Part shown: positions 1 to 64,000 of the stretch, one piece after another
Numbering within the stretch: the first letter of the stretch is position 1
How the letters are laid out: every line of letters starts with the position of its first letter
NCBI RefSeq assembly: GCF_023516505.1
Contig: NZ_JAMGBB010000001.1
Coordinates: forward strand, 372,001-436,000
Length of the DNA stretch: 64,000 bases
Source: Sphingomonas brevis
GTDB taxonomy: Bacteria; Pseudomonadota; Alphaproteobacteria; Sphingomonadales; Sphingomonadaceae
Direction: 5' to 3'
Position numbers and translations under genes: made by a program
Notes under the pieces: generated by a model
Databases searched by the model: none
What the model saw: the letters and a program-made list of their open reading frames with translations, nothing else
What the model was told of the DNA's origin: nothing

Positions 1-645
1 GCGATGGGCCGATCCGGGCGGCTGGTGCTGGGCGTGCCGTTCGCCGACTTCATCGCCCCCGGCCTGATCGTCATGGCGATGATGCAGAACAGCTTCGCCA
101 ATTCGAGCTTCTCCCTGCTGGTCGGCAAGATGCAGGGCACGATCGTCGATTATCTCATGCCCCCACTATCGACCGGCGAACTGATCGCCGGACTGGTCGG
201 CGCCTCGGTCACGCGCGCGCTGCTGGTCGGTTTCGCGGTGTGGGTGGTGATGACCGTCTGGCCGGGCGTGCACGTCGGGATCACTCACCCGCTCTCGGTA
301 ATCTGGTTCGGGCTCGCGGGATCGCTGATGCTGGCCTTCCTCGGCCTGTTGACCTCTGTCTGGGCCGACAAGTTCGACCACGCCGCGGCAGTCAGCAATT
401 TCGTCGTTGCGCCGCTGTCGCTGCTCAGCGGCACCTTCTATTCGGTCGAGCAGCTGTCGCCGGCGTTTCGCGCGATCAGCCATGCCAATCCCTTCTTCTA
501 CGTCATCTCCGGCTTTCGCCACGGCTTCCTGAGCGAGGCCGATTCGCCGATCTACGTCGGTGCGATCCTACTCGGGCTGATCAACATCGTCCTGTTCGCG
601 ATATGCTACGCGGTTCTCAAAGCCGGCTGGAAGATCAAGAACTAA
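1..645 (+). CDS. ABC-2 type transporter permease (5' end cut by window)
   Basis: This is the C-terminal part of an inner-membrane permease that would pair with an ATP-binding subunit in an ABC exporter. The frame is open from the first base, so the true start lies upstream. About 213 residues are visible, with five or so hydrophobic segments. The pattern (FADFIAPGLIVMAMMQNSF, then a cytoplasmic loop, then LSGTFYSVEQLSP and FFYVISGFRHGFL) is typical of the ABC-2/YadH-NodJ permease family. The substrate cannot be told from the sequence. A stem-loop follows directly after the stop. Confidence 0.85.
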   Translation, partial: AMGRSGRLVLGVPFADFIAPGLIVMAMMQNSFANSSFSLLVGKMQGTIVDYLMPPLSTGELIAGLVGASVTRALLVGFAVWVVMTVWPGVHVGITHPLSVIWFGLAGSLMLAFLGLLTSVWADKFDHAAAVSNFVVAPLSLLSGTFYSVEQLSPAFRAISHANPFFYVISGFRHGFLSEADSPIYVGAILLGLINIVLFAICYAVLKAGWKIKN

Positions 646-670
646 ACAATAACAGAGAGTTGAACAGTTA

Positions 671-708
671 AGGTCCCTGAACGTCAAATAACGAGGCGTT
701 CAGGACCT
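671..708 (+). terminator. Stem-loop after the ABC permease gene
   Basis: Left arm 671-683 and right arm 697-708 pair over 12 bases (AGGTC-CTGAACG with CGTTCAGGACCT) with one bulged C and a 13-base loop. There is no U-tract, so it may be a Rho-assisted or mRNA-protecting hairpin rather than a strict intrinsic terminator. Confidence 0.45.
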
Positions 709-766
709 GATCAACGCCGAGGCTCCAAAAGTAACGCATCAACCGCTTCTCAAAGGAGAGAGCCAG

Positions 767-1237
767 ATGCGTAAGTATATTATTTCAGCCGCGCTTGCCG
801 CTTCGGCGCTGACCGCTGCCGCTCCGGCGGCCGCCCAGTGGTATCCGCAGGGCAATGCCTATGGCTACCAGAACAATTGGGGCCAGGTTCGCCGTCTCGA
901 CGCGCGGATCGACCAGCTGCAGCGCCAGATCAACCAGCTCGACCGGCGCGAAATCCTGAGCGAGCGGGAGGCGGCGCGTCTGCGCGGCGAATCCCGCAAT
1001 CTCGAGCAGCGCCTGCGTTATGCGTCGCGCAACGGTCTGAACCAGCGCGAGATGTACAGCGTCGAGCGCGGTATCCGAAACCTGGAATTCCGGATCCAGC
1101 GCGAAGCGCGCGACGGCAACGGCTGGCGCAACGGCAACTACTACAATGCCGGATACGATCGAGACCGCGACGGCCTCGACGACCGCTACGAACGTGACCA
1201 CGGCACCAACTACGACGAGGATCACGATCGCGACTAA
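767..1237 (+). CDS. Secreted coiled-coil protein with a Ca-binding-like tail, unknown function
   Basis: A 156-residue protein with a clear Sec signal peptide (about residues 1-24, ending AAPAAAQ). The middle (about 43-110) is a charged Gln/Arg-rich helix likely to form a coiled coil. The C-terminus is rich in Asp and contains DRDRDGLDDRYE, which resembles a Ca-binding loop of EF-hand or thrombospondin type 3 repeats. The start is supported by AAGGAGAG about 8 bases upstream. It stands alone between a stem-loop and a strong terminator, so it is probably monocistronic. I do not recognise a named family; a periplasmic role is inferred from the signal peptide. Confidence 0.7.
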   Translation: MRKYIISAALAASALTAAAPAAAQWYPQGNAYGYQNNWGQVRRLDARIDQLQRQINQLDRREILSEREAARLRGESRNLEQRLRYASRNGLNQREMYSVERGIRNLEFRIQREARDGNGWRNGNYYNAGYDRDRDGLDDRYERDHGTNYDEDHDRD

Positions 1238-1279
1238 GCTTGGGGCTGATGCCCGAGTAATGCGTCGTAACGCGTAAGG

Positions 1280-1313
1280 GAGGGGCGGCTTCGAAAGAGG
1301 CCGCCCCTTTTCC
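1280..1313 (+). terminator. Intrinsic terminator
   Basis: AGGGGCGGC (about 1281-1289) pairs with GCCGCCCCT (1300-1308), and a T-rich run follows. It ends the small secreted protein gene. Confidence 0.8.
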
Positions 1314-1390
1314 TTGCCCATAAGCCTAATCGATGGACCCGTTACCAAATCCGGGTTTCGTTTGATTGGCGTGATGGCTATAGGCTCGCG

Positions 1391-1413
1391 AAAGGCGGTT
1401 CGAAGCCGCCTTT
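1391..1413 (+). promoter_or_regulatory. Hairpin in the argD leader
   Basis: A perfect 8-base-pair stem (AAAGGCGG at 1391-1398, CCGCCTTT at 1406-1413) with a TTCGAAG loop lies 31 bases before argD. A TATAGG sequence at 1379-1384 could be a -10 box that would start the RNA close to the hairpin, but I see no convincing -35. It could stabilise the 5' end or act as a weak attenuator. Confidence 0.35.
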
Positions 1414-1444
1414 GTCATTTGAAATCGCCGACCAAGGAGCCAAC

Positions 1445-2632
1445 ATGGCCATCACGCCGCTTATGCCCGTCTATCCGCGTTCGCCCGTGCGGCCGGTGAA
1501 GGGCGAGGGGGTTTATCTTTACGGCGAGAATGGCGAGAAATATCTCGACTTCGCCGCAGGGATCGCCGTCAACCTGCTCGGCCACGGTCATCCGCACCTG
1601 ACCAAGGCGATCCAGGACCAGGCAGCAACCCTGATGCATGTGTCCAACCTGTACGGGTCGCCGCAAGGCGAAGCGTTCGCCAAGCGGCTCACCGACCTGA
1701 CTTTTGCCGACACGGTGTTCTTCACCAATTCGGGCGTCGAGGCGGTCGAATGCGCGATCAAGACCGCGCGCCGCTATCATCATGCCAAGGGCAATCCCCA
1801 CAAGCACACGCTGATCACCTTTTCCAACGCCTTCCACGGACGGACCATGGCGACGATCAGCGCGACCGATCAGCCGAAAATGATCGACGGCTTCGCGCCG
1901 TTGCTTCCCGGCTTCAAGGTCGTTGCCTTCGACGATCTCGACGCGGCGCTGGCGGCGATGGACGAGAACACCGCCGGCTTCCTGCTGGAGCCGGTGCAGG
2001 GCGAGGGCGGCATCCGCCCGGCGTCCAGGGAATTCATCCACGGCCTTCGCAAGGCTTGCGACGACAACGACCTGATGCTGGTGTTCGACGAGGTACAGTG
2101 CGGCGTTGCCCGTACCGGCTATCTCTACGCCTATGAATATTATGGCGTGACGCCAGACATTATGTCTTCGGCCAAGGGCATCGGCGGGGGGTTTCCCTTC
2201 GGCGCCTGCCTCGCCACCGAAAAGGCGGCGTCGGGAATGGTCATTGGTACGCATGGCTCGACCTATGGCGGCAACCCGCTGGCGATGGCCGCGGGCCAGG
2301 CGGTGTTCGACATCGTCGCCAATGAAGAATTCCTTGCCCACGTCCGCACCATGGGCGAGCGGCTGCGCTCGGCGCTGGAGCAGATGATCCCCAACCACGA
2401 CCATCTGTTCGACAGCGTTCGCGGCCTCGGCCTGATGCTTGGTATCAAGATGAAGTCCGATAGCCGGGCATTCGTCACCTACCTGCGAACCAAGGGCATT
2501 TTGACCGTCGCCGCCGGCGACAATGTCGTTCGCGTGCTTCCGCCGCTGAACATCGACGAAAGCCACATCGCCGAATTCGTCGAGGGCCTGTCGGCCGCAG
2601 CCGCGGATTACGACGTGCCCGAAGCGGCATGA
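1445..2632 (+). CDS. argD: Acetylornithine/succinyldiaminopimelate aminotransferase
   Basis: A class-III PLP aminotransferase of 395 residues that converts N-acetylglutamate semialdehyde to N-acetylornithine in arginine synthesis, and often serves lysine synthesis as well. Seen: the substrate-domain region [17 protein letters not shown], the cofactor Asp in [13 protein letters not shown], and the Schiff-base lysine Lys244 in SSAKGIGGG. The ATG at 1445 was chosen over an in-frame TTG at 1412 because AAGGAG (1434-1439) sits 5 bases before it and [12 protein letters not shown] is a normal start for this family. It overlaps argF by 4 bases, so the two are translationally coupled. Confidence 0.95.
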
Positions 2633-3552
2633 GGCACTTCCTCAACCTGTCGGACGCAGGTGGGGAAGGCATCGCCGCAATCCTCGGCGAGGCGATGGAG
2701 CGGAAGGAAAAGCGGGCGGGCTGGCCGAAGGGCCGGGTCGACGCCGACCGGCCGCTCGACGGTGCTGTACTGGCGATGGTGTTCGAAAAAAGCTCGACCC
2801 GAACGCGGATGAGCTTCGACCTCGCGATGCGGCAGCTGGGCGGGTCGGTGATCGTGCTGGAAAGCGCTTCGTCCCAGCTCGGGCGCGGCGAGACCATCGC
2901 CGACACGGCGCGGGTCCTGTCGCGCTTTGCCGACGCCATCATGATCCGCACCGATCATCACGAAAAGGCTGTCGAGCTCACCGAACATGCCACCGTGCCG
3001 GTGATCAATGGGCTGACCGATTTCTCGCATCCGTGCCAATTGCTGGCCGACATGCAGACGGTGATCGAGCATCGCGCCAAGCTGGCAGGATCGCGCTGGG
3101 CCTGGATCGGCGACGGCAACAATGTCTGCAACTCGCTGATCGAGGCTGCCGCCCTGATGCATTTCGGGCTGGCGGTGGCGACCCCAAGCCAGTTCGAGCC
3201 TGACGTCGGCATGTGCGCCCTGGCCGCGACGCGCGACGACATTTACTTCGGCCAGAGCCCGGGCGAAGCCATCGACGGCGCCGAAGTGGTGGTAACCGAT
3301 ACCTGGGTGTCGATGGGCCAGGAAGGCGACGAATATCGCGAGGAGGCCTTTGCCGGATTCCAGGTCGATGAGGCGCTGATGGCCCGGGCAGCGCCCGGCG
3401 CGACCTTCCTCCACTGCCTTCCCGCGCATCGCGGCGAGGAAGTCAGCGACGCCGTAATCGACGGTCCGCAATCGGCCGTCTGGGACGAGGCGGAGAACCG
3501 GCTTCACGCCCAGAAGGCGCTCCTGCTCTGGGCGATGGGGAAGCTGGCCTAA
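2629..3552 (+). CDS. argF: Ornithine carbamoyltransferase
   Basis: Cytosolic enzyme joining carbamoyl phosphate to ornithine to make citrulline. At 307 residues it is the usual length. It shows the carbamoyl-phosphate loop KSSTRTR (about residue 54), the [11 protein letters not shown] motif and the ornithine-binding/catalytic [10 protein letters not shown] (from residue 262). The start codon overlaps the argD stop (ATGA). A REP-like repeat follows the gene. Confidence 0.97.
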
Positions 3553-3557
3553 TGAAA

Positions 3558-3626
3558 GCCCGTTCGTCCCGAGCCTAGTCGAGGGACGCGAACGCCGACG
3601 TGTCTCGACTTCGCTCGACACGAATG
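3558..3626. repeat. REP-like double-hairpin intergenic repeat
   Basis: Two back-to-back imperfect palindromes: CGTCCC...GGGACG, and CGTGTC...GACACG around TCGACTTCGC. This 'TGTCTCGACTTCGCTCGACACG' type resembles dispersed repeats common between sphingomonad genes. It sits between argF and hslO, and in-frame read-through of it creates a false N-terminal extension of hslO. Confidence 0.6.
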
Positions 3627-3674
3627 GATTGGGCCTGCTTGCGAAATGGCGCATCCACGCCCATTTGGCCGCGG

Positions 3675-4574
3675 ATGACCGAGATTTCCCTGAAACAAGA
3701 TGTCGCGCTGGGCGTCACCGTGCCGTCGCGACATGCCCGCGGACGCGCCGCCCGGATCGGTCCGGCGCTCGACCAGATCCTGGCCAATCATGGCTATCCG
3801 CCGGTGCTCGAACAGTTGCTGGCCGAGGCACTGGTGCTGACGGCGCTGCTGGGCTCGCTGCTCAAGGATCCCAACGGCCAGCTGACCATACAGGCACAGA
3901 CCGATGCCGGGATCATCGACCTTTTGGTGTGCGATTATCTGGGCGGCGAGCTGCGCGGTTATGTCCGCCACGATCCTGACCGGCTGGCGGAAGCGGGCCC
4001 TAATCCCACGCTGTTTTCGCTGTTCGGCCGCGGCTATCTGGCGATCACCTTCGACCAGCCGGCGACCAAGGAACGCTACCAGGGCATTGTCCCGCTGGAA
4101 GGCGAGGGCCTGGCGGAAGCCGCGCAAAGCTATTTCGCCCAGTCCGAGCAAATCCCTTCGATCGTCCGCCTGTCGGCCAGGAAAGACGAGCAAGGCTGGG
4201 TCGCCGGCGGATTGATGTTCCAGCATTTGCCGGAGGGCGAGGAAGGCAGGGATCGACTTCACACCCGGCTCGACCACCCCGAATGGCCGCACATCGCGGT
4301 GCTTGTCGGATCGGTTAAGGCCGAGGAACTGACCGACCGCGAGCTGCCGCTCGACGACCTTGTCTGGCGCCTGCTGCATGAAGAAGAAGAGGTGCGAACG
4401 CTGGAGCCCGTGGCCCTGTCCAAGGGTTGCCGCTGCAGCCCCGACTATGTCGCCTCGGTCATCGCGCGCTTTCCGCCCGACGAGCGGGCGGCCATGGTCG
4501 GCGACGATGGGTTGATCCGCGTCGACTGCGCCTTCTGCGCGACCAGTTTTCCAATTGCCGCCGAAGCGGCGTAA
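3675..4574 (+). CDS. hslO: Redox-regulated chaperone Hsp33
   Basis: A 299-residue cytosolic holdase that is switched on by oxidation. The N-terminal Hsp33 fold (MTEISLKQDVALGVTVPSRH onward) is followed by the zinc/redox switch: Cys252-x-Cys254 (KGCRCSP) and Cys285-x2-Cys288 (DCAFC). The ATG at 3675 was chosen; an in-frame GTG at 3600 would add residues encoded by a repeat. No strong ribosome-binding site is visible before 3675. Confidence 0.93.
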   Translation: MTEISLKQDVALGVTVPSRHARGRAARIGPALDQILANHGYPPVLEQLLAEALVLTALLGSLLKDPNGQLTIQAQTDAGIIDLLVCDYLGGELRGYVRHDPDRLAEAGPNPTLFSLFGRGYLAITFDQPATKERYQGIVPLEGEGLAEAAQSYFAQSEQIPSIVRLSARKDEQGWVAGGLMFQHLPEGEEGRDRLHTRLDHPEWPHIAVLVGSVKAEELTDRELPLDDLVWRLLHEEEEVRTLEPVALSKGCRCSPDYVASVIARFPPDERAAMVGDDGLIRVDCAFCATSFPIAAEAA

Positions 4575-4615
4575 AGTTACGCTGGGTTAATAATGCTCGG
4601 GATAAATGTGTTCGC

Positions 4616-5029
4616 ATGCGTATCGGAGTTCGGATTGCACTGACAGTTTCGGCTGGCCTGAGCGCGGCGGGGCTCTTCGCCGCCGTCCAGCCACATGCGC
4701 TTGCACCAGCGGCCGGCGGATGGTGGGACGTGAGCCAGAGTGCCAACGGTCATGAGCCGACAAGGGTCTGCGTCCCGACCCCCGATGTGCTGGCGCAGTT
4801 CGAGCATCGCAACGCCCGTTGCACTCGGGTGGTGATCCGCGACAGCGGGACGACCACGGAAATCCACTACACCTGCGCCGACGGCGGTTTCGGCCGTTCG
4901 GTGATGACGTTGGTCACCCCGCGGTCGCTGACAGTCGACACGCAGGGCATCTCCGGCGGCCTGCCGTTCCACTACAAGCTTTATGCTCGCCGGATGGGCG
5001 ATTGCCAGGCTGGAATCGCCCGCCGTTAA
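4616..5029 (+). CDS. Small exported protein, DUF3617-like
   Basis: A 137-residue protein with an N-terminal signal/anchor segment (about 1-30, GVRIALTVSAGLSAAG). The mature part has GGWWDVSQSANG, CVPTPDVLAQF and several Cys residues, the general pattern of the periplasmic DUF3617 family, whose function is unknown. The ATG at 4616 avoids a long overlap with hslO that a longer frame would need. The family assignment is tentative. Confidence 0.6.
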   Translation: MRIGVRIALTVSAGLSAAGLFAAVQPHALAPAAGGWWDVSQSANGHEPTRVCVPTPDVLAQFEHRNARCTRVVIRDSGTTTEIHYTCADGGFGRSVMTLVTPRSLTVDTQGISGGLPFHYKLYARRMGDCQAGIARR

Positions 5030-5060
5030 GCGGGCTTTAACCATGAGTCGGCTAAGAATC

Positions 5061-5150
5061 GGTCCGTGCCCTTCTTCGGCACGCTTTCCTCCCTTTCGGG
5101 CTTGAGGCTCGAACAACTGGGCCGCCCGTTTCGAGCGGCCCTATTTTTTT
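5061..5150 (+). ncRNA. Candidate small RNA: three stem-loops with an exposed CCUCCC
   Basis: Hairpin 1: CGTGCC (5065-5070) with GGCACG (5078-5083). A single-stranded CTTTCCTCCC follows (5084-5093). Hairpin 2: TCGGGC (5096-5101) with GCTCGA (5107-5112). Hairpin 3: GGGCCGC (5119-5125) with GCGGCCC (5135-5141), then TATTTTTTT, an intrinsic terminator. An anti-Shine-Dalgarno CCUCCC between hairpins is known from alphaproteobacterial trans-acting RNAs. It may instead be only the 3' end of the upstream gene; the terminator itself is well supported. Confidence 0.4.
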
Positions 5151-5180
5151 GCCCCGTCGGGTCCTATCTGGCGCGCTTAA

Positions 5181-5879
5181 ATGAGCAACAAATTGAACAA
5201 GTCAGCGGTGGTGCTGTTGTCCGGCGGCCTGGATTCGATGGTCTGCGCTGCCTTGGCGCGCGAAGCCGGATTCTCGGTGCTGGCGCTGACCGTCGATTAT
5301 AATCAGCGCCACCGGATCGAGCTGGAAGCCGCGAAGCGGATCGCCGCCGAGCTGGCCGACCAGCACATCATCCTGCCGCTGGACCTGACAGCGTTCGGCG
5401 GATCGGCGCTGACCAGCGACATGGCCGTCCCCAAGGATGGCGTAGCCCAGGGTATTCCGGTCACTTACGTCCCGGCTCGCAACACGGTGTTCCTCAGCCT
5501 GGCGCTGGCCTGGGCGGAAGCGGCAGGTGCCCGCGACTTGTTCGTCGGGGTCAATGCGCTCGACTATTCCGGCTACCCCGACTGCCGTCCGGACTTCATC
5601 GCCGCGTTCGAAGCCCTGGCCAACCAGGCGACAAAAGCCGGGGTCGAAGGCGACCGGTTTACGGTTCACGCGCCGCTGCAGCAGATGAGCAAGGCCGACA
5701 TCGCCAGGGAGGCAGCACGGCTCGGCCTCGATGCCGGCCAGAGCCACAGCTGCTACGATCCGGCGCCGGACGGAGCGGCATGCGGCCTGTGCGATGCTTG
5801 CCGCTTGAGGGCCAAGGGGTTCGAGGAAGCAGGATTGCCTGATCCGACGGTCTACGCCCCCTCGCGGGAGCGCGGATAA
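5181..5879 (+). CDS. queC: 7-cyano-7-deazaguanine synthase
   Basis: Converts 7-carboxy-7-deazaguanine to preQ0 in queuosine synthesis, using ATP and ammonia. At 232 residues it has the PP-loop SGGLDS at residues 14-19 and the zinc site Cys191, Cys201, Cys204 and Cys207 (SCYDP...ACGLCDAC). Its stop overlaps the queE start by one base, so the two consecutive pathway enzymes are coupled. Confidence 0.96.
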   Translation: MSNKLNKSAVVLLSGGLDSMVCAALAREAGFSVLALTVDYNQRHRIELEAAKRIAAELADQHIILPLDLTAFGGSALTSDMAVPKDGVAQGIPVTYVPARNTVFLSLALAWAEAAGARDLFVGVNALDYSGYPDCRPDFIAAFEALANQATKAGVEGDRFTVHAPLQQMSKADIAREAARLGLDAGQSHSCYDPAPDGAACGLCDACRLRAKGFEEAGLPDPTVYAPSRERG

Positions 5880-6511
5880 TGGCCTACGCGGTCAAAGAGG
5901 CCTTCCTGACCCTGCAGGGAGAGGGCGTGCAGGCCGGCAGCCGCGCCGTGTTCCTGCGCTTTGCCGGCTGCAATTTGTGGAGCGGGCGGGAACAGGATCG
6001 CGCCACCGCCCAATGTAATTTCTGCGACACTGACTTTGTCGGCACCGACGGGCCGGGCGGAGGCAGGTTCGCCGATGCCGAAGCGCTTGCGGGACACATC
6101 GAATCCCTTTGGGGCGGGCGTAAGGAAGAGCGGCTGGTGGTGATTACCGGCGGAGAACCGATGCTTCAACTCGATCATGCGTTGATCGAGGCGCTCCATG
6201 CGCGCGGCTTCCGCATCGCCGTGGAAAGCAATGGCACCATTGCCGCCGTGCCCGGCATCGACTGGCTGTGCATCAGCCCCAAGGCGGGGACCGAGATCGT
6301 TCAGCGATCGGGCAATGAGCTGAAGCTGGTCTGGCCTCAGGACGGAATCGATCCGGCCGACCTTGAAGGTTGGGACTTCGGCCATTTCCTGGTCCAGCCG
6401 ATGGACTGCGCCGAGACGCAAGCAAGTTACGAGGCGTCGATCGCGCTGGCCATGGCGCGTCCCAAATGGCGCCTGACGCTCCAGGCGCACAAAGTGGTCG
6501 GGCTGAAATAG
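5879..6511 (+). CDS. queE: 7-carboxy-7-deazaguanine synthase (radical SAM)
   Basis: A radical-SAM enzyme that makes 7-carboxy-7-deazaguanine from 6-carboxytetrahydropterin, the step before QueC. It is 210 residues long with N-terminal FLTLQGEGVQAG. Its iron-sulfur cluster cysteines are Cys31, Cys46 and Cys49, a CX14CX2C pattern rather than the classical CX3CX2C; this insertion is known in some proteobacterial QueE enzymes. The SAM-binding GGEP motif is present (VITGGEPMLQ). queD is not in the window. Confidence 0.95.
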   Translation: MAYAVKEAFLTLQGEGVQAGSRAVFLRFAGCNLWSGREQDRATAQCNFCDTDFVGTDGPGGGRFADAEALAGHIESLWGGRKEERLVVITGGEPMLQLDHALIEALHARGFRIAVESNGTIAAVPGIDWLCISPKAGTEIVQRSGNELKLVWPQDGIDPADLEGWDFGHFLVQPMDCAETQASYEASIALAMARPKWRLTLQAHKVVGLK

Positions 6512-6550
6512 AAAGAGGCCGCCGGACGCGCCGACGGCCCCTTCCAAAAA

Positions 6551-6577
6551 CCAAAAAGACCGCCGAAAAAAGCGGTC
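6551..6577 (-). terminator. Intrinsic terminator of the small lipoprotein gene
   Basis: Read on the minus strand, GACCGC and GCGGTC (6558-6563 and 6572-6577) pair and are followed by CTTTTTGG and more T-rich sequence. A second GC-rich hairpin at about 6517-6541 could end queE on the plus strand. Confidence 0.6.
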
Positions 6578-6592
6578 CTTCGAGCGCCTCAA

Positions 6593-6829
6593 TTACTGGG
6601 CGTTGGTCTCAGTCGCGTTCGCGTCCGTCGCCGTGGCGTCGGTGGCGTTGGCGTCCATCGTCATGTTGGCGTCCATGTTGGTGGTCGCGTCGATGGCGGT
6701 GGTGTCATTAGCGACGACGTTCTCAGTGGTGAGGGTCTCGTCGACGTTCATGGTGTTTTCTGCGGCTTCGTTGCTGCTGCAAGCCGAAACCGCCAAAGCC
6801 GCACCAGCGACCAGGATAAGAGCACGCAT
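6593..6829 (-). CDS. Asn/Asp/Thr-rich small lipoprotein
   Basis: A 78-residue protein. It has a lipoprotein signal peptide with lipobox (AVSAC, Cys17), so it should be attached to a membrane. The mature part is almost only Asn, Asp, Ala, Thr, Met and Glu in loose repeats (NMDANMTMDANATDATATD). It contains no recognisable domain and is probably disordered and acidic. It sits alone between the convergent queE and the codirectional lipB. Similar short repetitive lipoproteins occur in sphingomonads, but I know no function. Confidence 0.7.
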   Translation of the reverse strand: MRALILVAGAALAVSACSSNEAAENTMNVDETLTTENVVANDTTAIDATTNMDANMTMDANATDATATDANATETNAQ

Positions 6830-6915
6830 TCAAAACTCCCTTGATTGTCAGATCTGTTTGGCGGCTGCCCCGCCTTCACAAATCGCGCGCACAATAGTCG
6901 GGAGAAATGCGCGCC

Positions 6916-7572
6916 TCAAGCGGCTTGTGAGATATCTCGTAAAGCATTGAGAAAAGACGGAAATGTCCGGACCAGAGCATCGTCCAGCGCGCCAATGGAC
7001 GAATTGCGGCCGAGTGCGGCGAGGCTGGTCACGCCATATTCGGAGATGCCGCAGGGCACGATTCCGCCGAAGTGCGACAGGTCCGGATCGACATTGATCG
7101 AGAAACCATGGAGCGTGACCCAGCGCTTCACCCGGACCCCGATGGCGCCGATCTTGGCTTCAGCCGGCCCGTGGCCGGTCCAGATGCCGATCCGGCCCGG
7201 TTCGCGCCTCGCTTCGACCCCGAGCTCGCCGAGAGCGGCGATCATCCAGCCTTCCAGCGAATGAACGAAGCAGCGAATATCGCGCCCACGCTTTTCAAGG
7301 TCGAGAACCAGGTAGCCGACGCGCTGGCCTGGCCCATGATAGGTATAGCGTCCGCCGCGACCGGCTTCGTACACCGGAAAGCCGTTCGGATTGAACAGCT
7401 CGGCGGGGTCGGCACTGGTGCCCGCGGTAAACAAAGGCGGATGCTCGAGCAGCCATACCAATTCTCGCGCTTCGCCGGCGCGAACGGCCGCTGCGCGAGC
7501 CTCCATTTCGGCCAGCGCATACTCATAGGGAACCAGCTCTTCGCTGAACCGCCACTCAATCTCTGCGTTCAT
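6916..7572 (-). CDS. lipB: Octanoyltransferase
   Basis: Transfers octanoyl from acyl carrier protein to lipoyl domains such as GcvH and the E2 subunits. The 218 residues include the substrate loop [11 protein letters not shown], the catalytic lysine region [14 protein letters not shown] and the catalytic Cys in IVPCGI. A plausible partner substrate, gcvH, is encoded at 41805 in this window. It is transcribed alone here; lipA is not next to it. Confidence 0.95.
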
Positions 7573-7670
7573 TCACAGTGGAAATGGCCCTGATCGATCC
7601 AACCGGCAAGGGCGATTGCCAGCGGCGGCCGCGCTCCGCATAACGGCAGGCGCAACAACGGGGATTTTAA

Positions 7671-8495
7671 ATGAGCCACTTGTCGATCGGGAAGGCATGG
7701 GATGAGGCCAAGGCGGCGCTCAGCGCGCACCGCAGGCTGATTGTCCCGATCGCGCTTGGCCTGATTTTGCTGCCGGCGGTGATCGCCTCGATGGTCGAGC
7801 CTCAGGTTCCGCCTGGCCAGCAGCCACCGCCCGGGTCATGGATGTTGGTCGTGCTGGCGATGATCTTCGTCATGTTCGTCGGGCAGCTTGCCATGGTGCT
7901 GCTGGTCAACGGCTGGCGCGGAAGCGTCGGCGAGGCGATCGGCCAGGCGGCGCGGCGAGCGCCGCCGCTCATCCTTGCGGCGATGATGTTCGGCGCGGTC
8001 GTGATCCTGCTGTTCTCCGCGATCCTGGCGATCGGCATGGGCCCAGCGATCGAAAGCGGGCAATTCGACGTGGACAACACCAGCGGACTTGGCTGGATCT
8101 TGTTGCTCCTGGGCCTCGTCGCCTTTCTGTACTTTACTATCCGCCTACTCATGCTCATCCCGGTGATTGCCAGCGAGCAGGTTGGGCCAATCGCCGCTCT
8201 TCGGCGAGCATTTGTGCTGACGGCCGGCAATTTCTGGCGCCTGTTCGGTTTCGTCGCGATGCTGGTGCTCGGCTTCATGATCGTCGCGCTGACCGTCGGG
8301 GCGGTGGTCGGGGCGTTCGTAACCCTGTTGTTTGGAAGGCCCGAGCCATGGACGATCGCCCTGCTGCTGGTCGCGCTGGCCGGCGGGCTGGTGCAGGCGG
8401 GATTCATGATGGTCTACACCGCAATGCTGGCACGGATCTACGCTCAGCTCAGCGCTGGCCAGGCCTCCGTCCCGGAGGTCAAAAGGGAAGACTAG
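7671..8495 (+). CDS. Multi-pass membrane protein, GPDPase-membrane-domain-like
   Basis: A 274-residue integral membrane protein with about six transmembrane segments (near residues 23-43, 60-82, 100-128, 140-165, 195-225 and 230-255). The stretch AALRRAFVLTAGNFWRLFGF resembles the repeated motif of the membrane domain attached to some glycerophosphodiester phosphodiesterases and of related uncharacterised proteins. There is no catalytic domain. Function is unknown. Confidence 0.65.
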   Translation: MSHLSIGKAWDEAKAALSAHRRLIVPIALGLILLPAVIASMVEPQVPPGQQPPPGSWMLVVLAMIFVMFVGQLAMVLLVNGWRGSVGEAIGQAARRAPPLILAAMMFGAVVILLFSAILAIGMGPAIESGQFDVDNTSGLGWILLLLGLVAFLYFTIRLLMLIPVIASEQVGPIAALRRAFVLTAGNFWRLFGFVAMLVLGFMIVALTVGAVVGAFVTLLFGRPEPWTIALLLVALAGGLVQAGFMMVYTAMLARIYAQLSAGQASVPEVKRED

Positions 8496-8498
8496 CGC

Positions 8499-9356
8499 TC
8501 ATTTCCACTTCGCCAGCGGCGGCAGGCTCATCAGGATGGCGTCGATATTGCCGCCGGTCTTGAGGCCGAACAGGGTGCCGCGATCGTAAAGCAGGTTGAA
8601 CTCGACGTAGCGCCCGCGAAATTCGAGCAGCGCATCCCGGTCTGCCTCAGTGAACGGCATATCCATTCGTTTGCGGACGATCTGCGGGAAAATGTCGAGA
8701 AACGCCTCACCGACATCACGAGTGAAGGCGAAATGCTCGTCGAAATGGCCCTCTAGCCGGTCGTAGAAGATGCCGCCGACGCCGCGCGACCGGTTGCGAT
8801 GCGGAAGCCAGAAATATTCTTCAGCCCACTTCGAGAAGCGCGGATAGAAGGTCGGGTCATGCGCCGCGCAGGCAGCGCGCAGCCGCGCGTGAAACGCGTC
8901 CGTATCCTCCTGGTAAGGGATCGCCGGGTTGAGGTCGGCGCCCCCGCCGAACCAGCGCTTCGTCGTCGTCAGGAAGCGGGTGTTCATATGCACCGCCGGC
9001 ACGTGCGGATTGGCCATGTGGGCGACCAGGCTGATGCCGGTGGCGAAGAAGCTCGGGTCGTCTTCGGCGCCCGGGATCTGGCTGGCGAATTCCTCCGAAA
9101 ACCGGCCGCCGACGGTCGAGACATTGACCCCGACCTTTTCGAACACCTGGCCGGACATCTGGCCGCGGACGCCCCCTCCACCTGATTTGGCACCGCCAGG
9201 CGCACCGTCCTCGTCGGTTCGGTCCCAGGGGATAAATTCGAACCTGGCCTTGCTGCCGGCTTCGCGCTCGATCGCCTCGAACTCGGTGCAGATCCGGGTT
9301 CGAAGCGCCTCGAACCAGTCGCGGGTGGCCTGCTGCTGGTCATCGAGCGGCTTCAT
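8499..9356 (-). CDS. hemF: Oxygen-dependent coproporphyrinogen-III oxidase
   Basis: Oxidatively decarboxylates coproporphyrinogen III to protoporphyrinogen IX in haem synthesis. It is 285 residues long. Signature stretches are GGGGVRGQMSGQVFEKVGVN, SLVAHMANPHVPAVHMNTR, RWFGGGADLNP and FDEHFAFTRDVGEAFLDIFP. It begins within the trmL stop (4-base overlap), so trmL and hemF are co-translated. The same haem pathway is represented by hemA at the end of the window. Confidence 0.96.
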   Translation of the reverse strand: MKPLDDQQQATRDWFEALRTRICTEFEAIEREAGSKARFEFIPWDRTDEDGAPGGAKSGGGGVRGQMSGQVFEKVGVNVSTVGGRFSEEFASQIPGAEDDPSFFATGISLVAHMANPHVPAVHMNTRFLTTTKRWFGGGADLNPAIPYQEDTDAFHARLRAACAAHDPTFYPRFSKWAEEYFWLPHRNRSRGVGGIFYDRLEGHFDEHFAFTRDVGEAFLDIFPQIVRKRMDMPFTEADRDALLEFRGRYVEFNLLYDRGTLFGLKTGGNIDAILMSLPPLAKWK

Positions 9357-9802
9357 CGGGGCAATTCTCCGGTCTGGCGGAGCGCCTCGCCTAGGGCGAG
9401 TGCGGCCGACATGGCAAGGTTGAACGAGCGCACTTCAGGGCGGATCGGGATTCGCAGCTTTGCATCCGCCGCCATTGCGACTTCCGGCGGAACGCCGCCG
9501 CTTTCCTTGCCGAACAGCAGGATATCGCCTGGATCGAAAACGAAGTCATATGGCGACCGGTCGCCTTTGGTGGTGAACAGGACCAAGCGCCCCGGCACTG
9601 CCTTGCGAAAGGCGCCGAACGACGAGTGGCGGGCCACCTCGACATGATCGATATAGTCCATCGCCGTTCGCCGGACCCTCCTGTCGTCCCAGTCGAAGCC
9701 CATCGGCTCGATCAGGTCGATGGCGACACCCATGCATGCGCCAAGGCGCATCACGGCGCCGACATTGCCGGCGATTTCAGGCTCGAACAGGGCGAGGCGC
9801 AT
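9353..9802 (-). CDS. trmL: tRNA (cytidine/uridine-2'-O-)-methyltransferase, TrmL type
   Basis: A small SPOUT methyltransferase of 149 residues that 2'-O-methylates the wobble position 34 of some tRNA-Leu. The three SPOUT motifs are visible: EIAGNVGAVMRLG, LLFGKESGGVPPEV and RSFNLAMSAALALGEALRQ, the last two forming the knotted SAM site. The ATG at 9802 fits the family start (MRLALFEPEI); an in-frame start at 9868 would add 22 unconserved residues. It precedes hemF with a 4-base overlap. Confidence 0.9.
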   Translation of the reverse strand: MRLALFEPEIAGNVGAVMRLGACMGVAIDLIEPMGFDWDDRRVRRTAMDYIDHVEVARHSSFGAFRKAVPGRLVLFTTKGDRSPYDFVFDPGDILLFGKESGGVPPEVAMAADAKLRIPIRPEVRSFNLAMSAALALGEALRQTGELPR

Positions 9803-9971
9803 GGCGCGCGGATAGTCTCGAAGCGGTTCGCCGCACAAGGCGGACAATTTGACCATTTGCATTGGCAAGGTGAGGCGCTATCAGGCCCGCCAACCGCTCC
9901 GGTTTCGCCGGTTTGGGGGTCGTATCCGGTGCCGTTCGGCATCGCGCGAAATTTCGGTCTTAAGGGTGAGC

Positions 9972-10538
9972 ATGGCCACGTTGGAAGAACTCAACGCCGC
10001 GAAAGTGGAGGGCGACCATAGCCTTCGCCGTCGCGACTTCATCAACATCGCCGCGGTCAGCTTCGCCGGCGTCGGCGTCGTCGCCGTGGCGCTGCCGCTG
10101 GTCAACCAGATGAACCCGTCGGCCGATGTGCTGGCGCTGGCCTCGACCGAGGTCGATATCAGCAAGATCGCGCCGGGACAGGCGATCAAGACCAGCTGGC
10201 GCAAGCAGCCGGTGTTCGTGCGCAACCTGACGCCGCAGGAGATCGCGTCGGCCAAGGCGGTACCGCTGTCCGAGCTGCGCGACCCGCAAACGCTCGACCA
10301 GCGGACCAAGCCCGGCAAGGAAAATTGGCTGATCACGCTTGGCGTCTGCACCCATTTGGGCTGCGTGCCGCTGGGCACCGGCGAGGGCGAGAACCGCGGC
10401 GATTACGGCGGCTATTTCTGCCCCTGCCACGGATCGCACTACGACACTGCCGCCCGGATCCGCAAAGGACCGGCGCCGCTCAACCTGCACGTGCCGGACT
10501 ATGCGTTCACGTCCGACACCGTCGTGACCATCGGTTAA
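9972..10538 (+). CDS. petA: Ubiquinol-cytochrome c reductase iron-sulfur (Rieske) subunit
   Basis: The Rieske 2Fe-2S subunit of the cytochrome bc1 complex, anchored in the inner membrane with its cluster in the periplasm. A Tat-type signal anchor is present (RRRDFINIAAVSFAG, residues about 21-45). The cluster boxes are CTHLGC at 126-131 and CPCHGS at 150-155. ATG 9972 gives 188 residues; an upstream frame to 9849 lacks a convincing start. First gene of petA-petB-petC. Confidence 0.96.
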   Translation: MATLEELNAAKVEGDHSLRRRDFINIAAVSFAGVGVVAVALPLVNQMNPSADVLALASTEVDISKIAPGQAIKTSWRKQPVFVRNLTPQEIASAKAVPLSELRDPQTLDQRTKPGKENWLITLGVCTHLGCVPLGTGEGENRGDYGGYFCPCHGSHYDTAARIRKGPAPLNLHVPDYAFTSDTVVTIG

Positions 10539-10550
10539 GGGGTAATCGTC

Positions 10551-11843
10551 ATGAGCTTTGCCTGGGCCAAGCCCTACGAACCCAAGACCGAGCTGGGCCG
10601 CTGGTTCGATGATCGCCTGCCGCTGCCGCGGCTGGTCTATAATGCGGTGGGCGGCGGCTATCCGGTGCCGCGCAACCTCAACTATGGCTGGAATTTCGGC
10701 GTCCTCAGCGGAATTTTCCTGGTCGTCCAGATCATCACCGGCATCGTGCTGGCGATGCATTATTACGCCTCGGCCGATGGCGCGTTCAATTCGATCGAGC
10801 ACATCATGCGCGACGTCAACGGCGGCTGGATGCTCCGTTACGCTCACTCCAACGGCGCCAGCTTCTTCTTCATCGTCGTCTACATCCACATCTTCCGCGG
10901 CCTCTATTACGGTTCATACAAGGCCCCGCGTGAGCTGGTGTGGATGCTCGGCCTGGTCATCTACCTGCTGATGATGGCCACCGCTTTCATGGGCTATGTC
11001 CTCCCGTGGGGACAGATGAGCTATTGGGGCGCGCAGGTCATCACCGGGTTCTTCTCCGCATTCCCGCTGGTCGGTGAGCCGATCCGCGTGTGGCTTCTGG
11101 GCGGCTACGCCCCCGACCAGGCCGCGCTGACCCGCTTCTTCTCGCTCCACTATTTGCTGCCGTTCGTGATCGCCGGCGTGGTGATCCTCCACATCTGGTC
11201 GCTTCACATCCCGGGGTCGGGCAACCCGACCGGCGTCGACGTGAAGACCGAGAAGGACACGCTGCCGTTCCATCCGTTCTACACGGCCAAGGACGGCTGG
11301 TTCGCCGGCGCGTTCCTGACGCTTTACGCCGCGGTGGTATTCTTCATGCCCAATGCGATGGGCCACCCGGACAATTATATCCCGGCCAATCCGCTAGCGA
11401 CGCCAGCGCACATCGTTCCCGAATGGTATTTCTGGCCATTCTACGCGATCCTGCGCTCGTTCACGTTCGACCTGATCATGCCGGCCAAGCTGTGGGGCGT
11501 GCTGGCGATGTTCGGGTCGATCCTGCTGCTGTTCCTGCTGCCGTGGCTCGACAATTCGCCGGTCCGTTCGGGTCGCTATCGGCCGATTTTCAAGCGGTTC
11601 TTCTGGCTGCTGCTGATCGATGTCGCGGTTCTGGGCTACATCGGAGGCGCTCCGATCTCGCCGCTCAACGTCGCACTGGGCCAGCTCGCGACCGCTTATT
11701 ATTTCGCTCACTTCCTGATCATCCTGCCATGGATCGCCAGGCGCGAGACGCCGCTGCCGCTGCCGAACTCCATTTCGGAGAGCGTGCTGAATGGCGGGAA
11801 ACAGGAAGCTGCGCCGATCGGCCAGACGAAGCCGGCTAATTAA
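10551..11843 (+). CDS. petB: Cytochrome b of the bc1 complex
   Basis: A 430-residue, eight-helix haem-binding membrane subunit carrying the Qo and Qi quinone sites. Seen: [19 protein letters not shown], the haem-ligand histidines in [13 protein letters not shown] and [26 protein letters not shown], and the Qo motif [10 protein letters not shown]. It follows petA by 12 bases and precedes petC by 13, so it lies in the operon middle. Confidence 0.97.
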
Positions 11844-11856
11844 GGGGTAACGAAGA

Positions 11857-12783
11857 ATGTTTCGCTGGATTGCCGGTATTGTCGGATTTGCCTTCGCCGC
11901 CGCCGTGCTGGTGGCGTTCGGCAGCGACCTCAGAACTTATTTCAAGGCGCCGCCGGAAGCGACCGCGGAGCATGAATTTCATCGTGAACATAAGGAGCTG
12001 AAGCTTGCCTCGGACGGTCCGTTCGGCCAGTTCGACAAGCAGCAGCTGCAGCGCGGCTTCCAGGTCTACAAGGAAGTCTGTTCGGGCTGCCACAGCCTGA
12101 CCCGCGTCGCGTTCCGCGACCTTCACCAGCTTGGCTATGAAGAGGCCGAGGTGAAGGCGATCGCCAACCAGTGGCAGGTCGAGGTTCCAAGCGTGAACCC
12201 GGATACCGGCGAGCCGGCGACCCGCAAGGCGGTTCCGGCTGACCATTTCCCGTCGCCTTACGCCAATGAAACGGCGGCACGCGCGGCCAACAACAATGCG
12301 CTTCCGCCCGACCTGTCGCTGATGGCCAAGGCGCGCGAAGGCGGGGCGGCCTATGTCTATTCGATCCTGACCGGCTACCAGAACCAGCCGGCCGAGCTGC
12401 TCGAGAAATTCCCCGCGGCCAAGACGGCCCAGGGACTTCACTACAACCCCTATTTCGCCAATCTGAACCTGGCCATGCCGCCGCCGCTGACCAGCGAGGG
12501 GCAGGTAACCTATGCTCCGGGCAATCCCAAGCCGACTGTGGACCAGATGGCCAGGGACGTTTCGGCGTTTCTGGTGTGGACCGCCGAACCGAATCTGCAG
12601 GGACGTCACAAGTCCGGCTGGCCGGTGGTGATCTTCCTGATCATCGCGACCCTGCTGGGCTTTCTCAGCTATCGCGAGATCTGGGCCCAGGCCAAGCGCA
12701 AGGTGCCTTCGAAGGGACCGTCAGCCCCCGCGAGCAAGGCCAAACGGACCCGCACAAGCAAGAAGGCCGGCGTTACCGGCTGA
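11857..12783 (+). CDS. petC: Cytochrome c1
   Basis: The membrane-anchored c-type haem subunit of the bc1 complex. Haem motif Cys75-SG-Cys78-His79 (VCSGCHSLTRVAFRD), the axial Met region NLAMPPPL and the C-terminal membrane anchor SGWPVVIFLIIATLLGFLSY are visible. The 308 residues include a basic Lys/Ala/Ser-rich cytoplasmic tail of about 35 residues. The N-terminal hydrophobic segment is the signal peptide. A REP-like repeat starts two bases after the stop. Confidence 0.96.
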   Translation: MFRWIAGIVGFAFAAAVLVAFGSDLRTYFKAPPEATAEHEFHREHKELKLASDGPFGQFDKQQLQRGFQVYKEVCSGCHSLTRVAFRDLHQLGYEEAEVKAIANQWQVEVPSVNPDTGEPATRKAVPADHFPSPYANETAARAANNNALPPDLSLMAKAREGGAAYVYSILTGYQNQPAELLEKFPAAKTAQGLHYNPYFANLNLAMPPPLTSEGQVTYAPGNPKPTVDQMARDVSAFLVWTAEPNLQGRHKSGWPVVIFLIIATLLGFLSYREIWAQAKRKVPSKGPSAPASKAKRTRTSKKAGVTG

Positions 12784-12784
12784 T

Positions 12785-12861
12785 CGTCATTGCGAGCGCA
12801 GCGAAGCAATCCAGCTGGCAACTCTGGATTGCTTCGTCGCTTTTGGCTCCTCGCAATGACG
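12785..12861. repeat. REP-like repeat, family A (CGTCATTGCGAG), copy 1
   Basis: Ends CGTCATTGCGAG and CTCGCAATGACG are inverted; the inner arms AGCGAAGCAATCCA and TGGATTGCTTCGTCG also pair, giving a long hairpin. It fills nearly the whole petC-apt gap, and its right end abuts the apt ribosome-binding site. Other copies lie at 19774-19857 and 29514-29591. Confidence 0.85.
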
Positions 12862-12872
12862 GGGAGGTGAAT

Positions 12873-13403
12873 ATGAACGACGAGCTCAAGGCGCTGGTCC
12901 GCACCATTCCCGACTTTCCCAAGCCGGGCATCCAGTTTCGCGACGTCACCACGCTGCTGCTCGACAGCGGCGGCGTCGCGCGCACCATCGATGCCCTGGC
13001 CGAGACGGTGGACGGACCGGTCGACCTGGTCGCGGCGATCGAGGCGCGCGGCTTCGCCATTGGCGGTGCGCTGGCGGTGAAGCTCAATGCCGGGCTGCTG
13101 CTGATCCGCAAGGACGGAAAGCTTCCTGGCACTACAATCGCCGAGGATTATGCGCTGGAATATGGCAGCGACAGGTTGGCGATGCATGTCGATGCCTGCG
13201 CGCCGGGGGACCGTGTGCTGATCGTCGACGATCTGCTGGCAACCGGCGGGACCGCATTGGCGGCGGCGCGGCTGATCCGGCGTGCAGGGGGAGAAATCGC
13301 AGGAGCGCGCTTCGTCATCGACCTGCCGGACCTTGGTGGCGGAAAGGCGCTGGCGGAAGCCGGTATCGATCACGCCAGCCTGTTCGAGTTTGAAGGCGAC
13401 TAA
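12873..13403 (+). CDS. apt: Adenine phosphoribosyltransferase
   Basis: Salvages adenine to AMP with PRPP. It is 176 residues long, with FPKPGIQFRDVT near the start and the PRPP loop VLIVDDLLATGGTALAA at about residues 114-130. ATG 12873 has a strong GGGGAGGTGA site; a longer in-frame reading would run through the repeat and petC. It overlaps the convergent MaoC gene by 4 bases. Confidence 0.95.
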   Translation: MNDELKALVRTIPDFPKPGIQFRDVTTLLLDSGGVARTIDALAETVDGPVDLVAAIEARGFAIGGALAVKLNAGLLLIRKDGKLPGTTIAEDYALEYGSDRLAMHVDACAPGDRVLIVDDLLATGGTALAAARLIRRAGGEIAGARFVIDLPDLGGGKALAEAGIDHASLFEFEGD

Positions 13404-13852
13404 GCTGCCTCCGGCCGCCGGAGCATCATCACGATCGACGTGAATCGCATGACCGGGACATCGTCCTGGTTGGTGACGGTGTTCTCACTGCGGATAACGC
13501 CAATGGTCGGCTTGGATCGTGACGGAATGCTCTCGACCACCTTGCCGCGGACGGTCAACCGGTCACCGGGATAGACCGGCCTAAGCCAGCGGAGCTCGTC
13601 GATCCCGGGCGAGCCGAGGCCGGCTTGCTCGGTATCCACGACATGGCGGGCGATCACCGCCATGGTCATGGCGCAGGTGTGCCAGCCCGATGCGGCCAGC
13701 CGGCCGAAATGTGTCTTGGCCGCGGCCTCGTCGCTGAGGTGAAACGGCTGTGGGTCATATTTCCGCGCGAACTCCAGTACTTCGTCGCGCGTGACGTCAT
13801 AATGGCCAAACAGGGTTTCGGCCCCGACTGTGCAGTCTTCAAAGTAGATCAT
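13400..13852 (-). CDS. MaoC-like (hot-dog fold) dehydratase
   Basis: A 150-residue R-hydratase-like protein. It shows the hydratase motif with catalytic Asp and His (YDPQPFHLSDEAA), the ASGWHTCAMTM segment and LRPVYPGDRLTVRGKV, all typical of MaoC dehydratases that hydrate enoyl-CoA. The exact substrate is unknown. It is divergent from the TPR-sulfotransferase gene, with 99 bases between. Confidence 0.88.
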   Translation of the reverse strand: MIYFEDCTVGAETLFGHYDVTRDEVLEFARKYDPQPFHLSDEAAAKTHFGRLAASGWHTCAMTMAVIARHVVDTEQAGLGSPGIDELRWLRPVYPGDRLTVRGKVVESIPSRSKPTIGVIRSENTVTNQDDVPVMRFTSIVMMLRRPEAA

Positions 13853-13951
13853 CTTCGCCTAATCGCCGCTTTGTCCCCGCAAGGAAAGTGGCAAATTGAA
13901 ACTTTGTAAGTCTACTTGGCGGACTGAGATTTCGCGGGCTAGGAGAAGCGG

Positions 13952-15547
13952 GTGGGGAACGAGGGCGCACATCGCTGGCATCCAAAGCTGATCGAAGCGG
14001 CGGCGGCGCTTACCGAAAACCGGTTGGACGTGGCCGAACGAATCCTGAAGCCATATCTCAAGGAAGATCCGTTCGATGTCCGCGCGATCCGCATGCTGGC
14101 CGAGCTGGCGGCCCGGATCGGACGGCTGAATGATAGCGAGACACTGTTGCGGCGCGCGCTGGAGATAGCTCCCAATTTCCATCCGGCCCGCACCAATCTG
14201 GCAATGGTTTTGGGCCGCCTCGGCAGGCCGAACGAAGCGCTTGAACTGCTCGACGAGCTATTCGAGGCGGAACCGGAATCCGTGCGCAACGTGAATCTGA
14301 AGGCGGCCACGCTCGGCCGCCTGGGCGATTTCCAAAATGCGATACAGCTCTACGAGCAGGTGATTGCACATGCGCCCAGCCAACCACGCGTCTGGATGAG
14401 CTATGGCCACGTCCTAAAGACGGTAGGTCGGCTTGAGGAGGGGATCGCGGCCTACCGCAAGGCTTTAGATCTGAATCCAACTGCCGGCGAGGCATGGTGG
14501 AGCCTGGCCAATCTCAAGACGGTGCGGTTCACCGAGGAAGATATCGCCGCGATGCAACGAGCGTTGGCGAGCGCCGACCTACGAGATGACGACCGTTTCC
14601 ACCTGGACTTTGCGCTGGGTAAAGCGTTTCACGACGCCGAGCGCGGCGAAGAGGCCTTCGCGCACTACAGCGCCGGCAATGCCCTGCGCAGAAAATATCA
14701 TCCGTTCCGTCAGAGTGACGTCGCCCAGCTGGTTGACCGCAGCATTGAATTTTTTACGGCGGAGGTCCTTGCCGGACTGGGGGGGTGCGACGCTCCCGAT
14801 CCGATTTTCGTTGTGGGCATGCCGCGGGCCGGATCGACGCTCGTCGAGCAAATCATTTCGTCGCATAGCCAGGTGGAAGGTCTTTCGGAGTTGCAGGACA
14901 TGCCGGCCTTGGCGCGGGAGGGCGGGCGACGCTATCCCATCGGCATTACGGCACTTGGTGCCGACGAGCGGCGACGGTCGGGCGAAGACTATCTGATGCG
15001 GGCGTCGGTTCAGCGAAGGACCGAGCGCCCCTATTTCATCGACAAGCTGCCCAATAATTGGATGTTCGTCCCGTTCATCCACATGATCCTGCCGAACGCC
15101 AAAATCATCGATGCCAGGCGGCATCCGCTCGGATGCTGCATGTCCAATTTTCGCCAGCATTTCGCTCGGGGCCAGGATTACACCTACTCTCTCGGCGACC
15201 TTGGCCATTTTTACGCCAACTACGTTCGCCTGATGGCGCATGTCGACACGGTGCTTCCGGGACGCGTCCATCGCGTGATCTATGAGCGCATGGTGGATGA
15301 CACTGAAGCCGAGGTCAGGGCACTGCTTGATTACTGCGGCCTCGAGTTCGAGCCGCAGTGCCTGGAATTTCACAAGACCGAGCGCGCCGTGCGCACTCCA
15401 AGCTCGGAGCAGGTGCGCCAGCCGATTTATCGCGACGCGACGGGGGAATGGCAACGCTATGAGAAGTACCTCGGACCGCTCAAGGAAGCGCTCGGGGAAG
15501 TGCTCGATGCCTATCCGGACGCACCCGCGTCGTTTTTGCAACGCTAG
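13952..15547 (+). CDS. TPR-repeat sulfotransferase
   Basis: A two-part protein of 531 residues. Residues about 15-200 form TPR helices (LGRLGRPNEALELLDELFEA, LGRLGDFQNAIQLYEQVIA). From about 285 there is a PAPS-dependent sulfotransferase domain with the 5'-phosphosulfate loop FVVGMPRAGSTLVEQIISSH, and about 375-395 has the 3'-phosphate region (IIDARRHPLGCCMSNFRQHF). GTG start with AGGAGAAG just upstream. The acceptor is unknown; TPRs suggest a protein or peptide partner. Such genes often lie beside TonB receptors in sphingomonads and caulobacters, as here. Confidence 0.88.
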   Translation: MGNEGAHRWHPKLIEAAAALTENRLDVAERILKPYLKEDPFDVRAIRMLAELAARIGRLNDSETLLRRALEIAPNFHPARTNLAMVLGRLGRPNEALELLDELFEAEPESVRNVNLKAATLGRLGDFQNAIQLYEQVIAHAPSQPRVWMSYGHVLKTVGRLEEGIAAYRKALDLNPTAGEAWWSLANLKTVRFTEEDIAAMQRALASADLRDDDRFHLDFALGKAFHDAERGEEAFAHYSAGNALRRKYHPFRQSDVAQLVDRSIEFFTAEVLAGLGGCDAPDPIFVVGMPRAGSTLVEQIISSHSQVEGLSELQDMPALAREGGRRYPIGITALGADERRRSGEDYLMRASVQRRTERPYFIDKLPNNWMFVPFIHMILPNAKIIDARRHPLGCCMSNFRQHFARGQDYTYSLGDLGHFYANYVRLMAHVDTVLPGRVHRVIYERMVDDTEAEVRALLDYCGLEFEPQCLEFHKTERAVRTPSSEQVRQPIYRDATGEWQRYEKYLGPLKEALGEVLDAYPDAPASFLQR

Positions 15548-15592
15548 AGAGCGAAATTCATCGAATTGGTGCACCGCCGCAACGGATGGTCG

Positions 15593-15624
15593 TTGACAAG
15601 CAACAGCGGCTCTGTCGCTATCGT
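15593..15624 (+). promoter_or_regulatory. Possible promoter of the TonB receptor gene
   Basis: A perfect TTGACA (-35) at 15593-15598 lies 19 to 20 bases before a weak -10 candidate (CTATCGT, 15618-15624). The long spacer makes this only tentative. Confidence 0.3.
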
Positions 15625-15651
15625 GACATATGAGTTTCAATGGGGGCATTG

Positions 15652-18279
15652 ATGGCTAATCGTACATTTCGCGCGCTGACCTGGGGCCTGCTGGCGACCA
15701 CGGCCTTTATCCAACCTGCGTTTGCGCAAGATGCGGGCGCGGCACCAGGTCCGGTACCTCAAGAGCCCGCGTCAGCCGCGACTGCGGCGGCGCCCGAACC
15801 CGAAGGCGACGTGATCATCGTCACCGCGACCAAGCGCGAAGAGAATCTGCAGGACGTGCCGATCAGCGTCCAGGCGATCGGCACCAAGAGGCTCGACCAG
15901 CTGAACATCTCCAACTTCGAGGAGTATACCAAGCAGCTGCCGTCAGTCAGCTATCAGACGATCGCGCCGAGTGCGACGGTCGTCTACATGCGCGGCGTGG
16001 CCACCGGCGGCGACGGCAATCACACAGGCTCCTTCCCCTCTGTGGGATCGTATCTCGATGAGCAGCCGATCACGACCATCGGGGGGACACTCGACGTCCA
16101 CATCTACGACATCGCCCGGATCGAAAGCCTCGCCGGACCGCAGGGCACGCTTTACGGCGCATCGAGCCAGGCCGGCACGATCCGCATCATCACCAACAAG
16201 CCGGAGCTGGGAGTAACCAGCGGACGGATCGACGGCGAAATCAACAAAATCGCTCATGGCGGTTGGGGCGGCAGCCTCGAGGGGATGATCAACCTCCCCG
16301 TCGCCGATAATATGGCGTTCCGGGCCAGCGCCTTCTACCAGCGCGACGGCGGATATATCGACAATGTGTTCGGCGAGAAGACCTATTGCGGCGATAAGGT
16401 CTTCGGTCCCGACGGCTCCGACGAAGATGGCCCCGATGACGATCTCGATCCCGATATCATCGGGTGCGTCCGCAATGGCACCCACATCGAGAATTCCCAG
16501 TTCGTTAAGAAGAACTTCAACACGGTGAAGACCTATGGCGGGCGTGCCGCGCTGAAGATCGACCTGGATGACAATTGGACGATTACGCCGACGATCATGC
16601 ACCAGAACCAGAAGACAAAGGGCGTCTTCTTCATGGACGAGGCGTTGGGCGACCTTGAGACGCAGCGGTTCCGGGAAGAGCCGTCGAAGGACAAGTTTAC
16701 CCAATATGCGCTGACGGTCGAAGGCAAGATCGGCAGCTTCGACATCACTTACGCCGGTGCCTATATGCACCGGCCCAACTTCGCGGTCGGCGACTATGTC
16801 GACTACACATATGCCTACGATCAAGCTTACGAGCCCGACGGCGGCATTGTGAACTACCTCTATTATTATGACGACGACGGCAATCTGATCGATCCAACGC
16901 AGTACATCACCGGCGGAAACAATTTCAAAAAAATGAGCCAGGAGCTGCGGATCGCCTCGCCAGCAGAAAACCGCTTCCGGGTGATCGCGGGCCTATTTTA
17001 CCAGCGGCAGGCGAACGACATTCTTCAAGAATATCATGTCGACAATCTGGCAACCCAGCTGTCGGTCAATGGTCATCCCGGCCTCATTTGGCTGACCAAG
17101 CAGGAACGTATCGACCGCGACTATGCAATATTCGGGGAAGCCAGCTTCGACGTCACGCCCAAGATCACGCTGACGGGTGGTGGACGCTATTATAAATTCA
17201 ACAATACGGTGTTCGGCTTCGCCGGATTCGGCCGCGATTTCAATGGGCCTCCTTTCAATGCAGCCGGCAGTAGCAAGACCGGCATCCCCCAGTGCTTTAC
17301 CGAGAGCGGATTGACGTACCGGGAAGCGCTGTTGGCGGGCGAGGACACGACCCTGATCCTCGACGGCGCGCTAGATGACACGCCCTGCATCAATGTCGGC
17401 AGGTTTGAGGATGGCGAGGTCAAACCGAAGCAGAGCAAGGACCATGGCTGGACGTACCGTTTCAACGGAACCTGGAAGCCGCAGGAAGACCTGATGTTCT
17501 ATGCTACCTGGTCAAAGGGCTTCAGACCGGGCGGCATCAATCGCCAGCCTGGCCTCGCCCCCTACGATCCGGACTTCCTGATCAACTATGAACTGGGCTG
17601 GAAAACGACCTTTGGACCGTTCCGGTGGAACGGTGCGGTCTATCACCAGAAATGGGAGAAATTCCAGTTCAGCTTCCTGGGCGAAAACAGCCTGACGGTT
17701 GTTCAGAACGGGCGAAACGCCGGGATCAACGGCATTGAGAGCGACATCAATTACTCCAGTGGCGGCTTCACCCTGAACGCGGCGGCCGCCTATACGGACG
17801 CCAAAACGACGGACAACGTTTGCGGGGTGGCCGGCAACCCTGAGCCGGATTGCCACCTCCTGCTGGATGACAACGGCACCCCAGACCCCTCTGATGACGT
17901 TTTCGACGAGATCACGGCACCAGATGGAACCCGGTTGCCGATCACTCCCAAATTCTCATTCTCGGCGACGGCACGCTACGCCTGGAACATGGGCCCCGGC
18001 AGGGCACACGTGCAGGCCGGCCTAGTCTATAAGGGTTCTTCGCGTTCTGCCCTCAACACGGCGGATCAAGAGTCGACCGGGACGCAAGAGGCCTACACTT
18101 TGGTTGACCTGTTCGCGGGTTACGATTGGAAGCAATACAACTTCGAATTGTTCACCACGAATCTCTTCGATGATCGCAATCAGCTGTCGCGTTTCACGGT
18201 CTGTGGCGGATGCTCGAACGTCCACATCGTGCCCGGCCGTCCGCGGACGATTGGCCTCAGGCTGGGAGCGAAATTCTAG
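15652..18279 (+). CDS. TonB-dependent outer-membrane receptor
   Basis: Ligand-gated outer-membrane channel. Signal peptide about residues 1-25 (TTAFIQPAFAQ), a TonB-box-like start (DVIIVTATKREENLQDVPI), then plug domain (LAGPQGTLYGASSQAGTIRI) and a large beta-barrel ending in Phe (GLRLGAKF). At about 875 residues it has the usual size. ATG 15652 has GGGGG five bases upstream; an in-frame ATG at 15640 is possible. Substrate unknown: there are no siderophore or sugar-use genes next to it, only the TPR-sulfotransferase upstream. Confidence 0.93.
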   Translation: MANRTFRALTWGLLATTAFIQPAFAQDAGAAPGPVPQEPASAATAAAPEPEGDVIIVTATKREENLQDVPISVQAIGTKRLDQLNISNFEEYTKQLPSVSYQTIAPSATVVYMRGVATGGDGNHTGSFPSVGSYLDEQPITTIGGTLDVHIYDIARIESLAGPQGTLYGASSQAGTIRIITNKPELGVTSGRIDGEINKIAHGGWGGSLEGMINLPVADNMAFRASAFYQRDGGYIDNVFGEKTYCGDKVFGPDGSDEDGPDDDLDPDIIGCVRNGTHIENSQFVKKNFNTVKTYGGRAALKIDLDDNWTITPTIMHQNQKTKGVFFMDEALGDLETQRFREEPSKDKFTQYALTVEGKIGSFDITYAGAYMHRPNFAVGDYVDYTYAYDQAYEPDGGIVNYLYYYDDDGNLIDPTQYITGGNNFKKMSQELRIASPAENRFRVIAGLFYQRQANDILQEYHVDNLATQLSVNGHPGLIWLTKQERIDRDYAIFGEASFDVTPKITLTGGGRYYKFNNTVFGFAGFGRDFNGPPFNAAGSSKTGIPQCFTESGLTYREALLAGEDTTLILDGALDDTPCINVGRFEDGEVKPKQSKDHGWTYRFNGTWKPQEDLMFYATWSKGFRPGGINRQPGLAPYDPDFLINYELGWKTTFGPFRWNGAVYHQKWEKFQFSFLGENSLTVVQNGRNAGINGIESDINYSSGGFTLNAAAAYTDAKTTDNVCGVAGNPEPDCHLLLDDNGTPDPSDDVFDEITAPDGTRLPITPKFSFSATARYAWNMGPGRAHVQAGLVYKGSSRSALNTADQESTGTQEAYTLVDLFAGYDWKQYNFELFTTNLFDDRNQLSRFTVCGGCSNVHIVPGRPRTIGLRLGAKF

Positions 18280-18291
18280 GGAGGGCCACCT

Positions 18292-18483
18292 ATGACCGGC
18301 CGGCCGTTCACGCTGATCGCCGCGATCGTCTTCGCGCTGATCGCGCTGGTTCACGCCTATCGGATCATGACCGAGTTCCAGGTGGTGATCGGCACGCACG
18401 TGATTGCGCAGGGCGTCAGCTGGGTCGCGCTGGTCATTACCGGAGCGCTCAGCATCGGCCTGTTCCGTGAGGCGCTGCGGTAA
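18292..18483 (+). CDS. Small two-helix membrane protein
   Basis: A 63-residue protein with two hydrophobic segments (about 7-25 and 38-57) separated by RIMTEFQVVIGTHV. A good ribosome-binding site (AGGGAGG) precedes the ATG by 8 bases, and the gene starts only 12 bases after the TonB receptor stop, so it is probably in the same transcript. Function unknown; proteins of this pattern recur in sphingomonads. Confidence 0.7.
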   Translation: MTGRPFTLIAAIVFALIALVHAYRIMTEFQVVIGTHVIAQGVSWVALVITGALSIGLFREALR

Positions 18484-18509
18484 GGTTGTGAGCGTCACGG
18501 GAGTAAATC

Positions 18510-18655
18510 ATCAGCCGTTTCGACATGCTGGGGGCATGTCGGCCATGCGGCTGATCGTCGATCGGGTTCAGCTTCGCTGACCCGTCGGCCGACATTCGCC
18601 ATCTCTTCGCGCTGTTCCGGCGACGCTCCGCGTCGGCGTCACTGCGCTCGGCGGC
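18510..18655. terminator. Structured convergent gap with nested stem-loops
   Basis: Between the convergent small membrane gene and ychF. ATCAGCCG (18510-18517) pairs with CGGCTGAT (18548-18555), enclosing a second stem, CGACATGC (18521-18528) with GCATGTCG (18534-18541). A further hairpin GGGTTCAGC..GCTGACCC lies at about 18564-18583. No long T-tract is present, so a bidirectional Rho-type end or a repeat element are both possible. Confidence 0.5.
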
Positions 18656-19756
18656 TTAGACGTTAAACTTGAAGTGGAGGACGTCGCCGTCCTTTACCAC
18701 ATATTCCTTGCCTTCCTGCCGGAGCTTGCCGGCGTCGCGTGCGCCGGCTTCTCCATTGAGCGCAATGTAATCGTCATAGGCGATGGTTTCGGCGCGGATG
18801 AAGCCGCGCTCGAAATCGGTGTGGATCTCACCGGCCGCCCGAGGTGCCTTTGAACCTTTTTCGACCGTCCAGGCGCGGGCCTCCTTCGGACCGACAGTGA
18901 AGAAGGTAATCAGATGGAGGAGGTCGTAGCCGGCGCGGATGACGCGGGTGAGGCCGGTCTCGTGCAGGCCCATCTCCTCGAGGAAGGCGATGCGCTCGTC
19001 CATGTCCATGGTGATGAGGTCCGCCTCGATGGCGGCCGAGACGATGACCGCATTGGCGCCTTCGGCCTTGGCTTTGTCGAACACGCGCGCCGATTGGGAA
19101 TTGCCCTCGGCGGCCTCGTCCTCATTGACGTTGCAGACGTAAAGGACCGGCTTGGCAGTGATCAGCTGAGCCTGGCTAAAAACGCGCGCCTCTTCATCGT
19201 CCTTGGGCTTCGTAAGGCGCGCCGGCCTGCCTTCGCGCAGGAGGTCGAGAGCCTGGCCCAGTACCGAAGCGGCAATTTTAGATTCCTTGTCGCCCTGCTG
19301 GCCACGCTTGACGAGGTTGGGAACTCGCTTCTCGAGGCTTTCGAGGTCGCTCAGCAGCAGCTCGGTTTCGACCGTCTCGGCATCGGCGATCGGGTCGACC
19401 TTATTCTCGACATGCTGGATGTCGTCATTCTCGAAGCAGCGCAGGACATGGACGATGGCATCGACCTCGCGGATGTTGCCGAGGAACTGGTTGCCAAGCC
19501 CTTCGCCCTTGGACGCGCCCTTAACCAGGCCGGCAATGTCGACGAAGGCAAGCTGGGTCGGAATGATCTTGGCCGAGCCGGCGATCGCGGCAAGCTTGTC
19601 GAGGCGCGGATCGGGCACCGCGACCTGACCGACGTTGGGCTCGATCGTGCAGAAAGGATAATTGGCCGCCTGCGCCGCCTGAGTCTCGGTCAGCGCATTG
19701 AAGAGGGTCGACTTGCCGACGTTCGGCAGGCCGACGATGCCGCATTTAAAGCCCAT
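18656..19756 (-). CDS. ychF: Redox-responsive ATPase YchF/OLA1
   Basis: Universally conserved OBG-type P-loop protein that binds ATP and ribosomes and affects stress responses. The 366 residues contain G1 GLPNVGKST (residues 9-17), G3 DIAGLV, the NVNED-type altered G4 and a C-terminal TGS domain (FFTVGPKEARAWTVEKG to the HFKFNV end). Its usual neighbours pth and rplY lie upstream in the same orientation but are separated by oxygenase genes. Confidence 0.97.
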   Translation of the reverse strand: MGFKCGIVGLPNVGKSTLFNALTETQAAQAANYPFCTIEPNVGQVAVPDPRLDKLAAIAGSAKIIPTQLAFVDIAGLVKGASKGEGLGNQFLGNIREVDAIVHVLRCFENDDIQHVENKVDPIADAETVETELLLSDLESLEKRVPNLVKRGQQGDKESKIAASVLGQALDLLREGRPARLTKPKDDEEARVFSQAQLITAKPVLYVCNVNEDEAAEGNSQSARVFDKAKAEGANAVIVSAAIEADLITMDMDERIAFLEEMGLHETGLTRVIRAGYDLLHLITFFTVGPKEARAWTVEKGSKAPRAAGEIHTDFERGFIRAETIAYDDYIALNGEAGARDAGKLRQEGKEYVVKDGDVLHFKFNV

Positions 19757-19773
19757 GAATCACTCCGTTCGAT

Positions 19774-19857
19774 CGTCATTGCGAGGACCCCGGACTTGAT
19801 CCGGGGAACGCGGCAATCCAAGCGCCTCTGGATTGCTTCGCTACGCTCGCAATGACG
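19774..19857. repeat. REP-like repeat, family A, copy 2
   Basis: Begins CGTCATTGCGAGG and ends CTCGCAATGACG, with an inner CCCCGGACTTGATCCGGGG hairpin and the GCAATCCA/TGGATTGC arms. It lies between the ychF start and the 3' end of the next minus-strand gene. Confidence 0.85.
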
Positions 19858-19882
19858 GATTGGCGGGCCTCATAGCGGCGCT

Positions 19883-20482
19883 TCACGCGAAATTGAAGCT
19901 GATGCTTAGCCGGTCGGCCTTCGCGGTGCCCGGCAGCACCTCGTGGCGCAGCCAGCTTTCCCACATCAGCAGCAGGCCCGGCTCCGGCTCGACGGCAACG
20001 AAAGGACGCAGATCGTCGGGGGCGTCTTCGCGGCGGACCGGCGCGGCCATCATCTGCCCCAGCCGCGGATCTTCGAAACGGATCGCTCCGCTGCCCTTCG
20101 GCGCCTCGACGTAGAGGGTGCCGGAGATGATCGAGTGGGGATGGATGTGCCCGGCATGATGGCCGCCCGGCTTCAGCAAGTTGACCCAAATGCTGTCTAG
20201 CTTCGGCTTGCGGGCAAGATCGAACGCAACTTCGCCGGCAAATTCGGCGGCATGGCGGGCAAGCAGCTTTCGTAGATCCTCAAACGCCGGGTCCCGTCGC
20301 GGCAGGTCGTTCAATGAGGCATAGCTGGTATAACCCGCATAGCGCTTCTCGCGGCTCCATCGCTTTCCGGCATCGTCGTCGGTGGCAAAAATCCTGATCG
20401 ACCGCGCGAGCTCGGCGAGCAGCCGCTGGTTGTCGATCCTGGCTTCGTAAAGGCGTGTCGCGAACAGGCTTCGGGCAGGCAT
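19883..20482 (-). CDS. Putative 2OG-Fe(II) oxygenase, TIGR02466/PF13759-like
   Basis: A 199-residue protein related in its core to the two plus-strand genes that follow. It has the metal-site pattern His112-x-His114 (GGHHAGHIHPHSIISGTLYV), a distal His180 (WLRHEVLPG) and Arg191 for 2-oxoglutarate (DRLSISFNFA), as in putative 2OG-Fe(II) oxygenases. It is on the strand opposite to its two relatives, with 110 bases between them. Substrate unknown. The family call is from motif reading. Confidence 0.75.
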   Translation of the reverse strand: MPARSLFATRLYEARIDNQRLLAELARSIRIFATDDDAGKRWSREKRYAGYTSYASLNDLPRRDPAFEDLRKLLARHAAEFAGEVAFDLARKPKLDSIWVNLLKPGGHHAGHIHPHSIISGTLYVEAPKGSGAIRFEDPRLGQMMAAPVRREDAPDDLRPFVAVEPEPGLLLMWESWLRHEVLPGTAKADRLSISFNFA

Positions 20483-20592
20483 CCGACAAGCTTAGCCTCT
20501 TGCGCTCGGCCCCGCGAGAGGCTTTGACGTCGACCAGGCGCTACGAACGGCAGTGCAATACGACGAACGGCGATAACGCAGCGGGGGATAAA

Positions 20593-21252
20593 TTGGCGTT
20601 CAAGCTTGACCGTGTGGATGAAGTGTTCCCGACGCCGCTGCTGCGGTTCGAGGTAGCGGACGCCGACCGGCTCAACCGTAACTTGATGAAGGAAATCGCC
20701 GCGCGCCAGAAGGCCGAGGGCGGCATGAACCGCAGCAACCGCAAGGGATGGCACAGCGAACGCGATCTGTTCGACCGTAAGGAGCCGGCCCATTCGGAAC
20801 TGGCGCAAATGCTGCTTCGAATGATCGCGCAGGCGACCAAGCACTATGCGCCCAATACCGATTTCACCGGCATGGAGATCCTTGCAGACGGCTGGATCAA
20901 CGTTAACCAGCGCGGCGCCTATAATTCGCCTCACGACCATGTCGGGAGCTTCTGGTCGGGCGTCTATTACGTGCAACAGCCGGAAGACGTCGAAGGCCAT
21001 AGCGGAACAATCGAATTTCTCTCGCCGCACAAGGCGTTGCAGGGCAGGGGACTGATCGAGGCACCGATAACCGCCGACAAGATGACGGTCAGGCCGAAGG
21101 CCGGAATGGCCATCCTGTTCCCATGCACGCTGGTCCACTGGGTCCACCCCAACGACAGCGAGACCGACCGGGTGACGATCGCATTCAATGCTCATTTCCG
21201 CCGGCGCCAGCCGGTCGGGCCAGGCCAGGCGATCCGGAGCCGCAAGAGATGA
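20593..21252 (+). CDS. Putative 2OG-Fe(II) oxygenase, TIGR02466 type (tandem copy 1)
   Basis: About 219 residues from a TTG start preceded by GCGGGGG; a longer reading back to 20455 overlaps the divergent gene and has unconserved residues. Core features are GWINVNQRGAYNSPHDHVG with His114 and His116, SGVYYV, IEFLSPH, and distal His182 (LVHWVHPN) followed by DRVTIAFNAHF. The next gene starts within its stop codon and shares much sequence, so the two arose by tandem duplication. Confidence 0.8.
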   Translation: MAFKLDRVDEVFPTPLLRFEVADADRLNRNLMKEIAARQKAEGGMNRSNRKGWHSERDLFDRKEPAHSELAQMLLRMIAQATKHYAPNTDFTGMEILADGWINVNQRGAYNSPHDHVGSFWSGVYYVQQPEDVEGHSGTIEFLSPHKALQGRGLIEAPITADKMTVRPKAGMAILFPCTLVHWVHPNDSETDRVTIAFNAHFRRRQPVGPGQAIRSRKR

Positions 21253-21890
21253 GCTATTCGCTGGTCAAGGTCGACAGCCTCTTTCCGGTCCTGCTTTTCC
21301 GCTACCGGATCGATCAGGACGGGCTCAACGAGAGGCTTGCCAAGGAAATTGCCGCGCGTCGCAAGGCGGAAGGCGGCATGGCCAACAGCGGACGGCTAGG
21401 CTGGCAGTCGGAACATGATTTTTTCATGCGCCAGGAACCGGGGCACGCCGCGCTGGCGCGTTTGATCGGCCAGGTCATGAAGTCGACAATCCAGTCGATC
21501 GATCCGGCGGCCGATTTGGCCAAAATCCAGGTGACGATGAACGGCTGGGTCAACGTCAACCCGCCGGGCGGGTACAACGGGCCGCACCAGCATACCGATG
21601 CGGTGCTGTCAGGCGTCTATTATATCGACGTTCCGCGCGGTCCGTCGGAAAAGGGCGGGGCAATTGAGTTTCTGTCACCTCATCCGGTGCGGCTGCTTGG
21701 CGGCTTGCTGAAAGCCGACATGTTCGCCGAGCGGGTCCACATGCAGCCCAAGGCCGGTGACATGGTGATCTTCCCCGGCCAGTTGCCGCATTGGGTCCAT
21801 CCCAACGATAGCGGCAAGCCGCGCATCACGGTTGCCTTCAACGCGAGGATCAGTCCGCGGCGCCCAGCCGCCGCGCAATCTCGCTCATGA
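21249..21890 (+). CDS. Putative 2OG-Fe(II) oxygenase, TIGR02466 type (tandem copy 2)
   Basis: 213 residues, ATG overlapping the stop of the preceding gene (ATGA). It closely parallels that protein: AARRKAEGGMANSGRLGWQS against AARQKAEGGMNRSNRKGWHS, GPHQHTDAVLSGVYYI (His113, His115), IEFLSPH, and LPHWVHPNDSGKPRITVAFN (His181). The last 13 or so residues are read through sequence that is antisense to the end of pth. Function unknown; by family it would hydroxylate a small molecule, amino acid or peptide. Confidence 0.82.
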   Translation: MSYSLVKVDSLFPVLLFRYRIDQDGLNERLAKEIAARRKAEGGMANSGRLGWQSEHDFFMRQEPGHAALARLIGQVMKSTIQSIDPAADLAKIQVTMNGWVNVNPPGGYNGPHQHTDAVLSGVYYIDVPRGPSEKGGAIEFLSPHPVRLLGGLLKADMFAERVHMQPKAGDMVIFPGQLPHWVHPNDSGKPRITVAFNARISPRRPAAAQSRS

Positions 21891-22431
21891 AGCGGGCGTC
21901 GTCTCCGTCCGCCAGCCACTCGGCCTCGGCAGCGATCGCACCAAGCAGGTCGGACAGCGGCTCCATCTCGCTCTTGGCGTAGTTGCCAAGCACGTGGGGC
22001 GTGACCTTTTCCTTCTGGCCTGGGCCCGGATGGCCGATGCCGATACGCACGCGGCGGAAATCCGGCCCCAGGGAGGCGTTGATCGATCGCAGGCCGTTAT
22101 GACCGGCCAGTCCGCCGCCAACCCGCACCTTGACCTTGAATGGGGCCAGGTCGAGCTCGTCATGGAAGGCGGTCAGCGCGCCGACGTCGAGCTTGTAGAA
22201 GTTGAGCGCCTGTTGAACCGCATCACCGCTGTCGTTCATGTAGGTTTGAGGCTTTAGCAGCAGCAACTTGTGGCGGTTGATCCTGCCTTCGCTGACCAGG
22301 GCGCGAAACTTCTTCTGCCATGGGCCAAAGCCATGGACCTCGGCCACGGCATCGACGGCCATGAAGCCGACATTGTGTCGATGCAGCGCATATTGCGCGC
22401 CAGGATTACCGAGGCCGGCCCAGATTTGCAT
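21850..22431 (-). CDS. pth: Peptidyl-tRNA hydrolase
   Basis: Recycles peptidyl-tRNA released from stalled ribosomes. The 193 residues include GLGNPG with Asn9, the catalytic His19 in HRHNVGF, LLLKPQTYMNDSG, FHDELDLAPFKVKVR and GGLAGHNGLRSI. The start ATG is at 22431. Its 3' end overlaps the convergent oxygenase gene by 41 bases. rplY lies upstream on the same strand but 1.4 kb away, with a plus-strand gene in between. Confidence 0.96.
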   Translation of the reverse strand: MQIWAGLGNPGAQYALHRHNVGFMAVDAVAEVHGFGPWQKKFRALVSEGRINRHKLLLLKPQTYMNDSGDAVQQALNFYKLDVGALTAFHDELDLAPFKVKVRVGGGLAGHNGLRSINASLGPDFRRVRIGIGHPGPGQKEKVTPHVLGNYAKSEMEPLSDLLGAIAAEAEWLADGDDARFMSEIARRLGAAD

Positions 22432-22493
22432 CGTCGGTCCTTATCAACTTTAGGCCTTCAGCCCATAAGAGAATTGATGCTAGCCATGCGCCG

Positions 22494-23735
22494 ATGAGCG
22501 AGGCCGAAACATTTGGTGAGCTGCTGGCCAGGGCCAATCGGGAGAATATTGACGGCAATCCGGCCGGAGCAATCGAGCAGCTGAACCGGGCGCTAATTCA
22601 ATCGCCGGGAAATCCTTCAGCCCTCAATATGATGGGCTTGATCCTGATGAATGGCGGACGACACGGCGATGCGGTCGCCGCATTCGAACGGGCCGTGACC
22701 TCCGATCCCGGCGCTCCGCCGCTTTGGCTGAACCTTGGAACCGCGCTGGAGAAGGCCGGACGGCCGAAGGACGCGCTCGGCGCATTGGACAAAGGGCTTG
22801 AGTGCGATCCCTATTATTTGCCCGCGCTTCTCAAGAAAGGGCAATTGTACGAAGCCCTTGGACAGAGCGATCTTGCCGTCCGCAGCTACCGCGCCGTCTT
22901 GCAGGCCCTGCCGGCGACCGGAGGCTTGCCGCCGGAGTTCGACCAGGCGCTGGCGCGCGGCCGCGCGCTGGTCGCCGATGATGCCCGTCAGCGCCGCGAG
23001 CGGTTGGGCGCGATCGACGGGCTCGCCAACGTCAGCGGGTCGGGCGCCAAAGCCTATCTCGACCAGATTTGCGGGCTTCGCCAAGTCTATGCCCCCGCTC
23101 CAACCGGGCCGCATTTTCCGTTCCTGCCGGCCCCTGAGTTCTTCGACCGCGACCTGTTTCCATGGTTCGACCGGCTGGAGGCTGGCGTTGAGGCGATCCG
23201 GGACGAGTTGCTCGACCTGTGGCGAGAGGATGCGCCGGGTTTCGAACCCTATATCCAATATGATCCGACCAAGCCGCTGAACCAGTGGGTAGAGCTCAAC
23301 AAATCGCCACGATGGAGCGCCTATTCATTGTGGACTAGCGGCATGCGGGAAGAGGCCAATTGCTCTCGCTGCCCGAGGACGGCCGAGATTCTGGCAGGCC
23401 TGCCGCTGCTCGATATTCCCGGCAAGGGCCCCGCCGTCATGTTTTCCATCCTGGCGCCGAAGACGCGAATTCCGCCGCATACGGGAACGACAAATATCAG
23501 GTCGGTCGTTCACTTGCCCCTGGTAGTCCCGGATGGCTGCGGCTTTCGCGTCGGCGGCGAGATACGCCAATGGGTCGAGGGAGAGGCTTGGGCGTTCGAC
23601 GACACTATCGAGCATGAGGCCTGGAACGACAGCGACCGGCCCCGCGCGATCCTGATCATCGATGTCTGGAATCCATATCTAAGCGAAGCCGATCGGGACG
23701 TCGTTCGCCTATCGGCACCGGAAATCCGGCTTTAG
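22494..23735 (+). CDS. TPR protein with aspartyl/asparaginyl beta-hydroxylase domain
   Basis: A 413-residue protein. Residues about 10-130 are TPR repeats (NPSALNMMGLILMNGGRHGD, PLWLNLGTALEKAGRPKDAL). From about 290 there is an AspH-type 2OG-Fe(II) domain with His329 (PPHTGTTNIRSVVHLPL), His374 (DDTIEHEAWND) and Arg384 (DRPRAILIIDVWNP). The 10-residue His-Arg spacing matches known AspH enzymes. It would hydroxylate Asp, Asn or a related residue in an unknown protein or peptide. It lies between rplY and pth on the opposite strand. Confidence 0.88.
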   Translation: MSEAETFGELLARANRENIDGNPAGAIEQLNRALIQSPGNPSALNMMGLILMNGGRHGDAVAAFERAVTSDPGAPPLWLNLGTALEKAGRPKDALGALDKGLECDPYYLPALLKKGQLYEALGQSDLAVRSYRAVLQALPATGGLPPEFDQALARGRALVADDARQRRERLGAIDGLANVSGSGAKAYLDQICGLRQVYAPAPTGPHFPFLPAPEFFDRDLFPWFDRLEAGVEAIRDELLDLWREDAPGFEPYIQYDPTKPLNQWVELNKSPRWSAYSLWTSGMREEANCSRCPRTAEILAGLPLLDIPGKGPAVMFSILAPKTRIPPHTGTTNIRSVVHLPLVVPDGCGFRVGGEIRQWVEGEAWAFDDTIEHEAWNDSDRPRAILIIDVWNPYLSEADRDVVRLSAPEIRL

Positions 23736-23751
23736 CATTCGCGCAAAGAAA

Positions 23752-23782
23752 AACGCCCACCCCGCGGGGCGGGATGGGCGTT
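23752..23782. terminator. Bidirectional intrinsic terminator
   Basis: AACGCCC (23752-23758) pairs with GGGCGTT (23776-23782), extended inward by the C-run and G-run. T-rich sequence follows on both strands. It separates the convergent TPR-hydroxylase and rplY genes. Confidence 0.75.
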
Positions 23783-23809
23783 CTTGTTCGATTGGCTTGT
23801 GCGGGAAGC

Positions 23810-24487
23810 TTAGGCTTCGTCGCCACCCTCGGCGGGGGCTTCGCCTTCGCCTTCAGCCTCATCCTCACCAACGGTCGGGACTTCGCCCTCAGCGGCGGTC
23901 TCTTCCTCTTCGGCCTTCATCGCCGACGGAGCGACGATCGTCGCGACGGTGAAGTCGCGGTCGTCGATCGCGGCCTTGGTGCCCTGAGGCAGCTTGACGT
24001 CGCTGATGTGGATTGAATCGCCGATGTCGAGGCCATCGAGCGGGATGTGGATCTCTTCCGGAATGTGGGCCGCGTCGCACACCAGCTCCAGCTCGTGCTG
24101 GACGATGTTGAGCACGCCGCCACGCTTGAGGCCCGGCGAAGCTTCTTCATTGTCGAAGCGGACCGGGATCGCCACGGTGACCTTGCTGTGTTCGCCGATG
24201 CGCAGGAAATCGACATGGATCGGGCGGCTGCTGACCGGGTGGAAATCCACCGCCTTCGGCAGGGTCCGGTTGGGTTTGCCGTCCAGCTCGATCATGACGA
24301 CCGAATTCATGAAGTGCCCGGTGTGGAGCATCTTCGTCAGGAGCTTTTCCTCGACGTGGATCGAGAGGGCTTCCTTCTTGTCGCCGTAAACCACGGCGGG
24401 GACCCGGCCTTCGCGGCGCAGTGCACGGGAGGCTCCCTTGCCAGCCCGATCGCGCGCTTCGGCGGGCAGCGTCAGCTGTTCGCTCAT
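23810..24487 (-). CDS. rplY: 50S ribosomal protein L25/general stress protein Ctc
   Basis: Binds 5S rRNA. The long Ctc/TL5 form of 225 residues has an N-terminal L25 domain ([27 protein letters not shown]), a C-terminal TL5 domain ([20 protein letters not shown]) and an acidic Glu/Ala-rich tail. The ATG at 24487 has GAAGGA upstream; an earlier in-frame codon at 24538 adds unconserved residues. Confidence 0.94.
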
Positions 24488-24595
24488 TTCGCATTTTCCT
24501 TCGTTAAACTGCCCCGCCACGCCTCCAGGGATGACCATGGGTGGGCAAGCGCGCGCCTATAGGGGCGAGGGCCCCGTTTGGCAAGTTTGGGCGTC

Positions 24596-25465
24596 CTAGC
24601 TGACGCGCGCTGCCGTAATGCCGCGCGCGGCAAGCCACGACTGGACGCTGTCCTTGCCGGCGAGATGACCCGATCCGACGGCGATGAACACCGTCCCAGG
24701 CTGTTGCAGCCGGTCGGAAATCCACTGGCCCCAGCGGGCGTTACGGTCGGCGATCAGCATCCGATAGGCGGTCGGCGACTTCGCCGCGAAGCCGGCCAAC
24801 ATGTCGGAAAATGCGCCGGTATCGCCCCTGGTCCAGGCGCCGAGCAAATCGTTGAGAGTGACGGTCACGGCCGGCGTGGTCGACGCGGCAGCCGCGCCTG
24901 GCGGCGGAACCGGGATATTGGCCAGCGCCTTGAGCTGGTCCTCGAACTTTTCAAGCCCTCCGACCGGCTTGCCGGCGCCCTCGGCTACCCGGCGAAGGAC
25001 CGCGTCCGCCCCATTTTCGACCGACATGCCGATGCTCCGACCGGTGCCGATGGCGGCCTGGGTCTGGGCCATGAATGGCTTCATCCGGCGCTTGCCGTCG
25101 GCGGTCACTTCGGTCACCTCGGGCCTTGCGGTCTCCTGAAGAGCGCGCGGGTCGGCTGGTACAACAGTCTCCAGCACCAGCTCTTCCGAGGCGTCGAACG
25201 CGGTCCGGACCTTGTCGCCGAACCAGGCGGTGCGGTTGTCGAGCGAATGGAATGTGCCGAACAGGTAGATGGTCGTGTCGGCGTCGCGGATTACCCAAAG
25301 TGCCGGCGTCGCATGGACCACGCTGGCCGCGCGGATTTGGGGCATTGGCGCCGCCTGAAGCGCGCCGGCAGTCGATGTCGGCAGCATAGCGAGCATGCCC
25401 GCAAGGACCGTCGCTGCCGTTTTGATGGGCGCGATACGCCTGGCGCCAAATCGAGTCCGTTCCAT
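24596..25465 (-). CDS. TraB/GumN family protein, copy 1
   Basis: An exported 289-residue protein with an N-terminal signal segment (about 12-38). TraB/GumN features are TTIYLFGTFHSL (about residues 65-76), an LVLETVVP strand, and near the C-terminus VFIAVGSGHLAGKDSVQSWL. The family is proposed to contain metalloprotease-like or heme/erythromycin-esterase-like folds, but its activity is poorly defined. A second member lies just upstream in the same orientation. Confidence 0.85.
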   Translation of the reverse strand: MERTRFGARRIAPIKTAATVLAGMLAMLPTSTAGALQAAPMPQIRAASVVHATPALWVIRDADTTIYLFGTFHSLDNRTAWFGDKVRTAFDASEELVLETVVPADPRALQETARPEVTEVTADGKRRMKPFMAQTQAAIGTGRSIGMSVENGADAVLRRVAEGAGKPVGGLEKFEDQLKALANIPVPPPGAAAASTTPAVTVTLNDLLGAWTRGDTGAFSDMLAGFAAKSPTAYRMLIADRNARWGQWISDRLQQPGTVFIAVGSGHLAGKDSVQSWLAARGITAARVS

Positions 25466-25577
25466 TGGCGACCCCCCGCCGATTGAGGTCTAAACAATTG
25501 GCCAATAATGATTAATGGTCAACGAACCCAGCGAGGATTTCACCTAGTTTGCGACGAAAAGAGCCTGAGGCGCGGGA

Positions 25578-26477
25578 TTATTGGACGCGTGTGACTTTGA
25601 CGCCATCTTTCTGGAGCATGCTCACCACCGACTGATCGCCGGCAAGGTGGCCGGCGCCGACCGCGACCAGGACCGTGCCAGGCTTGTCCAGCCGGCTCTG
25701 CACCCATTGAGCCCAATTGGCATTGCGGCGGACGAGCAGCGCATCCTTGAGCTCCGCCGCATCGCTGAGCTCGGCATTGAAGCTGTCGGCGATCGCCTTG
25801 ACGTCGCCCTTGCTCCACGCCGCCAGCATTCCGCCGAACTGGTCCTTCATCTCGCCGGCATCGTCGAGCACACCGATCAGGAATTCGCGCTGCGCTTTCT
25901 CGGACAGCTTGTCGAAGAAGCCGAGCTGCTCGGCATTGGTTTCAAGCTGGTCGATCGGCTTGCCGCCGTCTTCGAACTGCTTGCGCAGGACCGATTCCAC
26001 TCCGGAACTGGGATCGAGGCCCAGATCCTTGAACTGGACGCCAAGCAGCAGGAATGCCGCGGCCCAGGTTTCCATCTTGTCGAGCGCCTGCACTGGAATA
26101 CCCGACTTGGCGATCGCGTCGTCGAGCGCCGCCTTTCTGTCAGCCGGGATGCGCGCGGACAGCGGCGGAAGGCCGGGAGAAATGGCGAGCTTGAACAGTT
26201 CGCCCATGGTAGCCGCCGGATCCTTTTCATCAACCACGGTCTCGACGATCAGCGTGTCCGATCCGGCAGCGACCTTGTCGAATGCCGGGCTTCGCCACAC
26301 CGTGCCCTTGGGCAGCAGATGGATGGTGCCGAACAGATAGATTGTGGTGTCGCTGTCGGCCACTTTCCACAAGGCCGGGCTGGCGGCCTTGGGCTCCGCC
26401 GCCGGGGCAGCGCAGGCAGTGGCGGCAATGGCGCCAAACGCGGCCAGCTTGCGGACAAAACGCTTTAACAGGCTCAT
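25578..26477 (-). CDS. TraB/GumN family protein, copy 2
   Basis: 299 residues. The signal peptide ends around AATACAAPA, and the Cys could be a weak lipobox. It has TTIYLFGTIHLLPKGTVWRS, LIVETVVDE and the C-terminal VLVAVGAGHLAGDQSVVSML, which match copy 1. The stops and starts leave 112 bases between them, so they could form one transcript. The two differ enough that this is an old duplication. Divergent from glyQ. Confidence 0.87.
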   Translation of the reverse strand: MSLLKRFVRKLAAFGAIAATACAAPAAEPKAASPALWKVADSDTTIYLFGTIHLLPKGTVWRSPAFDKVAAGSDTLIVETVVDEKDPAATMGELFKLAISPGLPPLSARIPADRKAALDDAIAKSGIPVQALDKMETWAAAFLLLGVQFKDLGLDPSSGVESVLRKQFEDGGKPIDQLETNAEQLGFFDKLSEKAQREFLIGVLDDAGEMKDQFGGMLAAWSKGDVKAIADSFNAELSDAAELKDALLVRRNANWAQWVQSRLDKPGTVLVAVGAGHLAGDQSVVSMLQKDGVKVTRVQ

Positions 26478-26602
26478 ATCGGTGCCAACTCCCTCGATCT
26501 TTGCGGCCTAGGTAAGCAGCCCATAGCTTAACGTCCACTTGCCGCCGCCCATTTCATCGGCCAAAGCCCGACGAATTCGTATCGTTACGGGAAATCCAAC
26601 GC

Positions 26603-27463
26603 GTGAGCCTGAGTTTCCAGGACCTGATCCTGACCCTGCACCATTATTGGGCCGAGCGGGGCTGCGTCATCCTGCAACCCTATGACCTGGAAATGGGGGC
26701 CGGCACCTTTCATCCGGCAACGGTGCTTCGGGCGCTTGGGCCTGCCCCTTGGAAATGCGCCTATGTCCAGCCGTGCCGGCGCCCGACCGACGGCCGCTAC
26801 GGCGAAAATCCGAACCGGCTGGGGGCATATTACCAGTATCAGGTGATGCTGAAGCCTAGCCCGGAGAATCTGCAGGAGCTTTATCTCGGTTCGCTGGATG
26901 CGATCGGGATCGACCCGTTGAAGCATGACATCCGCTTCGTCGAGGACGATTGGGAAAGCCCGACGCTCGGCGCCTGGGGGCTCGGCTGGGAAGTGTGGTG
27001 CGACGGGATGGAAGTAACCCAGTTCACTTATTTCCAGCAGGTCGGCGGGTTCGACTGCAAGCCGGTGTCGGGCGAGCTGACCTACGGGCTCGAGCGGTTG
27101 GCTATGTACATCCAGGGCAAGGACAATGTGTTCGACCTGGCGTTCAATAATGACGGCGTCACCTATGGCGACGTGTTCCTGGAAAATGAGCGCGAAATGT
27201 CGAAGTGGCATTTCGAGGTAGCCGACACCGACCGGCTGTTCGACCTGTTCAAGCAGGCGGCCGCGGAAAGCGAGAATAGCCTGAAAGCCGGGGTGCCGAT
27301 TGCCGCCTATGAGCAGGCGATCAAGGCCAGCCATATCTTCAACACGCTGCAGGCGCGGGGCGTCATCTCGGTCGCCGAGCGGCAGGCCTATATCGGGCGG
27401 GTCCGCGACCTGGCCAAGGGCGCCTGCGGGGCGTGGATGACCCATATGGGGTATGAAGCGTGA
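26603..27463 (+). CDS. glyQ: Glycyl-tRNA synthetase alpha subunit
   Basis: Catalytic subunit of the bacterial alpha2beta2 glycyl-tRNA synthetase. 286 residues from a GTG codon. Highly conserved stretches include [57 protein letters not shown] and [20 protein letters not shown]. It overlaps glyS by 4 bases (GTGA). Confidence 0.98.
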
Positions 27464-29511
27464 GCGCGGATTTTCTCCTGGAACTGCTGTCCGAGGAAAT
27501 CCCGGCGCGGATGCAGGCCAAGGCGCGCAACGACCTGGCGCGGCTGTTCGCGGAGAAGCTGGCCGACGCCGGGCTCACCCACTCGGGGATCACGACTTAC
27601 TCGACCCCGCGGCGGTTAGCATTGATCGCCAAAGGCCTCCCCGAGACGACCGAAGCGGTGAGCGAAGAATTGAAAGGCCCGCGGACGTCGGCGCCGCCCC
27701 AGGCGCTCGAGGGTTTCCTGCGCAAGACCGGCCTTGCCCAGGACCAGCTTGAGGATCGCGACGGCACCTGGTTCGCCGTGATCGACCGGCCGGGGAGGGC
27801 GGCCAGCGATGTGCTGGCGGAAGCGATCGCCGCGATCGTGCGCGAATTTCCCTGGCCGAAATCAATGCGTTGGGGCGCGAAATCTAACACAACTTCTTCG
27901 CTCCGTTGGGTCCGGCCGCTGCATTCGATCGTCGCGTTGCTGGGCGAGGATATCGTCCCGGTCGAGGTCGACGGGGTGGAATGCGGAGCGACCACTTTGG
28001 GTCATCGATTCCATCATCCCGGCCCGATCACCATCGGCGGTGCGCACGACTATGTCGAAAAATTGCGGGCCTGCCATGTGGTGGTCGATCAGGAGGAGCG
28101 CGAGGCGACCATCCGCGACGGAGCCGCCGAGCTGGCGAAGTCGGCCAAGCTGACCTTGGTCGAAGATGAAGGCCTGGTGATTGAGAACGCCGGCCTGACG
28201 GAGCTGCCCAAGGCACTGCTGGGTTCGTTCGATCCGGCCTACCTCGATGTGCCGGAGGAAGTGATCCAGCTCACCGCGCGCATCAACCAGAAATATTTCG
28301 TGATGCGCGATGGCGAGCAACGCAGCCATGCCGGGGGCATGGCGAGTAGCGGAGCGGGGAAGCTGGCACCGCGCTTCGTCTGCGTCGCCAACATCGATGC
28401 CAAGGATGGGTGTGAGGCAATCGTCGCCGGCAACGAGCGCGTTCTCGCGGCGCGGCTGGCCGATGCTCGCTTCTTCTGGGAACAGGATCTCAAGGTTTCG
28501 CTGGAGGACCTTCTGCCGAAGATAGACCAGATGCTGTTCTATGAAGGCATGGGAAGCCTGAAGGCCAAGGCCGAAAGGATTGCCGCGCTTTCAGAAGCCA
28601 TTTGCAAGCGCTGGTTTCCCGATCGCGATCCCGAGACTGCCTATCGCGCGGGGCTGTTGGCAAAGGCTGATTTAGCCAGCGGAATGGTCGGCGAGTTTCC
28701 TGAGCTGCAAGGCGTTATGGGCGGCCACTATGCTGAGCGCGCCGGGGAAAAGCCCGGCCTGGTCTCTGCACTCAAGCAGCAATATCAGCAGGTAGCCGAT
28801 GGCTGCATTCCTGCCTGTGTTGCGCTGGCCGACCGGATCGATACGCTGGCGCAGTTCTTCTCGAAAGGGATCAAGCCGACCGGGTCAAAGGACCCGTTTG
28901 CGCTTCGCCGCGCGGCATTGGCGGTAATCCAAACCATTTTGGCGAACGAGACGCGCATGAGCCTGCGCGAGGCGTTTGGCCTCACCGACGCCGAGGCCGA
29001 TGTCGAGGAGTTGATGGCGTTCTTTGCAGACCGGCTGAAGGTACAGCAGCGCGACGCCGGGGTTCGCCACGATTTGATCGATGCGGTGTTTGCTCTAGGC
29101 GGCGAGGACGATCTGGTAAGGCTGCTGGCGCGGGTGAAAGCGCTGCAGGGCTTCGTCGAAACGCCCGAGGGCGCTAATCTGCTGGCCGGCTACAAGCGCG
29201 CGGCAAATATCCTGAAGAAAGAAAAGTGGGAGCAAACCGCGGCGGGCGACGCTGATGTCTTGACTGAAGAGGCTGCGCTTAGGGACGCGCTGGACAATGC
29301 CGGGCCGCATGCAGTCGAGGCGGTCGAGAATGAGGACTTCACCGGCGCGATGACCGCCCTGGCGAACCTGCGCGGGCCGATCGACGCCTTCTTCGACAAG
29401 GTGACGGTCAATGACGCCGATCCGGCGATCCGCGCGCGGCGGCTAAACCTGCTCGCGCGTTTCCGCGACGCGGTTCACACCGTGGCTGATTTCAGCAAGA
29501 TCGAGGGATAA
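27460..29511 (+). CDS. glyS: Glycyl-tRNA synthetase beta subunit
   Basis: tRNA-binding subunit, 683 residues, GTG start inside the glyQ stop. It begins [19 protein letters not shown] as usual, has the FPWPKSMRW and [14 protein letters not shown] motifs, [20 protein letters not shown] in the HD-like part and a C-terminal anticodon-binding region ([20 protein letters not shown]). Confidence 0.98.
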
Positions 29512-29513
29512 GT

Positions 29514-29591
29514 CGTCATTGCGACCCCGGCCCACGCCGGGGGAAGCAATCCAGGCTGGATCGCCGCGTCGCTGCGCTCCTCGCGATGACG
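29514..29591. repeat. REP-like repeat, family A, copy 3
   Basis: Begins CGTCATTGCGACC and ends TCGCGATGACG, with the GAAGCAATCCAGG core and a CCCCGGCCCACGCCGGGG hairpin. It starts 3 bases after the glyS stop and ends 5 bases before the stop of the convergent minus-strand gene. Confidence 0.85.
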
Positions 29592-29595
29592 GCAG

Positions 29596-29853
29596 CTAAG
29601 CGTCGCGTTCGTCGACCACGCCGTCAGCATTGCGATCGCCTTTCAGCGCCGCGGCGCGCAGGCTGTCCCTCTCCCGCCATTCCTTTTCGCGTTCGGCGTG
29701 GGTTCGCTCCAGCTCGGCGCGGCGATCGACCTCATTATTGTAGCGGTGCTTCCACTTCCGGCCGCCTCCGGAAAAGATGAAGCCGCCGATGAACAGGCCA
29801 AGCAGGAATACCAGCAGGACGATGATCCACTGGTCGGTGGAGAATTGCAGCAT
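29596..29853 (-). CDS. Small single-pass membrane protein with an EF-hand-like tail
   Basis: 85 residues. A transmembrane helix at about 9-31 (WIIVLLVFLLGLFIGGF) is followed by a basic, then strongly charged helical stretch and the end DRNADGVVDERDA, which fits an EF-hand Ca-binding loop. ATG 29853 has AGGGG upstream; a longer reading to 29901 is less likely. Function unknown. It lies downstream of the Tad terminator. Confidence 0.65.
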   Translation of the reverse strand: MLQFSTDQWIIVLLVFLLGLFIGGFIFSGGGRKWKHRYNNEVDRRAELERTHAEREKEWRERDSLRAAALKGDRNADGVVDERDA

Positions 29854-29921
29854 TTCGATCCCCTGAAACTTGAGTTGCCGGGCATCAACTGCCGTTCCCA
29901 CCTTTCCGTTCCCGAAACGAG

Positions 29922-29960
29922 GACCGCCGCCGCTCCCTCGAGAGAGAGCGACGGCGGTTT
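29922..29960 (-). terminator. Terminator hairpin of the Tad operon
   Basis: On the minus strand ACCGCCGTCGCTC pairs with GAGCGGCGGCGGT around a short loop, just after tadC. Only a few T residues follow. Confidence 0.6.
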
Positions 29961-29982
29961 ACCCCACCCCCGAACCTAGCCG

Positions 29983-30972
29983 TTACTTGAACAGATTGTC
30001 GCTGATCGAGCAGGCCGCCGGACCCAGGATGACGATGAACAGGGTCGGCAGAATGAAAAGGATCAGCGGAATGGTCATGATCGCCGGGAGGCGAGCCGCC
30101 TTTTCCTCGGCGCGCATCATGCGCTCGTTACGGAACTCGGCCGACAGCACGCGCAGCGCGGAGGCGAGCGGCGTACCGTATTTCTCGGTCTGGATCATGG
30201 TCGTGACCACGCCGCGAACGGCGTCGAGGTCGACGCGCATGGCGAAATTCTCAAATGCCTGGCGGCGCTCGGCGAGGAATCCCAGCTCAATCGCGGTCAG
30301 GCCGAATTCGTCGCCCAGCTCCGGATAGGCCTTGCCCAATTCCTTGGCGACGCGGTTGAACGCGGCGTCGACGGTGAGGCCGGCTTCGGCGCAGATCACG
30401 AGCAGGTCGAGCGCGTCGGGCAGGCCCTTGCGAATGGCGTCACTGCGCTTCTTGACCTTGTTGGTCAGCCAGACGTCCGGCGCCTTGTAGCTGCCGACCA
30501 GCGTGCCGGCGACGAAGGCGTATTTCTTGAACCACGACCAGCCGGGGAAGAAGTCGACGCCGTAGATCAGTACGACCGCGCCGATGCCGAGCACGACCGG
30601 CAGGACGAAGCGGGCGAAGATGATGAAGAAGGCCAGATCCTTGGTCCGGATGCCGGCCTGCATCAGGCGGATCTGGGTCTTCTTGATCTGGTCGTCCTGC
30701 AGCATCTTGAAGCTGCTGAGGATGCCGCGCACGCGATCGGCCGCGACATTCTTGTTGGTCAGCTTCTTGCGCTTGTTGGTCGAGGCGACGATGCCGGCCT
30801 TCAATTGCTCACGGCGCTCGTTGAGCGCCTTCACCCGGCGAGCCATTGGATCGCGGACGGTGGTCGCCGCATAGAGCGCAACGATCACCGCGAGCGTCGC
30901 CACCGCGCTGAGCACGGTCGCCACCCAGATGACGTCGACGCCGAGTAGAGTAGGTCCGGTGGAAGTTTCCAT
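29983..30972 (-). CDS. tadC: Tad pilus inner-membrane platform protein TadC
   Basis: A 329-residue type II secretion F-domain protein. Membrane segments flank a cytoplasmic domain with GLPDALDLLVICAEAGLTVD and FAMRVDLDAVRGVVTTMIQT, and a last helix ends in IPLILFILPTLFIVILGPA. With TadB it should form the platform turned by the pilus ATPase. ATG 30972 is preferred over an upstream in-frame codon at 31044 that would overlap tadB. Confidence 0.92.
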   Translation of the reverse strand: METSTGPTLLGVDVIWVATVLSAVATLAVIVALYAATTVRDPMARRVKALNERREQLKAGIVASTNKRKKLTNKNVAADRVRGILSSFKMLQDDQIKKTQIRLMQAGIRTKDLAFFIIFARFVLPVVLGIGAVVLIYGVDFFPGWSWFKKYAFVAGTLVGSYKAPDVWLTNKVKKRSDAIRKGLPDALDLLVICAEAGLTVDAAFNRVAKELGKAYPELGDEFGLTAIELGFLAERRQAFENFAMRVDLDAVRGVVTTMIQTEKYGTPLASALRVLSAEFRNERMMRAEEKAARLPAIMTIPLILFILPTLFIVILGPAACSISDNLFK

Positions 30973-30986
30973 CGCTATGGTTTCCG

Positions 30987-31961
30987 CTAAATCTCGAAGC
31001 TGACCATCTTGGCCATGATGAACACGCCAATGCTCATCCAGCACAGCCCGCCAAGGCCTGCGACCATCAGTCGCTGGTCAGTGAAGAAGCCGCTCATGTA
31101 GTGTTGGTTCACCATGTACACCATCGTGAAGACGATGAACGGCAGCGAACCGACGATGTAGGCAGACGCTTTCGATTCCGAACTCATCGCCTTGATCTTG
31201 AGCTTCATCTGCCCGCGCTTGCGCAGCACGTCGGCCAGGTTGGACAGAGTTTCCGCCAGGTTGCCGCCCGTCTCGCGCTGGATCGCCAGTGTGATGACGA
31301 AGAACTGGAACTCGGCGGTTCCAAGACGATCCGACGTCTCCTGCAGTGCAGCTTCCATCGTCCGACCGATCTTCATCTTGTCGGAGACGGAGCGGAATTC
31401 GATTCCGACCGGACCGCCGATTTCGCCGGCGACGATGCCGAGGGTCTCGGTGATCGGCAGACCCGAACGAAGGCCGCGGACCATCAGTTCGATTGCGTCG
31501 GGGAAGTTCGAATTGAACTGGTTGACCCGGCGCTTGATCAGGAAACCGACCACAAAATGCGGGATGGCCGCGCCGGCGAACAGGCCGACGAAGAACGCCA
31601 GGAAGAAGGGCATGCCCTGGATCATCAGCAACGCGGCGATGAACGCCACAATGCCGAGTGACGCCATCATATACTTGCCGAGCGTGATGTTCTTGCCGGT
31701 GCGGTCGAGCCGCTGGCGCATCAGGGCGGGCTTGGGGATCAAAGTCGAAGCCCAGCTGTCTACCCGGCTGGCACGGGCAGCCATCAGCTTGCGGATCTGC
31801 GCCTGCGCGTTAGCCGCCAGCACGCCGCCTTCGCCGTGACGCTCCTTGATCAGTTCGACCCGGCGCTTAAGCGACCTGCGCGGATTGGGCCCGCTCATTG
31901 CCTGATTTGCAAGCAGGAGCACGCCCAACACGCCGACCGCCACGATGATGATGTAGATCAT
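30987..31961 (-). CDS. tadB: Tad pilus inner-membrane platform protein TadB
   Basis: 324 residues from ATG 31961, with an N-terminal membrane helix (MIYIIIVAVGVLGVLLL), a central pair of helices (about 100-145) and the T2SSF domain (FPDAIELMVRGLRSGLPITE, ITLAIQRETGGNLAETLSNL). It pairs with the tadC product. In most Tad loci the ATPase gene cpaF/tadA precedes this gene; here cpaE does. Confidence 0.92.
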   Translation of the reverse strand: MIYIIIVAVGVLGVLLLANQAMSGPNPRRSLKRRVELIKERHGEGGVLAANAQAQIRKLMAARASRVDSWASTLIPKPALMRQRLDRTGKNITLGKYMMASLGIVAFIAALLMIQGMPFFLAFFVGLFAGAAIPHFVVGFLIKRRVNQFNSNFPDAIELMVRGLRSGLPITETLGIVAGEIGGPVGIEFRSVSDKMKIGRTMEAALQETSDRLGTAEFQFFVITLAIQRETGGNLAETLSNLADVLRKRGQMKLKIKAMSSESKASAYIVGSLPFIVFTMVYMVNQHYMSGFFTDQRLMVAGLGGLCWMSIGVFIMAKMVSFEI

Positions 31962-32031
31962 GATCCGTCCGTTCGTCCTGCCCATTGTTGCGAACGGGGA
32001 GGGCAGGGCCCTCCCGCGGTCGCGCTACTCG

Positions 32032-33300
32032 TTACGCGGCCTTGTCTTTCGGCTTGGCCAGCATCGACTTCAGATTGTCGACCAGCGACTTGCCGCCGGC
32101 AGCCGCCTTGGCTTCCGACGTCGCGCCTTCCTCGCTGGCATGGCTGAGCACCATGTTCGCCAGCTGGGTGAACGGCGCGGCCATCTTGCCGGTCGCAATC
32201 TCGGCCATCGGCTTGCCCAGCTTGGCGGCCTGGGCCGCGACCTTGCGGTCTTCCGGGAAGACGATATCGACATCGCGCTCGATCGACTGCTCGAAATCCT
32301 TCTTGCTGATTTCCAGCGCGCCGCCCGAAGGCACGCGATTGGCGGCAACGATCACCTTGGTCTGGGGCGCATTCGACTTGATCCAGGCAAGCACCCGGAT
32401 CGTGTCGCGCGTCGCCGCCAGGGTCAGTTCGCTGACAACCAGCGCAACATGGGCGTCATGGACCATGTGCGGATACTGGATCAGCATCTGCCGCGGAAGA
32501 TCGAGAACGGTCGATTCGAACGCGTTCTTCATCTCCTCCTGGAGCTGGAAGAAGGCGGTGCCATCCGTGATCAGCGGCTGGTGAAGCGGAGCCTCGGCCG
32601 ACAAGACCGAGAGCCGTTCGTTGGCGCGGATCATGGCGCGCTCGATGAACAAGCCATCGATGCGGCTCGGATTTTCGATCGCGTCGGTGAGACCGCGTCC
32701 GGGCTCAAGGTCGAGCGCCAGCGCACCGGTGCCGAAATGGACATCGAGATCCAGCAAAGCGGTTGAGCGGTGCGACTTCTCGCCCATCAGCCAGGCCAGG
32801 CTGGTAGCCAGGGTCGACGCGCCAACGCCGCCACGAACGCCGATCACGGCGGTCAGGACATGCGGCTTGTCGGCCTGCGCCTCGCCGCGCGGACCCGACA
32901 GGATCGACTGGGCATGAGCGAAGGTATCGCGCAGCTGGTCGACCGTGAACGGCTTCAGCAGATAGTCGTGGATGCCGCTGGCGACGAGGTCGCGGTACAG
33001 GCGGACATCGTTGACCTGCCCGGAGGCGATCACCACCGTGCCCGGCTCGCAAACCTCGGCAAGCGCGTTGATGTCGTTCAGCGGGTCGGCTGATTCAGAC
33101 AGGTCGACGAACAGGATCGTCGGGCTGGCCGAAACCGACAGCGACTGGACCGCGTTGCGCAGGCCACCCTTGTGGACCTTTTCCGGCGACCAGCCATGCT
33201 CGACCGCAACCGGACGCAGCATGTCGGCCGTCGCATCATCGCAGACGAAGGCGGTGAAGGGGTCACGCAGACCCGCACGCGCTTGGAACGGAGCGTTCAT
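32032..33300 (-). CDS. cpaE: Pilus localisation ATPase CpaE/TadZ
   Basis: 422 residues. The N-terminal part (about 15-135) is a receiver-like domain (TILFVDLSESADPLNDINAL, HDYLLKPF), and the rest is a ParA/MinD-type ATPase with the deviant Walker A GVRGGVGASTLA, in which Arg takes the place of the signature lysine. It directs the pilus machinery to the pole in related bacteria. ATG 33300 is preferred to a GTG at 33303. Confidence 0.92.
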   Translation of the reverse strand: MNAPFQARAGLRDPFTAFVCDDATADMLRPVAVEHGWSPEKVHKGGLRNAVQSLSVSASPTILFVDLSESADPLNDINALAEVCEPGTVVIASGQVNDVRLYRDLVASGIHDYLLKPFTVDQLRDTFAHAQSILSGPRGEAQADKPHVLTAVIGVRGGVGASTLATSLAWLMGEKSHRSTALLDLDVHFGTGALALDLEPGRGLTDAIENPSRIDGLFIERAMIRANERLSVLSAEAPLHQPLITDGTAFFQLQEEMKNAFESTVLDLPRQMLIQYPHMVHDAHVALVVSELTLAATRDTIRVLAWIKSNAPQTKVIVAANRVPSGGALEISKKDFEQSIERDVDIVFPEDRKVAAQAAKLGKPMAEIATGKMAAPFTQLANMVLSHASEEGATSEAKAAAGGKSLVDNLKSMLAKPKDKAA

Positions 33301-33302
33301 CA

Positions 33303-33935
33303 CTAGTTGCCCTTCTTCGTATTGAGATCCTGCAAGCCCGTCGTGCCGGTCGGCTTCGCCGTGCGATAGGTGTTGACCGCCTTGGTCGCGGTCACACTAT
33401 CAACCACGGTGCTGCCCTCGCGCCCGTGGACCAGGTCCTCGGGGTTGGCGACCATTGCGGCCAGGTTGGCGTTCACCGAGCAGCCCAAACCGGACATGCT
33501 GTTATTCTGTAGATTGGGCTGCGATGGCGCCGACCAGTTCGGGCAGTTCGGAACGTTTGCCCGTGCGCGGGTCACGACCACGCGGACGGTCCCTGGCTGG
33601 ATCGCACCGGCCGTGACCGGGGCGCCATTGCTGACCATCATGCCAAATTGACCGGCGATGCGGGCGACGTCGGACTTCGCTTCATAGGCATCCAGGCCAT
33701 CGACGTAGATCGAGTCCCCGTAGCCCAGCTGCAGCGACCGGAACCAGCCGTCCAGGCGACCCGCTTCCGACGACGGCAGCGATCCACCCGGAGCAGCGAG
33801 ATCGAACGCATAGTCCGCCCGGGTCACGACCGGAACATTGACCGGTTCTACGCCCCGCAAGGCCTCGGTCGGCTGGTCATGAGTGCACCCAGCAACCGCG
33901 GCGGCGAGAGCCAGAAGAGTGAAATGACGGTACAT
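33303..33935 (-). CDS. cpaD: Pilus assembly lipoprotein CpaD
   Basis: 210 residues from ATG 33935. The lipobox AAAVAGC marks it as a lipoprotein. It has the CpaD hallmark NCPNWSAPSQPN...SGLGCSVNANLAAMVANPEDL. It assists the outer-membrane secretin CpaC. Only a 1-3 base junction separates it from cpaE. Confidence 0.93.
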   Translation of the reverse strand: MYRHFTLLALAAAVAGCTHDQPTEALRGVEPVNVPVVTRADYAFDLAAPGGSLPSSEAGRLDGWFRSLQLGYGDSIYVDGLDAYEAKSDVARIAGQFGMMVSNGAPVTAGAIQPGTVRVVVTRARANVPNCPNWSAPSQPNLQNNSMSGLGCSVNANLAAMVANPEDLVHGREGSTVVDSVTATKAVNTYRTAKPTGTTGLQDLNTKKGN

Positions 33936-33958
33936 CGTCTGATCCTTCCTTTGCGCGG

Positions 33959-35470
33959 TCACAGCTTGAACCCGGGGGTTGCCGGCGCGGCAGTTGTCGC
34001 GGCGGCGCCGGTAACGGCGGGCGCCGGAGCAGCCTGAGCCGGGGCGGGGCCCGACACGCCAGTGTAGCTCTGGCCTTCAAATACCTGCTGCATCGCCGTT
34101 GGCGCGCGATAGCCATTGGTCGGCGCGGCCAGCTGGTTCGACACCGGCCGGACCAAATACGGCGTGACAACGATCACCAGCTCGGTTTCCGCGCGGCGAT
34201 ATTTGGTCGAGCGGAACAGCGCGCCAAGGATCGGCAGGTCGCCGAGGAACGGCGCCTTGTCGACATTGTTGGTATTGGCGTTGCGAAGCAGGCCGGCGAT
34301 CATGAAGCTTTGGCCAGATCCAAGCTCCACCGTCGTTTCGGCACGGCGGGTGGTCAGCGCCGGGACGTCAAACCCGTTAAGACGGATCGAGCCCTCGTTC
34401 GACAATTCGCTGACTTCCGGACGGACGCGCATCGAAATGCGGCCGTCGGCGAGCACGATCGGAGTGAACGCAAGCCCGACGCCATATTGCTTATATTCGA
34501 TCGTCACCGAGCCAAGGGCCTGCGAGATCGGCACCGGGAACTCGCCGCCGGCAAGGAAGCTGGCGGTTTCGCCTGACAGTGCCGTCAGGTTCGGTTCGGC
34601 AAGGATCGTGACCAGGCCGTCATTCTCGGCAAGGTCCAGCGTCGACAGGATGTCGAGGCCGAGCAACTTGCCGGCGAAGCCAAGCGAAGTACCGCCCGGG
34701 ATCACATTGAACGACTTCGGAATGGCAGCGGTGCTGCCGTCCGGCGAAGCTGGCGATCCGAACGTGCCGGGGTTGCCCTGGCCCAGTCCGAACTGGAAGC
34801 CGCTGGTCGCGTCGCGGGTCAGGATGTTGACGCCGATCGACCTGATCAGGCTGCGGCTGACCTCGGCAATGCGAACCTTGAGCGTGACCTGCAGCGGCGT
34901 CGCGGTCTTGAGCCGGTTTACCACGCAGATTTTGCACATCGCGCCTTCTTTCGACATGTCGACGCCAGGATTAAGCTCGCTGGTGGCCAGGTCGATTGCA
35001 AAGGCTGCGTCTTCAGGCGACGCGACGGTACCGCTCAGGATGGCCCGCTGGCCGACCGTTTGAACTTGGATATTCGAGTCCGGCATTGCTGCCCTGAGCA
35101 CTTCGCGGATCGAAGGAAGGTTCGAACTGACCCGGACGTTGGTGCCGTAGACCACCGATCCGTCGGCCGCAGTGGCGATGACGGTAGCCTCGCCGAACTC
35201 CTTGCCGAACAGATTGATCTGGTTCGGGTTGCTGACATAGACGTCGGCAACGCCAGGGTTGGAGGTCCAAACGTCCGCAACCTTGCGCGGCAGGCGGATC
35301 ATCTGGCCTTCACCGACCGACAGCTGGACCTGCGTGGTGGGACGATAGGTCCCGGCAGCGGCCGGCTTTGCAGCGGCGGGCGTGGCGACGACGACTGAGC
35401 CGAGGCTCAGGGCCAGTGCGGCAAGGGCGGTGCCCAGGCGCGCCTGGCGACGGACGGAGATACTGGTCAT
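33959..35470 (-). CDS. cpaC: Outer-membrane secretin CpaC/RcpA
   Basis: 503 residues. Signal peptide about 1-32 (VVVATPAAAK), an N-terminal BON/pilus-assembly part (VQLSVGEGQMIRLPRKVADV), then a type II/III secretin domain (LTALSGETASFLAGGEFPVP, PFLGDLPILGALFRST, ELVIVVTPYLVRPV) and a Pro/Ala-rich tail. ATG 35470 was chosen over an in-frame codon at 35521. Confidence 0.94.
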   Translation of the reverse strand: MTSISVRRQARLGTALAALALSLGSVVVATPAAAKPAAAGTYRPTTQVQLSVGEGQMIRLPRKVADVWTSNPGVADVYVSNPNQINLFGKEFGEATVIATAADGSVVYGTNVRVSSNLPSIREVLRAAMPDSNIQVQTVGQRAILSGTVASPEDAAFAIDLATSELNPGVDMSKEGAMCKICVVNRLKTATPLQVTLKVRIAEVSRSLIRSIGVNILTRDATSGFQFGLGQGNPGTFGSPASPDGSTAAIPKSFNVIPGGTSLGFAGKLLGLDILSTLDLAENDGLVTILAEPNLTALSGETASFLAGGEFPVPISQALGSVTIEYKQYGVGLAFTPIVLADGRISMRVRPEVSELSNEGSIRLNGFDVPALTTRRAETTVELGSGQSFMIAGLLRNANTNNVDKAPFLGDLPILGALFRSTKYRRAETELVIVVTPYLVRPVSNQLAAPTNGYRAPTAMQQVFEGQSYTGVSGPAPAQAAPAPAVTGAAATTAAPATPGFKL

Positions 35471-35471
35471 T

Positions 35472-36500
35472 TTAGCGAGCTCCCACCGGAACGACGGTGA
35501 CACTATTGCCGCGAGCGACACGAACGACCGGGCCGACCGGCACGGACGTGCCAGCTACAGCGCCGCCCGAGGCGTTGGCGGAATTGTTGGTTGCATTGCC
35601 AGAGCTATCCGACGGCTTGGCGGGGATGCTGCGGCGCTGGAAGCGCGACACGTCACCGCCGGTAACGAAGGTCGTGTTGTTGTCGGCCGGCCGATTGGCG
35701 ACAGCCAGCAGCATCTGACGTTCTTCAACCGGATTGGTGCCGGCCGGAACCTTGACCTCACCCGAGGCAACAGCCCGCTCAAGTTCGGCGGTGTTGTCGG
35801 CGATCGAGCGCAGGGACAGGCTCAGCGAACCCAGCGACTGGGCAACTGCAATCTTTTCGGCGATGCGCGGCGTAACTTCCAGCGTGACGGTATTGAAGGT
35901 CTTGACGATGGTCTTGCCTTCTTCGTCCTTGCTGTCGGTCCGCTGATCGGTGGCCAGCACGCGCAGGTTGCGAATGACGGTCTCCGACACCTTGAGCGGC
36001 GGGCCATCGCCACCACCGGCGACATCCTGGGTCAGCATCATGTCGACCCGGTCACCCGGGAAGATGAAGCCGGCAACGCCCGTGGTGTTCGACACCGGAA
36101 CGGTGATGGCGCGCATGCCCGGGCCAAGCGCCGCGGCAAGGAAGCCGCGATCGTTCGGGCCGACGAGCGCACCCTTGGTCAGTGGCTGGCCAGCGGTGAT
36201 CGGGTTGCGGACAACCGTGCCGAGCAGCTTCTGCACATCGGCCTCGGGCGCACCCTCGGTGTAGTAAGCGTTCTGCACCAGTTCCTTGGGCCAGGCCTGG
36301 AAGGTCAGGCTTTCGGCATCGATGATGGTGCCGACCGGCAGCGCCTTGCGGGCGACCAGCACTTTCGGGCCAGCCGGGACCACAGGAGCTGCGTTGGCCT
36401 GATCGGCCCCCGCACCGGCGAACATGTTCTTGGCCATGATGGCGGTAACCACCGCGATGACCAGCGCTCCGACGAGCAGCGCGACTTTCTTGACGTCCAT
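35472..36500 (-). CDS. cpaB: Flp pilus assembly protein CpaB/RcpC
   Basis: 342 residues: an N-terminal membrane anchor (KVALLVGALVIAVVTAIMA), a SAF domain (VLVARKALPVGTIIDAESLT) and a CpaB C-terminal domain (GVAGFIFPGDRVDMMLTQDV). A periplasmic part of the Tad secretin complex. Immediately upstream of cpaC. Confidence 0.93.
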   Translation of the reverse strand: MDVKKVALLVGALVIAVVTAIMAKNMFAGAGADQANAAPVVPAGPKVLVARKALPVGTIIDAESLTFQAWPKELVQNAYYTEGAPEADVQKLLGTVVRNPITAGQPLTKGALVGPNDRGFLAAALGPGMRAITVPVSNTTGVAGFIFPGDRVDMMLTQDVAGGGDGPPLKVSETVIRNLRVLATDQRTDSKDEEGKTIVKTFNTVTLEVTPRIAEKIAVAQSLGSLSLSLRSIADNTAELERAVASGEVKVPAGTNPVEERQMLLAVANRPADNNTTFVTGGDVSRFQRRSIPAKPSDSSGNATNNSANASGGAVAGTSVPVGPVVRVARGNSVTVVPVGAR

Positions 36501-36529
36501 GGCGATTACGCCTCCCCAGTGAGGGTCAC

Positions 36530-37021
36530 TCAGTTGCCCAGCGACAATCCGGCAAATTGGTTAAGAAAGCGTTGGGCTAGTAACCACATTCCGCCCACCG
36601 CGATGGCGACACCGTACGGGACCTCCGGACGGCCGGTCTTTTTGCGAATGCGATGCAGGCCGAGAACGACCAGGGTAAGCAGCCCGCCCGCCATCGACAT
36701 GATCACCAGCAGCTTCACCGTATCGTAGGGCGCAAACCACAGGGCCAGCGCCCCGGCCAGCTTCACGTCCCCGCCGCCCATCACGTTGAGGTAAAAGGCG
36801 CCGGCGAAGAGCAGGAAGACGATTACCGCCATCGCCACCCGCAGGGAGGCGTCAGGCCAAAGGTCGACGCCGGACGCCCACCAATAGACGGGCGCGAGCA
36901 AGGCAATGGCAACGTTAAGTCGATCGGAAATCGTGTAGGTCTTGATATCGACCACCGCGATCCAGACGAGCATTGCCGCCAATATTCCGAGCAGGGCCAG
37001 GGTGAATCCGCCATTCATCAT
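36530..37021 (-). CDS. cpaA: Prepilin peptidase CpaA/TadV
   Basis: A membrane aspartic protease of about 163 residues that cleaves Flp prepilin. Catalytic Asp residues are in the first cytoplasmic part (VVDIKTYTISDRLN) and the GxGD motif (VMGGGDVKLAGAL). About five hydrophobic segments. First gene of the operon; no flp pilin gene is seen beside it. The starts at 37021 and 37018 are both possible. Confidence 0.92.
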   Translation of the reverse strand: MMNGGFTLALLGILAAMLVWIAVVDIKTYTISDRLNVAIALLAPVYWWASGVDLWPDASLRVAMAVIVFLLFAGAFYLNVMGGGDVKLAGALALWFAPYDTVKLLVIMSMAGGLLTLVVLGLHRIRKKTGRPEVPYGVAIAVGGMWLLAQRFLNQFAGLSLGN

Positions 37022-37071
37022 GATGGCACCTCTAGACGCCACGCCTTTCCAAACCGTAACCAAACGGTCCG

Positions 37072-38181
37072 ATGGAGAGAGTTGACGTACTGATTGTCGG
37101 TGGCGGCATCGCCGGAGCCAGCCTTGGCGCGCGCCTTGCGAGCCACGTCAGCGTGTTGATTATCGAGGCAGAAGATCTGTGCGGGCGCCATGCCACCGGC
37201 CGTTCGGCTGCGTTTTGGCAGGCGAGTCTCGGCGGTGAAACTCCCGAGCGCCAGCTGAGCCTGGCCTCCAAACCAATGTTCGATGCAAATTGGCCTGGCA
37301 GCGACGCGCCGTTGCTGCGCCCCAGAGGGGCGGTCCACCTGACGGGTCCCTGTGGCGAGCGTTTTGAGGATATTGACAATCTCGCCGGCGAGCATCGGCC
37401 GGTTCACTTGAGCCGGGCCGAAATCGATCGGCTAATTCCGGGATTGCGCGAGCAATGGACCGGCGCCTGGTATGAGGCGAGCTGCGCCGACATCGAAGTC
37501 GCGGCTTTTCACGATAGCTGCCTTCGCGCCGTGAAGCGGCTAGGCGGCCAGGTCCGTACGGACGTCGCGTTGCTGTCTGCAAAAGGGTCGGCGGAGGGAT
37601 GGCGGGTCGAGACGAACCAAGGCTCGATCGAAGCTGGGGTTGCCGTCAACGCGGCTGGCGCCTGGGGCGATGAGGTCGCCCGACGTGCCGGTGTCGATAC
37701 GCTGGGGCTTGAGCCGCTACAGCGCACGGTGGTGCAACTTCGGGTCGGACGTAAGGGTTTGCGCGACATTCCGTTCGTCACCGACAGCCACGACAGTTTC
37801 TATTTCAAGGGCGAGGGCGACAATAGCGTGTGGGTTTGCCCGCTTGACGAGACGCCGGTCGAGCCGGGCGACGCGGCGCCGGAGGAACTGGACGTTGCCA
37901 CCGCGATCGACCGATTCGAGCAAGCGGTCGATTGGCCGGTCGAGGCGGTCGAGCGCAAATGGGCAGGCCTCAGGACGTTTGCGCCCGATCGCGGCATGAA
38001 GTTCGGGTTCGACCCGGTCAAAGCAGGATTCTTCTGGTGTGTCGGGCAGGGCGGCATGGGCATCCAGACCGCGCCTGCCGCATCCCTGCTATGCGCGGCC
38101 CTGATCATGGGCGAATCGATGCCGGGCGAATTGAGCGCGATCGATCCGGCCGAGTTCGAGCCGCGCGGGCTGCGCAACTAG
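37072..38181 (+). CDS. FAD-dependent oxidoreductase, DAO/DadA-like
   Basis: 369 residues. The N-terminal FAD Rossmann motif DVLIVGGGIAGASLGARLA is followed by the DAO fold, with GVAVNAAGAWGDEVARRAGV and the C-terminal FWCVGQGGMGIQTAPAASLL. Such enzymes oxidise D-amino acids, glycine, sarcosine or hydroxy acids; the substrate is not evident. It diverges from cpaA across about 50 bases. Confidence 0.88.
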   Translation: MERVDVLIVGGGIAGASLGARLASHVSVLIIEAEDLCGRHATGRSAAFWQASLGGETPERQLSLASKPMFDANWPGSDAPLLRPRGAVHLTGPCGERFEDIDNLAGEHRPVHLSRAEIDRLIPGLREQWTGAWYEASCADIEVAAFHDSCLRAVKRLGGQVRTDVALLSAKGSAEGWRVETNQGSIEAGVAVNAAGAWGDEVARRAGVDTLGLEPLQRTVVQLRVGRKGLRDIPFVTDSHDSFYFKGEGDNSVWVCPLDETPVEPGDAAPEELDVATAIDRFEQAVDWPVEAVERKWAGLRTFAPDRGMKFGFDPVKAGFFWCVGQGGMGIQTAPAASLLCAALIMGESMPGELSAIDPAEFEPRGLRN

Positions 38182-38189
38182 CAATTGTC

Positions 38190-38255
38190 TTCCCCGCGCG
38201 AGCGGGGACCCAGGTCTTTTGATTCGCTAGGTTCCCGCTTGCGCGGGAATGACGA
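38190..38255. repeat. REP-like repeat, family B, copy 1
   Basis: Two hairpins: TCCCCGC (38191-38197) with GCGGGGA (38202-38208), and TTCCCGC (38232-38238) with GCGGGAA (38243-38249), followed by TGACGAG. The related copy 2 at 42949-43053 is in the opposite orientation. It lies between convergent genes. Confidence 0.8.
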
Positions 38256-38267
38256 GATGGAATCAGA

Positions 38268-38711
38268 TTAACGCCTGGCTTCGGCCTCGGCGCAAGCCAA
38301 GGCGTCGGCGCGCTCATTTTCGGGGTGGCCGTCATGGGCCTTTACCCAATGCCATTCGATGCGGTGGGGTTCGGACGCTTCGAGCAGTGCTTGCCATAGC
38401 TCGGCATTCTTGACCGGCTTCTTGTCGGCAGTCCTCCACCCGTTGCGCCGCCATCCATGAATCCATTTGGTAATGCCGTCGCGGACATAATTGCTGTCGG
38501 TCCATAGCTGGACCCGGCAAGGTTTCTTGAGCGCGTTCAGCGCCTCGATCGCCGCCATCAGCTCCATGCGGTTGTTGGTGGTTGGCGCCTCGCCGCCAGA
38601 AAGCTCGCGCTCCTTGCCGTTGGAACGCAGGATCGCGCCCCAGCCGCCCGGGCCTGGATTGCCCTTGCACGCGCCATCGGTAAAAATTTCGACGTCGGGC
38701 AGCTCCAGCAT
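38268..38711 (-). CDS. rnhA: Ribonuclease HI
   Basis: Degrades RNA in RNA-DNA hybrids. 147 residues with the four catalytic acids: Asp in [17 protein letters not shown], Glu in [14 protein letters not shown], Asp in [13 protein letters not shown] and Asp in [12 protein letters not shown]. Its ATG shares one base with the ispH stop. Confidence 0.97.
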
Positions 38712-39658
38712 CAGGCGACAAGCTCGCGGGGAAGCTTGAAGGTCATCCGCTCGGGCTCGTGCTCGCCGATCTCCTCGGTCACCTCAAATCGTTCGGCCAA
38801 TGCCTCGACGACCTCGCGGACCAATATTTCGGGAGCCGAAGCCCCGGCCGTGAGGCCAACGATCCGCGGCGTGCCGAGCCAGTCCCAGTCGATGTCCGCC
38901 GCGCGCTGGATGAGACGGGCCGGCGCACCGCTGCGCTCGGCGACTTCGGCCAGCCTGAGCGAATTGCTGCTATTGGGCGCGCCGATCACCAGCATTCGTT
39001 CGCAGTGCGAGGCAATCGTCTTGACCGCGGCCTGCCGGTTGGATGTGGCATAGCAAATATCCTCGCTCCGAGGCGCGAGTATGGCCGGAAAGCGGACCTG
39101 CAAGGCCTCGACGATTTGCGCGGTGTCGTCGACCGAAAGTGTCGTCTGGGTCAGGAAGGAGAGGTTGCCCGGATCGGCGGGCTCCAGAAGGGCGACATCC
39201 TCGATCGACTCGATCAGCGTCATAGTGCCCGGCGGGACTTGGCCAAACGTGCCGATGACTTCCGGGTGGCCGTCATGGCCGATAAACAATATGTGGCGGC
39301 CCGCTTCGATCAGGCGTTCGGCCTGGCGATGGACCTTGCTGACCAAAGGACAGGTGGCATCGAGATAGTCGAGGCCGCGGGCCTGTGCGGCGGCCGGGAC
39401 GACCTTCGGAACGCCATGGGCCGAAAATACCACCGGGCGGCCGTCGGGCACTTCGTCGAGTTCCTGGACGAAAACCGCGCCAAGGCCCCGCAGCCGGTCG
39501 ACGACGAAACGATTGTGAACGATTTCGTGGCGAACATAGACCGGAGGGCCGAACCGCTCGATCGCCAGTTCGACGATCTTGATGGCACGGTCGACACCGG
39601 CGCAAAAGCCGCGCGGTGCCGCGATAAGCAGTTGTAGTTCAGGCTTGGGCAAGCTCAT
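38711..39658 (-). CDS. ispH: 4-hydroxy-3-methylbut-2-enyl diphosphate reductase
   Basis: A [4Fe-4S] enzyme and the last step of the MEP isoprenoid pathway. 315 residues; cluster cysteines in [24 protein letters not shown] and [13 protein letters not shown], plus HEIVHNR and [14 protein letters not shown] 39658 ([11 protein letters not shown]) is used because the longer reading to 39829 adds unrelated residues antisense to the neighbouring lipoprotein gene. Confidence 0.96.
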
Positions 39659-39746
39659 CGCCGCGCATGTAAGCGGTCGCTTGCAGCAAGCCAAGGCGGT
39701 TCCTATGACGGGCGCCACCGAGCGTATGATTGAAGGAAGCCATATC

Positions 39747-40379
39747 GTGAAGCGTCGCCTTACTGCCCTTGCCCTGGTTTTTCTGGCCGCGGCCTGCTCG
39801 AAAGAAGGCGAAATTACCGAGACGGGCATTTATGTTACGCGCTCGGTTTGCCCGCAGGTCGGCATTCCCGCCGCGACCGGCGACATCACCCTGTTCAACC
39901 CGTCGAATCGAACCGACGCGGCCGCGCTCGACGTGTCGGCGGCAATGACCAATGTTCGCTCGACGTGCGATGACAGCGGCGCCAACGTCGTGTCGACGGT
40001 TACCTTTGATGTCGTCGCCACCCGCCGCGACGCTGCTGAGGCGCGGACCGTGGTCCTGCCTTATTTCACTGTCGCAATGCAGGGCGGGTCGCAAATCGTG
40101 GCAAAGAAGATTGGCAACATTGGCCTCAATTTCGCCGCCGGAAGCATTCGCGCCCAGACTGCGGGCCAGGCGACGATCCAGGTGTCCCGTTCGGTTGCGA
40201 CCCTGCCCGAGGACGTTCGCCAGGAACTCACGCGCAAGCGCAAGGCGAGCGATCCCAACGCGGCGATCGATCCGCTGTCCGACCCGACGATCCGCGACGC
40301 GGTCGCCCGGGCGACGTTCGAGCATCTGATCGGCTTCCAGCTGACCCAGGATCAACTGCGCTACAACGCGACGCGCTAG
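39747..40379 (+). CDS. Putative lipoprotein, unknown function
   Basis: 210 residues from a GTG with GAAGGAAG 8 bases before it. Signal peptide and lipobox ([13 protein letters not shown]) predict membrane anchoring. The mature region is beta-rich in appearance ([28 protein letters not shown]) with two further Cys residues (SVCPQVG, RSTCDDS) that could form a disulfide. I do not recognise a named domain. It precedes the glycine riboswitch. Confidence 0.75.
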
Positions 40380-40444
40380 CGCTCCGACCCTGATTGACTC
40401 AATCGCGTGGCGCGGCCACAGCGGCTCCGTCATCCGTGGCCTTG

Positions 40445-40632
40445 GTCGCGGAAGGCGCGCACGGGAGAGCGCCCCTGAATATTTCAGTGGCCGCCGAAGG
40501 AGCAACCGCCCCCGGAATCTCTCAGGCACCAGGGACCGCGCGCGCCAATGACAGTCTGGAAAGAGCCCCGGATCACAGTCCGGGGCCACCGAAGGGGCAA
40601 AGCTCTCAGGTGCCGCGACAGAAGGGGGCTCG
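40445..40632 (+). promoter_or_regulatory. Tandem glycine riboswitch
   Basis: Two consecutive glycine aptamers. The first, at about 40450-40547, has GGGAGAGC, the GCCGAAGGAGCAA core (40493-40505) and AATCTCTCAGGCACC. The second, at about 40551-40631, has GGAAAGAG, ACCGAAGGGGCAA (40588-40600) and AGCTCTCAGGTGCC. A linker joins them. It stands just before gcvT and should switch on the cleavage operon when glycine is high. Confidence 0.93.
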
Positions 40633-40683
40633 AATCAACAGCGTGTGGGTTATCCCACGCGACGGCTTTCGAGGACCTGCGGC

Positions 40684-41808
40684 GTGATTGAGACTAGCGA
40701 ACAATTGGACAGGCTGCCGCTGGATGCGTGGCACCGCGCCCGGGGCGGACGAATGGTGCCCTTCGCCGGCTATGAAATGCCGGTCCAGTATGACGGCATC
40801 ATGGCCGAGCATTTGTGGGTGCGAAGCCACGCCGGCCTGTTCGATGTCAGCCATATGGGGCAATTGCTGTTCCATGGACCGAACGTCGATCATGCGCTGG
40901 AAGCGCTTCTGCCGGGCGACCTCATTGCGCTAAAAGATGGGCGGCTCAAATATTCGATGCTGCTCGCCGAGGACGGCGGGATAATCGACGATCTGATGGC
41001 CACGAGGCGCGGCGACCAATTCTACCTGGTGGTCAACGGCGCGACCAAGCATGGCGATATCGAGCAGTTCCAGAAGCGATTGCCGCGGACGATCGCCATG
41101 GATCACATGAAAGAGCAGGCGCTGCTTGCACTGCAGGGGCCGGAGGCGGTCGCGGTGCTGGAGAGCATCGTCCCCGGCGTCGGCGAACTCAGTTTCATGC
41201 AGGCGGGGCTCTACCATTGGGACGGAAAACCGCTTTGGATCAGCCGCTCGGGCTATACCGGCGAAGACGGGTTTGAGATTTCGGTTTCGGGCCGCGACGT
41301 CGAGTCATTGGCCGACACCCTGGCGGCCGACGAGCGGGTCAAGCCGATCGGGTTGGGAGCGCGCGACTCACTGCGGCTCGAAGCGGGACTGCCGCTCTAC
41401 GGTCATGATCTGAGCGGCGAGACGACGCCGGTGATGGCCGACCTTAACTTTGCCATCAACAAGCGCCGCAAGGCCGAAGGTGGGTTTGCCGGGGCTCTCC
41501 GGATCATGGCCGAGTTGGAGAATGGCGCGGCGCAGAAAAGGGTGGGCTTGCTGGTTGAGGGCAAACAGCCGGTCCGTGAAGGCGCGCTGATCCTCGACTC
41601 TGAAGGTAGCGAAGTCGGCAAGGTCACGTCGGGTGGGCATTCCCCGTCGCTCGGCCGGCCGATCGCCATGGGTTACGTTGCCACCCCGTTGGCCGAGCCC
41701 GGAAGCACGCTGACGCTAGAGCAGCGCGGCAAGCTGTTCCAGGCCGCCGTCGCGCCAATGCCTTTCGTCCCCCATCGCTATCATCGCAAACAGGGAGCAG
41801 CCGCATGA
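40684..41808 (+). CDS. gcvT: Glycine cleavage system T protein (aminomethyltransferase)
   Basis: Transfers the one-carbon unit from GcvH-bound aminomethyl to tetrahydrofolate, releasing ammonia. 374 residues from GTG 40684, preceded by GAGGAC. Seen: [39 protein letters not shown] and [19 protein letters not shown]. First gene after the riboswitch; it overlaps gcvH by 4 bases. Confidence 0.97.
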
Positions 41809-42176
41809 GCCTCTATTTCACCAAGGAGCATGAATGGATCCGCGTCGACGGCGACGTGGCGACGGTCGGAATCTCGGATCACGCCCAGGAAGCTCTGGGC
41901 GACATCGTCTTCGCCGAGGTTCCAGACGCGGGCCGCAGCCTCAACAAGGGCGATGACGCGGCAGTGGTGGAATCGGTCAAGGCTGCTAGCGATGTCTATG
42001 CCCCGGTTGGCGGAGAGGTAGTCGAGGGAAATAGTGCGCTGGCCGACGATCCGGCGCTTATCAACCGCGATCCGGAAGGCGCAGGCTGGTTCTTCAAGCT
42101 GAAGCTTGCCGATGCCTCCGAGCTTGAGGGGCTGATGAGCGAAGCGGATTATCGCGAATGGCTGACGACGCTCTGA
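41805..42176 (+). CDS. gcvH: Glycine cleavage system H protein
   Basis: Small lipoyl carrier, 123 residues. Lipoyl-lysine Lys59 in [20 protein letters not shown], plus the start [20 protein letters not shown]. Lipoylation depends on octanoyl transfer, for which lipB is in this window. Its 3' end overlaps the next gene by 19 bases. Confidence 0.97.
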
Positions 42177-42940
42177 CTCCGGATCCAAACGTGGAGGGCA
42201 CTCCCGCCTCGACCTCGCAATGGGATGCGGCGGACTATGCCCGCATTGGTGGCTTCGTGCCGGCATTGGGGCAGGCGGCGCTGGAGCTGCTCGATCCGCA
42301 GCCGGGAGAGCATATCCTCGACGTCGGCTGCGGCGACGGCACGCTGACCCTCAAGATCAAGGAAATGGGCGCCGACGTCGTCGGTATCGACAACAGTCTT
42401 TCCATGATCGGTGCGGCGCGGGCGAAAGGGCTCGATGCGCGGCTGATGGACGCGGCGCAGCTGAAGTTCGGCGAGGCGTTCGACGCCGTTTTTTCCAATG
42501 CAACCTTGCACTGGGTGCTCGACAAGGAGCGGGCGGCGCGCGCGATCTGGTTCGCGCTTAAGCCCGGCGGACGTTTCGCGGGCGAAATGGGGGGCGACGG
42601 CAATCTCGCCCGGCTGCGCGAGGCACTCGACGATGAGCTGGTCGCGCGCGGGTTCGGCCCGCCGACCTATGCCGCCAACTGGTATCCGTCGGTCGAGGAT
42701 TTCACCGCCGTTTACGAGCAGGCAGGGTTCAAGGACATCGACGCCCGCTTGATCGAGCGGCCGACCCCACTGGAACATGGTGTCGCCGCCTGGGTCATCA
42801 CTTTCCGCGCCGGCTGGCTCGACCGGGCCGGCGTTCCGCACGAAGAACGCCAATCGATCGCCGACGCCGTCGCCGAGCGGGTTGGTTCCGACATGGCCGA
42901 CTATGTCCGCCTTCGCTTCATCATGAGGAAGCCCAAGTGA
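42158..42940 (+). CDS. Class I SAM-dependent methyltransferase within the gcv operon
   Basis: 260 residues with the SAM-binding motif [20 protein letters not shown] (about 51-70), GIDNSLSMI and [15 protein letters not shown], a pattern near the trans-aconitate methyltransferase and UbiE groups. Its ATG is inside gcvH (19-base overlap), although GTG 42191 is also possible. Substrate unknown. A methyltransferase at this point in a gcv operon is not part of the standard set. Confidence 0.85.
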
Positions 42941-42948
42941 AAAATACT

Positions 42949-43053
42949 CGTCATTCCCGCGCACGCGGGAACCTAGCCAAGCAAGAAAACTGGGTCCCCG
43001 CTTTCGGGCACCCATCGAAGTACTACTTCGATGGGACCCTCGCGGGGATGACG
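42949..43053. repeat. REP-like repeat, family B, copy 2, with an internal palindrome
   Basis: TTCCCGC/GCGGGAA and GTCCCCGC/GCGGGGA hairpins match copy 1 at 38190-38255 in reverse. Inside the second is a perfect palindrome: CCCATCGAAGTA (43011-43022), C, then TACTTCGATGGG (43024-43035). It lies between the methyltransferase stop and the gcvPA ribosome-binding site. Confidence 0.82.
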
Positions 43054-43067
43054 AAGGGAGGGATGCG

Positions 43068-44426
43068 GTGAGGTATCTTCCCCTTTCCGAGACCGATCGC
43101 TCCGCCATGCTCGCCACGATCGGCGCCGGCTCGGTCGACGATTTGTTTCGCGACGTGCCGGAGGGGCTGCTGCTTAAGGATTCCATCGCGGGCCTGCCGC
43201 CGCACGCCAGCGAAATGGCGGTCGAGCGCGACCTCGCTGCGATGGCTCGCAAGAATATGGTTGCGGGCGACGTGCCATTCTTCCTCGGATGCGGCGCCTA
43301 CAAACATCATGTTCCGGCGAGCGTCGATCATTTGATCCAGCGCGGCGAGTTCCTGACCGCCTACACGCCTTATCAGCCGGAAATTGCGCAGGGCACGCTG
43401 CAGGTGCTGTTCGAATTCCAGACCCAGGTTGCACGGCTGCTGGGCTGCGAGGTTGCCAACGCCTCGATGTACGACGGCTCGACCGCCTGCTGGGAAGCGA
43501 TCGGCATGGCGCGGCGGATCACGCGCAAATCGAAGGCGATCATCTCGTCGGGGCTGCACCCGCACTATGTCAGCGTCTGCAACACGATGGCCAAATTCAC
43601 CGGCGATACGCTGGATACCGAATTGCCGAGCCTCGATGCGGCGACCGATGCCAAGCGGCTGATCGCCAGCATCGACGCCGAAACCAGCTGCGTCGTCGTT
43701 CAATATCCCGACATCCTTGGCCGGATCACCGACCTGACCCCGATCGCCGAGGCGGCGCAGGCCAAGGGCGCACTGCTGATCGCGGTTGTGACCGAGCCGG
43801 TCGCGCTGGGCTTGATCAAGGCGCCGGGGGAGATGGGGGCGGACATCGTCGTCGGCGAAGGCCAGTCGATCGGTGTGGGCCTGCAATTCGGCGGACCCTA
43901 CGTCGGCCTGTTCGCCACCCGCGAGAAATATGTCCGGCAGATGCCGGGCCGGCTGGCCGGCGAGACGGTCGATGCCGAGGGCAAACGCGGTTTCGTGCTG
44001 ACCTTGTCGACCCGCGAGCAACATATCCGCCGCGAAAAGGCGACCTCGAACATCTGCACCAACTCAGGTTTGTGCGCGCTGGCCTTTTCAATCCATATGA
44101 CCCTGCTGGGCGAAACGGGCCTCGCCGGCCTCGCTAAGATGAATCACGCGCGCGCGTGTGAGGCGGCGGAGCGATTGTCGAAAATCGCCGGCGTGCGGCT
44201 GGTCAACGACAATTTCTTCAATGAATTTACGCTGGAGCTGCCGGTCGAGGCCCGCCCGGCAGTTCACGCCATGGTCCAAAAGGGAGTGCTCGGCGGTGTG
44301 TCGCTCGGGCGGCTCTATCCGGGCGTCGATGCGCTCAAGAACGGGCTGGTGGTGGCGGTGACCGAAACCGCCAGCGAAAAGGATATTGATGCGCTGGAAG
44401 CGGCGTTGAAGGAGCTGTGCAAGTGA
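43068..44426 (+). CDS. gcvPA: Glycine dehydrogenase (decarboxylating) subunit 1
   Basis: N-terminal-half subunit of the split P protein, 452 residues, GTG start with GGGAGG 6 bases before it. Begins [15 protein letters not shown]; has [38 protein letters not shown] and [15 protein letters not shown]. It lacks the cofactor lysine, which is carried by gcvPB. Coupled to gcvPB by a GTGA overlap. Confidence 0.96.
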
Positions 44427-46048
44427 CCGCCGAGACCGAAACCGCGGCCAAGCCGGCGAGCCCAAATCCGTCGGGCTGGCGCCCGTCCGCGCCGGCAACA
44501 GGCGAGCCAGTCGCCGCGCCGACCGTGACCGGTAACCGCGCGCTGATGCTTGAAGAGCCTTTGCTGTTCGAAATCGGCCGGCGCGATCAGACCGGCATCG
44601 ATTTGGAGCCCGCCAAGGCCGTTGCCACGCGTCTCGGCGGCCTGGAACGCAACGGCGTCGATTTGCCCGGCCTCAGCGAACCCGAGACGGTACGGCACTA
44701 CACCCGGCTCTCGCGGCAGAACTACGCGATCGACCTCGGTCTGTTTCCGCTCGGATCGTGCACGATGAAACATAATCCGCGCCTCAACGAAAAGATGGCG
44801 CGCCTGCCCGGCTTTTCCGACATTCATCCGCTTCAGCCGCAGGAGACGGTCCAGGGCGCGCTGGAAGTGATCGACCGGCTCGCCTTTTGGCTGATTGAGC
44901 TCACCGGCATGCAGGGCGTAGCGATGAGCCCGAAGGCCGGCGCACACGGCGAGTTATGCGGGCTGCTTTGCATTCGCGCCGCCCTGGAAGCGCGCGGCGA
45001 TCCGCGGCAGGTCGTGCTGGTCCCGGAAAGCGCTCATGGCACCAACCCCGCCACGGCTGCTTTTTGCGGCTACCGGGTCGAGAATATACCTGCGACCAAG
45101 GCCGGGCGGGTCGATCTGGAGGCGCTCAAGGCTCGCCTGGGTCCGGACGTCGCCGCGGTGATGATCACCAATCCCAACACCTGCGGCCTGTTCGAGCCGC
45201 AGATGAAGGAGATCAGCGACGCCGTGCATGCCGCCGGGGCCTTCGTCTATTGCGATGGCGCCAACTTCAACGCGATCGTCGGCAAGGCGAAGCCCGGGGA
45301 TCTCGGCGTCGACGCGATGCACATCAACCTTCACAAGACCTTCTCGACCCCCCATGGCGGGGGCGGACCGGGATCCGGGCCAGTGGTATTGTCGGAGGCG
45401 CTGGCGCCGTTTGCCCCGTTGCCATTCGTCCAGAAGTCGGACCGCAGCTACAAGATGGTCGAGGAGGAGACTGCCCACGAGCAAGGGAGCGACAGCTTCG
45501 GCCGTATGGTCGCCTTCCACGGCCAGATGGGCATGTTCACCCGGGCTTTGACCTATATTTTGAGCCATGGCGCCGATGGTCTCGCCCAGGTCGCGGGGGA
45601 TAGCGTCCTCAACGCCAATTACCTCCTCCGCAGCCTGGAAGATGTGCTCGACGCCCCGTTCGCCTTCTCAGGCCCCTGCATGCATGAGGCAATTTTCAGC
45701 GATAAGGGCTTCGCCGAGGGCTTCTCGACGATCGACGTCGCCAAGGCGCTGATCGACGAAGGCTTCCATCCAATGACGATGTATTTTCCGCTGGTTGTTC
45801 ATGGCGCGATGCTGGTCGAGCCGACGGAAACCGAGTCCAAGGCCAATCTCGACCAGTTCATCGCCGCGCTGCGCTCGATCGCGGAGCGCGCCAAGGCTGG
45901 GGATCCAGCACTGAAGGCCGCACCGATCCATGCCCCGCGCCGCCGCCTCGACGAGACGCTGGCGGCAAGGAAGCCAGTCCTAACCTATAATAACCCGGCG
46001 CCGGACGGCTCCTCGACTGGCCTGGGAGCGCACTTCGGCGGCGGTTGA
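44423..46048 (+). CDS. gcvPB: Glycine dehydrogenase (decarboxylating) subunit 2
   Basis: PLP-bearing subunit of the split P protein, 541 residues from GTG 44423 (AAGGAG 8 bases before). It has [18 protein letters not shown], the cofactor lysine Lys305 in [20 protein letters not shown] and a C-terminal domain [21 protein letters not shown] short Ala/Pro-rich N-terminal stretch is present before the conserved part. Its TGA overlaps the next gene's ATG by one base. Confidence 0.96.
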
Positions 46049-46686
46049 TGACCAGGCCCAGCTTCCCGCCTTACAATGTTAGCGATCTGGGCAAGGGCCT
46101 GAAGCGCAAGGCGCCGGCCGCCGGGCGCAATGTGGGTCCGATCGGCGACGTGCTCGCGGAATGGTTGCCGGCAAGCGGACTGGTGCTGGAGATCGCCAGC
46201 GGCACGGGCGAACATGCCCTGGCCTTCGCACAACGCTTTCCAAACCTGACCTGGCAACCCAGCGACCCGGATCCGGAAGCGCTGGCGTCAATTGCCGCAT
46301 GGCAGGCGGAAGGCCCGGGCAACCTGCTTCCACCGATTGCGTTGGACGTTACCATCGACTGGCCCATCGACAGCGCCGATGCGATCCTGTGCGTCAACAT
46401 GGTTCACATCAGTCCATGGCCGTGCTCGCTGGGTTTGCTCGATGGTGCCGAACGACTGTTGGCAAGCGGCGCGCCGCTGATCCTTTATGGTCCGTGGCTG
46501 GAAGCAGGGATCGAGGCGGCACCTTCAAACCTCGCCTTCGACCTGGATCTCAAGGCGCGCAATCCCGAATGGGGCCTGCGATTGGTAGAGGATTTCGCGG
46601 CCGAAGCGGCGCTACGCGGTTTTATCCTCAGGGAGCGCAGGCCGATGCCGTCCAACAATCTGATGCTGCGGTTCGAGCAGGCCTAG
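46048..46686 (+). CDS. DUF938 SAM-dependent methyltransferase-like protein
   Basis: 212 residues. Methyltransferase-fold signs are ILEIASGTGEHA (here VLEIASGTGEHALAFAQRFP), WQPSDPDPEALASI and ILCVNMVHISPW; the overall pattern is that of the DUF938 family, whose substrate is unknown. One-base overlap with gcvPB makes it the last gene of the operon. Its last 75 bases overlap the convergent PAP2 gene. Confidence 0.87.
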   Translation: MTRPSFPPYNVSDLGKGLKRKAPAAGRNVGPIGDVLAEWLPASGLVLEIASGTGEHALAFAQRFPNLTWQPSDPDPEALASIAAWQAEGPGNLLPPIALDVTIDWPIDSADAILCVNMVHISPWPCSLGLLDGAERLLASGAPLILYGPWLEAGIEAAPSNLAFDLDLKARNPEWGLRLVEDFAAEAALRGFILRERRPMPSNNLMLRFEQA

Positions 46687-47277
46687 ACGCCGTCCGGCCT
46701 GCAGCGCGAGACCGACAGCCAGCAGGCCAAATGCCCAGCCGCCGATGACGTCGCTGGGCCAATGCACGCCAAGATAAATCCGCGACAGGCCTACGACGAG
46801 CGCCAGCAGCAACGCGCCCATGACCCATGGTCCGCGGCGGGCGGGGGCGGCGACAATCAGCGCCGCTGCCAAAAAGGCGGTCAGGCTGTTGGCGGAGTGG
46901 CCACTGGGAAAGGCGAGACTGGAGGGTAGCCAATCGACGCCGAAATGGGGACGCGGGCGGCCGATCCAGTCCTTCATGAATTCTACCAATGTGCGCTCGA
47001 CAAGGACGGTTGCGACCAGCAACAGCGCGACGGCGGGCTGCCGCCGGAACAACAACCACAGCGATGCCGCGGCGGTCACGCTCAATGTGACATAGGCTCC
47101 ACCAAGATTTGTGAGGCCGGCGACCAGGGCCGTCAGTCGGGGCCATTCGGCGCGAGCTTCGGCCAGGCTCTGCAACAATCCCACTTCGAACCTGTCGGCG
47201 GGTCCGCCGGCGACAGCGGCCACGGCAAAAATCGAAATCAGAAGGATCATGACGACTGGCTTGGTCAAGTTAGTCAT
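46612..47277 (-). CDS. PAP2-family lipid phosphatase
   Basis: 221-residue membrane protein with the three PAP2 motifs: KDWIGRPRP, SLAFPSGHSAN and SRIYLGVHWPSD, so a phosphatidate or undecaprenyl-diphosphate phosphatase is likely. Five to six hydrophobic segments are visible. It overlaps the DUF938 gene tail to tail by 75 bases. Confidence 0.9.
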   Translation of the reverse strand: MTNLTKPVVMILLISIFAVAAVAGGPADRFEVGLLQSLAEARAEWPRLTALVAGLTNLGGAYVTLSVTAAASLWLLFRRQPAVALLLVATVLVERTLVEFMKDWIGRPRPHFGVDWLPSSLAFPSGHSANSLTAFLAAALIVAAPARRGPWVMGALLLALVVGLSRIYLGVHWPSDVIGGWAFGLLAVGLALQAGRRLGLLEPQHQIVGRHRPALPEDKTA

Positions 47278-47327
47278 TTCCTCCCGTGTTAAACGAAGTT
47301 TTACCGCTTCGACCTAGCATTGCCCCC

Positions 47328-47729
47328 ATGGACCAGAGCAGCGCCAGCCAAAATCGCAAGAATCGGCGGTCAAATGTGTTGATGTCGGCCAGCCTCGAGC
47401 TGTCGGGCACATCCTTGCCGGTCAAGCTGCGCAATCTCAGCTCGGAAGGCGCCTTGGTGGAGGGCGAGAAGCTGCCTGTGGAAGGTGCGTCCCTGCTGTT
47501 CCGCAAGGGCGATCTCAGCGTGGCCGGGACGATCGCCTGGGTTAAAGGGCGTCAGGCAGGTGTCAGTTTCACGCAAAGGCTCGATCCCGAGCAGTTGCTT
47601 CGCCATGTCCCGGCTCCGCGCGCGCGGGTCACGCCGGCCTTCCGCCGCCCGGGACTCACGAAGTTCACCGACGAAGATCAGGGTTACGGCGGTGCCTGGC
47701 ACTGGCGTTTCCCACACGCCACGGACTGA
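47328..47729 (+). CDS. PilZ domain protein
   Basis: 133 residues. It begins with RKNRRSNVLMSASLELSG and has LRNLSSEGALVEG and IAWVKGRQAGVSFTQRL. These match the PilZ pattern RxxxR and (D/N)xSxxG, with Asn in the second motif; it may bind cyclic-di-GMP. ATG 47328 is preferred; 47286 would add unconserved residues. Possible link to pili or motility, not shown here. Confidence 0.78.
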   Translation: MDQSSASQNRKNRRSNVLMSASLELSGTSLPVKLRNLSSEGALVEGEKLPVEGASLLFRKGDLSVAGTIAWVKGRQAGVSFTQRLDPEQLLRHVPAPRARVTPAFRRPGLTKFTDEDQGYGGAWHWRFPHATD

Positions 47730-47890
47730 GTCGGTCGCCGTCCAAATCGTTACGGCGTCATGTCGTTCGCAGATGTTCCGATAGCGCTGGTCGGGCGCAG
47801 CTTGCGGCTCATCTCGGCGAGGCGTACATTTTTGCCAGGACCATGCCCTGATAAGGATCTCCCCCGATAAAGGGCTCTGGAGCATCGCTC

Positions 47891-48871
47891 ATGATGATTT
47901 CGCATTGGCTGGCCGCAGCACTGATTGTGGGCGGCACCGCAGCCGTCGCTGAACCAACCCGGCTCGATATCGACAACGCACCGGCCCAGGCCATCGATAG
48001 CACGACTATCACCGACGAGGTGGCGCTGACCAGGGACAAGATCGACCGCATGACGGTCGACGTTTCGGTCGGGGGCAACGGCCCTTACCGCTTCCTGGTC
48101 GATACAGGTGCGGAGCGGACCGTGATTTCGCGTCAGCTGGCCCAGCGGCTAAAACTGGAAAGCGGCAAGGCGGCGACGCTTCACAGTGTGATTGGCGTGA
48201 ATCCCGTTGAAACGGTTTTTATCCCCCGCCTGCAGGTCAGCAATAGCCTGATCTCCGTGGTCGACGCGCCGGCGCTTGAAGCGGCCAACATCGGCGCTGA
48301 CGGGATGCTCGGTATCGACAGCCTGCGCTCTCAGCGGGTGATGTTCGATTTCAAGGCTCAAACCATGTCCATCACACCGGCCAATCGGCCGGTCGAAAAG
48401 ATGGACGGTGATACGATTGTTGTGCGGGCGCGCGCCCGAAGCGGCCGTCTGATCTTTACCCATGCCAAGATCGATGGGCAGAAGGTGACGGTCATCATCG
48501 ACACCGGATCACAGGTGACGATCGGCAATCCCGCACTCCAGCGCAGATTGATGCGGAGCAATATGTGGACCTCGCCGGTGCCAACGACGATTGAATCGGT
48601 GACTGGCGAGAAGCTTCCGGCGCGTTTGGCGATGGTCAAGGCGCTGGAGCTTGGCGATGTTCACCTCGACGACCTGCCGATCGCCTTTGCCGATGCACAC
48701 ATTTTTCGCCAGCTCGACCTCAAGGATGAGCCGGCGCTCCTACTGGGCATGAACGCGATGCGGGCATTCGACCGGGTCTCGATCGACTTCACGTCAAAGA
48801 AGGTACGGTTCGTGCTTCCAGGCACGAGCATGCGCGAGCCCGTTCGGCTGGCGGCAGTCGGCGCAATCTAG
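47891..48871 (+). CDS. Exported double retropepsin-like aspartic protease
   Basis: 326 residues with a signal peptide (about 1-21). Two retropepsin-like domains each keep an active-site motif: Asp71 in FLVDTGAERTVIS and Asp204 in VIIDTGSQVTIG. Most related exported bacterial proteins that I know have this two-domain arrangement, so the halves could pair into one active site as in pepsin. Substrate unknown; periplasmic location is inferred. Confidence 0.85.
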   Translation: MMISHWLAAALIVGGTAAVAEPTRLDIDNAPAQAIDSTTITDEVALTRDKIDRMTVDVSVGGNGPYRFLVDTGAERTVISRQLAQRLKLESGKAATLHSVIGVNPVETVFIPRLQVSNSLISVVDAPALEAANIGADGMLGIDSLRSQRVMFDFKAQTMSITPANRPVEKMDGDTIVVRARARSGRLIFTHAKIDGQKVTVIIDTGSQVTIGNPALQRRLMRSNMWTSPVPTTIESVTGEKLPARLAMVKALELGDVHLDDLPIAFADAHIFRQLDLKDEPALLLGMNAMRAFDRVSIDFTSKKVRFVLPGTSMREPVRLAAVGAI

Positions 48872-48889
48872 CTAGCCGCATCAACTAAG

Positions 48890-48929
48890 AAAAAGGGCCC
48901 GGACGAGACATGCTCGCCCGGGCCTTTTT
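48890..48929. terminator. Bidirectional intrinsic terminator
   Basis: AAAAAGG/CCTTTTT arms with CCCGG/CCGGG and CGAG/CTCG inner pairs form a long hairpin between the aspartic protease gene and the outer-membrane protein gene. Confidence 0.8.
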
Positions 48930-48944
48930 CATGCGCCGTTCGGC

Positions 48945-49967
48945 TCAGCCGCGTTCCGGCTCCGGCGGAGGCGGCGGCGGAGGTGGCGGCGGAGGCGGTG
49001 GCGGACAGGCGTCCGTCGCCAGGATCACCGAACCATCCGGGCACGTCTGCGTCGCCGGGGGCGGCGGAGGCGGTGGCGGCGGCGGCGGCGGAGGCGGGGG
49101 CGGCGGCTCTGCATGGCCGAAGTTGAAGATCAGGCTGGCCAGCAGGCTGTGCGACCGGAACTTATTGTCAAAGTCGGTCGACAAAACTGCGTCCGTCGTG
49201 CGGTCCACCAGTAGCGGCGCGGTAACACCGACATCGAACGTGTCCGGGTTGCCATCAAGGGCAAGGACGCTTTCGTTCACCAGATGAACATTGCCGGTCC
49301 GGAAGTAGCGATACTTAAGGCCAATATCGATGTTCGGGCTGATTGCGTAGCGGATGCCCGCAATCAGCTGCCACGCGAATGACCCGTCGCTGTCATCGAC
49401 GAAATCGGTGTTGACCTTGACCTTTGCCCAGCCGGCGCCGAGGCCGGCGTAGAAGGAGAAGCCATCCTCGTCACCGAAGTCGACCAGGCCGTTGAGCATG
49501 GCCGAGAAGACAGTGGTCTTGCCATTCAGATCGAAATCGCCGCTAACCAGCGGCGCCAATCCCGGCGCACCGGTATCCGGTGGAGCGGATGGCCGGTTCA
49601 ACGCCGTGTTCAGGCTGGCAACGAAACTGTCGTCGACATTGAGGTCTTTGAGCGGTGCCTTCTTCCAGCCAAGCTCGCCCTCAAGCCGGAACATGCCGAA
49701 ATCGTACCCGACGATGCCATCCAGATCGATACCCGTCTTGTAATCGAGGTGGAGCGCATTCTCGAAAAGCGTGTCGACCGGGGCGGGCGCCAGAATCGGC
49801 GGCGTTTGTGCGGGCTGAGTGGTAGTGTAGTCGGCGAAGATGTCGGCATCCTTGTCCGGAGACCATAGGGCGCCGCCTTCTATGCCGAGATAGAGCTGGC
49901 CGTCGCGTGCCTGGGCCGGTGTTGCGACTGCGGCCACGCAGACCGCCGCGAGTAGATATTTTTTCAT
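48945..49967 (-). CDS. Outer-membrane beta-barrel protein with two poly-proline tracts
   Basis: 340 residues: signal peptide (about 1-20, ATPAQA), a beta-barrel like OmpA/opacity proteins (QLYLGIEGGALWSP, FSFYAGLGAGWAKVK, GIRYAISPNIDIGLKYRYF, LLASLIFNFG), then about 17 prolines, a Cys-containing linker (ATQTCPDGSVILATDACP), about 14 more prolines and the end EPERG. No peptidoglycan-binding OmpA domain follows. The GGC/GGA-type codon repeats on the other strand open a false glycine-rich frame. Confidence 0.88.
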   Translation of the reverse strand: MKKYLLAAVCVAAVATPAQARDGQLYLGIEGGALWSPDKDADIFADYTTTQPAQTPPILAPAPVDTLFENALHLDYKTGIDLDGIVGYDFGMFRLEGELGWKKAPLKDLNVDDSFVASLNTALNRPSAPPDTGAPGLAPLVSGDFDLNGKTTVFSAMLNGLVDFGDEDGFSFYAGLGAGWAKVKVNTDFVDDSDGSFAWQLIAGIRYAISPNIDIGLKYRYFRTGNVHLVNESVLALDGNPDTFDVGVTAPLLVDRTTDAVLSTDFDNKFRSHSLLASLIFNFGHAEPPPPPPPPPPPPPPPPPATQTCPDGSVILATDACPPPPPPPPPPPPPPEPERG

Positions 49968-50288
49968 TTCGAACCCCCTTTATTTTGAGCCGGTGTCCAA
50001 GTCGCCAAACCCGGCCCCCTTGGAAAGGTTGCAGCAAAATGGCGTGAGATCGGTTTTCGGATCGGACCTGTGGCCTACCTGCCACAACTAACTGAGGAGT
50101 AGCCCGGATCGCACTCTAACGTGCGAATTCGGTTGAACAGGGACAAGCAGCTTGGGTTAATATAGGGCAGAGTAATGAGCTGCTCGTGCTACGGAACCAT
50201 TTGAAAAGATTGATGGGTCGGCGAGAATGATGCAGCATAGGTTCGCCAAGTCGTTGCACAGGGCACAGGCCAACATCGGGGAAATGTC
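49968..50288. other. Divergent intergenic region (321 bp)
   Basis: Holds the start signals of the outer-membrane protein (minus) and the L,D-transpeptidase (plus). Possible plus-strand promoter: TTGAAC (50133-50138) and TAATAT (50158-50163) with a long 19-base spacer. A small CGCAC/GTGCG hairpin is at about 50110-50125. I see no gene here. Confidence 0.4.
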
Positions 50289-51641
50289 GTGATTTCGCAG
50301 ACCTGCAAGCTAGTCCTTCTTGCCGCGGTGCTTGGCTCGAGCCCGGCCTATGCCAAGAAGCCGCCGAAGCCGGTATCGGCGCCAGTGGTCACCCCTATCT
50401 TCGCGCGCAATTTCACGCCGATCGATCGCTTCTATTCGGCGCGCAAGGACGCGCTACTGTGGATGTCGAACCGGGAGGCGCAAGTCGCGCTGATCCAATT
50501 GCTGCGCGATGCGCCGATCGACGGATTCACGCGCGGTCCGGATCTCGCGACTCAGATTGAGGGTGCGATCACCGCCGCGCAAACAGGCACTCCGGCAGCT
50601 GCCACCAGTGCCGACCGCCTCATGTCGCAGGCGCTGATCGACTATGTCCAGTCGCTCTACACGCAAGTTCCCGGCATGACCTATGGTGACAATTGGGTGC
50701 GCCCAAAGGCGCCTAGCGGGGAAACGATCCTCGCTACCGCCGCCCGGGCTCCGTCGCTCGCAGCGCACATGGATGAGGTATGGAACCTCAACCCGGTCTA
50801 TGCGCAGCTCCGCAAGGCTGCAGTCGAAGAAGCCAAGCTTCCGAACGGTGGCCAGTCGGCCCGTCTTGCGCTCAACCTGTCGCGCGCGCGGTTCAAGCCG
50901 CCATCAAACAAATTCATTTTGGTCGACATCGCATCCGCCCGGCTGTGGATGTACGAAAATGGCGCCCCGGTGGATTCGATGAAAGTCGTCGTCGGCAAAA
51001 ACGAAGTCGATCCAAAGAGCGGTGCGAGCCTCCGGACACCGATGCTTGCGGGCGTCATGTATTACGCGATTTACAACCCTTACTGGCACGTTCCCGATCA
51101 TCTTGTGCGCCTCAACATCGCACCGGCCGTGGCAAAGCTAGGACCCAACGCGCTCAAGGGTAACAAATATGAGGTGGTCGATAGCTGGTCGAGCAACCCG
51201 GTAATCGTCGACCCGGCGACAGTTGACTGGAAGGCGGTATCCGCCGGCACGGCTCACGCCTTGCTTCGTCAGAAGCCGACAGGCGCAAATTCCATGGGCA
51301 AGATGAAATTCCCGTTCGAAAACGGGCTCGGCATCTATCTCCACGACACGCCGCATAAGGAATATTTCAAAGAGGCGGTGCGAACGCTCAGCAATGGCTG
51401 CATTCGTTTGGAACGAGCTGCTGATTTCGGAAGCTGGATGATGGGTCGGCCGGCGAGGCCTGAAGATACGTCGGCCGAGTTGACCGTACCCTTCCCGCAG
51501 GGTGTGCCGATATACGTCACATATCTGACGGCGCTGCCCGATACGGGTAAGATCGCTTATGGCAAGGATGTCTATGGCTGGGATGCCCGGGCACCGATGA
51601 CCGGCCAGGCGGTGGTGCAGGCAGCTGGCGCTGGGTCTTAA
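50289..51641 (+). CDS. L,D-transpeptidase (YkuD family, YcbB-like)
   Basis: 450 residues from a GTG codon. Signal peptide (about 1-23), an N-terminal all-helical region with a putative peptidoglycan-binding role, then the YkuD domain with HDTPHKEYF and the catalytic Cys371 in RTLSNGCIRLERAADFG. These enzymes make 3-3 cross-links in peptidoglycan or attach proteins to it. Followed by a bidirectional terminator. Confidence 0.92.
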   Translation: MISQTCKLVLLAAVLGSSPAYAKKPPKPVSAPVVTPIFARNFTPIDRFYSARKDALLWMSNREAQVALIQLLRDAPIDGFTRGPDLATQIEGAITAAQTGTPAAATSADRLMSQALIDYVQSLYTQVPGMTYGDNWVRPKAPSGETILATAARAPSLAAHMDEVWNLNPVYAQLRKAAVEEAKLPNGGQSARLALNLSRARFKPPSNKFILVDIASARLWMYENGAPVDSMKVVVGKNEVDPKSGASLRTPMLAGVMYYAIYNPYWHVPDHLVRLNIAPAVAKLGPNALKGNKYEVVDSWSSNPVIVDPATVDWKAVSAGTAHALLRQKPTGANSMGKMKFPFENGLGIYLHDTPHKEYFKEAVRTLSNGCIRLERAADFGSWMMGRPARPEDTSAELTVPFPQGVPIYVTYLTALPDTGKIAYGKDVYGWDARAPMTGQAVVQAAGAGS

Positions 51642-51680
51642 GACGCTCCGATCCAGCGGCCAATTCGCTTCGCTCCATGA

Positions 51681-51723
51681 GTCAGAAAAGCCCGCCGTCC
51701 CCTGGATAGCGGGCTTTTCTGAC
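51681..51723. terminator. Perfect 15-bp bidirectional terminator
   Basis: GTCAGAAAAGCCCGC (51681-51695) pairs exactly with GCGGGCTTTTCTGAC (51709-51723) around 13 bases. It ends the L,D-transpeptidase on the plus strand and, in mirror image, the tRNA-Lys on the minus strand, touching its CCA end. Confidence 0.85.
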
Positions 51724-51799
51724 TGGTGAGCCGTGCTGGATTCGAACCAGCGACCTACTGATTAAAAGTCAGTTGCTCTACCGACTGAGCTAACGGCCC
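51724..51799 (-). tRNA. tRNA-Lys (anticodon TTT)
   Basis: 76 bases including an encoded CCA. The acceptor stem GGGCCGT/ACGGCTC, D arm GCTCAGTCGGTAGAGC, anticodon loop CTTTTAA (anticodon TTT at 51766-51764) and T arm CTGGTTCGAACCAG fit a lysine tRNA. Confidence 0.97.
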
Positions 51800-51855
51800 T
51801 CACAGCATTGGAAAACTGGTGATGTCTCGCGGACACCCCAATTTTCGCGATGGCC

Positions 51856-52347
51856 CTAGCCAACCCGCCGCCGCTTGCCAAGGCGAGACGCGAGGTGGCG
51901 GGGCGTCAATCCGCCGATCACCCGCCAACCGGGCGCGATTGCTGCCATAGGTCCGACCACGAAATCCCGTTCGCGAAGGCGCGGGTGCGGAATTGTGAGG
52001 CATCGCGAGCGAAACGGCGGACCGTCCCACGCAACCAGGTCGAGGTCGAGCACCCGAGGTCCCCAGCGCTTGCCCATCCTACGCCCGAAGCGGCGTTCCA
52101 GGGCCTTCAAGCCCGACAGCATCATCCTAGGCGCGAGCGGACTTTCGACCAGCGCGACCGCATTGGCAAAGTCACGCCCGGCGCCGCCGACCGCCTTGTT
52201 CAAAACGATCGGCGAGGCATCGAACAGCTCATATTCGGCATCGAGCCGGGCGATCGCCGCCTCGACAACGCCGGCGGGTCGCCCGTGGCGGACATGGCGC
52301 CGGTTGGAACCGAGGGCGATGGCATAAAGGTGCGTTGCGTCGCTCAC
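51856..52347 (-). CDS. folK: 2-amino-4-hydroxy-6-hydroxymethyldihydropteridine pyrophosphokinase
   Basis: Transfers diphosphate to hydroxymethyldihydropterin in folate synthesis. 163 residues with YAIALGSNRRHVRHG, NAVALVESPLAP, the signature RRMGKRWGPRVLDLDLVAWD and IPHPRLRERDFVVGPMAAIA. It stands alone. Confidence 0.94.
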   Translation of the reverse strand: MSDATHLYAIALGSNRRHVRHGRPAGVVEAAIARLDAEYELFDASPIVLNKAVGGAGRDFANAVALVESPLAPRMMLSGLKALERRFGRRMGKRWGPRVLDLDLVAWDGPPFRSRCLTIPHPRLRERDFVVGPMAAIAPGWRVIGGLTPRHLASRLGKRRRVG

Positions 52348-52370
52348 CTGGGACCGCCTAGGCTAGCTCA

Positions 52371-52874
52371 ATGCCAGAGGCCAGCGATGAAATCCGGACG
52401 CAGCGGCTGCTGCTTCGCCGAGCGACCATGGATGACGTCGATGCGATGCATGCGATCATGAGCAATCCGCGGGCAATGCGATACTGGTCGACTCCGCCGC
52501 ACGCCGAGCTCGCCGAGTCCGAGCGTTGGATGGCATCGATGGTCGATGCGGACCCGGTGGTCAGCGACGATTTCATTGTGACGGTCGACGGGCAATTGAT
52601 CGGCAAGCTTGGTGCATGGAAGCTTCCGGAAGTCGGCTTCCTGCTGGACCCCGATCACTGGGGGCGTGGCTATGCGTTGGAAGCTCTCAATGCGTTCGTG
52701 GAGCGACGCAGGGCGCGGGGATCGAGCCATCTGACTGCCGATGTCGATCCTCGCAATGCGGCATCGATCCGCCTTCTGGAACAGTCGGGATTTATCGAAA
52801 CCGGCCGCGCTCAAGGCACTTGGCAGGTCGGCAGCGAACTATGCGACAGCATTTACTTCCGGCTGGATCTTTAG
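52371..52874 (+). CDS. GNAT-family N-acetyltransferase (RimJ-like)
   Basis: 167 residues. It begins EIRTQRLLLRRATMDDVDAM and has the acetyl-CoA-binding region GYALEALNAFVERRRARGSS and DPRNAASIRLLEQSGF. Substrate unknown (amino acid, peptide or small amine). It overlaps aguB tail to tail by 4 bases. Confidence 0.87.
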   Translation: MPEASDEIRTQRLLLRRATMDDVDAMHAIMSNPRAMRYWSTPPHAELAESERWMASMVDADPVVSDDFIVTVDGQLIGKLGAWKLPEVGFLLDPDHWGRGYALEALNAFVERRRARGSSHLTADVDPRNAASIRLLEQSGFIETGRAQGTWQVGSELCDSIYFRLDL

Positions 52875-53722
52875 ACGTCCTGGGTTAGACGCCCGTAAAG
52901 TTCGGGCCTGCGGTCTCGGAAAAACCCGAATGCGGCGCGATGCTTTTTGGCGGCGGCCAGATCGAGGGTCGCCACCAGCACACCGGTTTCGTCGGCACCA
53001 AATTCAGCCAGCATGTCGCCGCGCTCGTCGCAAATGAAACTGTGGCCATAGAAGCGCTGGCCATGCTCGGTGCCGATGCGGTTGGCCGCAACCACCGGCA
53101 CAACGTTGCTAACCGCATGGCCGACCATCGCCCGGCGCCATAGCCTGGAAGTGTCGAGGTCGGGGTCGTGCGGTTCGGTGCCGATCGCGGTCGGGTAGAA
53201 AAGGATTTCCGCGCCCATCAACATCATCGATCGCGCCGTCTCCGGATACCATTGGTCCCAGCAGACACCGACGCCGATCGTTGAATGATGCGGTCCGTTC
53301 CACACCTTGAAGCCGGTATTACCTGGGCGGAAATAGAATTTTTCCTCATAGCCCGGGCCATCCGGGATGTGGCTCTTTCGATAAATTCCGGCAACCTTGC
53401 CGTCCGGGCCGATCATCGCCAGCGAATTATAATGATGCGGCCCGTCGGCTTCGAAGAAGCTGGTCGGGATCCACAGCTTCAGCTCCCGCGCCAATTCCTG
53501 CATTGCCAGCACCGAAGGGTGCTCCGCAGTCGCCCGTGCATCGGCGAACAGCGTTTCATCCTCGACGCGGCAGAAATAGGGGCCTTCGAACAGCTCCGGC
53601 GGCAAGACCACCTCGGCGCCTTTCGAATGGGCTTCACGCACCAGCTCGGCGACATTCCTAATGTTGGCGACCGTGTCCTCGCCAAAGGCGAGTTGAAGCG
53701 CGGCGACGGTGATCTTGGTCAT
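52871..53722 (-). CDS. aguB: N-carbamoylputrescine amidase
   Basis: Nitrilase-superfamily enzyme of 283 residues that releases putrescine, CO2 and ammonia from N-carbamoylputrescine. The catalytic Glu (LPPELFEGPYF), Lys (YRKSHIPDGPGYEEKFYF) and Cys (GVGVCWDQWYPE) are present. It starts inside the aguA stop (ATGA). Confidence 0.94.
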   Translation of the reverse strand: MTKITVAALQLAFGEDTVANIRNVAELVREAHSKGAEVVLPPELFEGPYFCRVEDETLFADARATAEHPSVLAMQELARELKLWIPTSFFEADGPHHYNSLAMIGPDGKVAGIYRKSHIPDGPGYEEKFYFRPGNTGFKVWNGPHHSTIGVGVCWDQWYPETARSMMLMGAEILFYPTAIGTEPHDPDLDTSRLWRRAMVGHAVSNVVPVVAANRIGTEHGQRFYGHSFICDERGDMLAEFGADETGVLVATLDLAAAKKHRAAFGFFRDRRPELYGRLTQDV

Positions 53723-54693
53723 TCGGGTACCTGCTGGGAAATACAGTGGAAGCTGCCACCGCCGGTCAGGATGTGGTCGGCCCGAAGCCCGATTGCAACG
53801 CGCCCCGGAAACAGCGCCTGGATCGCGTCGACCGCGGCCTGGTCATTTGCCGCGCCGTAGAGCGGCACGACCACCGCGGCATTGCCGATGTAAAAGTTCA
53901 TGTAGCTGGCCGGGATGATTTCACCGTCAAGCTCGACCAGGCCAGGCGAAGGGATGGCGACTACTTCGAAGTCGGCATCCAGCAGTGCTTCGGCGGCATC
54001 AGCGAAGGCGGCGGCATTGGGATCGTCCAGCGTCGCTTCCGGCACGGCGACCCGGTTGGGTCCGACAAAACGGGCGAGGTTATCGACATGGCCGTCGGTA
54101 TGGTCATTGACGAGGCCGTCACCGAGCCAGACGATCCGGCTTCCGCCAAGGTCGCGCTTCAGCCGCTCCTCAATCCCGTCCCTGTCCAGATCGGGATTGC
54201 GATTGGGATTGAGCAGGCATTGCTCGGTGGTCAGGAAGGTGCCGGATCCGTCGCCGTCGATCGCACCGCCCTCAAGGATCCAGTCGCACCGCGTGCAGGG
54301 CATTGACGCTTCGGCGGCGAGGCGCTGGCCGATGGTATCGTCGCCATGCAGGTCATATTTGCCGCCCCAGCCATTGAAGTCGAAATCGACGGCGCGGCGA
54401 TCGGCGCCGGAGCCGAGGACAATCGCCGCGGTATCGCGCAGCCAGATATCTCCGAACGGCTCGACAATCACCTTGGCGAATGGGGCCAGGCGGCGGGCTT
54501 CGGAGGCTGCGGCTTCGTCGGCCGCGACCAGCCACACCTGTTCTCCCCTGCCGTCGGCATGGACCGCGGCTGCGAAGGCGGCGACTTCGGCCTGGGCCGG
54601 CGCAAGGTCATTTTCCCACAGGTCGGCGGCGCTGGGGAATCCGATCCACACCGCGGCATGAGGCGCCCATTCGGGAAGGGGAGGCTGGGTCAT
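53719..54693 (-). CDS. aguA: Agmatine deiminase
   Basis: Hydrolyses agmatine to N-carbamoylputrescine and ammonia, feeding AguB. 324 residues from ATG 54693 (MTQPPLPEWAPHAAVWIGFP). Catalytic residues: Asp in FGDIWLRDTAAIV, His in GDGLVNDHTDGHVDNLARF and Cys in GGGSFHCISQQ. The two genes give arginine-derived putrescine if an arginine decarboxylase exists elsewhere. Confidence 0.94.
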   Translation of the reverse strand: MTQPPLPEWAPHAAVWIGFPSAADLWENDLAPAQAEVAAFAAAVHADGRGEQVWLVAADEAAASEARRLAPFAKVIVEPFGDIWLRDTAAIVLGSGADRRAVDFDFNGWGGKYDLHGDDTIGQRLAAEASMPCTRCDWILEGGAIDGDGSGTFLTTEQCLLNPNRNPDLDRDGIEERLKRDLGGSRIVWLGDGLVNDHTDGHVDNLARFVGPNRVAVPEATLDDPNAAAFADAAEALLDADFEVVAIPSPGLVELDGEIIPASYMNFYIGNAAVVVPLYGAANDQAAVDAIQALFPGRVAIGLRADHILTGGGSFHCISQQVPE

Positions 54694-54791
54694 TGCGCGG
54701 CGCGATACCAGTGCATTCGAAATGCGCCAAGCCGGGCTTGCATCTTGCGAGTCCGGCGGCATTATTGGCCAGTACTAGGGGGAGGTAACGC

Positions 54792-56771
54792 GTGAGTTTT
54801 AGGAAGTTGATTGTCGCCGGCCTGTTGGCCGGCGTACCAGTTTGTGCGACTGCGGCAGTGAAGCCATTGGCCGAAGATGCCGCGGCATTTGGAACGCGCG
54901 AAGCCGCATCCCAAGTCGCAATGTCACCCAGCGGGAAAAAGGTCGTCATCCTGGTTGCGGGGTCCGGAGGGACTACCGCCGCCAAGGTTTTCGACCTGGT
55001 GACGGGGAGCGCCAGCACGCCCGTTTCGTCGACAGGCGCGGGGAATTCGCTGCGCTGGTGCAAGTTCGGCAGTGAGACGGTTCTGGTCTGCAACTATGGC
55101 GGGATCGTCGCCGATTCGGCCTATGGATTGATCGGGTACAGCCGGCTGGTTCGTGTCGACGTTGATGGCAAGAACCTGCAGCAGCTCGGGCAGCGCAAGA
55201 GCTTCTATGATTCCGGCCTCCGCCAGGTTGACGGTTCGATCATCGACTGGCTCCCGGGTTCTGGCGGCGCGATCCTGATGGCGCGCGACTATGTGCCCGA
55301 AGAGGGCAAGACGGACACGCGGATTTCGCGCAAGCAACGGGGACTGGCGGTCGACCGCATCGATCTCAAATCCGTGAAATCGGAGACGATCGAGCGGCCT
55401 CTTCCGGGAATCAACGGCTACATGACCGACGGTCGCGGGCAGGTGCGGCTACGATTCCAGGTTGAGTCGGCTGCTGGCCAGCTGACGGGCAAGACGAGGC
55501 TGACTTATCGACCCAGGGGAAGCTCGGACTGGCAGCCGCTCGGCATTTATGAGGACGACAACGAAGCAAGCATCCTGCCGCTTGCGATCGAGGCTCAGAC
55601 CGACAAGCTCTATTTCCTGCGCAAGCTGAATGGGCGCCAGGCGCTCTATCGGATGGCATTGAACGGCTCAAACGATGTCGAACTGGTCGCGAAGAACGAC
55701 CTGGTGGATATCGACAATGTGACCAGGATCGGTCGAGGTCAGAAGGTGATCGGCTACACCTATGCCGAGGAAGATCGCCATGCGGCCTATTTCGATCCCG
55801 AATTCGGCGGTCTGACCGCCAAGCTTGGCCGAGCGTTGCCGAATCAGCCCTTGATCGATTTCGTCGACGCCAGTGAGGACGGTAATTCCCTGTTGGTCTT
55901 CGCCGGTTCGGACGTGCTGCCGGGCACTTATTATTTCCTCGATCGAACGACCAAGGAAATGAGCCCGATCGCGGACGTCAGGCCAAAGCTGGTCGATCGC
56001 ACGCTAAGCCCGGTCAAATCGATCCGATACAAGGCGCGCGACGGCGCTTCCATTCAGGCCTATTTGACGATTCCCGCGAGCAGCTCCGGCAAGAATCTGC
56101 CGGCGGTTGTCCTCCCGCATGGCGGCCCCAGTGCACGTGACGAGTGGGGATTCGACTGGCTGCCGCAGTTCCTTGCCGCGCGAGGCTATGCCGTCATCCA
56201 ACCGAACTACCGCGGCTCCGAAGGTTTCGGCGACCAGTACAAGAATGTAAATGCGTTCAAGAATTGGGAGACTGCGATCGGCGACGTGAACGATGCCGTG
56301 CGTCATCTGGTTACCGAAGGCATTGCCGACAAAAATCGGCTGGCGATCGTCGGCTGGTCTTATGGCGGTTATGCCGCCCTGCAATCGGCCGCGGTAGATC
56401 CGACGCTATACAAGGCGATTGTGGCGATCGCGCCGGTTACGGACCTTGCACTGCTCAAGTCGGAGTCGGAGGGCTACACCAACTCGAACCTGGTCAAGGA
56501 GTTCGTCGGATCAGGCGACCATGTCCGCCGCGGATCGCCGCTGCGTAACGCGTCCGCGCTGAAGGCGCCGGTACTACTGGTGCACGGCGATCTGGATATC
56601 AACGTCGGGGTGCAGCACAGCCTGCAAATGGAATCTGCCTTGAAATCAAGCGGGTCCCCGGTCGAATTGCTGCGCTATCCCGAGCTCGACCACCAACTGG
56701 TCGACAGCAATGCGCGAGTAGAAATGCTGACCAAGATCGGCGAGTTGCTCGGCCGTACAATCGGCAATTAG
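54792..56771 (+). CDS. S9-family prolyl oligopeptidase-like peptidase
   Basis: 659 residues from a GTG with a strong GGGGGAGGT site. Signal peptide (about 1-23), beta-propeller region up to about 400 and an alpha/beta-hydrolase domain with HGGPSARDEWGF, the nucleophile Ser in GWSYGGYAAL, and the Asp and His in HGDLDINVGVQHS and PELDHQLVDSNA. It is probably a periplasmic dipeptidyl- or acylaminoacyl-peptidase. Exact specificity cannot be read. Confidence 0.9.
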   Translation: MSFRKLIVAGLLAGVPVCATAAVKPLAEDAAAFGTREAASQVAMSPSGKKVVILVAGSGGTTAAKVFDLVTGSASTPVSSTGAGNSLRWCKFGSETVLVCNYGGIVADSAYGLIGYSRLVRVDVDGKNLQQLGQRKSFYDSGLRQVDGSIIDWLPGSGGAILMARDYVPEEGKTDTRISRKQRGLAVDRIDLKSVKSETIERPLPGINGYMTDGRGQVRLRFQVESAAGQLTGKTRLTYRPRGSSDWQPLGIYEDDNEASILPLAIEAQTDKLYFLRKLNGRQALYRMALNGSNDVELVAKNDLVDIDNVTRIGRGQKVIGYTYAEEDRHAAYFDPEFGGLTAKLGRALPNQPLIDFVDASEDGNSLLVFAGSDVLPGTYYFLDRTTKEMSPIADVRPKLVDRTLSPVKSIRYKARDGASIQAYLTIPASSSGKNLPAVVLPHGGPSARDEWGFDWLPQFLAARGYAVIQPNYRGSEGFGDQYKNVNAFKNWETAIGDVNDAVRHLVTEGIADKNRLAIVGWSYGGYAALQSAAVDPTLYKAIVAIAPVTDLALLKSESEGYTNSNLVKEFVGSGDHVRRGSPLRNASALKAPVLLVHGDLDINVGVQHSLQMESALKSSGSPVELLRYPELDHQLVDSNARVEMLTKIGELLGRTIGN

Positions 56772-56779
56772 GCAAAAGA

Positions 56780-56808
56780 AAAGGGCGGCCCAAGGCGGGC
56801 CGCCCTTT
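56780..56808. terminator. Bidirectional intrinsic terminator
   Basis: AAAGGGCGGCCC (56780-56791) pairs perfectly with GGGCCGCCCTTT (56797-56808) between the peptidase and rpsD. Confidence 0.85.
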
Positions 56809-56831
56809 GTCGATCGAGCTGTCCGTTAAGA

Positions 56832-57446
56832 TCAGCGCGAATAGAATTCGACCACCAGGTTCGGCTCCATGCGGACCGGATAGGGCACTTCGTCAAGCGT
56901 CGGGACGCGGGTGAAGGTCGCCTTGGCGGTACCGTCGATGACGACATAATCGGGCACGTCGCGCTCGGCGAGGCTCTGCGCCTCCATCACCAGCGCCATT
57001 TCCTGCGCTTTCGGCCCAAGCGTGATTTCGCTGCCGACGTCGACGCGGCGTGAGGCGATGTTGCACTTCACGCCATCGACGCGGATGTGGCCGTGGCTGA
57101 CCAGCTGACGCGCGGCCCAGATGGTCGGCGCGAACTTCGCGCGATAGACGATCATATCCAGTCGACGCTCGAGCAGGCCGATCAGGTTCTGCGAGGCGTC
57201 GCCCTTCATCCGGCTGGCTTGCTGGAAGGTCTGCTTGAACTGCTTCTCGGTGACGTCGCCGTAATAGCCCTTGAGCTTCTGCTTGGCGCGAAGCTGGATG
57301 CCGAAATCCGACACCTTGCTCTTGCGACGCTGGCCGTGCTGGCCGGGACCATATTCGCGGCGGTTGACCGGGCTCTTCGGGCGACCAAAGACGTTCTCGC
57401 CCATCCGGCGGTCGAGCTTATACTTGGCGCTGCTGCGCTTCGACAT
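56832..57446 (-). CDS. rpsD: 30S ribosomal protein S4
   Basis: Ribosome assembly protein of 204 residues. [40 protein letters not shown], the S4 RNA-binding domain [20 protein letters not shown] and [18 protein letters not shown]. Here it stands alone rather than in the alpha operon, as in many alphaproteobacteria. Confidence 0.98.
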
Positions 57447-57624
57447 GATTACACTCCAATTCGCGTTTCAAAATCGTCCGGAACCGCACCGACAGGCCGA
57501 AATGCCTACCGCGACCACCGCTTCACCGGACATGCAGGGTCAATTGCGAGCCGCGCGCCTAGCGGGGCAGGCCCGAAAGGTCAAGCTTTGCAAGGCGCTG
57601 GCGCTTTTGGCATGGGGTGCGCCC

Positions 57625-57933
57625 ATGACCGATATTCTCGATCCCGCCAACTGCCTCACCATGACCGAAGTCCGCGCCGGGGTCGACGATGTCGACAGGC
57701 AGGTGGTGGCGCTGCTGCACAGGCGTTTTGGCTACATGGACGCGGCGGCACGGATCAAGCCGGACCGGTCGGCGGTCCGCGACGAGTGGCGCAAGGCCGA
57801 TGTGCTGGCCAAGGTTGACGCGGCGGCGGCGGAATTGGGTATCGATCGCCTGCTGGTAGCCCGGCTCTATGAGGATCTGATCGAGACGTCGATCGCCCAT
57901 GAGCTCGACGTATTTGACCAGACGCGCGGCTAA
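57625..57933 (+). CDS. Chorismate mutase (AroQ/PchB-type)
   Basis: 102 residues with the CM_2 pattern VRAGVDDVDRQVVALLHRRF and AARIKPDRSAVRDEWRKADV, which has the catalytic Arg and Lys of AroQ helices. It would make prephenate, or cleave isochorismate like PchB. ATG 57625 was chosen; a longer frame to 57271 is antisense to rpsD and its leader. It ends in a 4-base overlap with trmJ. Confidence 0.86.
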   Translation: MTDILDPANCLTMTEVRAGVDDVDRQVVALLHRRFGYMDAAARIKPDRSAVRDEWRKADVLAKVDAAAAELGIDRLLVARLYEDLIETSIAHELDVFDQTRG

Positions 57934-58652
57934 CCGCGCCGGCGATTTTCGGCGAGCGCCCGCACGACGCCCCGAAGCGCCTGGATTTCACGGGTCGACC
58001 AGCGCGGCTTGGTCAAAATCGTGCGCAGGGTCAGCTTGGTCGCCTCGACACGGTCGGGCGGGAAGAAATAGCCGACCTGGTCCAGGGAGCTCTCGAGCTG
58101 GCCGATCAATCCTTCGAGCTCGGTCATGGCGGCAGGCGGTTCCAGCTCCTTGGCCGTGGGCTGGTTGAGGGACGTGCCGCGCGACCATTCATAGGCTAGC
58201 AGGATGACCGCCTGGGCGAGGTTAAGGCTTCCGAACTCCGGATTTATTGGAACGGTGACGATGGCGTTCGCGAGGGCAACATCCTCGGTCTCGAGCCCCG
58301 ACCGTTCGGGACCGAATAGAATCGCAGTGCGGCCCTCGGTCGAATGAATCTCCCGCGCCATCGCTTCGGGGTCGATCACCGGCATGACCAGGTCGCGGCG
58401 GCGGACTGTCGAGGCGAAGACCAGGCTGCAGTCGGCGATAGCTTCGACAGTGGTTTCGAAAACCGCAGCGGAATCCAGCAGCGCATCGGCACCACTGGCG
58501 GCAGGACCGGCGTCGGGATTGGGCCAGCCATCGCGAGGCGCGACGAGGCGCAGCTCAGTCAGGCCGAAGTTGAGCATGGCCCGTGCCGCCTTGCCGATAT
58601 TCTGGCCAAGCTGGGGCCGGACGAGGACGATTACCGGCGGCGGCGCGCTCAT
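57930..58652 (-). CDS. trmJ: tRNA (cytidine/uridine-32-2'-O)-methyltransferase
   Basis: A SPOUT enzyme of 240 residues. Motifs: LVRPQLGQNIGKAARAMLNF, ILFGPERSGLETEDVALAN and GSLNLAQAVILLAYEW, with a C-terminal helical extension of about 80 residues typical of TrmJ. Last gene of rpiB-glyA-nrdR-trmJ, overlapping nrdR by 4 bases. Confidence 0.92.
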   Translation of the reverse strand: MSAPPPVIVLVRPQLGQNIGKAARAMLNFGLTELRLVAPRDGWPNPDAGPAASGADALLDSAAVFETTVEAIADCSLVFASTVRRRDLVMPVIDPEAMAREIHSTEGRTAILFGPERSGLETEDVALANAIVTVPINPEFGSLNLAQAVILLAYEWSRGTSLNQPTAKELEPPAAMTELEGLIGQLESSLDQVGYFFPPDRVEATKLTLRTILTKPRWSTREIQALRGVVRALAENRRRG

Positions 58653-59131
58653 AGCAGCTTGTTGTGGCCGGGCGGTGGAATGGCTTCCTTTTCGACCCGC
58701 TCGGCAATCTCGGCAAAGTCGCCTGGATCGCTAAAGTCTTTGTAAATGCTCGCAAATCTTATGTAGGCGACATGGTCGAGCGCTTTCAGCCCAGCCATCA
58801 CTGCCTCACCGATTCGCGTCGACGTCACTTCATCACCAAGCGTTTCCATTTGCCGCTGAACGCCGCTTACCAGCTGGTCGATCTTGGTGGCGTCGATTTC
58901 GCGCTTGCGGCAGGCATGGCCGATCGCCCGCTCCAGCTTGGCCCGATCGAACGGCTCGCGCTTGCCGTCTTTCTTGACCACGATAAGGTCCTTCAAATGG
59001 ACCCGCTCGAAGGTAGTGAAGCGGGCGCCGCAGCCTTCGCATTGCCGCCGCCGCCGGATCGCCGCGCCGTCTTCGGACGGGCGGCTGTCCTTTACCTGGC
59101 TGTCTTCATGGGCGCAAAATGGGCAGCGCAA
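58649..59131 (-). CDS. nrdR: Transcriptional repressor NrdR
   Basis: Zinc-ribbon and ATP-cone repressor of ribonucleotide reductase genes. 160 residues with MRCPFCAHEDSQVKDSRPSE, RRRQCEGCGARFTTFERV and the ATP-cone REPFDRAKLERAIGHACRKR. It follows glyA by 3 bases. Confidence 0.97.
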   Translation of the reverse strand: MRCPFCAHEDSQVKDSRPSEDGAAIRRRRQCEGCGARFTTFERVHLKDLIVVKKDGKREPFDRAKLERAIGHACRKREIDATKIDQLVSGVQRQMETLGDEVTSTRIGEAVMAGLKALDHVAYIRFASIYKDFSDPGDFAEIAERVEKEAIPPPGHNKLL

Positions 59132-59134
59132 CGC

Positions 59135-60442
59135 TTAGCTCTCGTAGATTGGGAAGCGGGCACAGAGTGCGCGAACCCGCTCGCCCACGGCCTGTTCGAC
59201 TGCGCCATTATTGTCGGCGCCATTTTTCTGAAGGCCGTCGAGAACGTCGGCGACCATATCGGCAATGTCGCTGAACTCGTCCTCACCAAAGCCGCGGGTA
59301 GTGCCGGCAGGCGAACCGACGCGGATGCCGCTGGTCTTGACTGGTGGCAGCGGATCGAACGGAACGCCATTCTTGTTGCAGGTGATACCGGCATGTTCGA
59401 GGCTCTGGTCGGCATCGGCGCCGGTAACCCCGAGCGGGCGAAGGTCGACGAGCGCAAGGTGAGTGTCGGTGCCGCCGGCAACCAGGTCGGCCCCGCGCTC
59501 CTTCAGGCGATTGGCGAGTGTCTGGGCGTTTTTGATCACCGCCTTGGCATAGGTTTTGAAGCCCGGCTCCAGCGCCTCGCCGAAGGCGACGGCCTTGGCA
59601 GCGATGACATGCATCAGTGGACCGCCCTGCAGACCGGGGAAAACCGCCGAATTGACCTTCTTGGCGATCGCCTCGTCATCGGTCAGCACCATGCCGCCGC
59701 GCGGACCGCGCAGCGTCTTGTGGGTAGTGGTCGTCACGACATGGGCATGGCCGAACGGGGTCGGATGCTCGCCCGCAGCAACCAGCCCGGCGAAGTGGGC
59801 CATGTCGACGAACAGATAGGCGCCGACTTCATCGCAAATCGCCCGGAAGCGGGCAAAGTCCAGATGCCGCGGATAGGCTGAGCCGCCGGCGATGATCAGC
59901 TTGGGCTTATGCTCCTTGGCAAGCCGCTCCACTTCCTCGAAATCGACCAAATGGTCGTCGGGCCGGACGCCATATTGGACGGCATTGAACCATTTGCCGG
60001 ACTGGGCCGGGGGCGCCCCATGAGTAAGATGCCCGCCGGCCGCAAGGCTCATGCCCATGATGGTGTCGCCGGGCTGTAAGAGCGCCATCATCACCGCGCC
60101 GTTGGCCTGCGCGCCGCTATGCGGCTGGACGTTGGCAAAGCCACAATTGAACAGCTGCTTGGCCCGCTCGATCGCAAGGCTTTCGACCGAATCCGATGGC
60201 CCGCAGCCTTGATAGTAGCGGCGGCCGGGATAGCCCTCGGCATATTTATTGGTGAGGACCGATCCCTGAGCCTCCAGCACGGCGCGGCTGACGATGTTCT
60301 CGGATGCGATTAGCTCGATCTGGTTTTGCTCGCGCTCCAGCTCCGCCTTGATCGCCGCGGCGACCTTGGGATCGGCATCGGCCAGGCGCTCGGTGAAAAA
60401 GCCCAAAGGCTGGACGTGAGTGAGGTCGGCAACGGTAGCCAT
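59135..60442 (-). CDS. glyA: Serine hydroxymethyltransferase
   Basis: Converts serine and tetrahydrofolate to glycine and methylene-THF. 435 residues with the PLP lysine Lys242 in [27 protein letters not shown] and [13 protein letters not shown]. It complements the glycine cleavage operon of this window. One-base overlap with rpiB. Confidence 0.97.
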
Positions 60443-60894
60443 CAGTCGCTATCCTGGAGGAGGTGGGAGAGCTGGTCGACGCGCCGCTGGTGGCGCCCGC
60501 CGGCGAATTGCGTGTTCAGAAAGGCGAGGACGATGTCCTTGGCCATGTCGCTGCCGATCAACCGGGCGCCGAAGGCAATGACGTTGGCGTCATTATGCTC
60601 GCGCGACAGGGCCGCCGACAGCGGTTCGTCGACCCGTGCGCAGCGGCAGGCCGGGTTGCGGTTGACCGCGATCGAAATGCCGACGCCCGAGCCGCAAATG
60701 GCGATTCCGCGCTCGGAGCGGCCGGCTGCAACCTCATTGGCCAGCAATTCGCCGAACTTAGGATAATCGACGCTTTCGGGGCCGTCGGTGCCGAGGTTGG
60801 CGACCTCATGGCCGGCCTCCCGCAGCCATTCGGCGAGCTCGTCTTTCAAAAGGTAACCGGCATGGTCGGCGGCAAGGGCGATGCGCATCGCCAT
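60442..60894 (-). CDS. rpiB: Ribose-5-phosphate isomerase B
   Basis: 150 residues of the RpiB/LacA family: [20 protein letters not shown], the active-site Cys in [17 protein letters not shown] and [13 protein letters not shown]-like segment ([16 protein letters not shown]). First gene of the overlapping operon. Confidence 0.95.
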
Positions 60895-61020
60895 GACCTA
60901 GGACATGCCGCCGAGATTCGCCACCCTTCGTCGAAGCGTCGACCGCTTGGGCATGCCGGTCGAGTCCTTGTCGAACCTTGCGGCAATTGCGCGCCTGCTG
61001 CCGGCAACAGGGAGGCAGAT

Positions 61021-62178
61021 ATGCGATCAATCGCTTCAGCCGCGGCACTCATGCTGGCCGGGGCACCGGTTTCGGCCCAGACGGTCGACGTGGCGCCGTT
61101 CACGGCCCATGAAATCACCCCCAGGATTCATTTGCTGAGCACGCCCGACGATTATTATGGACCGGCGATCGGCAACGTCGTGTTGATCGAGCAGCGCGAC
61201 GGCTTCGTACTGGTCGACAGCGGGCTTAATGCCGGAAACGGGCGGGCGGTTGTCCGTTATGCCAGATCGCTGTCGCCCAAGCCGATCAAGGCGGTGATGA
61301 TCACCCATTGGCACAACGATCATCCGCAGGGCATCTCGTCGATCCGCGACGCCTATCCCAAGGTCAGGATCATCGCGACGCGCCAGACCGAGGCAGGGAT
61401 GCTGGGGCCGGAAGCCTTCGACATCGGCTATGCGCCCGGTCCCAAGTGGGACGGGGCGATGAACATGCTGATCGCCAAGAACAAGGAGCAGTTGCAAAAG
61501 CTGCTTGAGGCGCCCGACACAGCGCCGGACCGGAAGGAGCGGATCAGGAAGGCGCTGGTCCAGTTTGACGCATTCGCCGGCGATTTCAGCGGCAGCTATA
61601 TCGTCCCGCCGACCGAGACGTTCGAACGGCAGCTGCTGATCGACGATCCGGACATGCCGGTCCAGATCCTCTATCTCGGCCGTGCCAACACAGAGGGCGA
61701 CGCAATCGCCTGGCTGCCCAAGCAGAAGATCGTCGCGACCGGCGACATCGTCGTGTCGCCGATCCCGTTCGGTTTCGGCAGCTATTCGGGCGACTGGATC
61801 GAGACGATCGGCAAGATCAAGGCGTTGGGCTTCACGACACTGATCCCCGGGCACGGGCTGCCGCAGAGCGACACCGCCTACCTAGACCGGCTGATCGCCG
61901 CGCTGACCGACCTCCGCACCCAGATCGCACCTTACGCCAAGGCCGGCATGCCGGTCGACGAGGTCAAGAAGAAGGTCGACTTTTCCAAGTCGATCGACAC
62001 GTTCGGAACGACCCAGCGTAGCCGCGCAAATACTCAGGCGCTGTTCTTCGACCCCATGACGGGAAGCGTTTATCGCGAGCTTAGAGGAGAGCCGATTGTG
62101 CAGGGCGAGGGCAGTCCCGAACCGGACGTGCCGCGCGATACGCCGCCCAAACCAAGCAGCAAGCATCACAAGAGCTGA
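61021..62178 (+). CDS. Exported metallo-beta-lactamase-fold hydrolase
   Basis: 385 residues from ATG 61021 with GGGAGG upstream; signal peptide about 1-20 (MLAGAPVSAQ). Metal ligands are in THWHNDHPQGISSI, then AIAWLPKQKIVATGDIVV and TTLIPGHGLPQ. The pattern fits exported MBL-fold proteins rather than a proven beta-lactamase. The Lys/Ser/Pro tail is hydrophilic. Substrate unknown. Confidence 0.9.
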   Translation: MRSIASAAALMLAGAPVSAQTVDVAPFTAHEITPRIHLLSTPDDYYGPAIGNVVLIEQRDGFVLVDSGLNAGNGRAVVRYARSLSPKPIKAVMITHWHNDHPQGISSIRDAYPKVRIIATRQTEAGMLGPEAFDIGYAPGPKWDGAMNMLIAKNKEQLQKLLEAPDTAPDRKERIRKALVQFDAFAGDFSGSYIVPPTETFERQLLIDDPDMPVQILYLGRANTEGDAIAWLPKQKIVATGDIVVSPIPFGFGSYSGDWIETIGKIKALGFTTLIPGHGLPQSDTAYLDRLIAALTDLRTQIAPYAKAGMPVDEVKKKVDFSKSIDTFGTTQRSRANTQALFFDPMTGSVYRELRGEPIVQGEGSPEPDVPRDTPPKPSSKHHKS

Positions 62179-62202
62179 CCATTTTTGAACGCTTGCAGGG
62201 CG

Positions 62203-62240
62203 CCCTCCATCTGTATTAGTGTATTAATACAGATGGAGGG
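62203..62240. promoter_or_regulatory. 38-base perfect inverted repeat over the ribosome-binding site
   Basis: CCCTCCATCTGTATTA (62203-62218), six bases, then TAATACAGATGGAGGG (62225-62240). A smaller palindrome, GTATTAATAC, lies inside at 62221-62230. The right arm includes the GGAGGG that should serve the next gene. TTGCAG at 62193-62198 and TATTAG at 62214-62219 could be a promoter crossed by it. It may be an operator, an RNA hairpin, or both. Confidence 0.6.
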
Positions 62241-62244
62241 GCGG

Positions 62245-63102
62245 ATGCAGAAAATGGTTCGCAGACTAGCTTTCGGCGTGGCGTTGCCGACCGCGCTTGC
62301 GGCGCCGGCGATGGCTGCCGAGCCTAATGCGGCGGCGCCGATCGAGGTTATGGTCGTCGGCAGCTACCACTTCGGCAATCCCGGCCTCGACCTCAACAAC
62401 GTCAAGGCCGACGACGTGCTGAAGCCGCAACGGCAGAAGGAATTGGAGGAGCTGGCGACGGCATTGGCCCAGTTCCATCCGACCAAGATCGCGGTTGAAC
62501 GGATCGCCAAGTCCCCGGCTTTGATTGACCACCGCTTTGCCGAATTGGCCCCCGCGGATCTGAACACCAATCGCGACGAACGTTATCAGATCGCATACCG
62601 GCTGGCGCGCCAACTCAACATGGCGACAGTCTATGCGATCGACGAGCAGCCCGATGAAACCGAGCCGGTCGAGCCGGACTATTTTCCTTTCGACAAGGTA
62701 GTTGCCTGGGCCAAGGCCAACGGCAAGGAGGCGGCGCTCGACGGCCTGCTGGAACAGGGCAAGGCGGTGACCTCGCAGTTGGAAAAATGGCAAGCGGAAG
62801 GGTCGATCGCCCACGTCCTGCTCAACCTTAACCAGCCGGCCCAAACCGAGCGGGACCAACGCTGGTATTATCGCGTGCTCGAATATGGCGACACCGACAA
62901 ACAACCGGGGGCAGAGCTCAATGCCTATTGGTACATGCGCAACGCCAAGATTTTCGGCAAGCTGATGACGGTCGCGAAACCGGGCGACCGCATATTGGTC
63001 GTCTATGGTTCAGGTCATAATTACTGGCTACGACATTTCGCGGCGACCACGCCAGGCTATCGAAACGTCGACCCGAGCCCTTATCTCAGGAAGGCCGAGT
63101 AG
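62245..63102 (+). CDS. Exported DUF5694-like protein
   Basis: 285 residues from ATG 62245 (GGAGGGG upstream; ATG 62233 is an alternative). Signal peptide about 1-23 (AAPAMAAE). It has VMVVGSYHFGNPGLDLNN, IAVERIAKSPALIDHRF, FPTKIAVE-like strands and DRILVVYGSGHNYWLRHFA. The GSYHF and GSGH positions recall the GTFH and GSGHLAG of the TraB/GumN proteins in this window, so a shared fold is possible. Function unknown. Confidence 0.8.
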   Translation: MQKMVRRLAFGVALPTALAAPAMAAEPNAAAPIEVMVVGSYHFGNPGLDLNNVKADDVLKPQRQKELEELATALAQFHPTKIAVERIAKSPALIDHRFAELAPADLNTNRDERYQIAYRLARQLNMATVYAIDEQPDETEPVEPDYFPFDKVVAWAKANGKEAALDGLLEQGKAVTSQLEKWQAEGSIAHVLLNLNQPAQTERDQRWYYRVLEYGDTDKQPGAELNAYWYMRNAKIFGKLMTVAKPGDRILVVYGSGHNYWLRHFAATTPGYRNVDPSPYLRKAE

Positions 63103-63378
63103 CTAGCCCTTGAACCATTTTTGCGCCTTGGCGCTGCGGTGCGGGCAACCCGGCCAGCAGCAGGGGCGTCGCTTGCCGGCCAATATGTCTTCCTTCAACC
63201 GGGCAAAATGGTCGTCGCGCGTTTCCTGCTTCTTCGGCGACGTCATCCAGCAGATCCACTCGTTGCGGGCGAGTGCGGTCAAGCCGTCCCAGCGGGCATG
63301 CAGGGCCGGATCGCGATCGAGCGCGGCCTGGAGGTCGTCGGGCGTCTCGTGACGAAAATCAGGCGATGCGTCGGCCAT
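63103..63378 (-). CDS. Small YdeI/OmdA-like protein
   Basis: 91 residues from ATG 63378; a TTG at 63390 would overlap the hemA stop. It matches the C-terminal part of YdeI/OmpD-associated proteins: LTALARNEWICWMTSPKKQE and ILAGKRRPCCWPGCPHRS. The larger family has an N-terminal domain that is missing here. Function unclear. Probably co-transcribed with hemA. Confidence 0.75.
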   Translation of the reverse strand: MADASPDFRHETPDDLQAALDRDPALHARWDGLTALARNEWICWMTSPKKQETRDDHFARLKEDILAGKRRPCCWPGCPHRSAKAQKWFKG

Positions 63379-63386
63379 CGCGGGTT

Positions 63387-64000
63387 TCAAGCCGCCTTGA
63401 CGGCCTGCAATTCCAGCCGGCCCCAGATCTCGACCAAGGCTTCGGTCAGCTCATCCATCATCGCTTCCGTGTGGATAGGGCCTGGGGTGAAGCGCAGCCG
63501 CTCGGTGCCGCGGGGAACGGTCGGGAAATTGATCGGCTGGACGTAAAGACCGTATTCGGCGAGCAAGATGTCGCTGATCCGCTTGGCCTCTACCGGGCAG
63601 CCGACCAGCAGCGGAACGATATGGGTGACGCTGTCCATGACGGGCAGGCCGGCATCGCGGAATTTGGCTTTGAGCATTGCCGCGCCCGCCTGCTGGCCCG
63701 CGCGCTCCTCCTGAGAGGCCTTGAGGTGGCGAACCGAGGCCAGCGCCCCGGCGACCAGCACCGGCGACAGCGAGGTCGTGAAGATAAAGCCCGGCGCGTA
63801 GCTGCGGATGCAGTCGATGATATTGCGGTCGGCGGTGACATAGCCGCCCATCACGCCAAATGCCTTTCCCAGAGTGCCTTCGATCAAGGTGACCCGGTCG
63901 GCGACTCCATCGCGCTCCGAGATGCCGCCGCCATGTTGGCCATACATGCCAACCGCATGGACCTCGTCGAGATAGGTGATGGCGCCATATTTGTCGGCGA
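63387..64000 (-). CDS. hemA: 5-aminolevulinate synthase (5' end cut by window)
   Basis: C4-pathway enzyme joining glycine and succinyl-CoA to 5-aminolevulinate. Only the C-terminal part (about 204 residues) is inside the window; the frame stays open to the edge with [23 protein letters not shown] lysine in [18 protein letters not shown], and [20 protein letters not shown] follows. It uses glycine, as does the gcv operon, and feeds hemF. Confidence 0.96.

Follow-up and report, generated by a model that had tools for sequence, protein, structure and literature searches.

An invariant HxH motif in the PF13759 family and three of its members at the pth-ychF locus of Sphingomonas brevis

Results

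Three PF13759 genes between pth and ychF

The stretch of DNA analysed here, referred to as the window, comprises 64,000 nucleotides of the Sphingomonas brevis genome. A reading of the sequence alone had proposed three related oxygenases at this locus, in which the metal ligand that is usually Asp or Glu is replaced by His. The three reading frames are all open, and the features of the locus are as follows.

18656..19756, minus strand: ychF, downstream of P1 and in the same direction (named from sequence, without a family search)
19883..20482, minus strand: P1, a TIGR02466/PF13759 protein of the P1-type subfamily, 199 aa; H112, H114, Y124, H180, R191 (RLS)
20141..20149, minus strand: HxH codons of P1 (H112-I-H114), from the translation and invariant alignment columns
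20593..21252, plus strand: P2, a PF13759 protein, 219 aa, TTG start; H114-D-H116, Y126, H182, R193 (RVT); family DPR changed to SPH
20932..20940, plus strand: HxH codons of P2 (H114-D-H116), from the translation and the alignment
21249..21890, plus strand: P3, a PF13759 protein, 213 aa, in ATGA overlap with P2; H113-Q-H115, Y125, H181, R192 (RIT); DPR changed to SPH
21585..21593, plus strand: HxH codons of P3 (H113-Q-H115), from the translation, invariant columns and hhalign
21850..22431, minus strand: pth, upstream of P1 and in the same direction (named from sequence)
23810..24538, minus strand: rplY (L25/Ctc), head of the order rplY-pth-P1-ychF (named from sequence)

P2 and P3 sit between pth and P1 on the opposite strand. 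The TTG start of P2 at 20593, which has a GGGGG stretch directly upstream, agrees with the P3 start in the alignment; alternative in-frame GTG/TTG starts lie at 20455, 20500 and 20524, the last of which was picked by a codon-scored gene list. P2 and P3 overlap by ATGA (21249-21252) and are 44% identical, in keeping with the tandem duplication joined by ATGA that the sequence-only reading had described, and P3 overlaps the convergent pth by 41 bases. P1 is 26% identical to P2 and 28% identical to P3. A search of the whole genome (2.59 Mb, two contigs; E 0.001) returns three PF13759 matches, namely P1, P2 and P3.

Against PF13759 (2OG-FeII_Oxy_5), P1, P2 and P3 score 111.5, 77.7 and 75.1 bits (E values 2.8e-32, 9.4e-22 and 6.2e-21), all above the curated cut-off of 27 bits, and against TIGR02466 they score 212.3, 94.1 and 85.7 bits, all above the curated cut-off of 62.5 bits. 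These matches are far beyond chance, and the kinship of the three as PF13759 proteins stands. Neither a JmjC family nor PF05118 (AspH) is found among their Pfam matches at E <= 0.01.

Other genes of the window deserve mention. Between pth and rplY, a gene at 22494-23735 (plus strand) encodes a TPR and AspH-type (PF05118) protein with an HTG motif recognised by eye, a 2OG-fold relative without a carboxylate ligand; the 22 loci compared yielded no counterpart. On a Sulfitobacter plasmid, a TIGR02466 gene is located close to an AspH-domain gene. Two adjacent ORFs at 24596-26477 (minus strand) are of the TraB/PrgY/gumN type, which Pfam supports for the first and inspection by eye for the second; they have relatives in genus regions. 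A TPR-sulfotransferase/TonB-dependent receptor pair (13952-18279, plus strand) adjoins ychF; such genes occur beside ychF in several genus regions and near P1 in one further locus (L119), not generally, and they were rejected as partners.

HxH as a family signature

Five residues are the same in 171/171 aligned rows, P1-P3 included: the two His of the HxH, a Tyr, the distal His and an Arg. The rows consist of the three window proteins, 100 bacterial proteins (three of them the window proteins refetched) and 68 distinct viral ones. The bacterial rows derive from 156 places, of which one below 45 bits was dropped and the remainder lost were duplicates and pieces shorter than 90 residues; the viral rows derive from 92 loci, 80 of them kept, that were located with peptide patterns fixing the first His and not the second. 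The same five residues appear in 52/52 further rows covering the site, recovered by a profile search among long proteins and plasmid, Streptomyces, cyanophage and phylum-wide loci. This further set held 53 domains, one being an N-terminal piece (from L220) that lacks the site, and at least three of its rows come from genomes already represented in the first set. Of 14 long proteins, the five checked by Pfam are all TPR fusions. As the HxH...Y...H...R signature was derived from this family alignment, it is not an independent test of membership.

In 169/171 rows the spacing is constant, with His two residues and Tyr 12 residues after the first His and Arg 11 residues after the distal His, and a Ser or Thr follows two residues after the Arg in 167/171. 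The residues that would hold the C5 carboxylate of 2OG are therefore kept by sequence (Y 171/171, R 171/171, S/T 167/171), and the HXD/E...H triad of canonical 2OG-Fe(II) oxygenases is absent, its second position being His in all rows. The alignment with PF13759 members that had been suggested as a check contains no invariant D/E column over its 171 rows; the best column, D/E in 160/171, lies in the family DPR motif, where P2 and P3 both have Ser. Another Asp or Glu as the true ligand, the outcome that was to refute the proposal, is rejected as far as sequence goes.

What had been noticed in the three proteins is therefore correct in its core, as His replaces Asp/Glu in the HxH of each (P1 H112/H114, P2 H114/H116, P3 H113/H115) and the distal His (180, 182 and 181) and Arg (191, 193 and 192) are present in P1, P2 and P3. 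The motifs needed some correction: GxHxH applies literally to P3 (GPHQH) and not to P1 (AGHIH) or P2 (SPHDH), and SGxxYV applies to P1 and P2, P3 having SGxxYI. That the HxH is special to these three does not hold, since it marks all rows examined (171/171 and 52/52).

The motif extends to phages. P3 matches 304 phage records, of which 295 bear the name of a cyanobacterial host or a cyanophage, and HxH is carried by all 68 distinct viral rows and by the one phage record examined. Because all viral rows examined carry it, many annotations as 'putative 2OG-Fe(II) oxygenase' may conceal a metal site of another kind. The PF13759 gene of Prochlorococcus phage P-SSM2 (L221:5001-5585) is flanked by gp23, which encodes the major capsid protein, and by gp3.

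Register and predicted fold

Alignment by hhalign of the family profile with 16 PF13640-type HxD enzymes taken from related genomes equates H113, H115, H181 and R192 with the first His, the Asp, the distal His and the Arg, respectively, with a P-value of 5.9e-5 and a probability of only 37%. Run against three subgroups of the 16, one alignment agrees, one begins past the motif, and in the third a gap moves H115 off the Asp (E 0.0089, probability 4.5%, not significant).

The structure predictions that had been proposed as a further check were run for P3 and P1. AlphaFold models (P3, from a 43-row alignment: mean pLDDT 87.7, pTM 0.86; P1: mean pLDDT 85.0, pTM 0.85) give both proteins a prolyl-hydroxylase-like fold with a predicted double-stranded beta-helix, nearest to the solved structures 2rg4 and 3bvc and with Z of 16-18 to HxD prolyl hydroxylases. 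The P3 model matches 3bvc best (Z 19.8, 2.6 A over 177), followed by 2rg4 (Z 19.4, 2.5 A over 175), OGFOD1 (Z 17.7, 2.5 A over 181), the Pseudomonas putida prolyl-4-hydroxylase (Z 16.9, 3.0 A over 173; in its EF-Tu complex 16.6, 3.5 A over 179) and PHD2 (about 16). The P1 model matches 2rg4 and 3bvc with Z 24.6 (2.0 A over 191), and next the P. putida enzyme (Z 17.7, 3.0 A over 168), tied with its EF-Tu complex (17.2), a Dictyostelium PHD (17.1) and PHD2 (17.0). Among the 50 matches listed for each model, the rows with a named function are enzymes of the 2OG- or alpha-ketoglutarate type. Since rows within one Z unit are tied, the fold speaks for a prolyl-hydroxylase-like protein and for nothing beyond that; the idea that the closest structures point to translation was withdrawn, HIF hydroxylases ranking level with translation-acting ones.

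Because the 2OG-binding Tyr and Arg are kept, we read P1-P3, from their sequences and models, as a three-His variant of the 2OG-oxygenase (prolyl-hydroxylase-like) fold. Of the initial interpretation, the kinship to 2OG-Fe(II) oxygenases with His at the Asp/Glu ligand position is retained, with the 37% probability of the hhalign register and the mixed subgroup runs in mind; a feature specific to three genes that form one set of duplicates is not.

Evolution of the three genes

In a tree of 111 rows, P1 falls in one large clade and P2 and P3 in another, made up of 16 rows from the genus (14 of them distinct); the deep forks have moderate support (83/88 and 80/90), with a bootstrap not fully settled and many long branches flagged. 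P2 clusters with the gene of one genome (G233) and P3 with those of three (G120, G214 and G239). As each groups with its own genus relatives, the duplication predates several species splits, and most relatives examined kept a single copy. By this tree, P2 and P3 represent a genus-level duplication and P1 an older paralogue of a separate subfamily, so that neither P1 as an inverted third copy nor a set of three recent duplicates is upheld.

P2, P3 and the genes most closely related to them have SPH or a similar sequence in place of DPR, while the D and R persist in others of the clade. The near relatives Sphingomonas cremea and S. rhizophila have a P3-like gene (75% and 65% identical), each with one such gene beside P1 in the stretches compared. 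One viral scan with P2, which reaches close relatives, found no phage source for the tandem pair.

Gene neighbourhood of P1

Among 20 genus regions, 18 hold P1, and all 18 display the order rplY-pth-P1-ychF in one direction; a P2/P3-like gene adjoins P1 on the opposite strand in 10 of the 18, and the remaining two regions contain only a relocated P2-like gene. Within the order, pth lies upstream of the P1-type gene on the same strand and within 5 kb in 29/42 genomes, including all 14 of the genus, the 42 being those with a PF13759 match above 100 bits (a partial match of 98.6 bits, in G090, was left out). The linkage is absent in the other 13, several of which are fragmented assemblies. On a plasmid record of Sphingomonas parapaucimobilis, pth shares four bases with the TIGR02466 gene, and one small gene separates them from ychF.

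A second placement is found in another family of the class (f29), where the P1-type gene is located between rplP and rpmC of the S10 ribosomal operon in 12/12 genomes with a P1-type match, on the operon strand in seven and on the opposite strand in five; the flanking L16 and L29 were confirmed by Pfam in one locus each. The rplP-rpmC gap of these loci (L301-L312) varies in length, holds P1 either way round and may be an insertion site inside the operon. In one more genome P1 adjoins a gene for a 139-aa protein with an RF-1 domain, presumably ArfB. The translation markers searched for are absent near P1 in 8/8 genomes of other families (L313-L320), the genome with the RF-1 neighbour included. 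P1 orthologues of two families lie near a BCCT transporter gene (L118:10178-11770, by Pfam; L119:8448-10058, by similarity to the former).

The same markers occur in 0/30 PF13640 loci and 0/19 other PF13759 loci taken as controls, as against 19/30 and 9/24 P1-type loci. Among 19 larger loci, pth was found in only one (L136), and ychF was absent from all; the majority had been chosen because both genes were missing from their short flanks, and the queries did not include ribosomal markers. Because kin genomes share one history, the honest unit is the placement, and by a rough count two, perhaps three, of about a dozen placements lie beside translation genes.

Discussion

By sequence, P1-P3 are members of a known and widespread family, PF13759/TIGR02466, with an unusual family-wide metal motif. 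In the accessible text of the literature on TIGR02466 and PF13759 we found no measured function for a member, and in that on TIGR02466, PF13759, 2rg4 and 3bvc no discussion of the family-wide HxH motif. We propose, at an even chance of being right, that P1-P3 are three-His ferrous 2OG protein hydroxylases, P1 acting on the translation apparatus and P2/P3 on another or narrower substrate. Fe(II) would be held by the HxH together with the distal His, as the invariance of these residues and the fold suggest, and the invariant Tyr together with the Arg-x-Ser/Thr would, by sequence, bind 2OG; activation of O2 would then lead to hydroxylation of a residue in a protein substrate, as in relatives of the fold. 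Metal, 2OG use and hydroxylation are what we infer for the PF13759 family from sequences and predicted models. The substrate of P1 would be a component of the translation apparatus, judging by gene position, and P2/P3, a pair that arose later and within the genus, differ in the site (DPR to SPH) and so probably have a different or narrower substrate.

The site itself can be explained in other ways. AspH functions with two His, a water replacing the carboxylate (PMC13168262, in the part of the paper at hand), and PF13759 proteins may likewise bind iron through the first and distal His, the second His belonging to the second sphere or contacting the substrate; a His that never varies there, in 171/171 and in 52/52 rows, is more than a spacer needs, and we regard this as quite unlikely. 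It is unlikely, too, that they are three-His dioxygenases that dispense with 2OG or accept some other carboxylate in the Arg/Tyr pocket. Cysteine dioxygenase is such a three-His enzyme and uses no 2OG (PMC2767507, in the text available), yet the counterparts of the residues that bind the C5 carboxylate in OGFOD1 are kept throughout PF13759, Tyr and Arg in 171/171 rows and Ser/Thr in 167/171 (compare the available portion of PMC4396695). A protein that is no oxygenase at all, with a zinc or other metal site put to a different use or with ligand binding as its sole activity, would suit the three His. Zinc is often bound by three His. The pocket residues are kept, however, and the named functions among the 50 matches listed per model are of the 2OG- or alpha-ketoglutarate type, which makes this decidedly improbable.

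The role of P1 is a separate matter. Its position beside translation genes may be passive synteny, the substrate being unrelated to translation, and to this we assign a chance of one half. In the f29 genomes P1 runs opposite to the operon in 5/12, and with the orientation thus mixed (7/12 vs 5/12) that position may be a passive insertion site; the pth linkage is absent in 13/42 genomes of the order, no marker lies near P1 in L313-L320, and related genomes are not independent. Against this stand translation sites in two families that are not homologous to each other, and one neighbour with an RF-1 domain, versus 0/49 control loci. The gene position of P1 hints at its role and is a new lead; our best guess is a translation-linked protein hydroxylase, roughly balanced with passive synteny. 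The further proposition, that PF13759 is a natural family of three-His-iron 2OG oxygenases and that its P1 branch is an unrecognised bacterial hydroxylase of the ribosome or translation factors, with uL16, uL29 and EF-Tu as candidates, we consider doubtful as a whole. If P1 does modify the translation machinery, this would be the first function for the family.

How do these proteins compare with known systems? The closest solved structures, 2rg4 and 3bvc, belong to the same family and are 49 and 48% identical to P1 over 191 aligned residues; their printed alignments contain the HxH, distal His and Arg, as in P1-P3. Counted along the 2rg4 chain sequence, which may differ from the deposited numbering, these fall at about H119, H121, H187 and R198. 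P3 is 23% identical to both, and the entry titles give no function. The site of OGFOD1 consists of H155, D157, Tyr169, H218 and Arg230 with an RXS motif, its Tyr and Arg-x-Ser binding the C5 carboxylate of 2OG (PMC4396695, accessible text); the residue order is the same in the PF13759 family and the spacing is close, whereas the Asp of its HXD is His there. The P. putida prolyl-4-hydroxylase (4j25; 4iw3 with EF-Tu), OGFOD1, which is a uS12 prolyl hydroxylase, and Tpa1 are alike in fold (Z 15.7-17.7) and have the Tyr and Arg-x-Ser pocket and distal His in common with P1-P3, at a sequence identity of 14-19%.

Is an HxH compatible with 2OG chemistry? As far as analogy goes, the precedents conflict. 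Engineering the same change into a prolyl 4-hydroxylase (D414H) left no detectable product (PMC2767507, in the section available), whereas human JMJD8, with an HXH, is reported to be a 2OG-, Fe- and O2-dependent demethylase, of which the H179A/H181A mutant retains little activity (PMC9820096, available text); by their spacing, these two residues would be its HXH. JMJD8 resembles P1-P3 in having HXH...H in a protein of 2OG-oxygenase type, but it belongs to the JmjC family and its reported substrate is methyl-lysine, while at E 0.01 no JmjC model finds P1-P3. In a survey of JmjC proteins from 2008, the compatibility of the HxH type with 2OG chemistry was left open for one subgroup, whose motif is printed there as HxHxH (PMC2453528, in the portion available). 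The answers so far are thus no for one engineered enzyme and yes for JMJD8, and a bacterial and phage family with an invariant HxH bears on the question, which is directly testable because the family has two solved structures and the motif is invariant. An HXH is also part of the rearranged triad of SidB (HXH...E). Other departures from the rule of two His and one carboxylate are AspH (PF05118) and the halogenases, in which water or halide occupies the place (PMC2767507 and PMC13168262, from the parts available) that in PF13759 is taken by His in every row.
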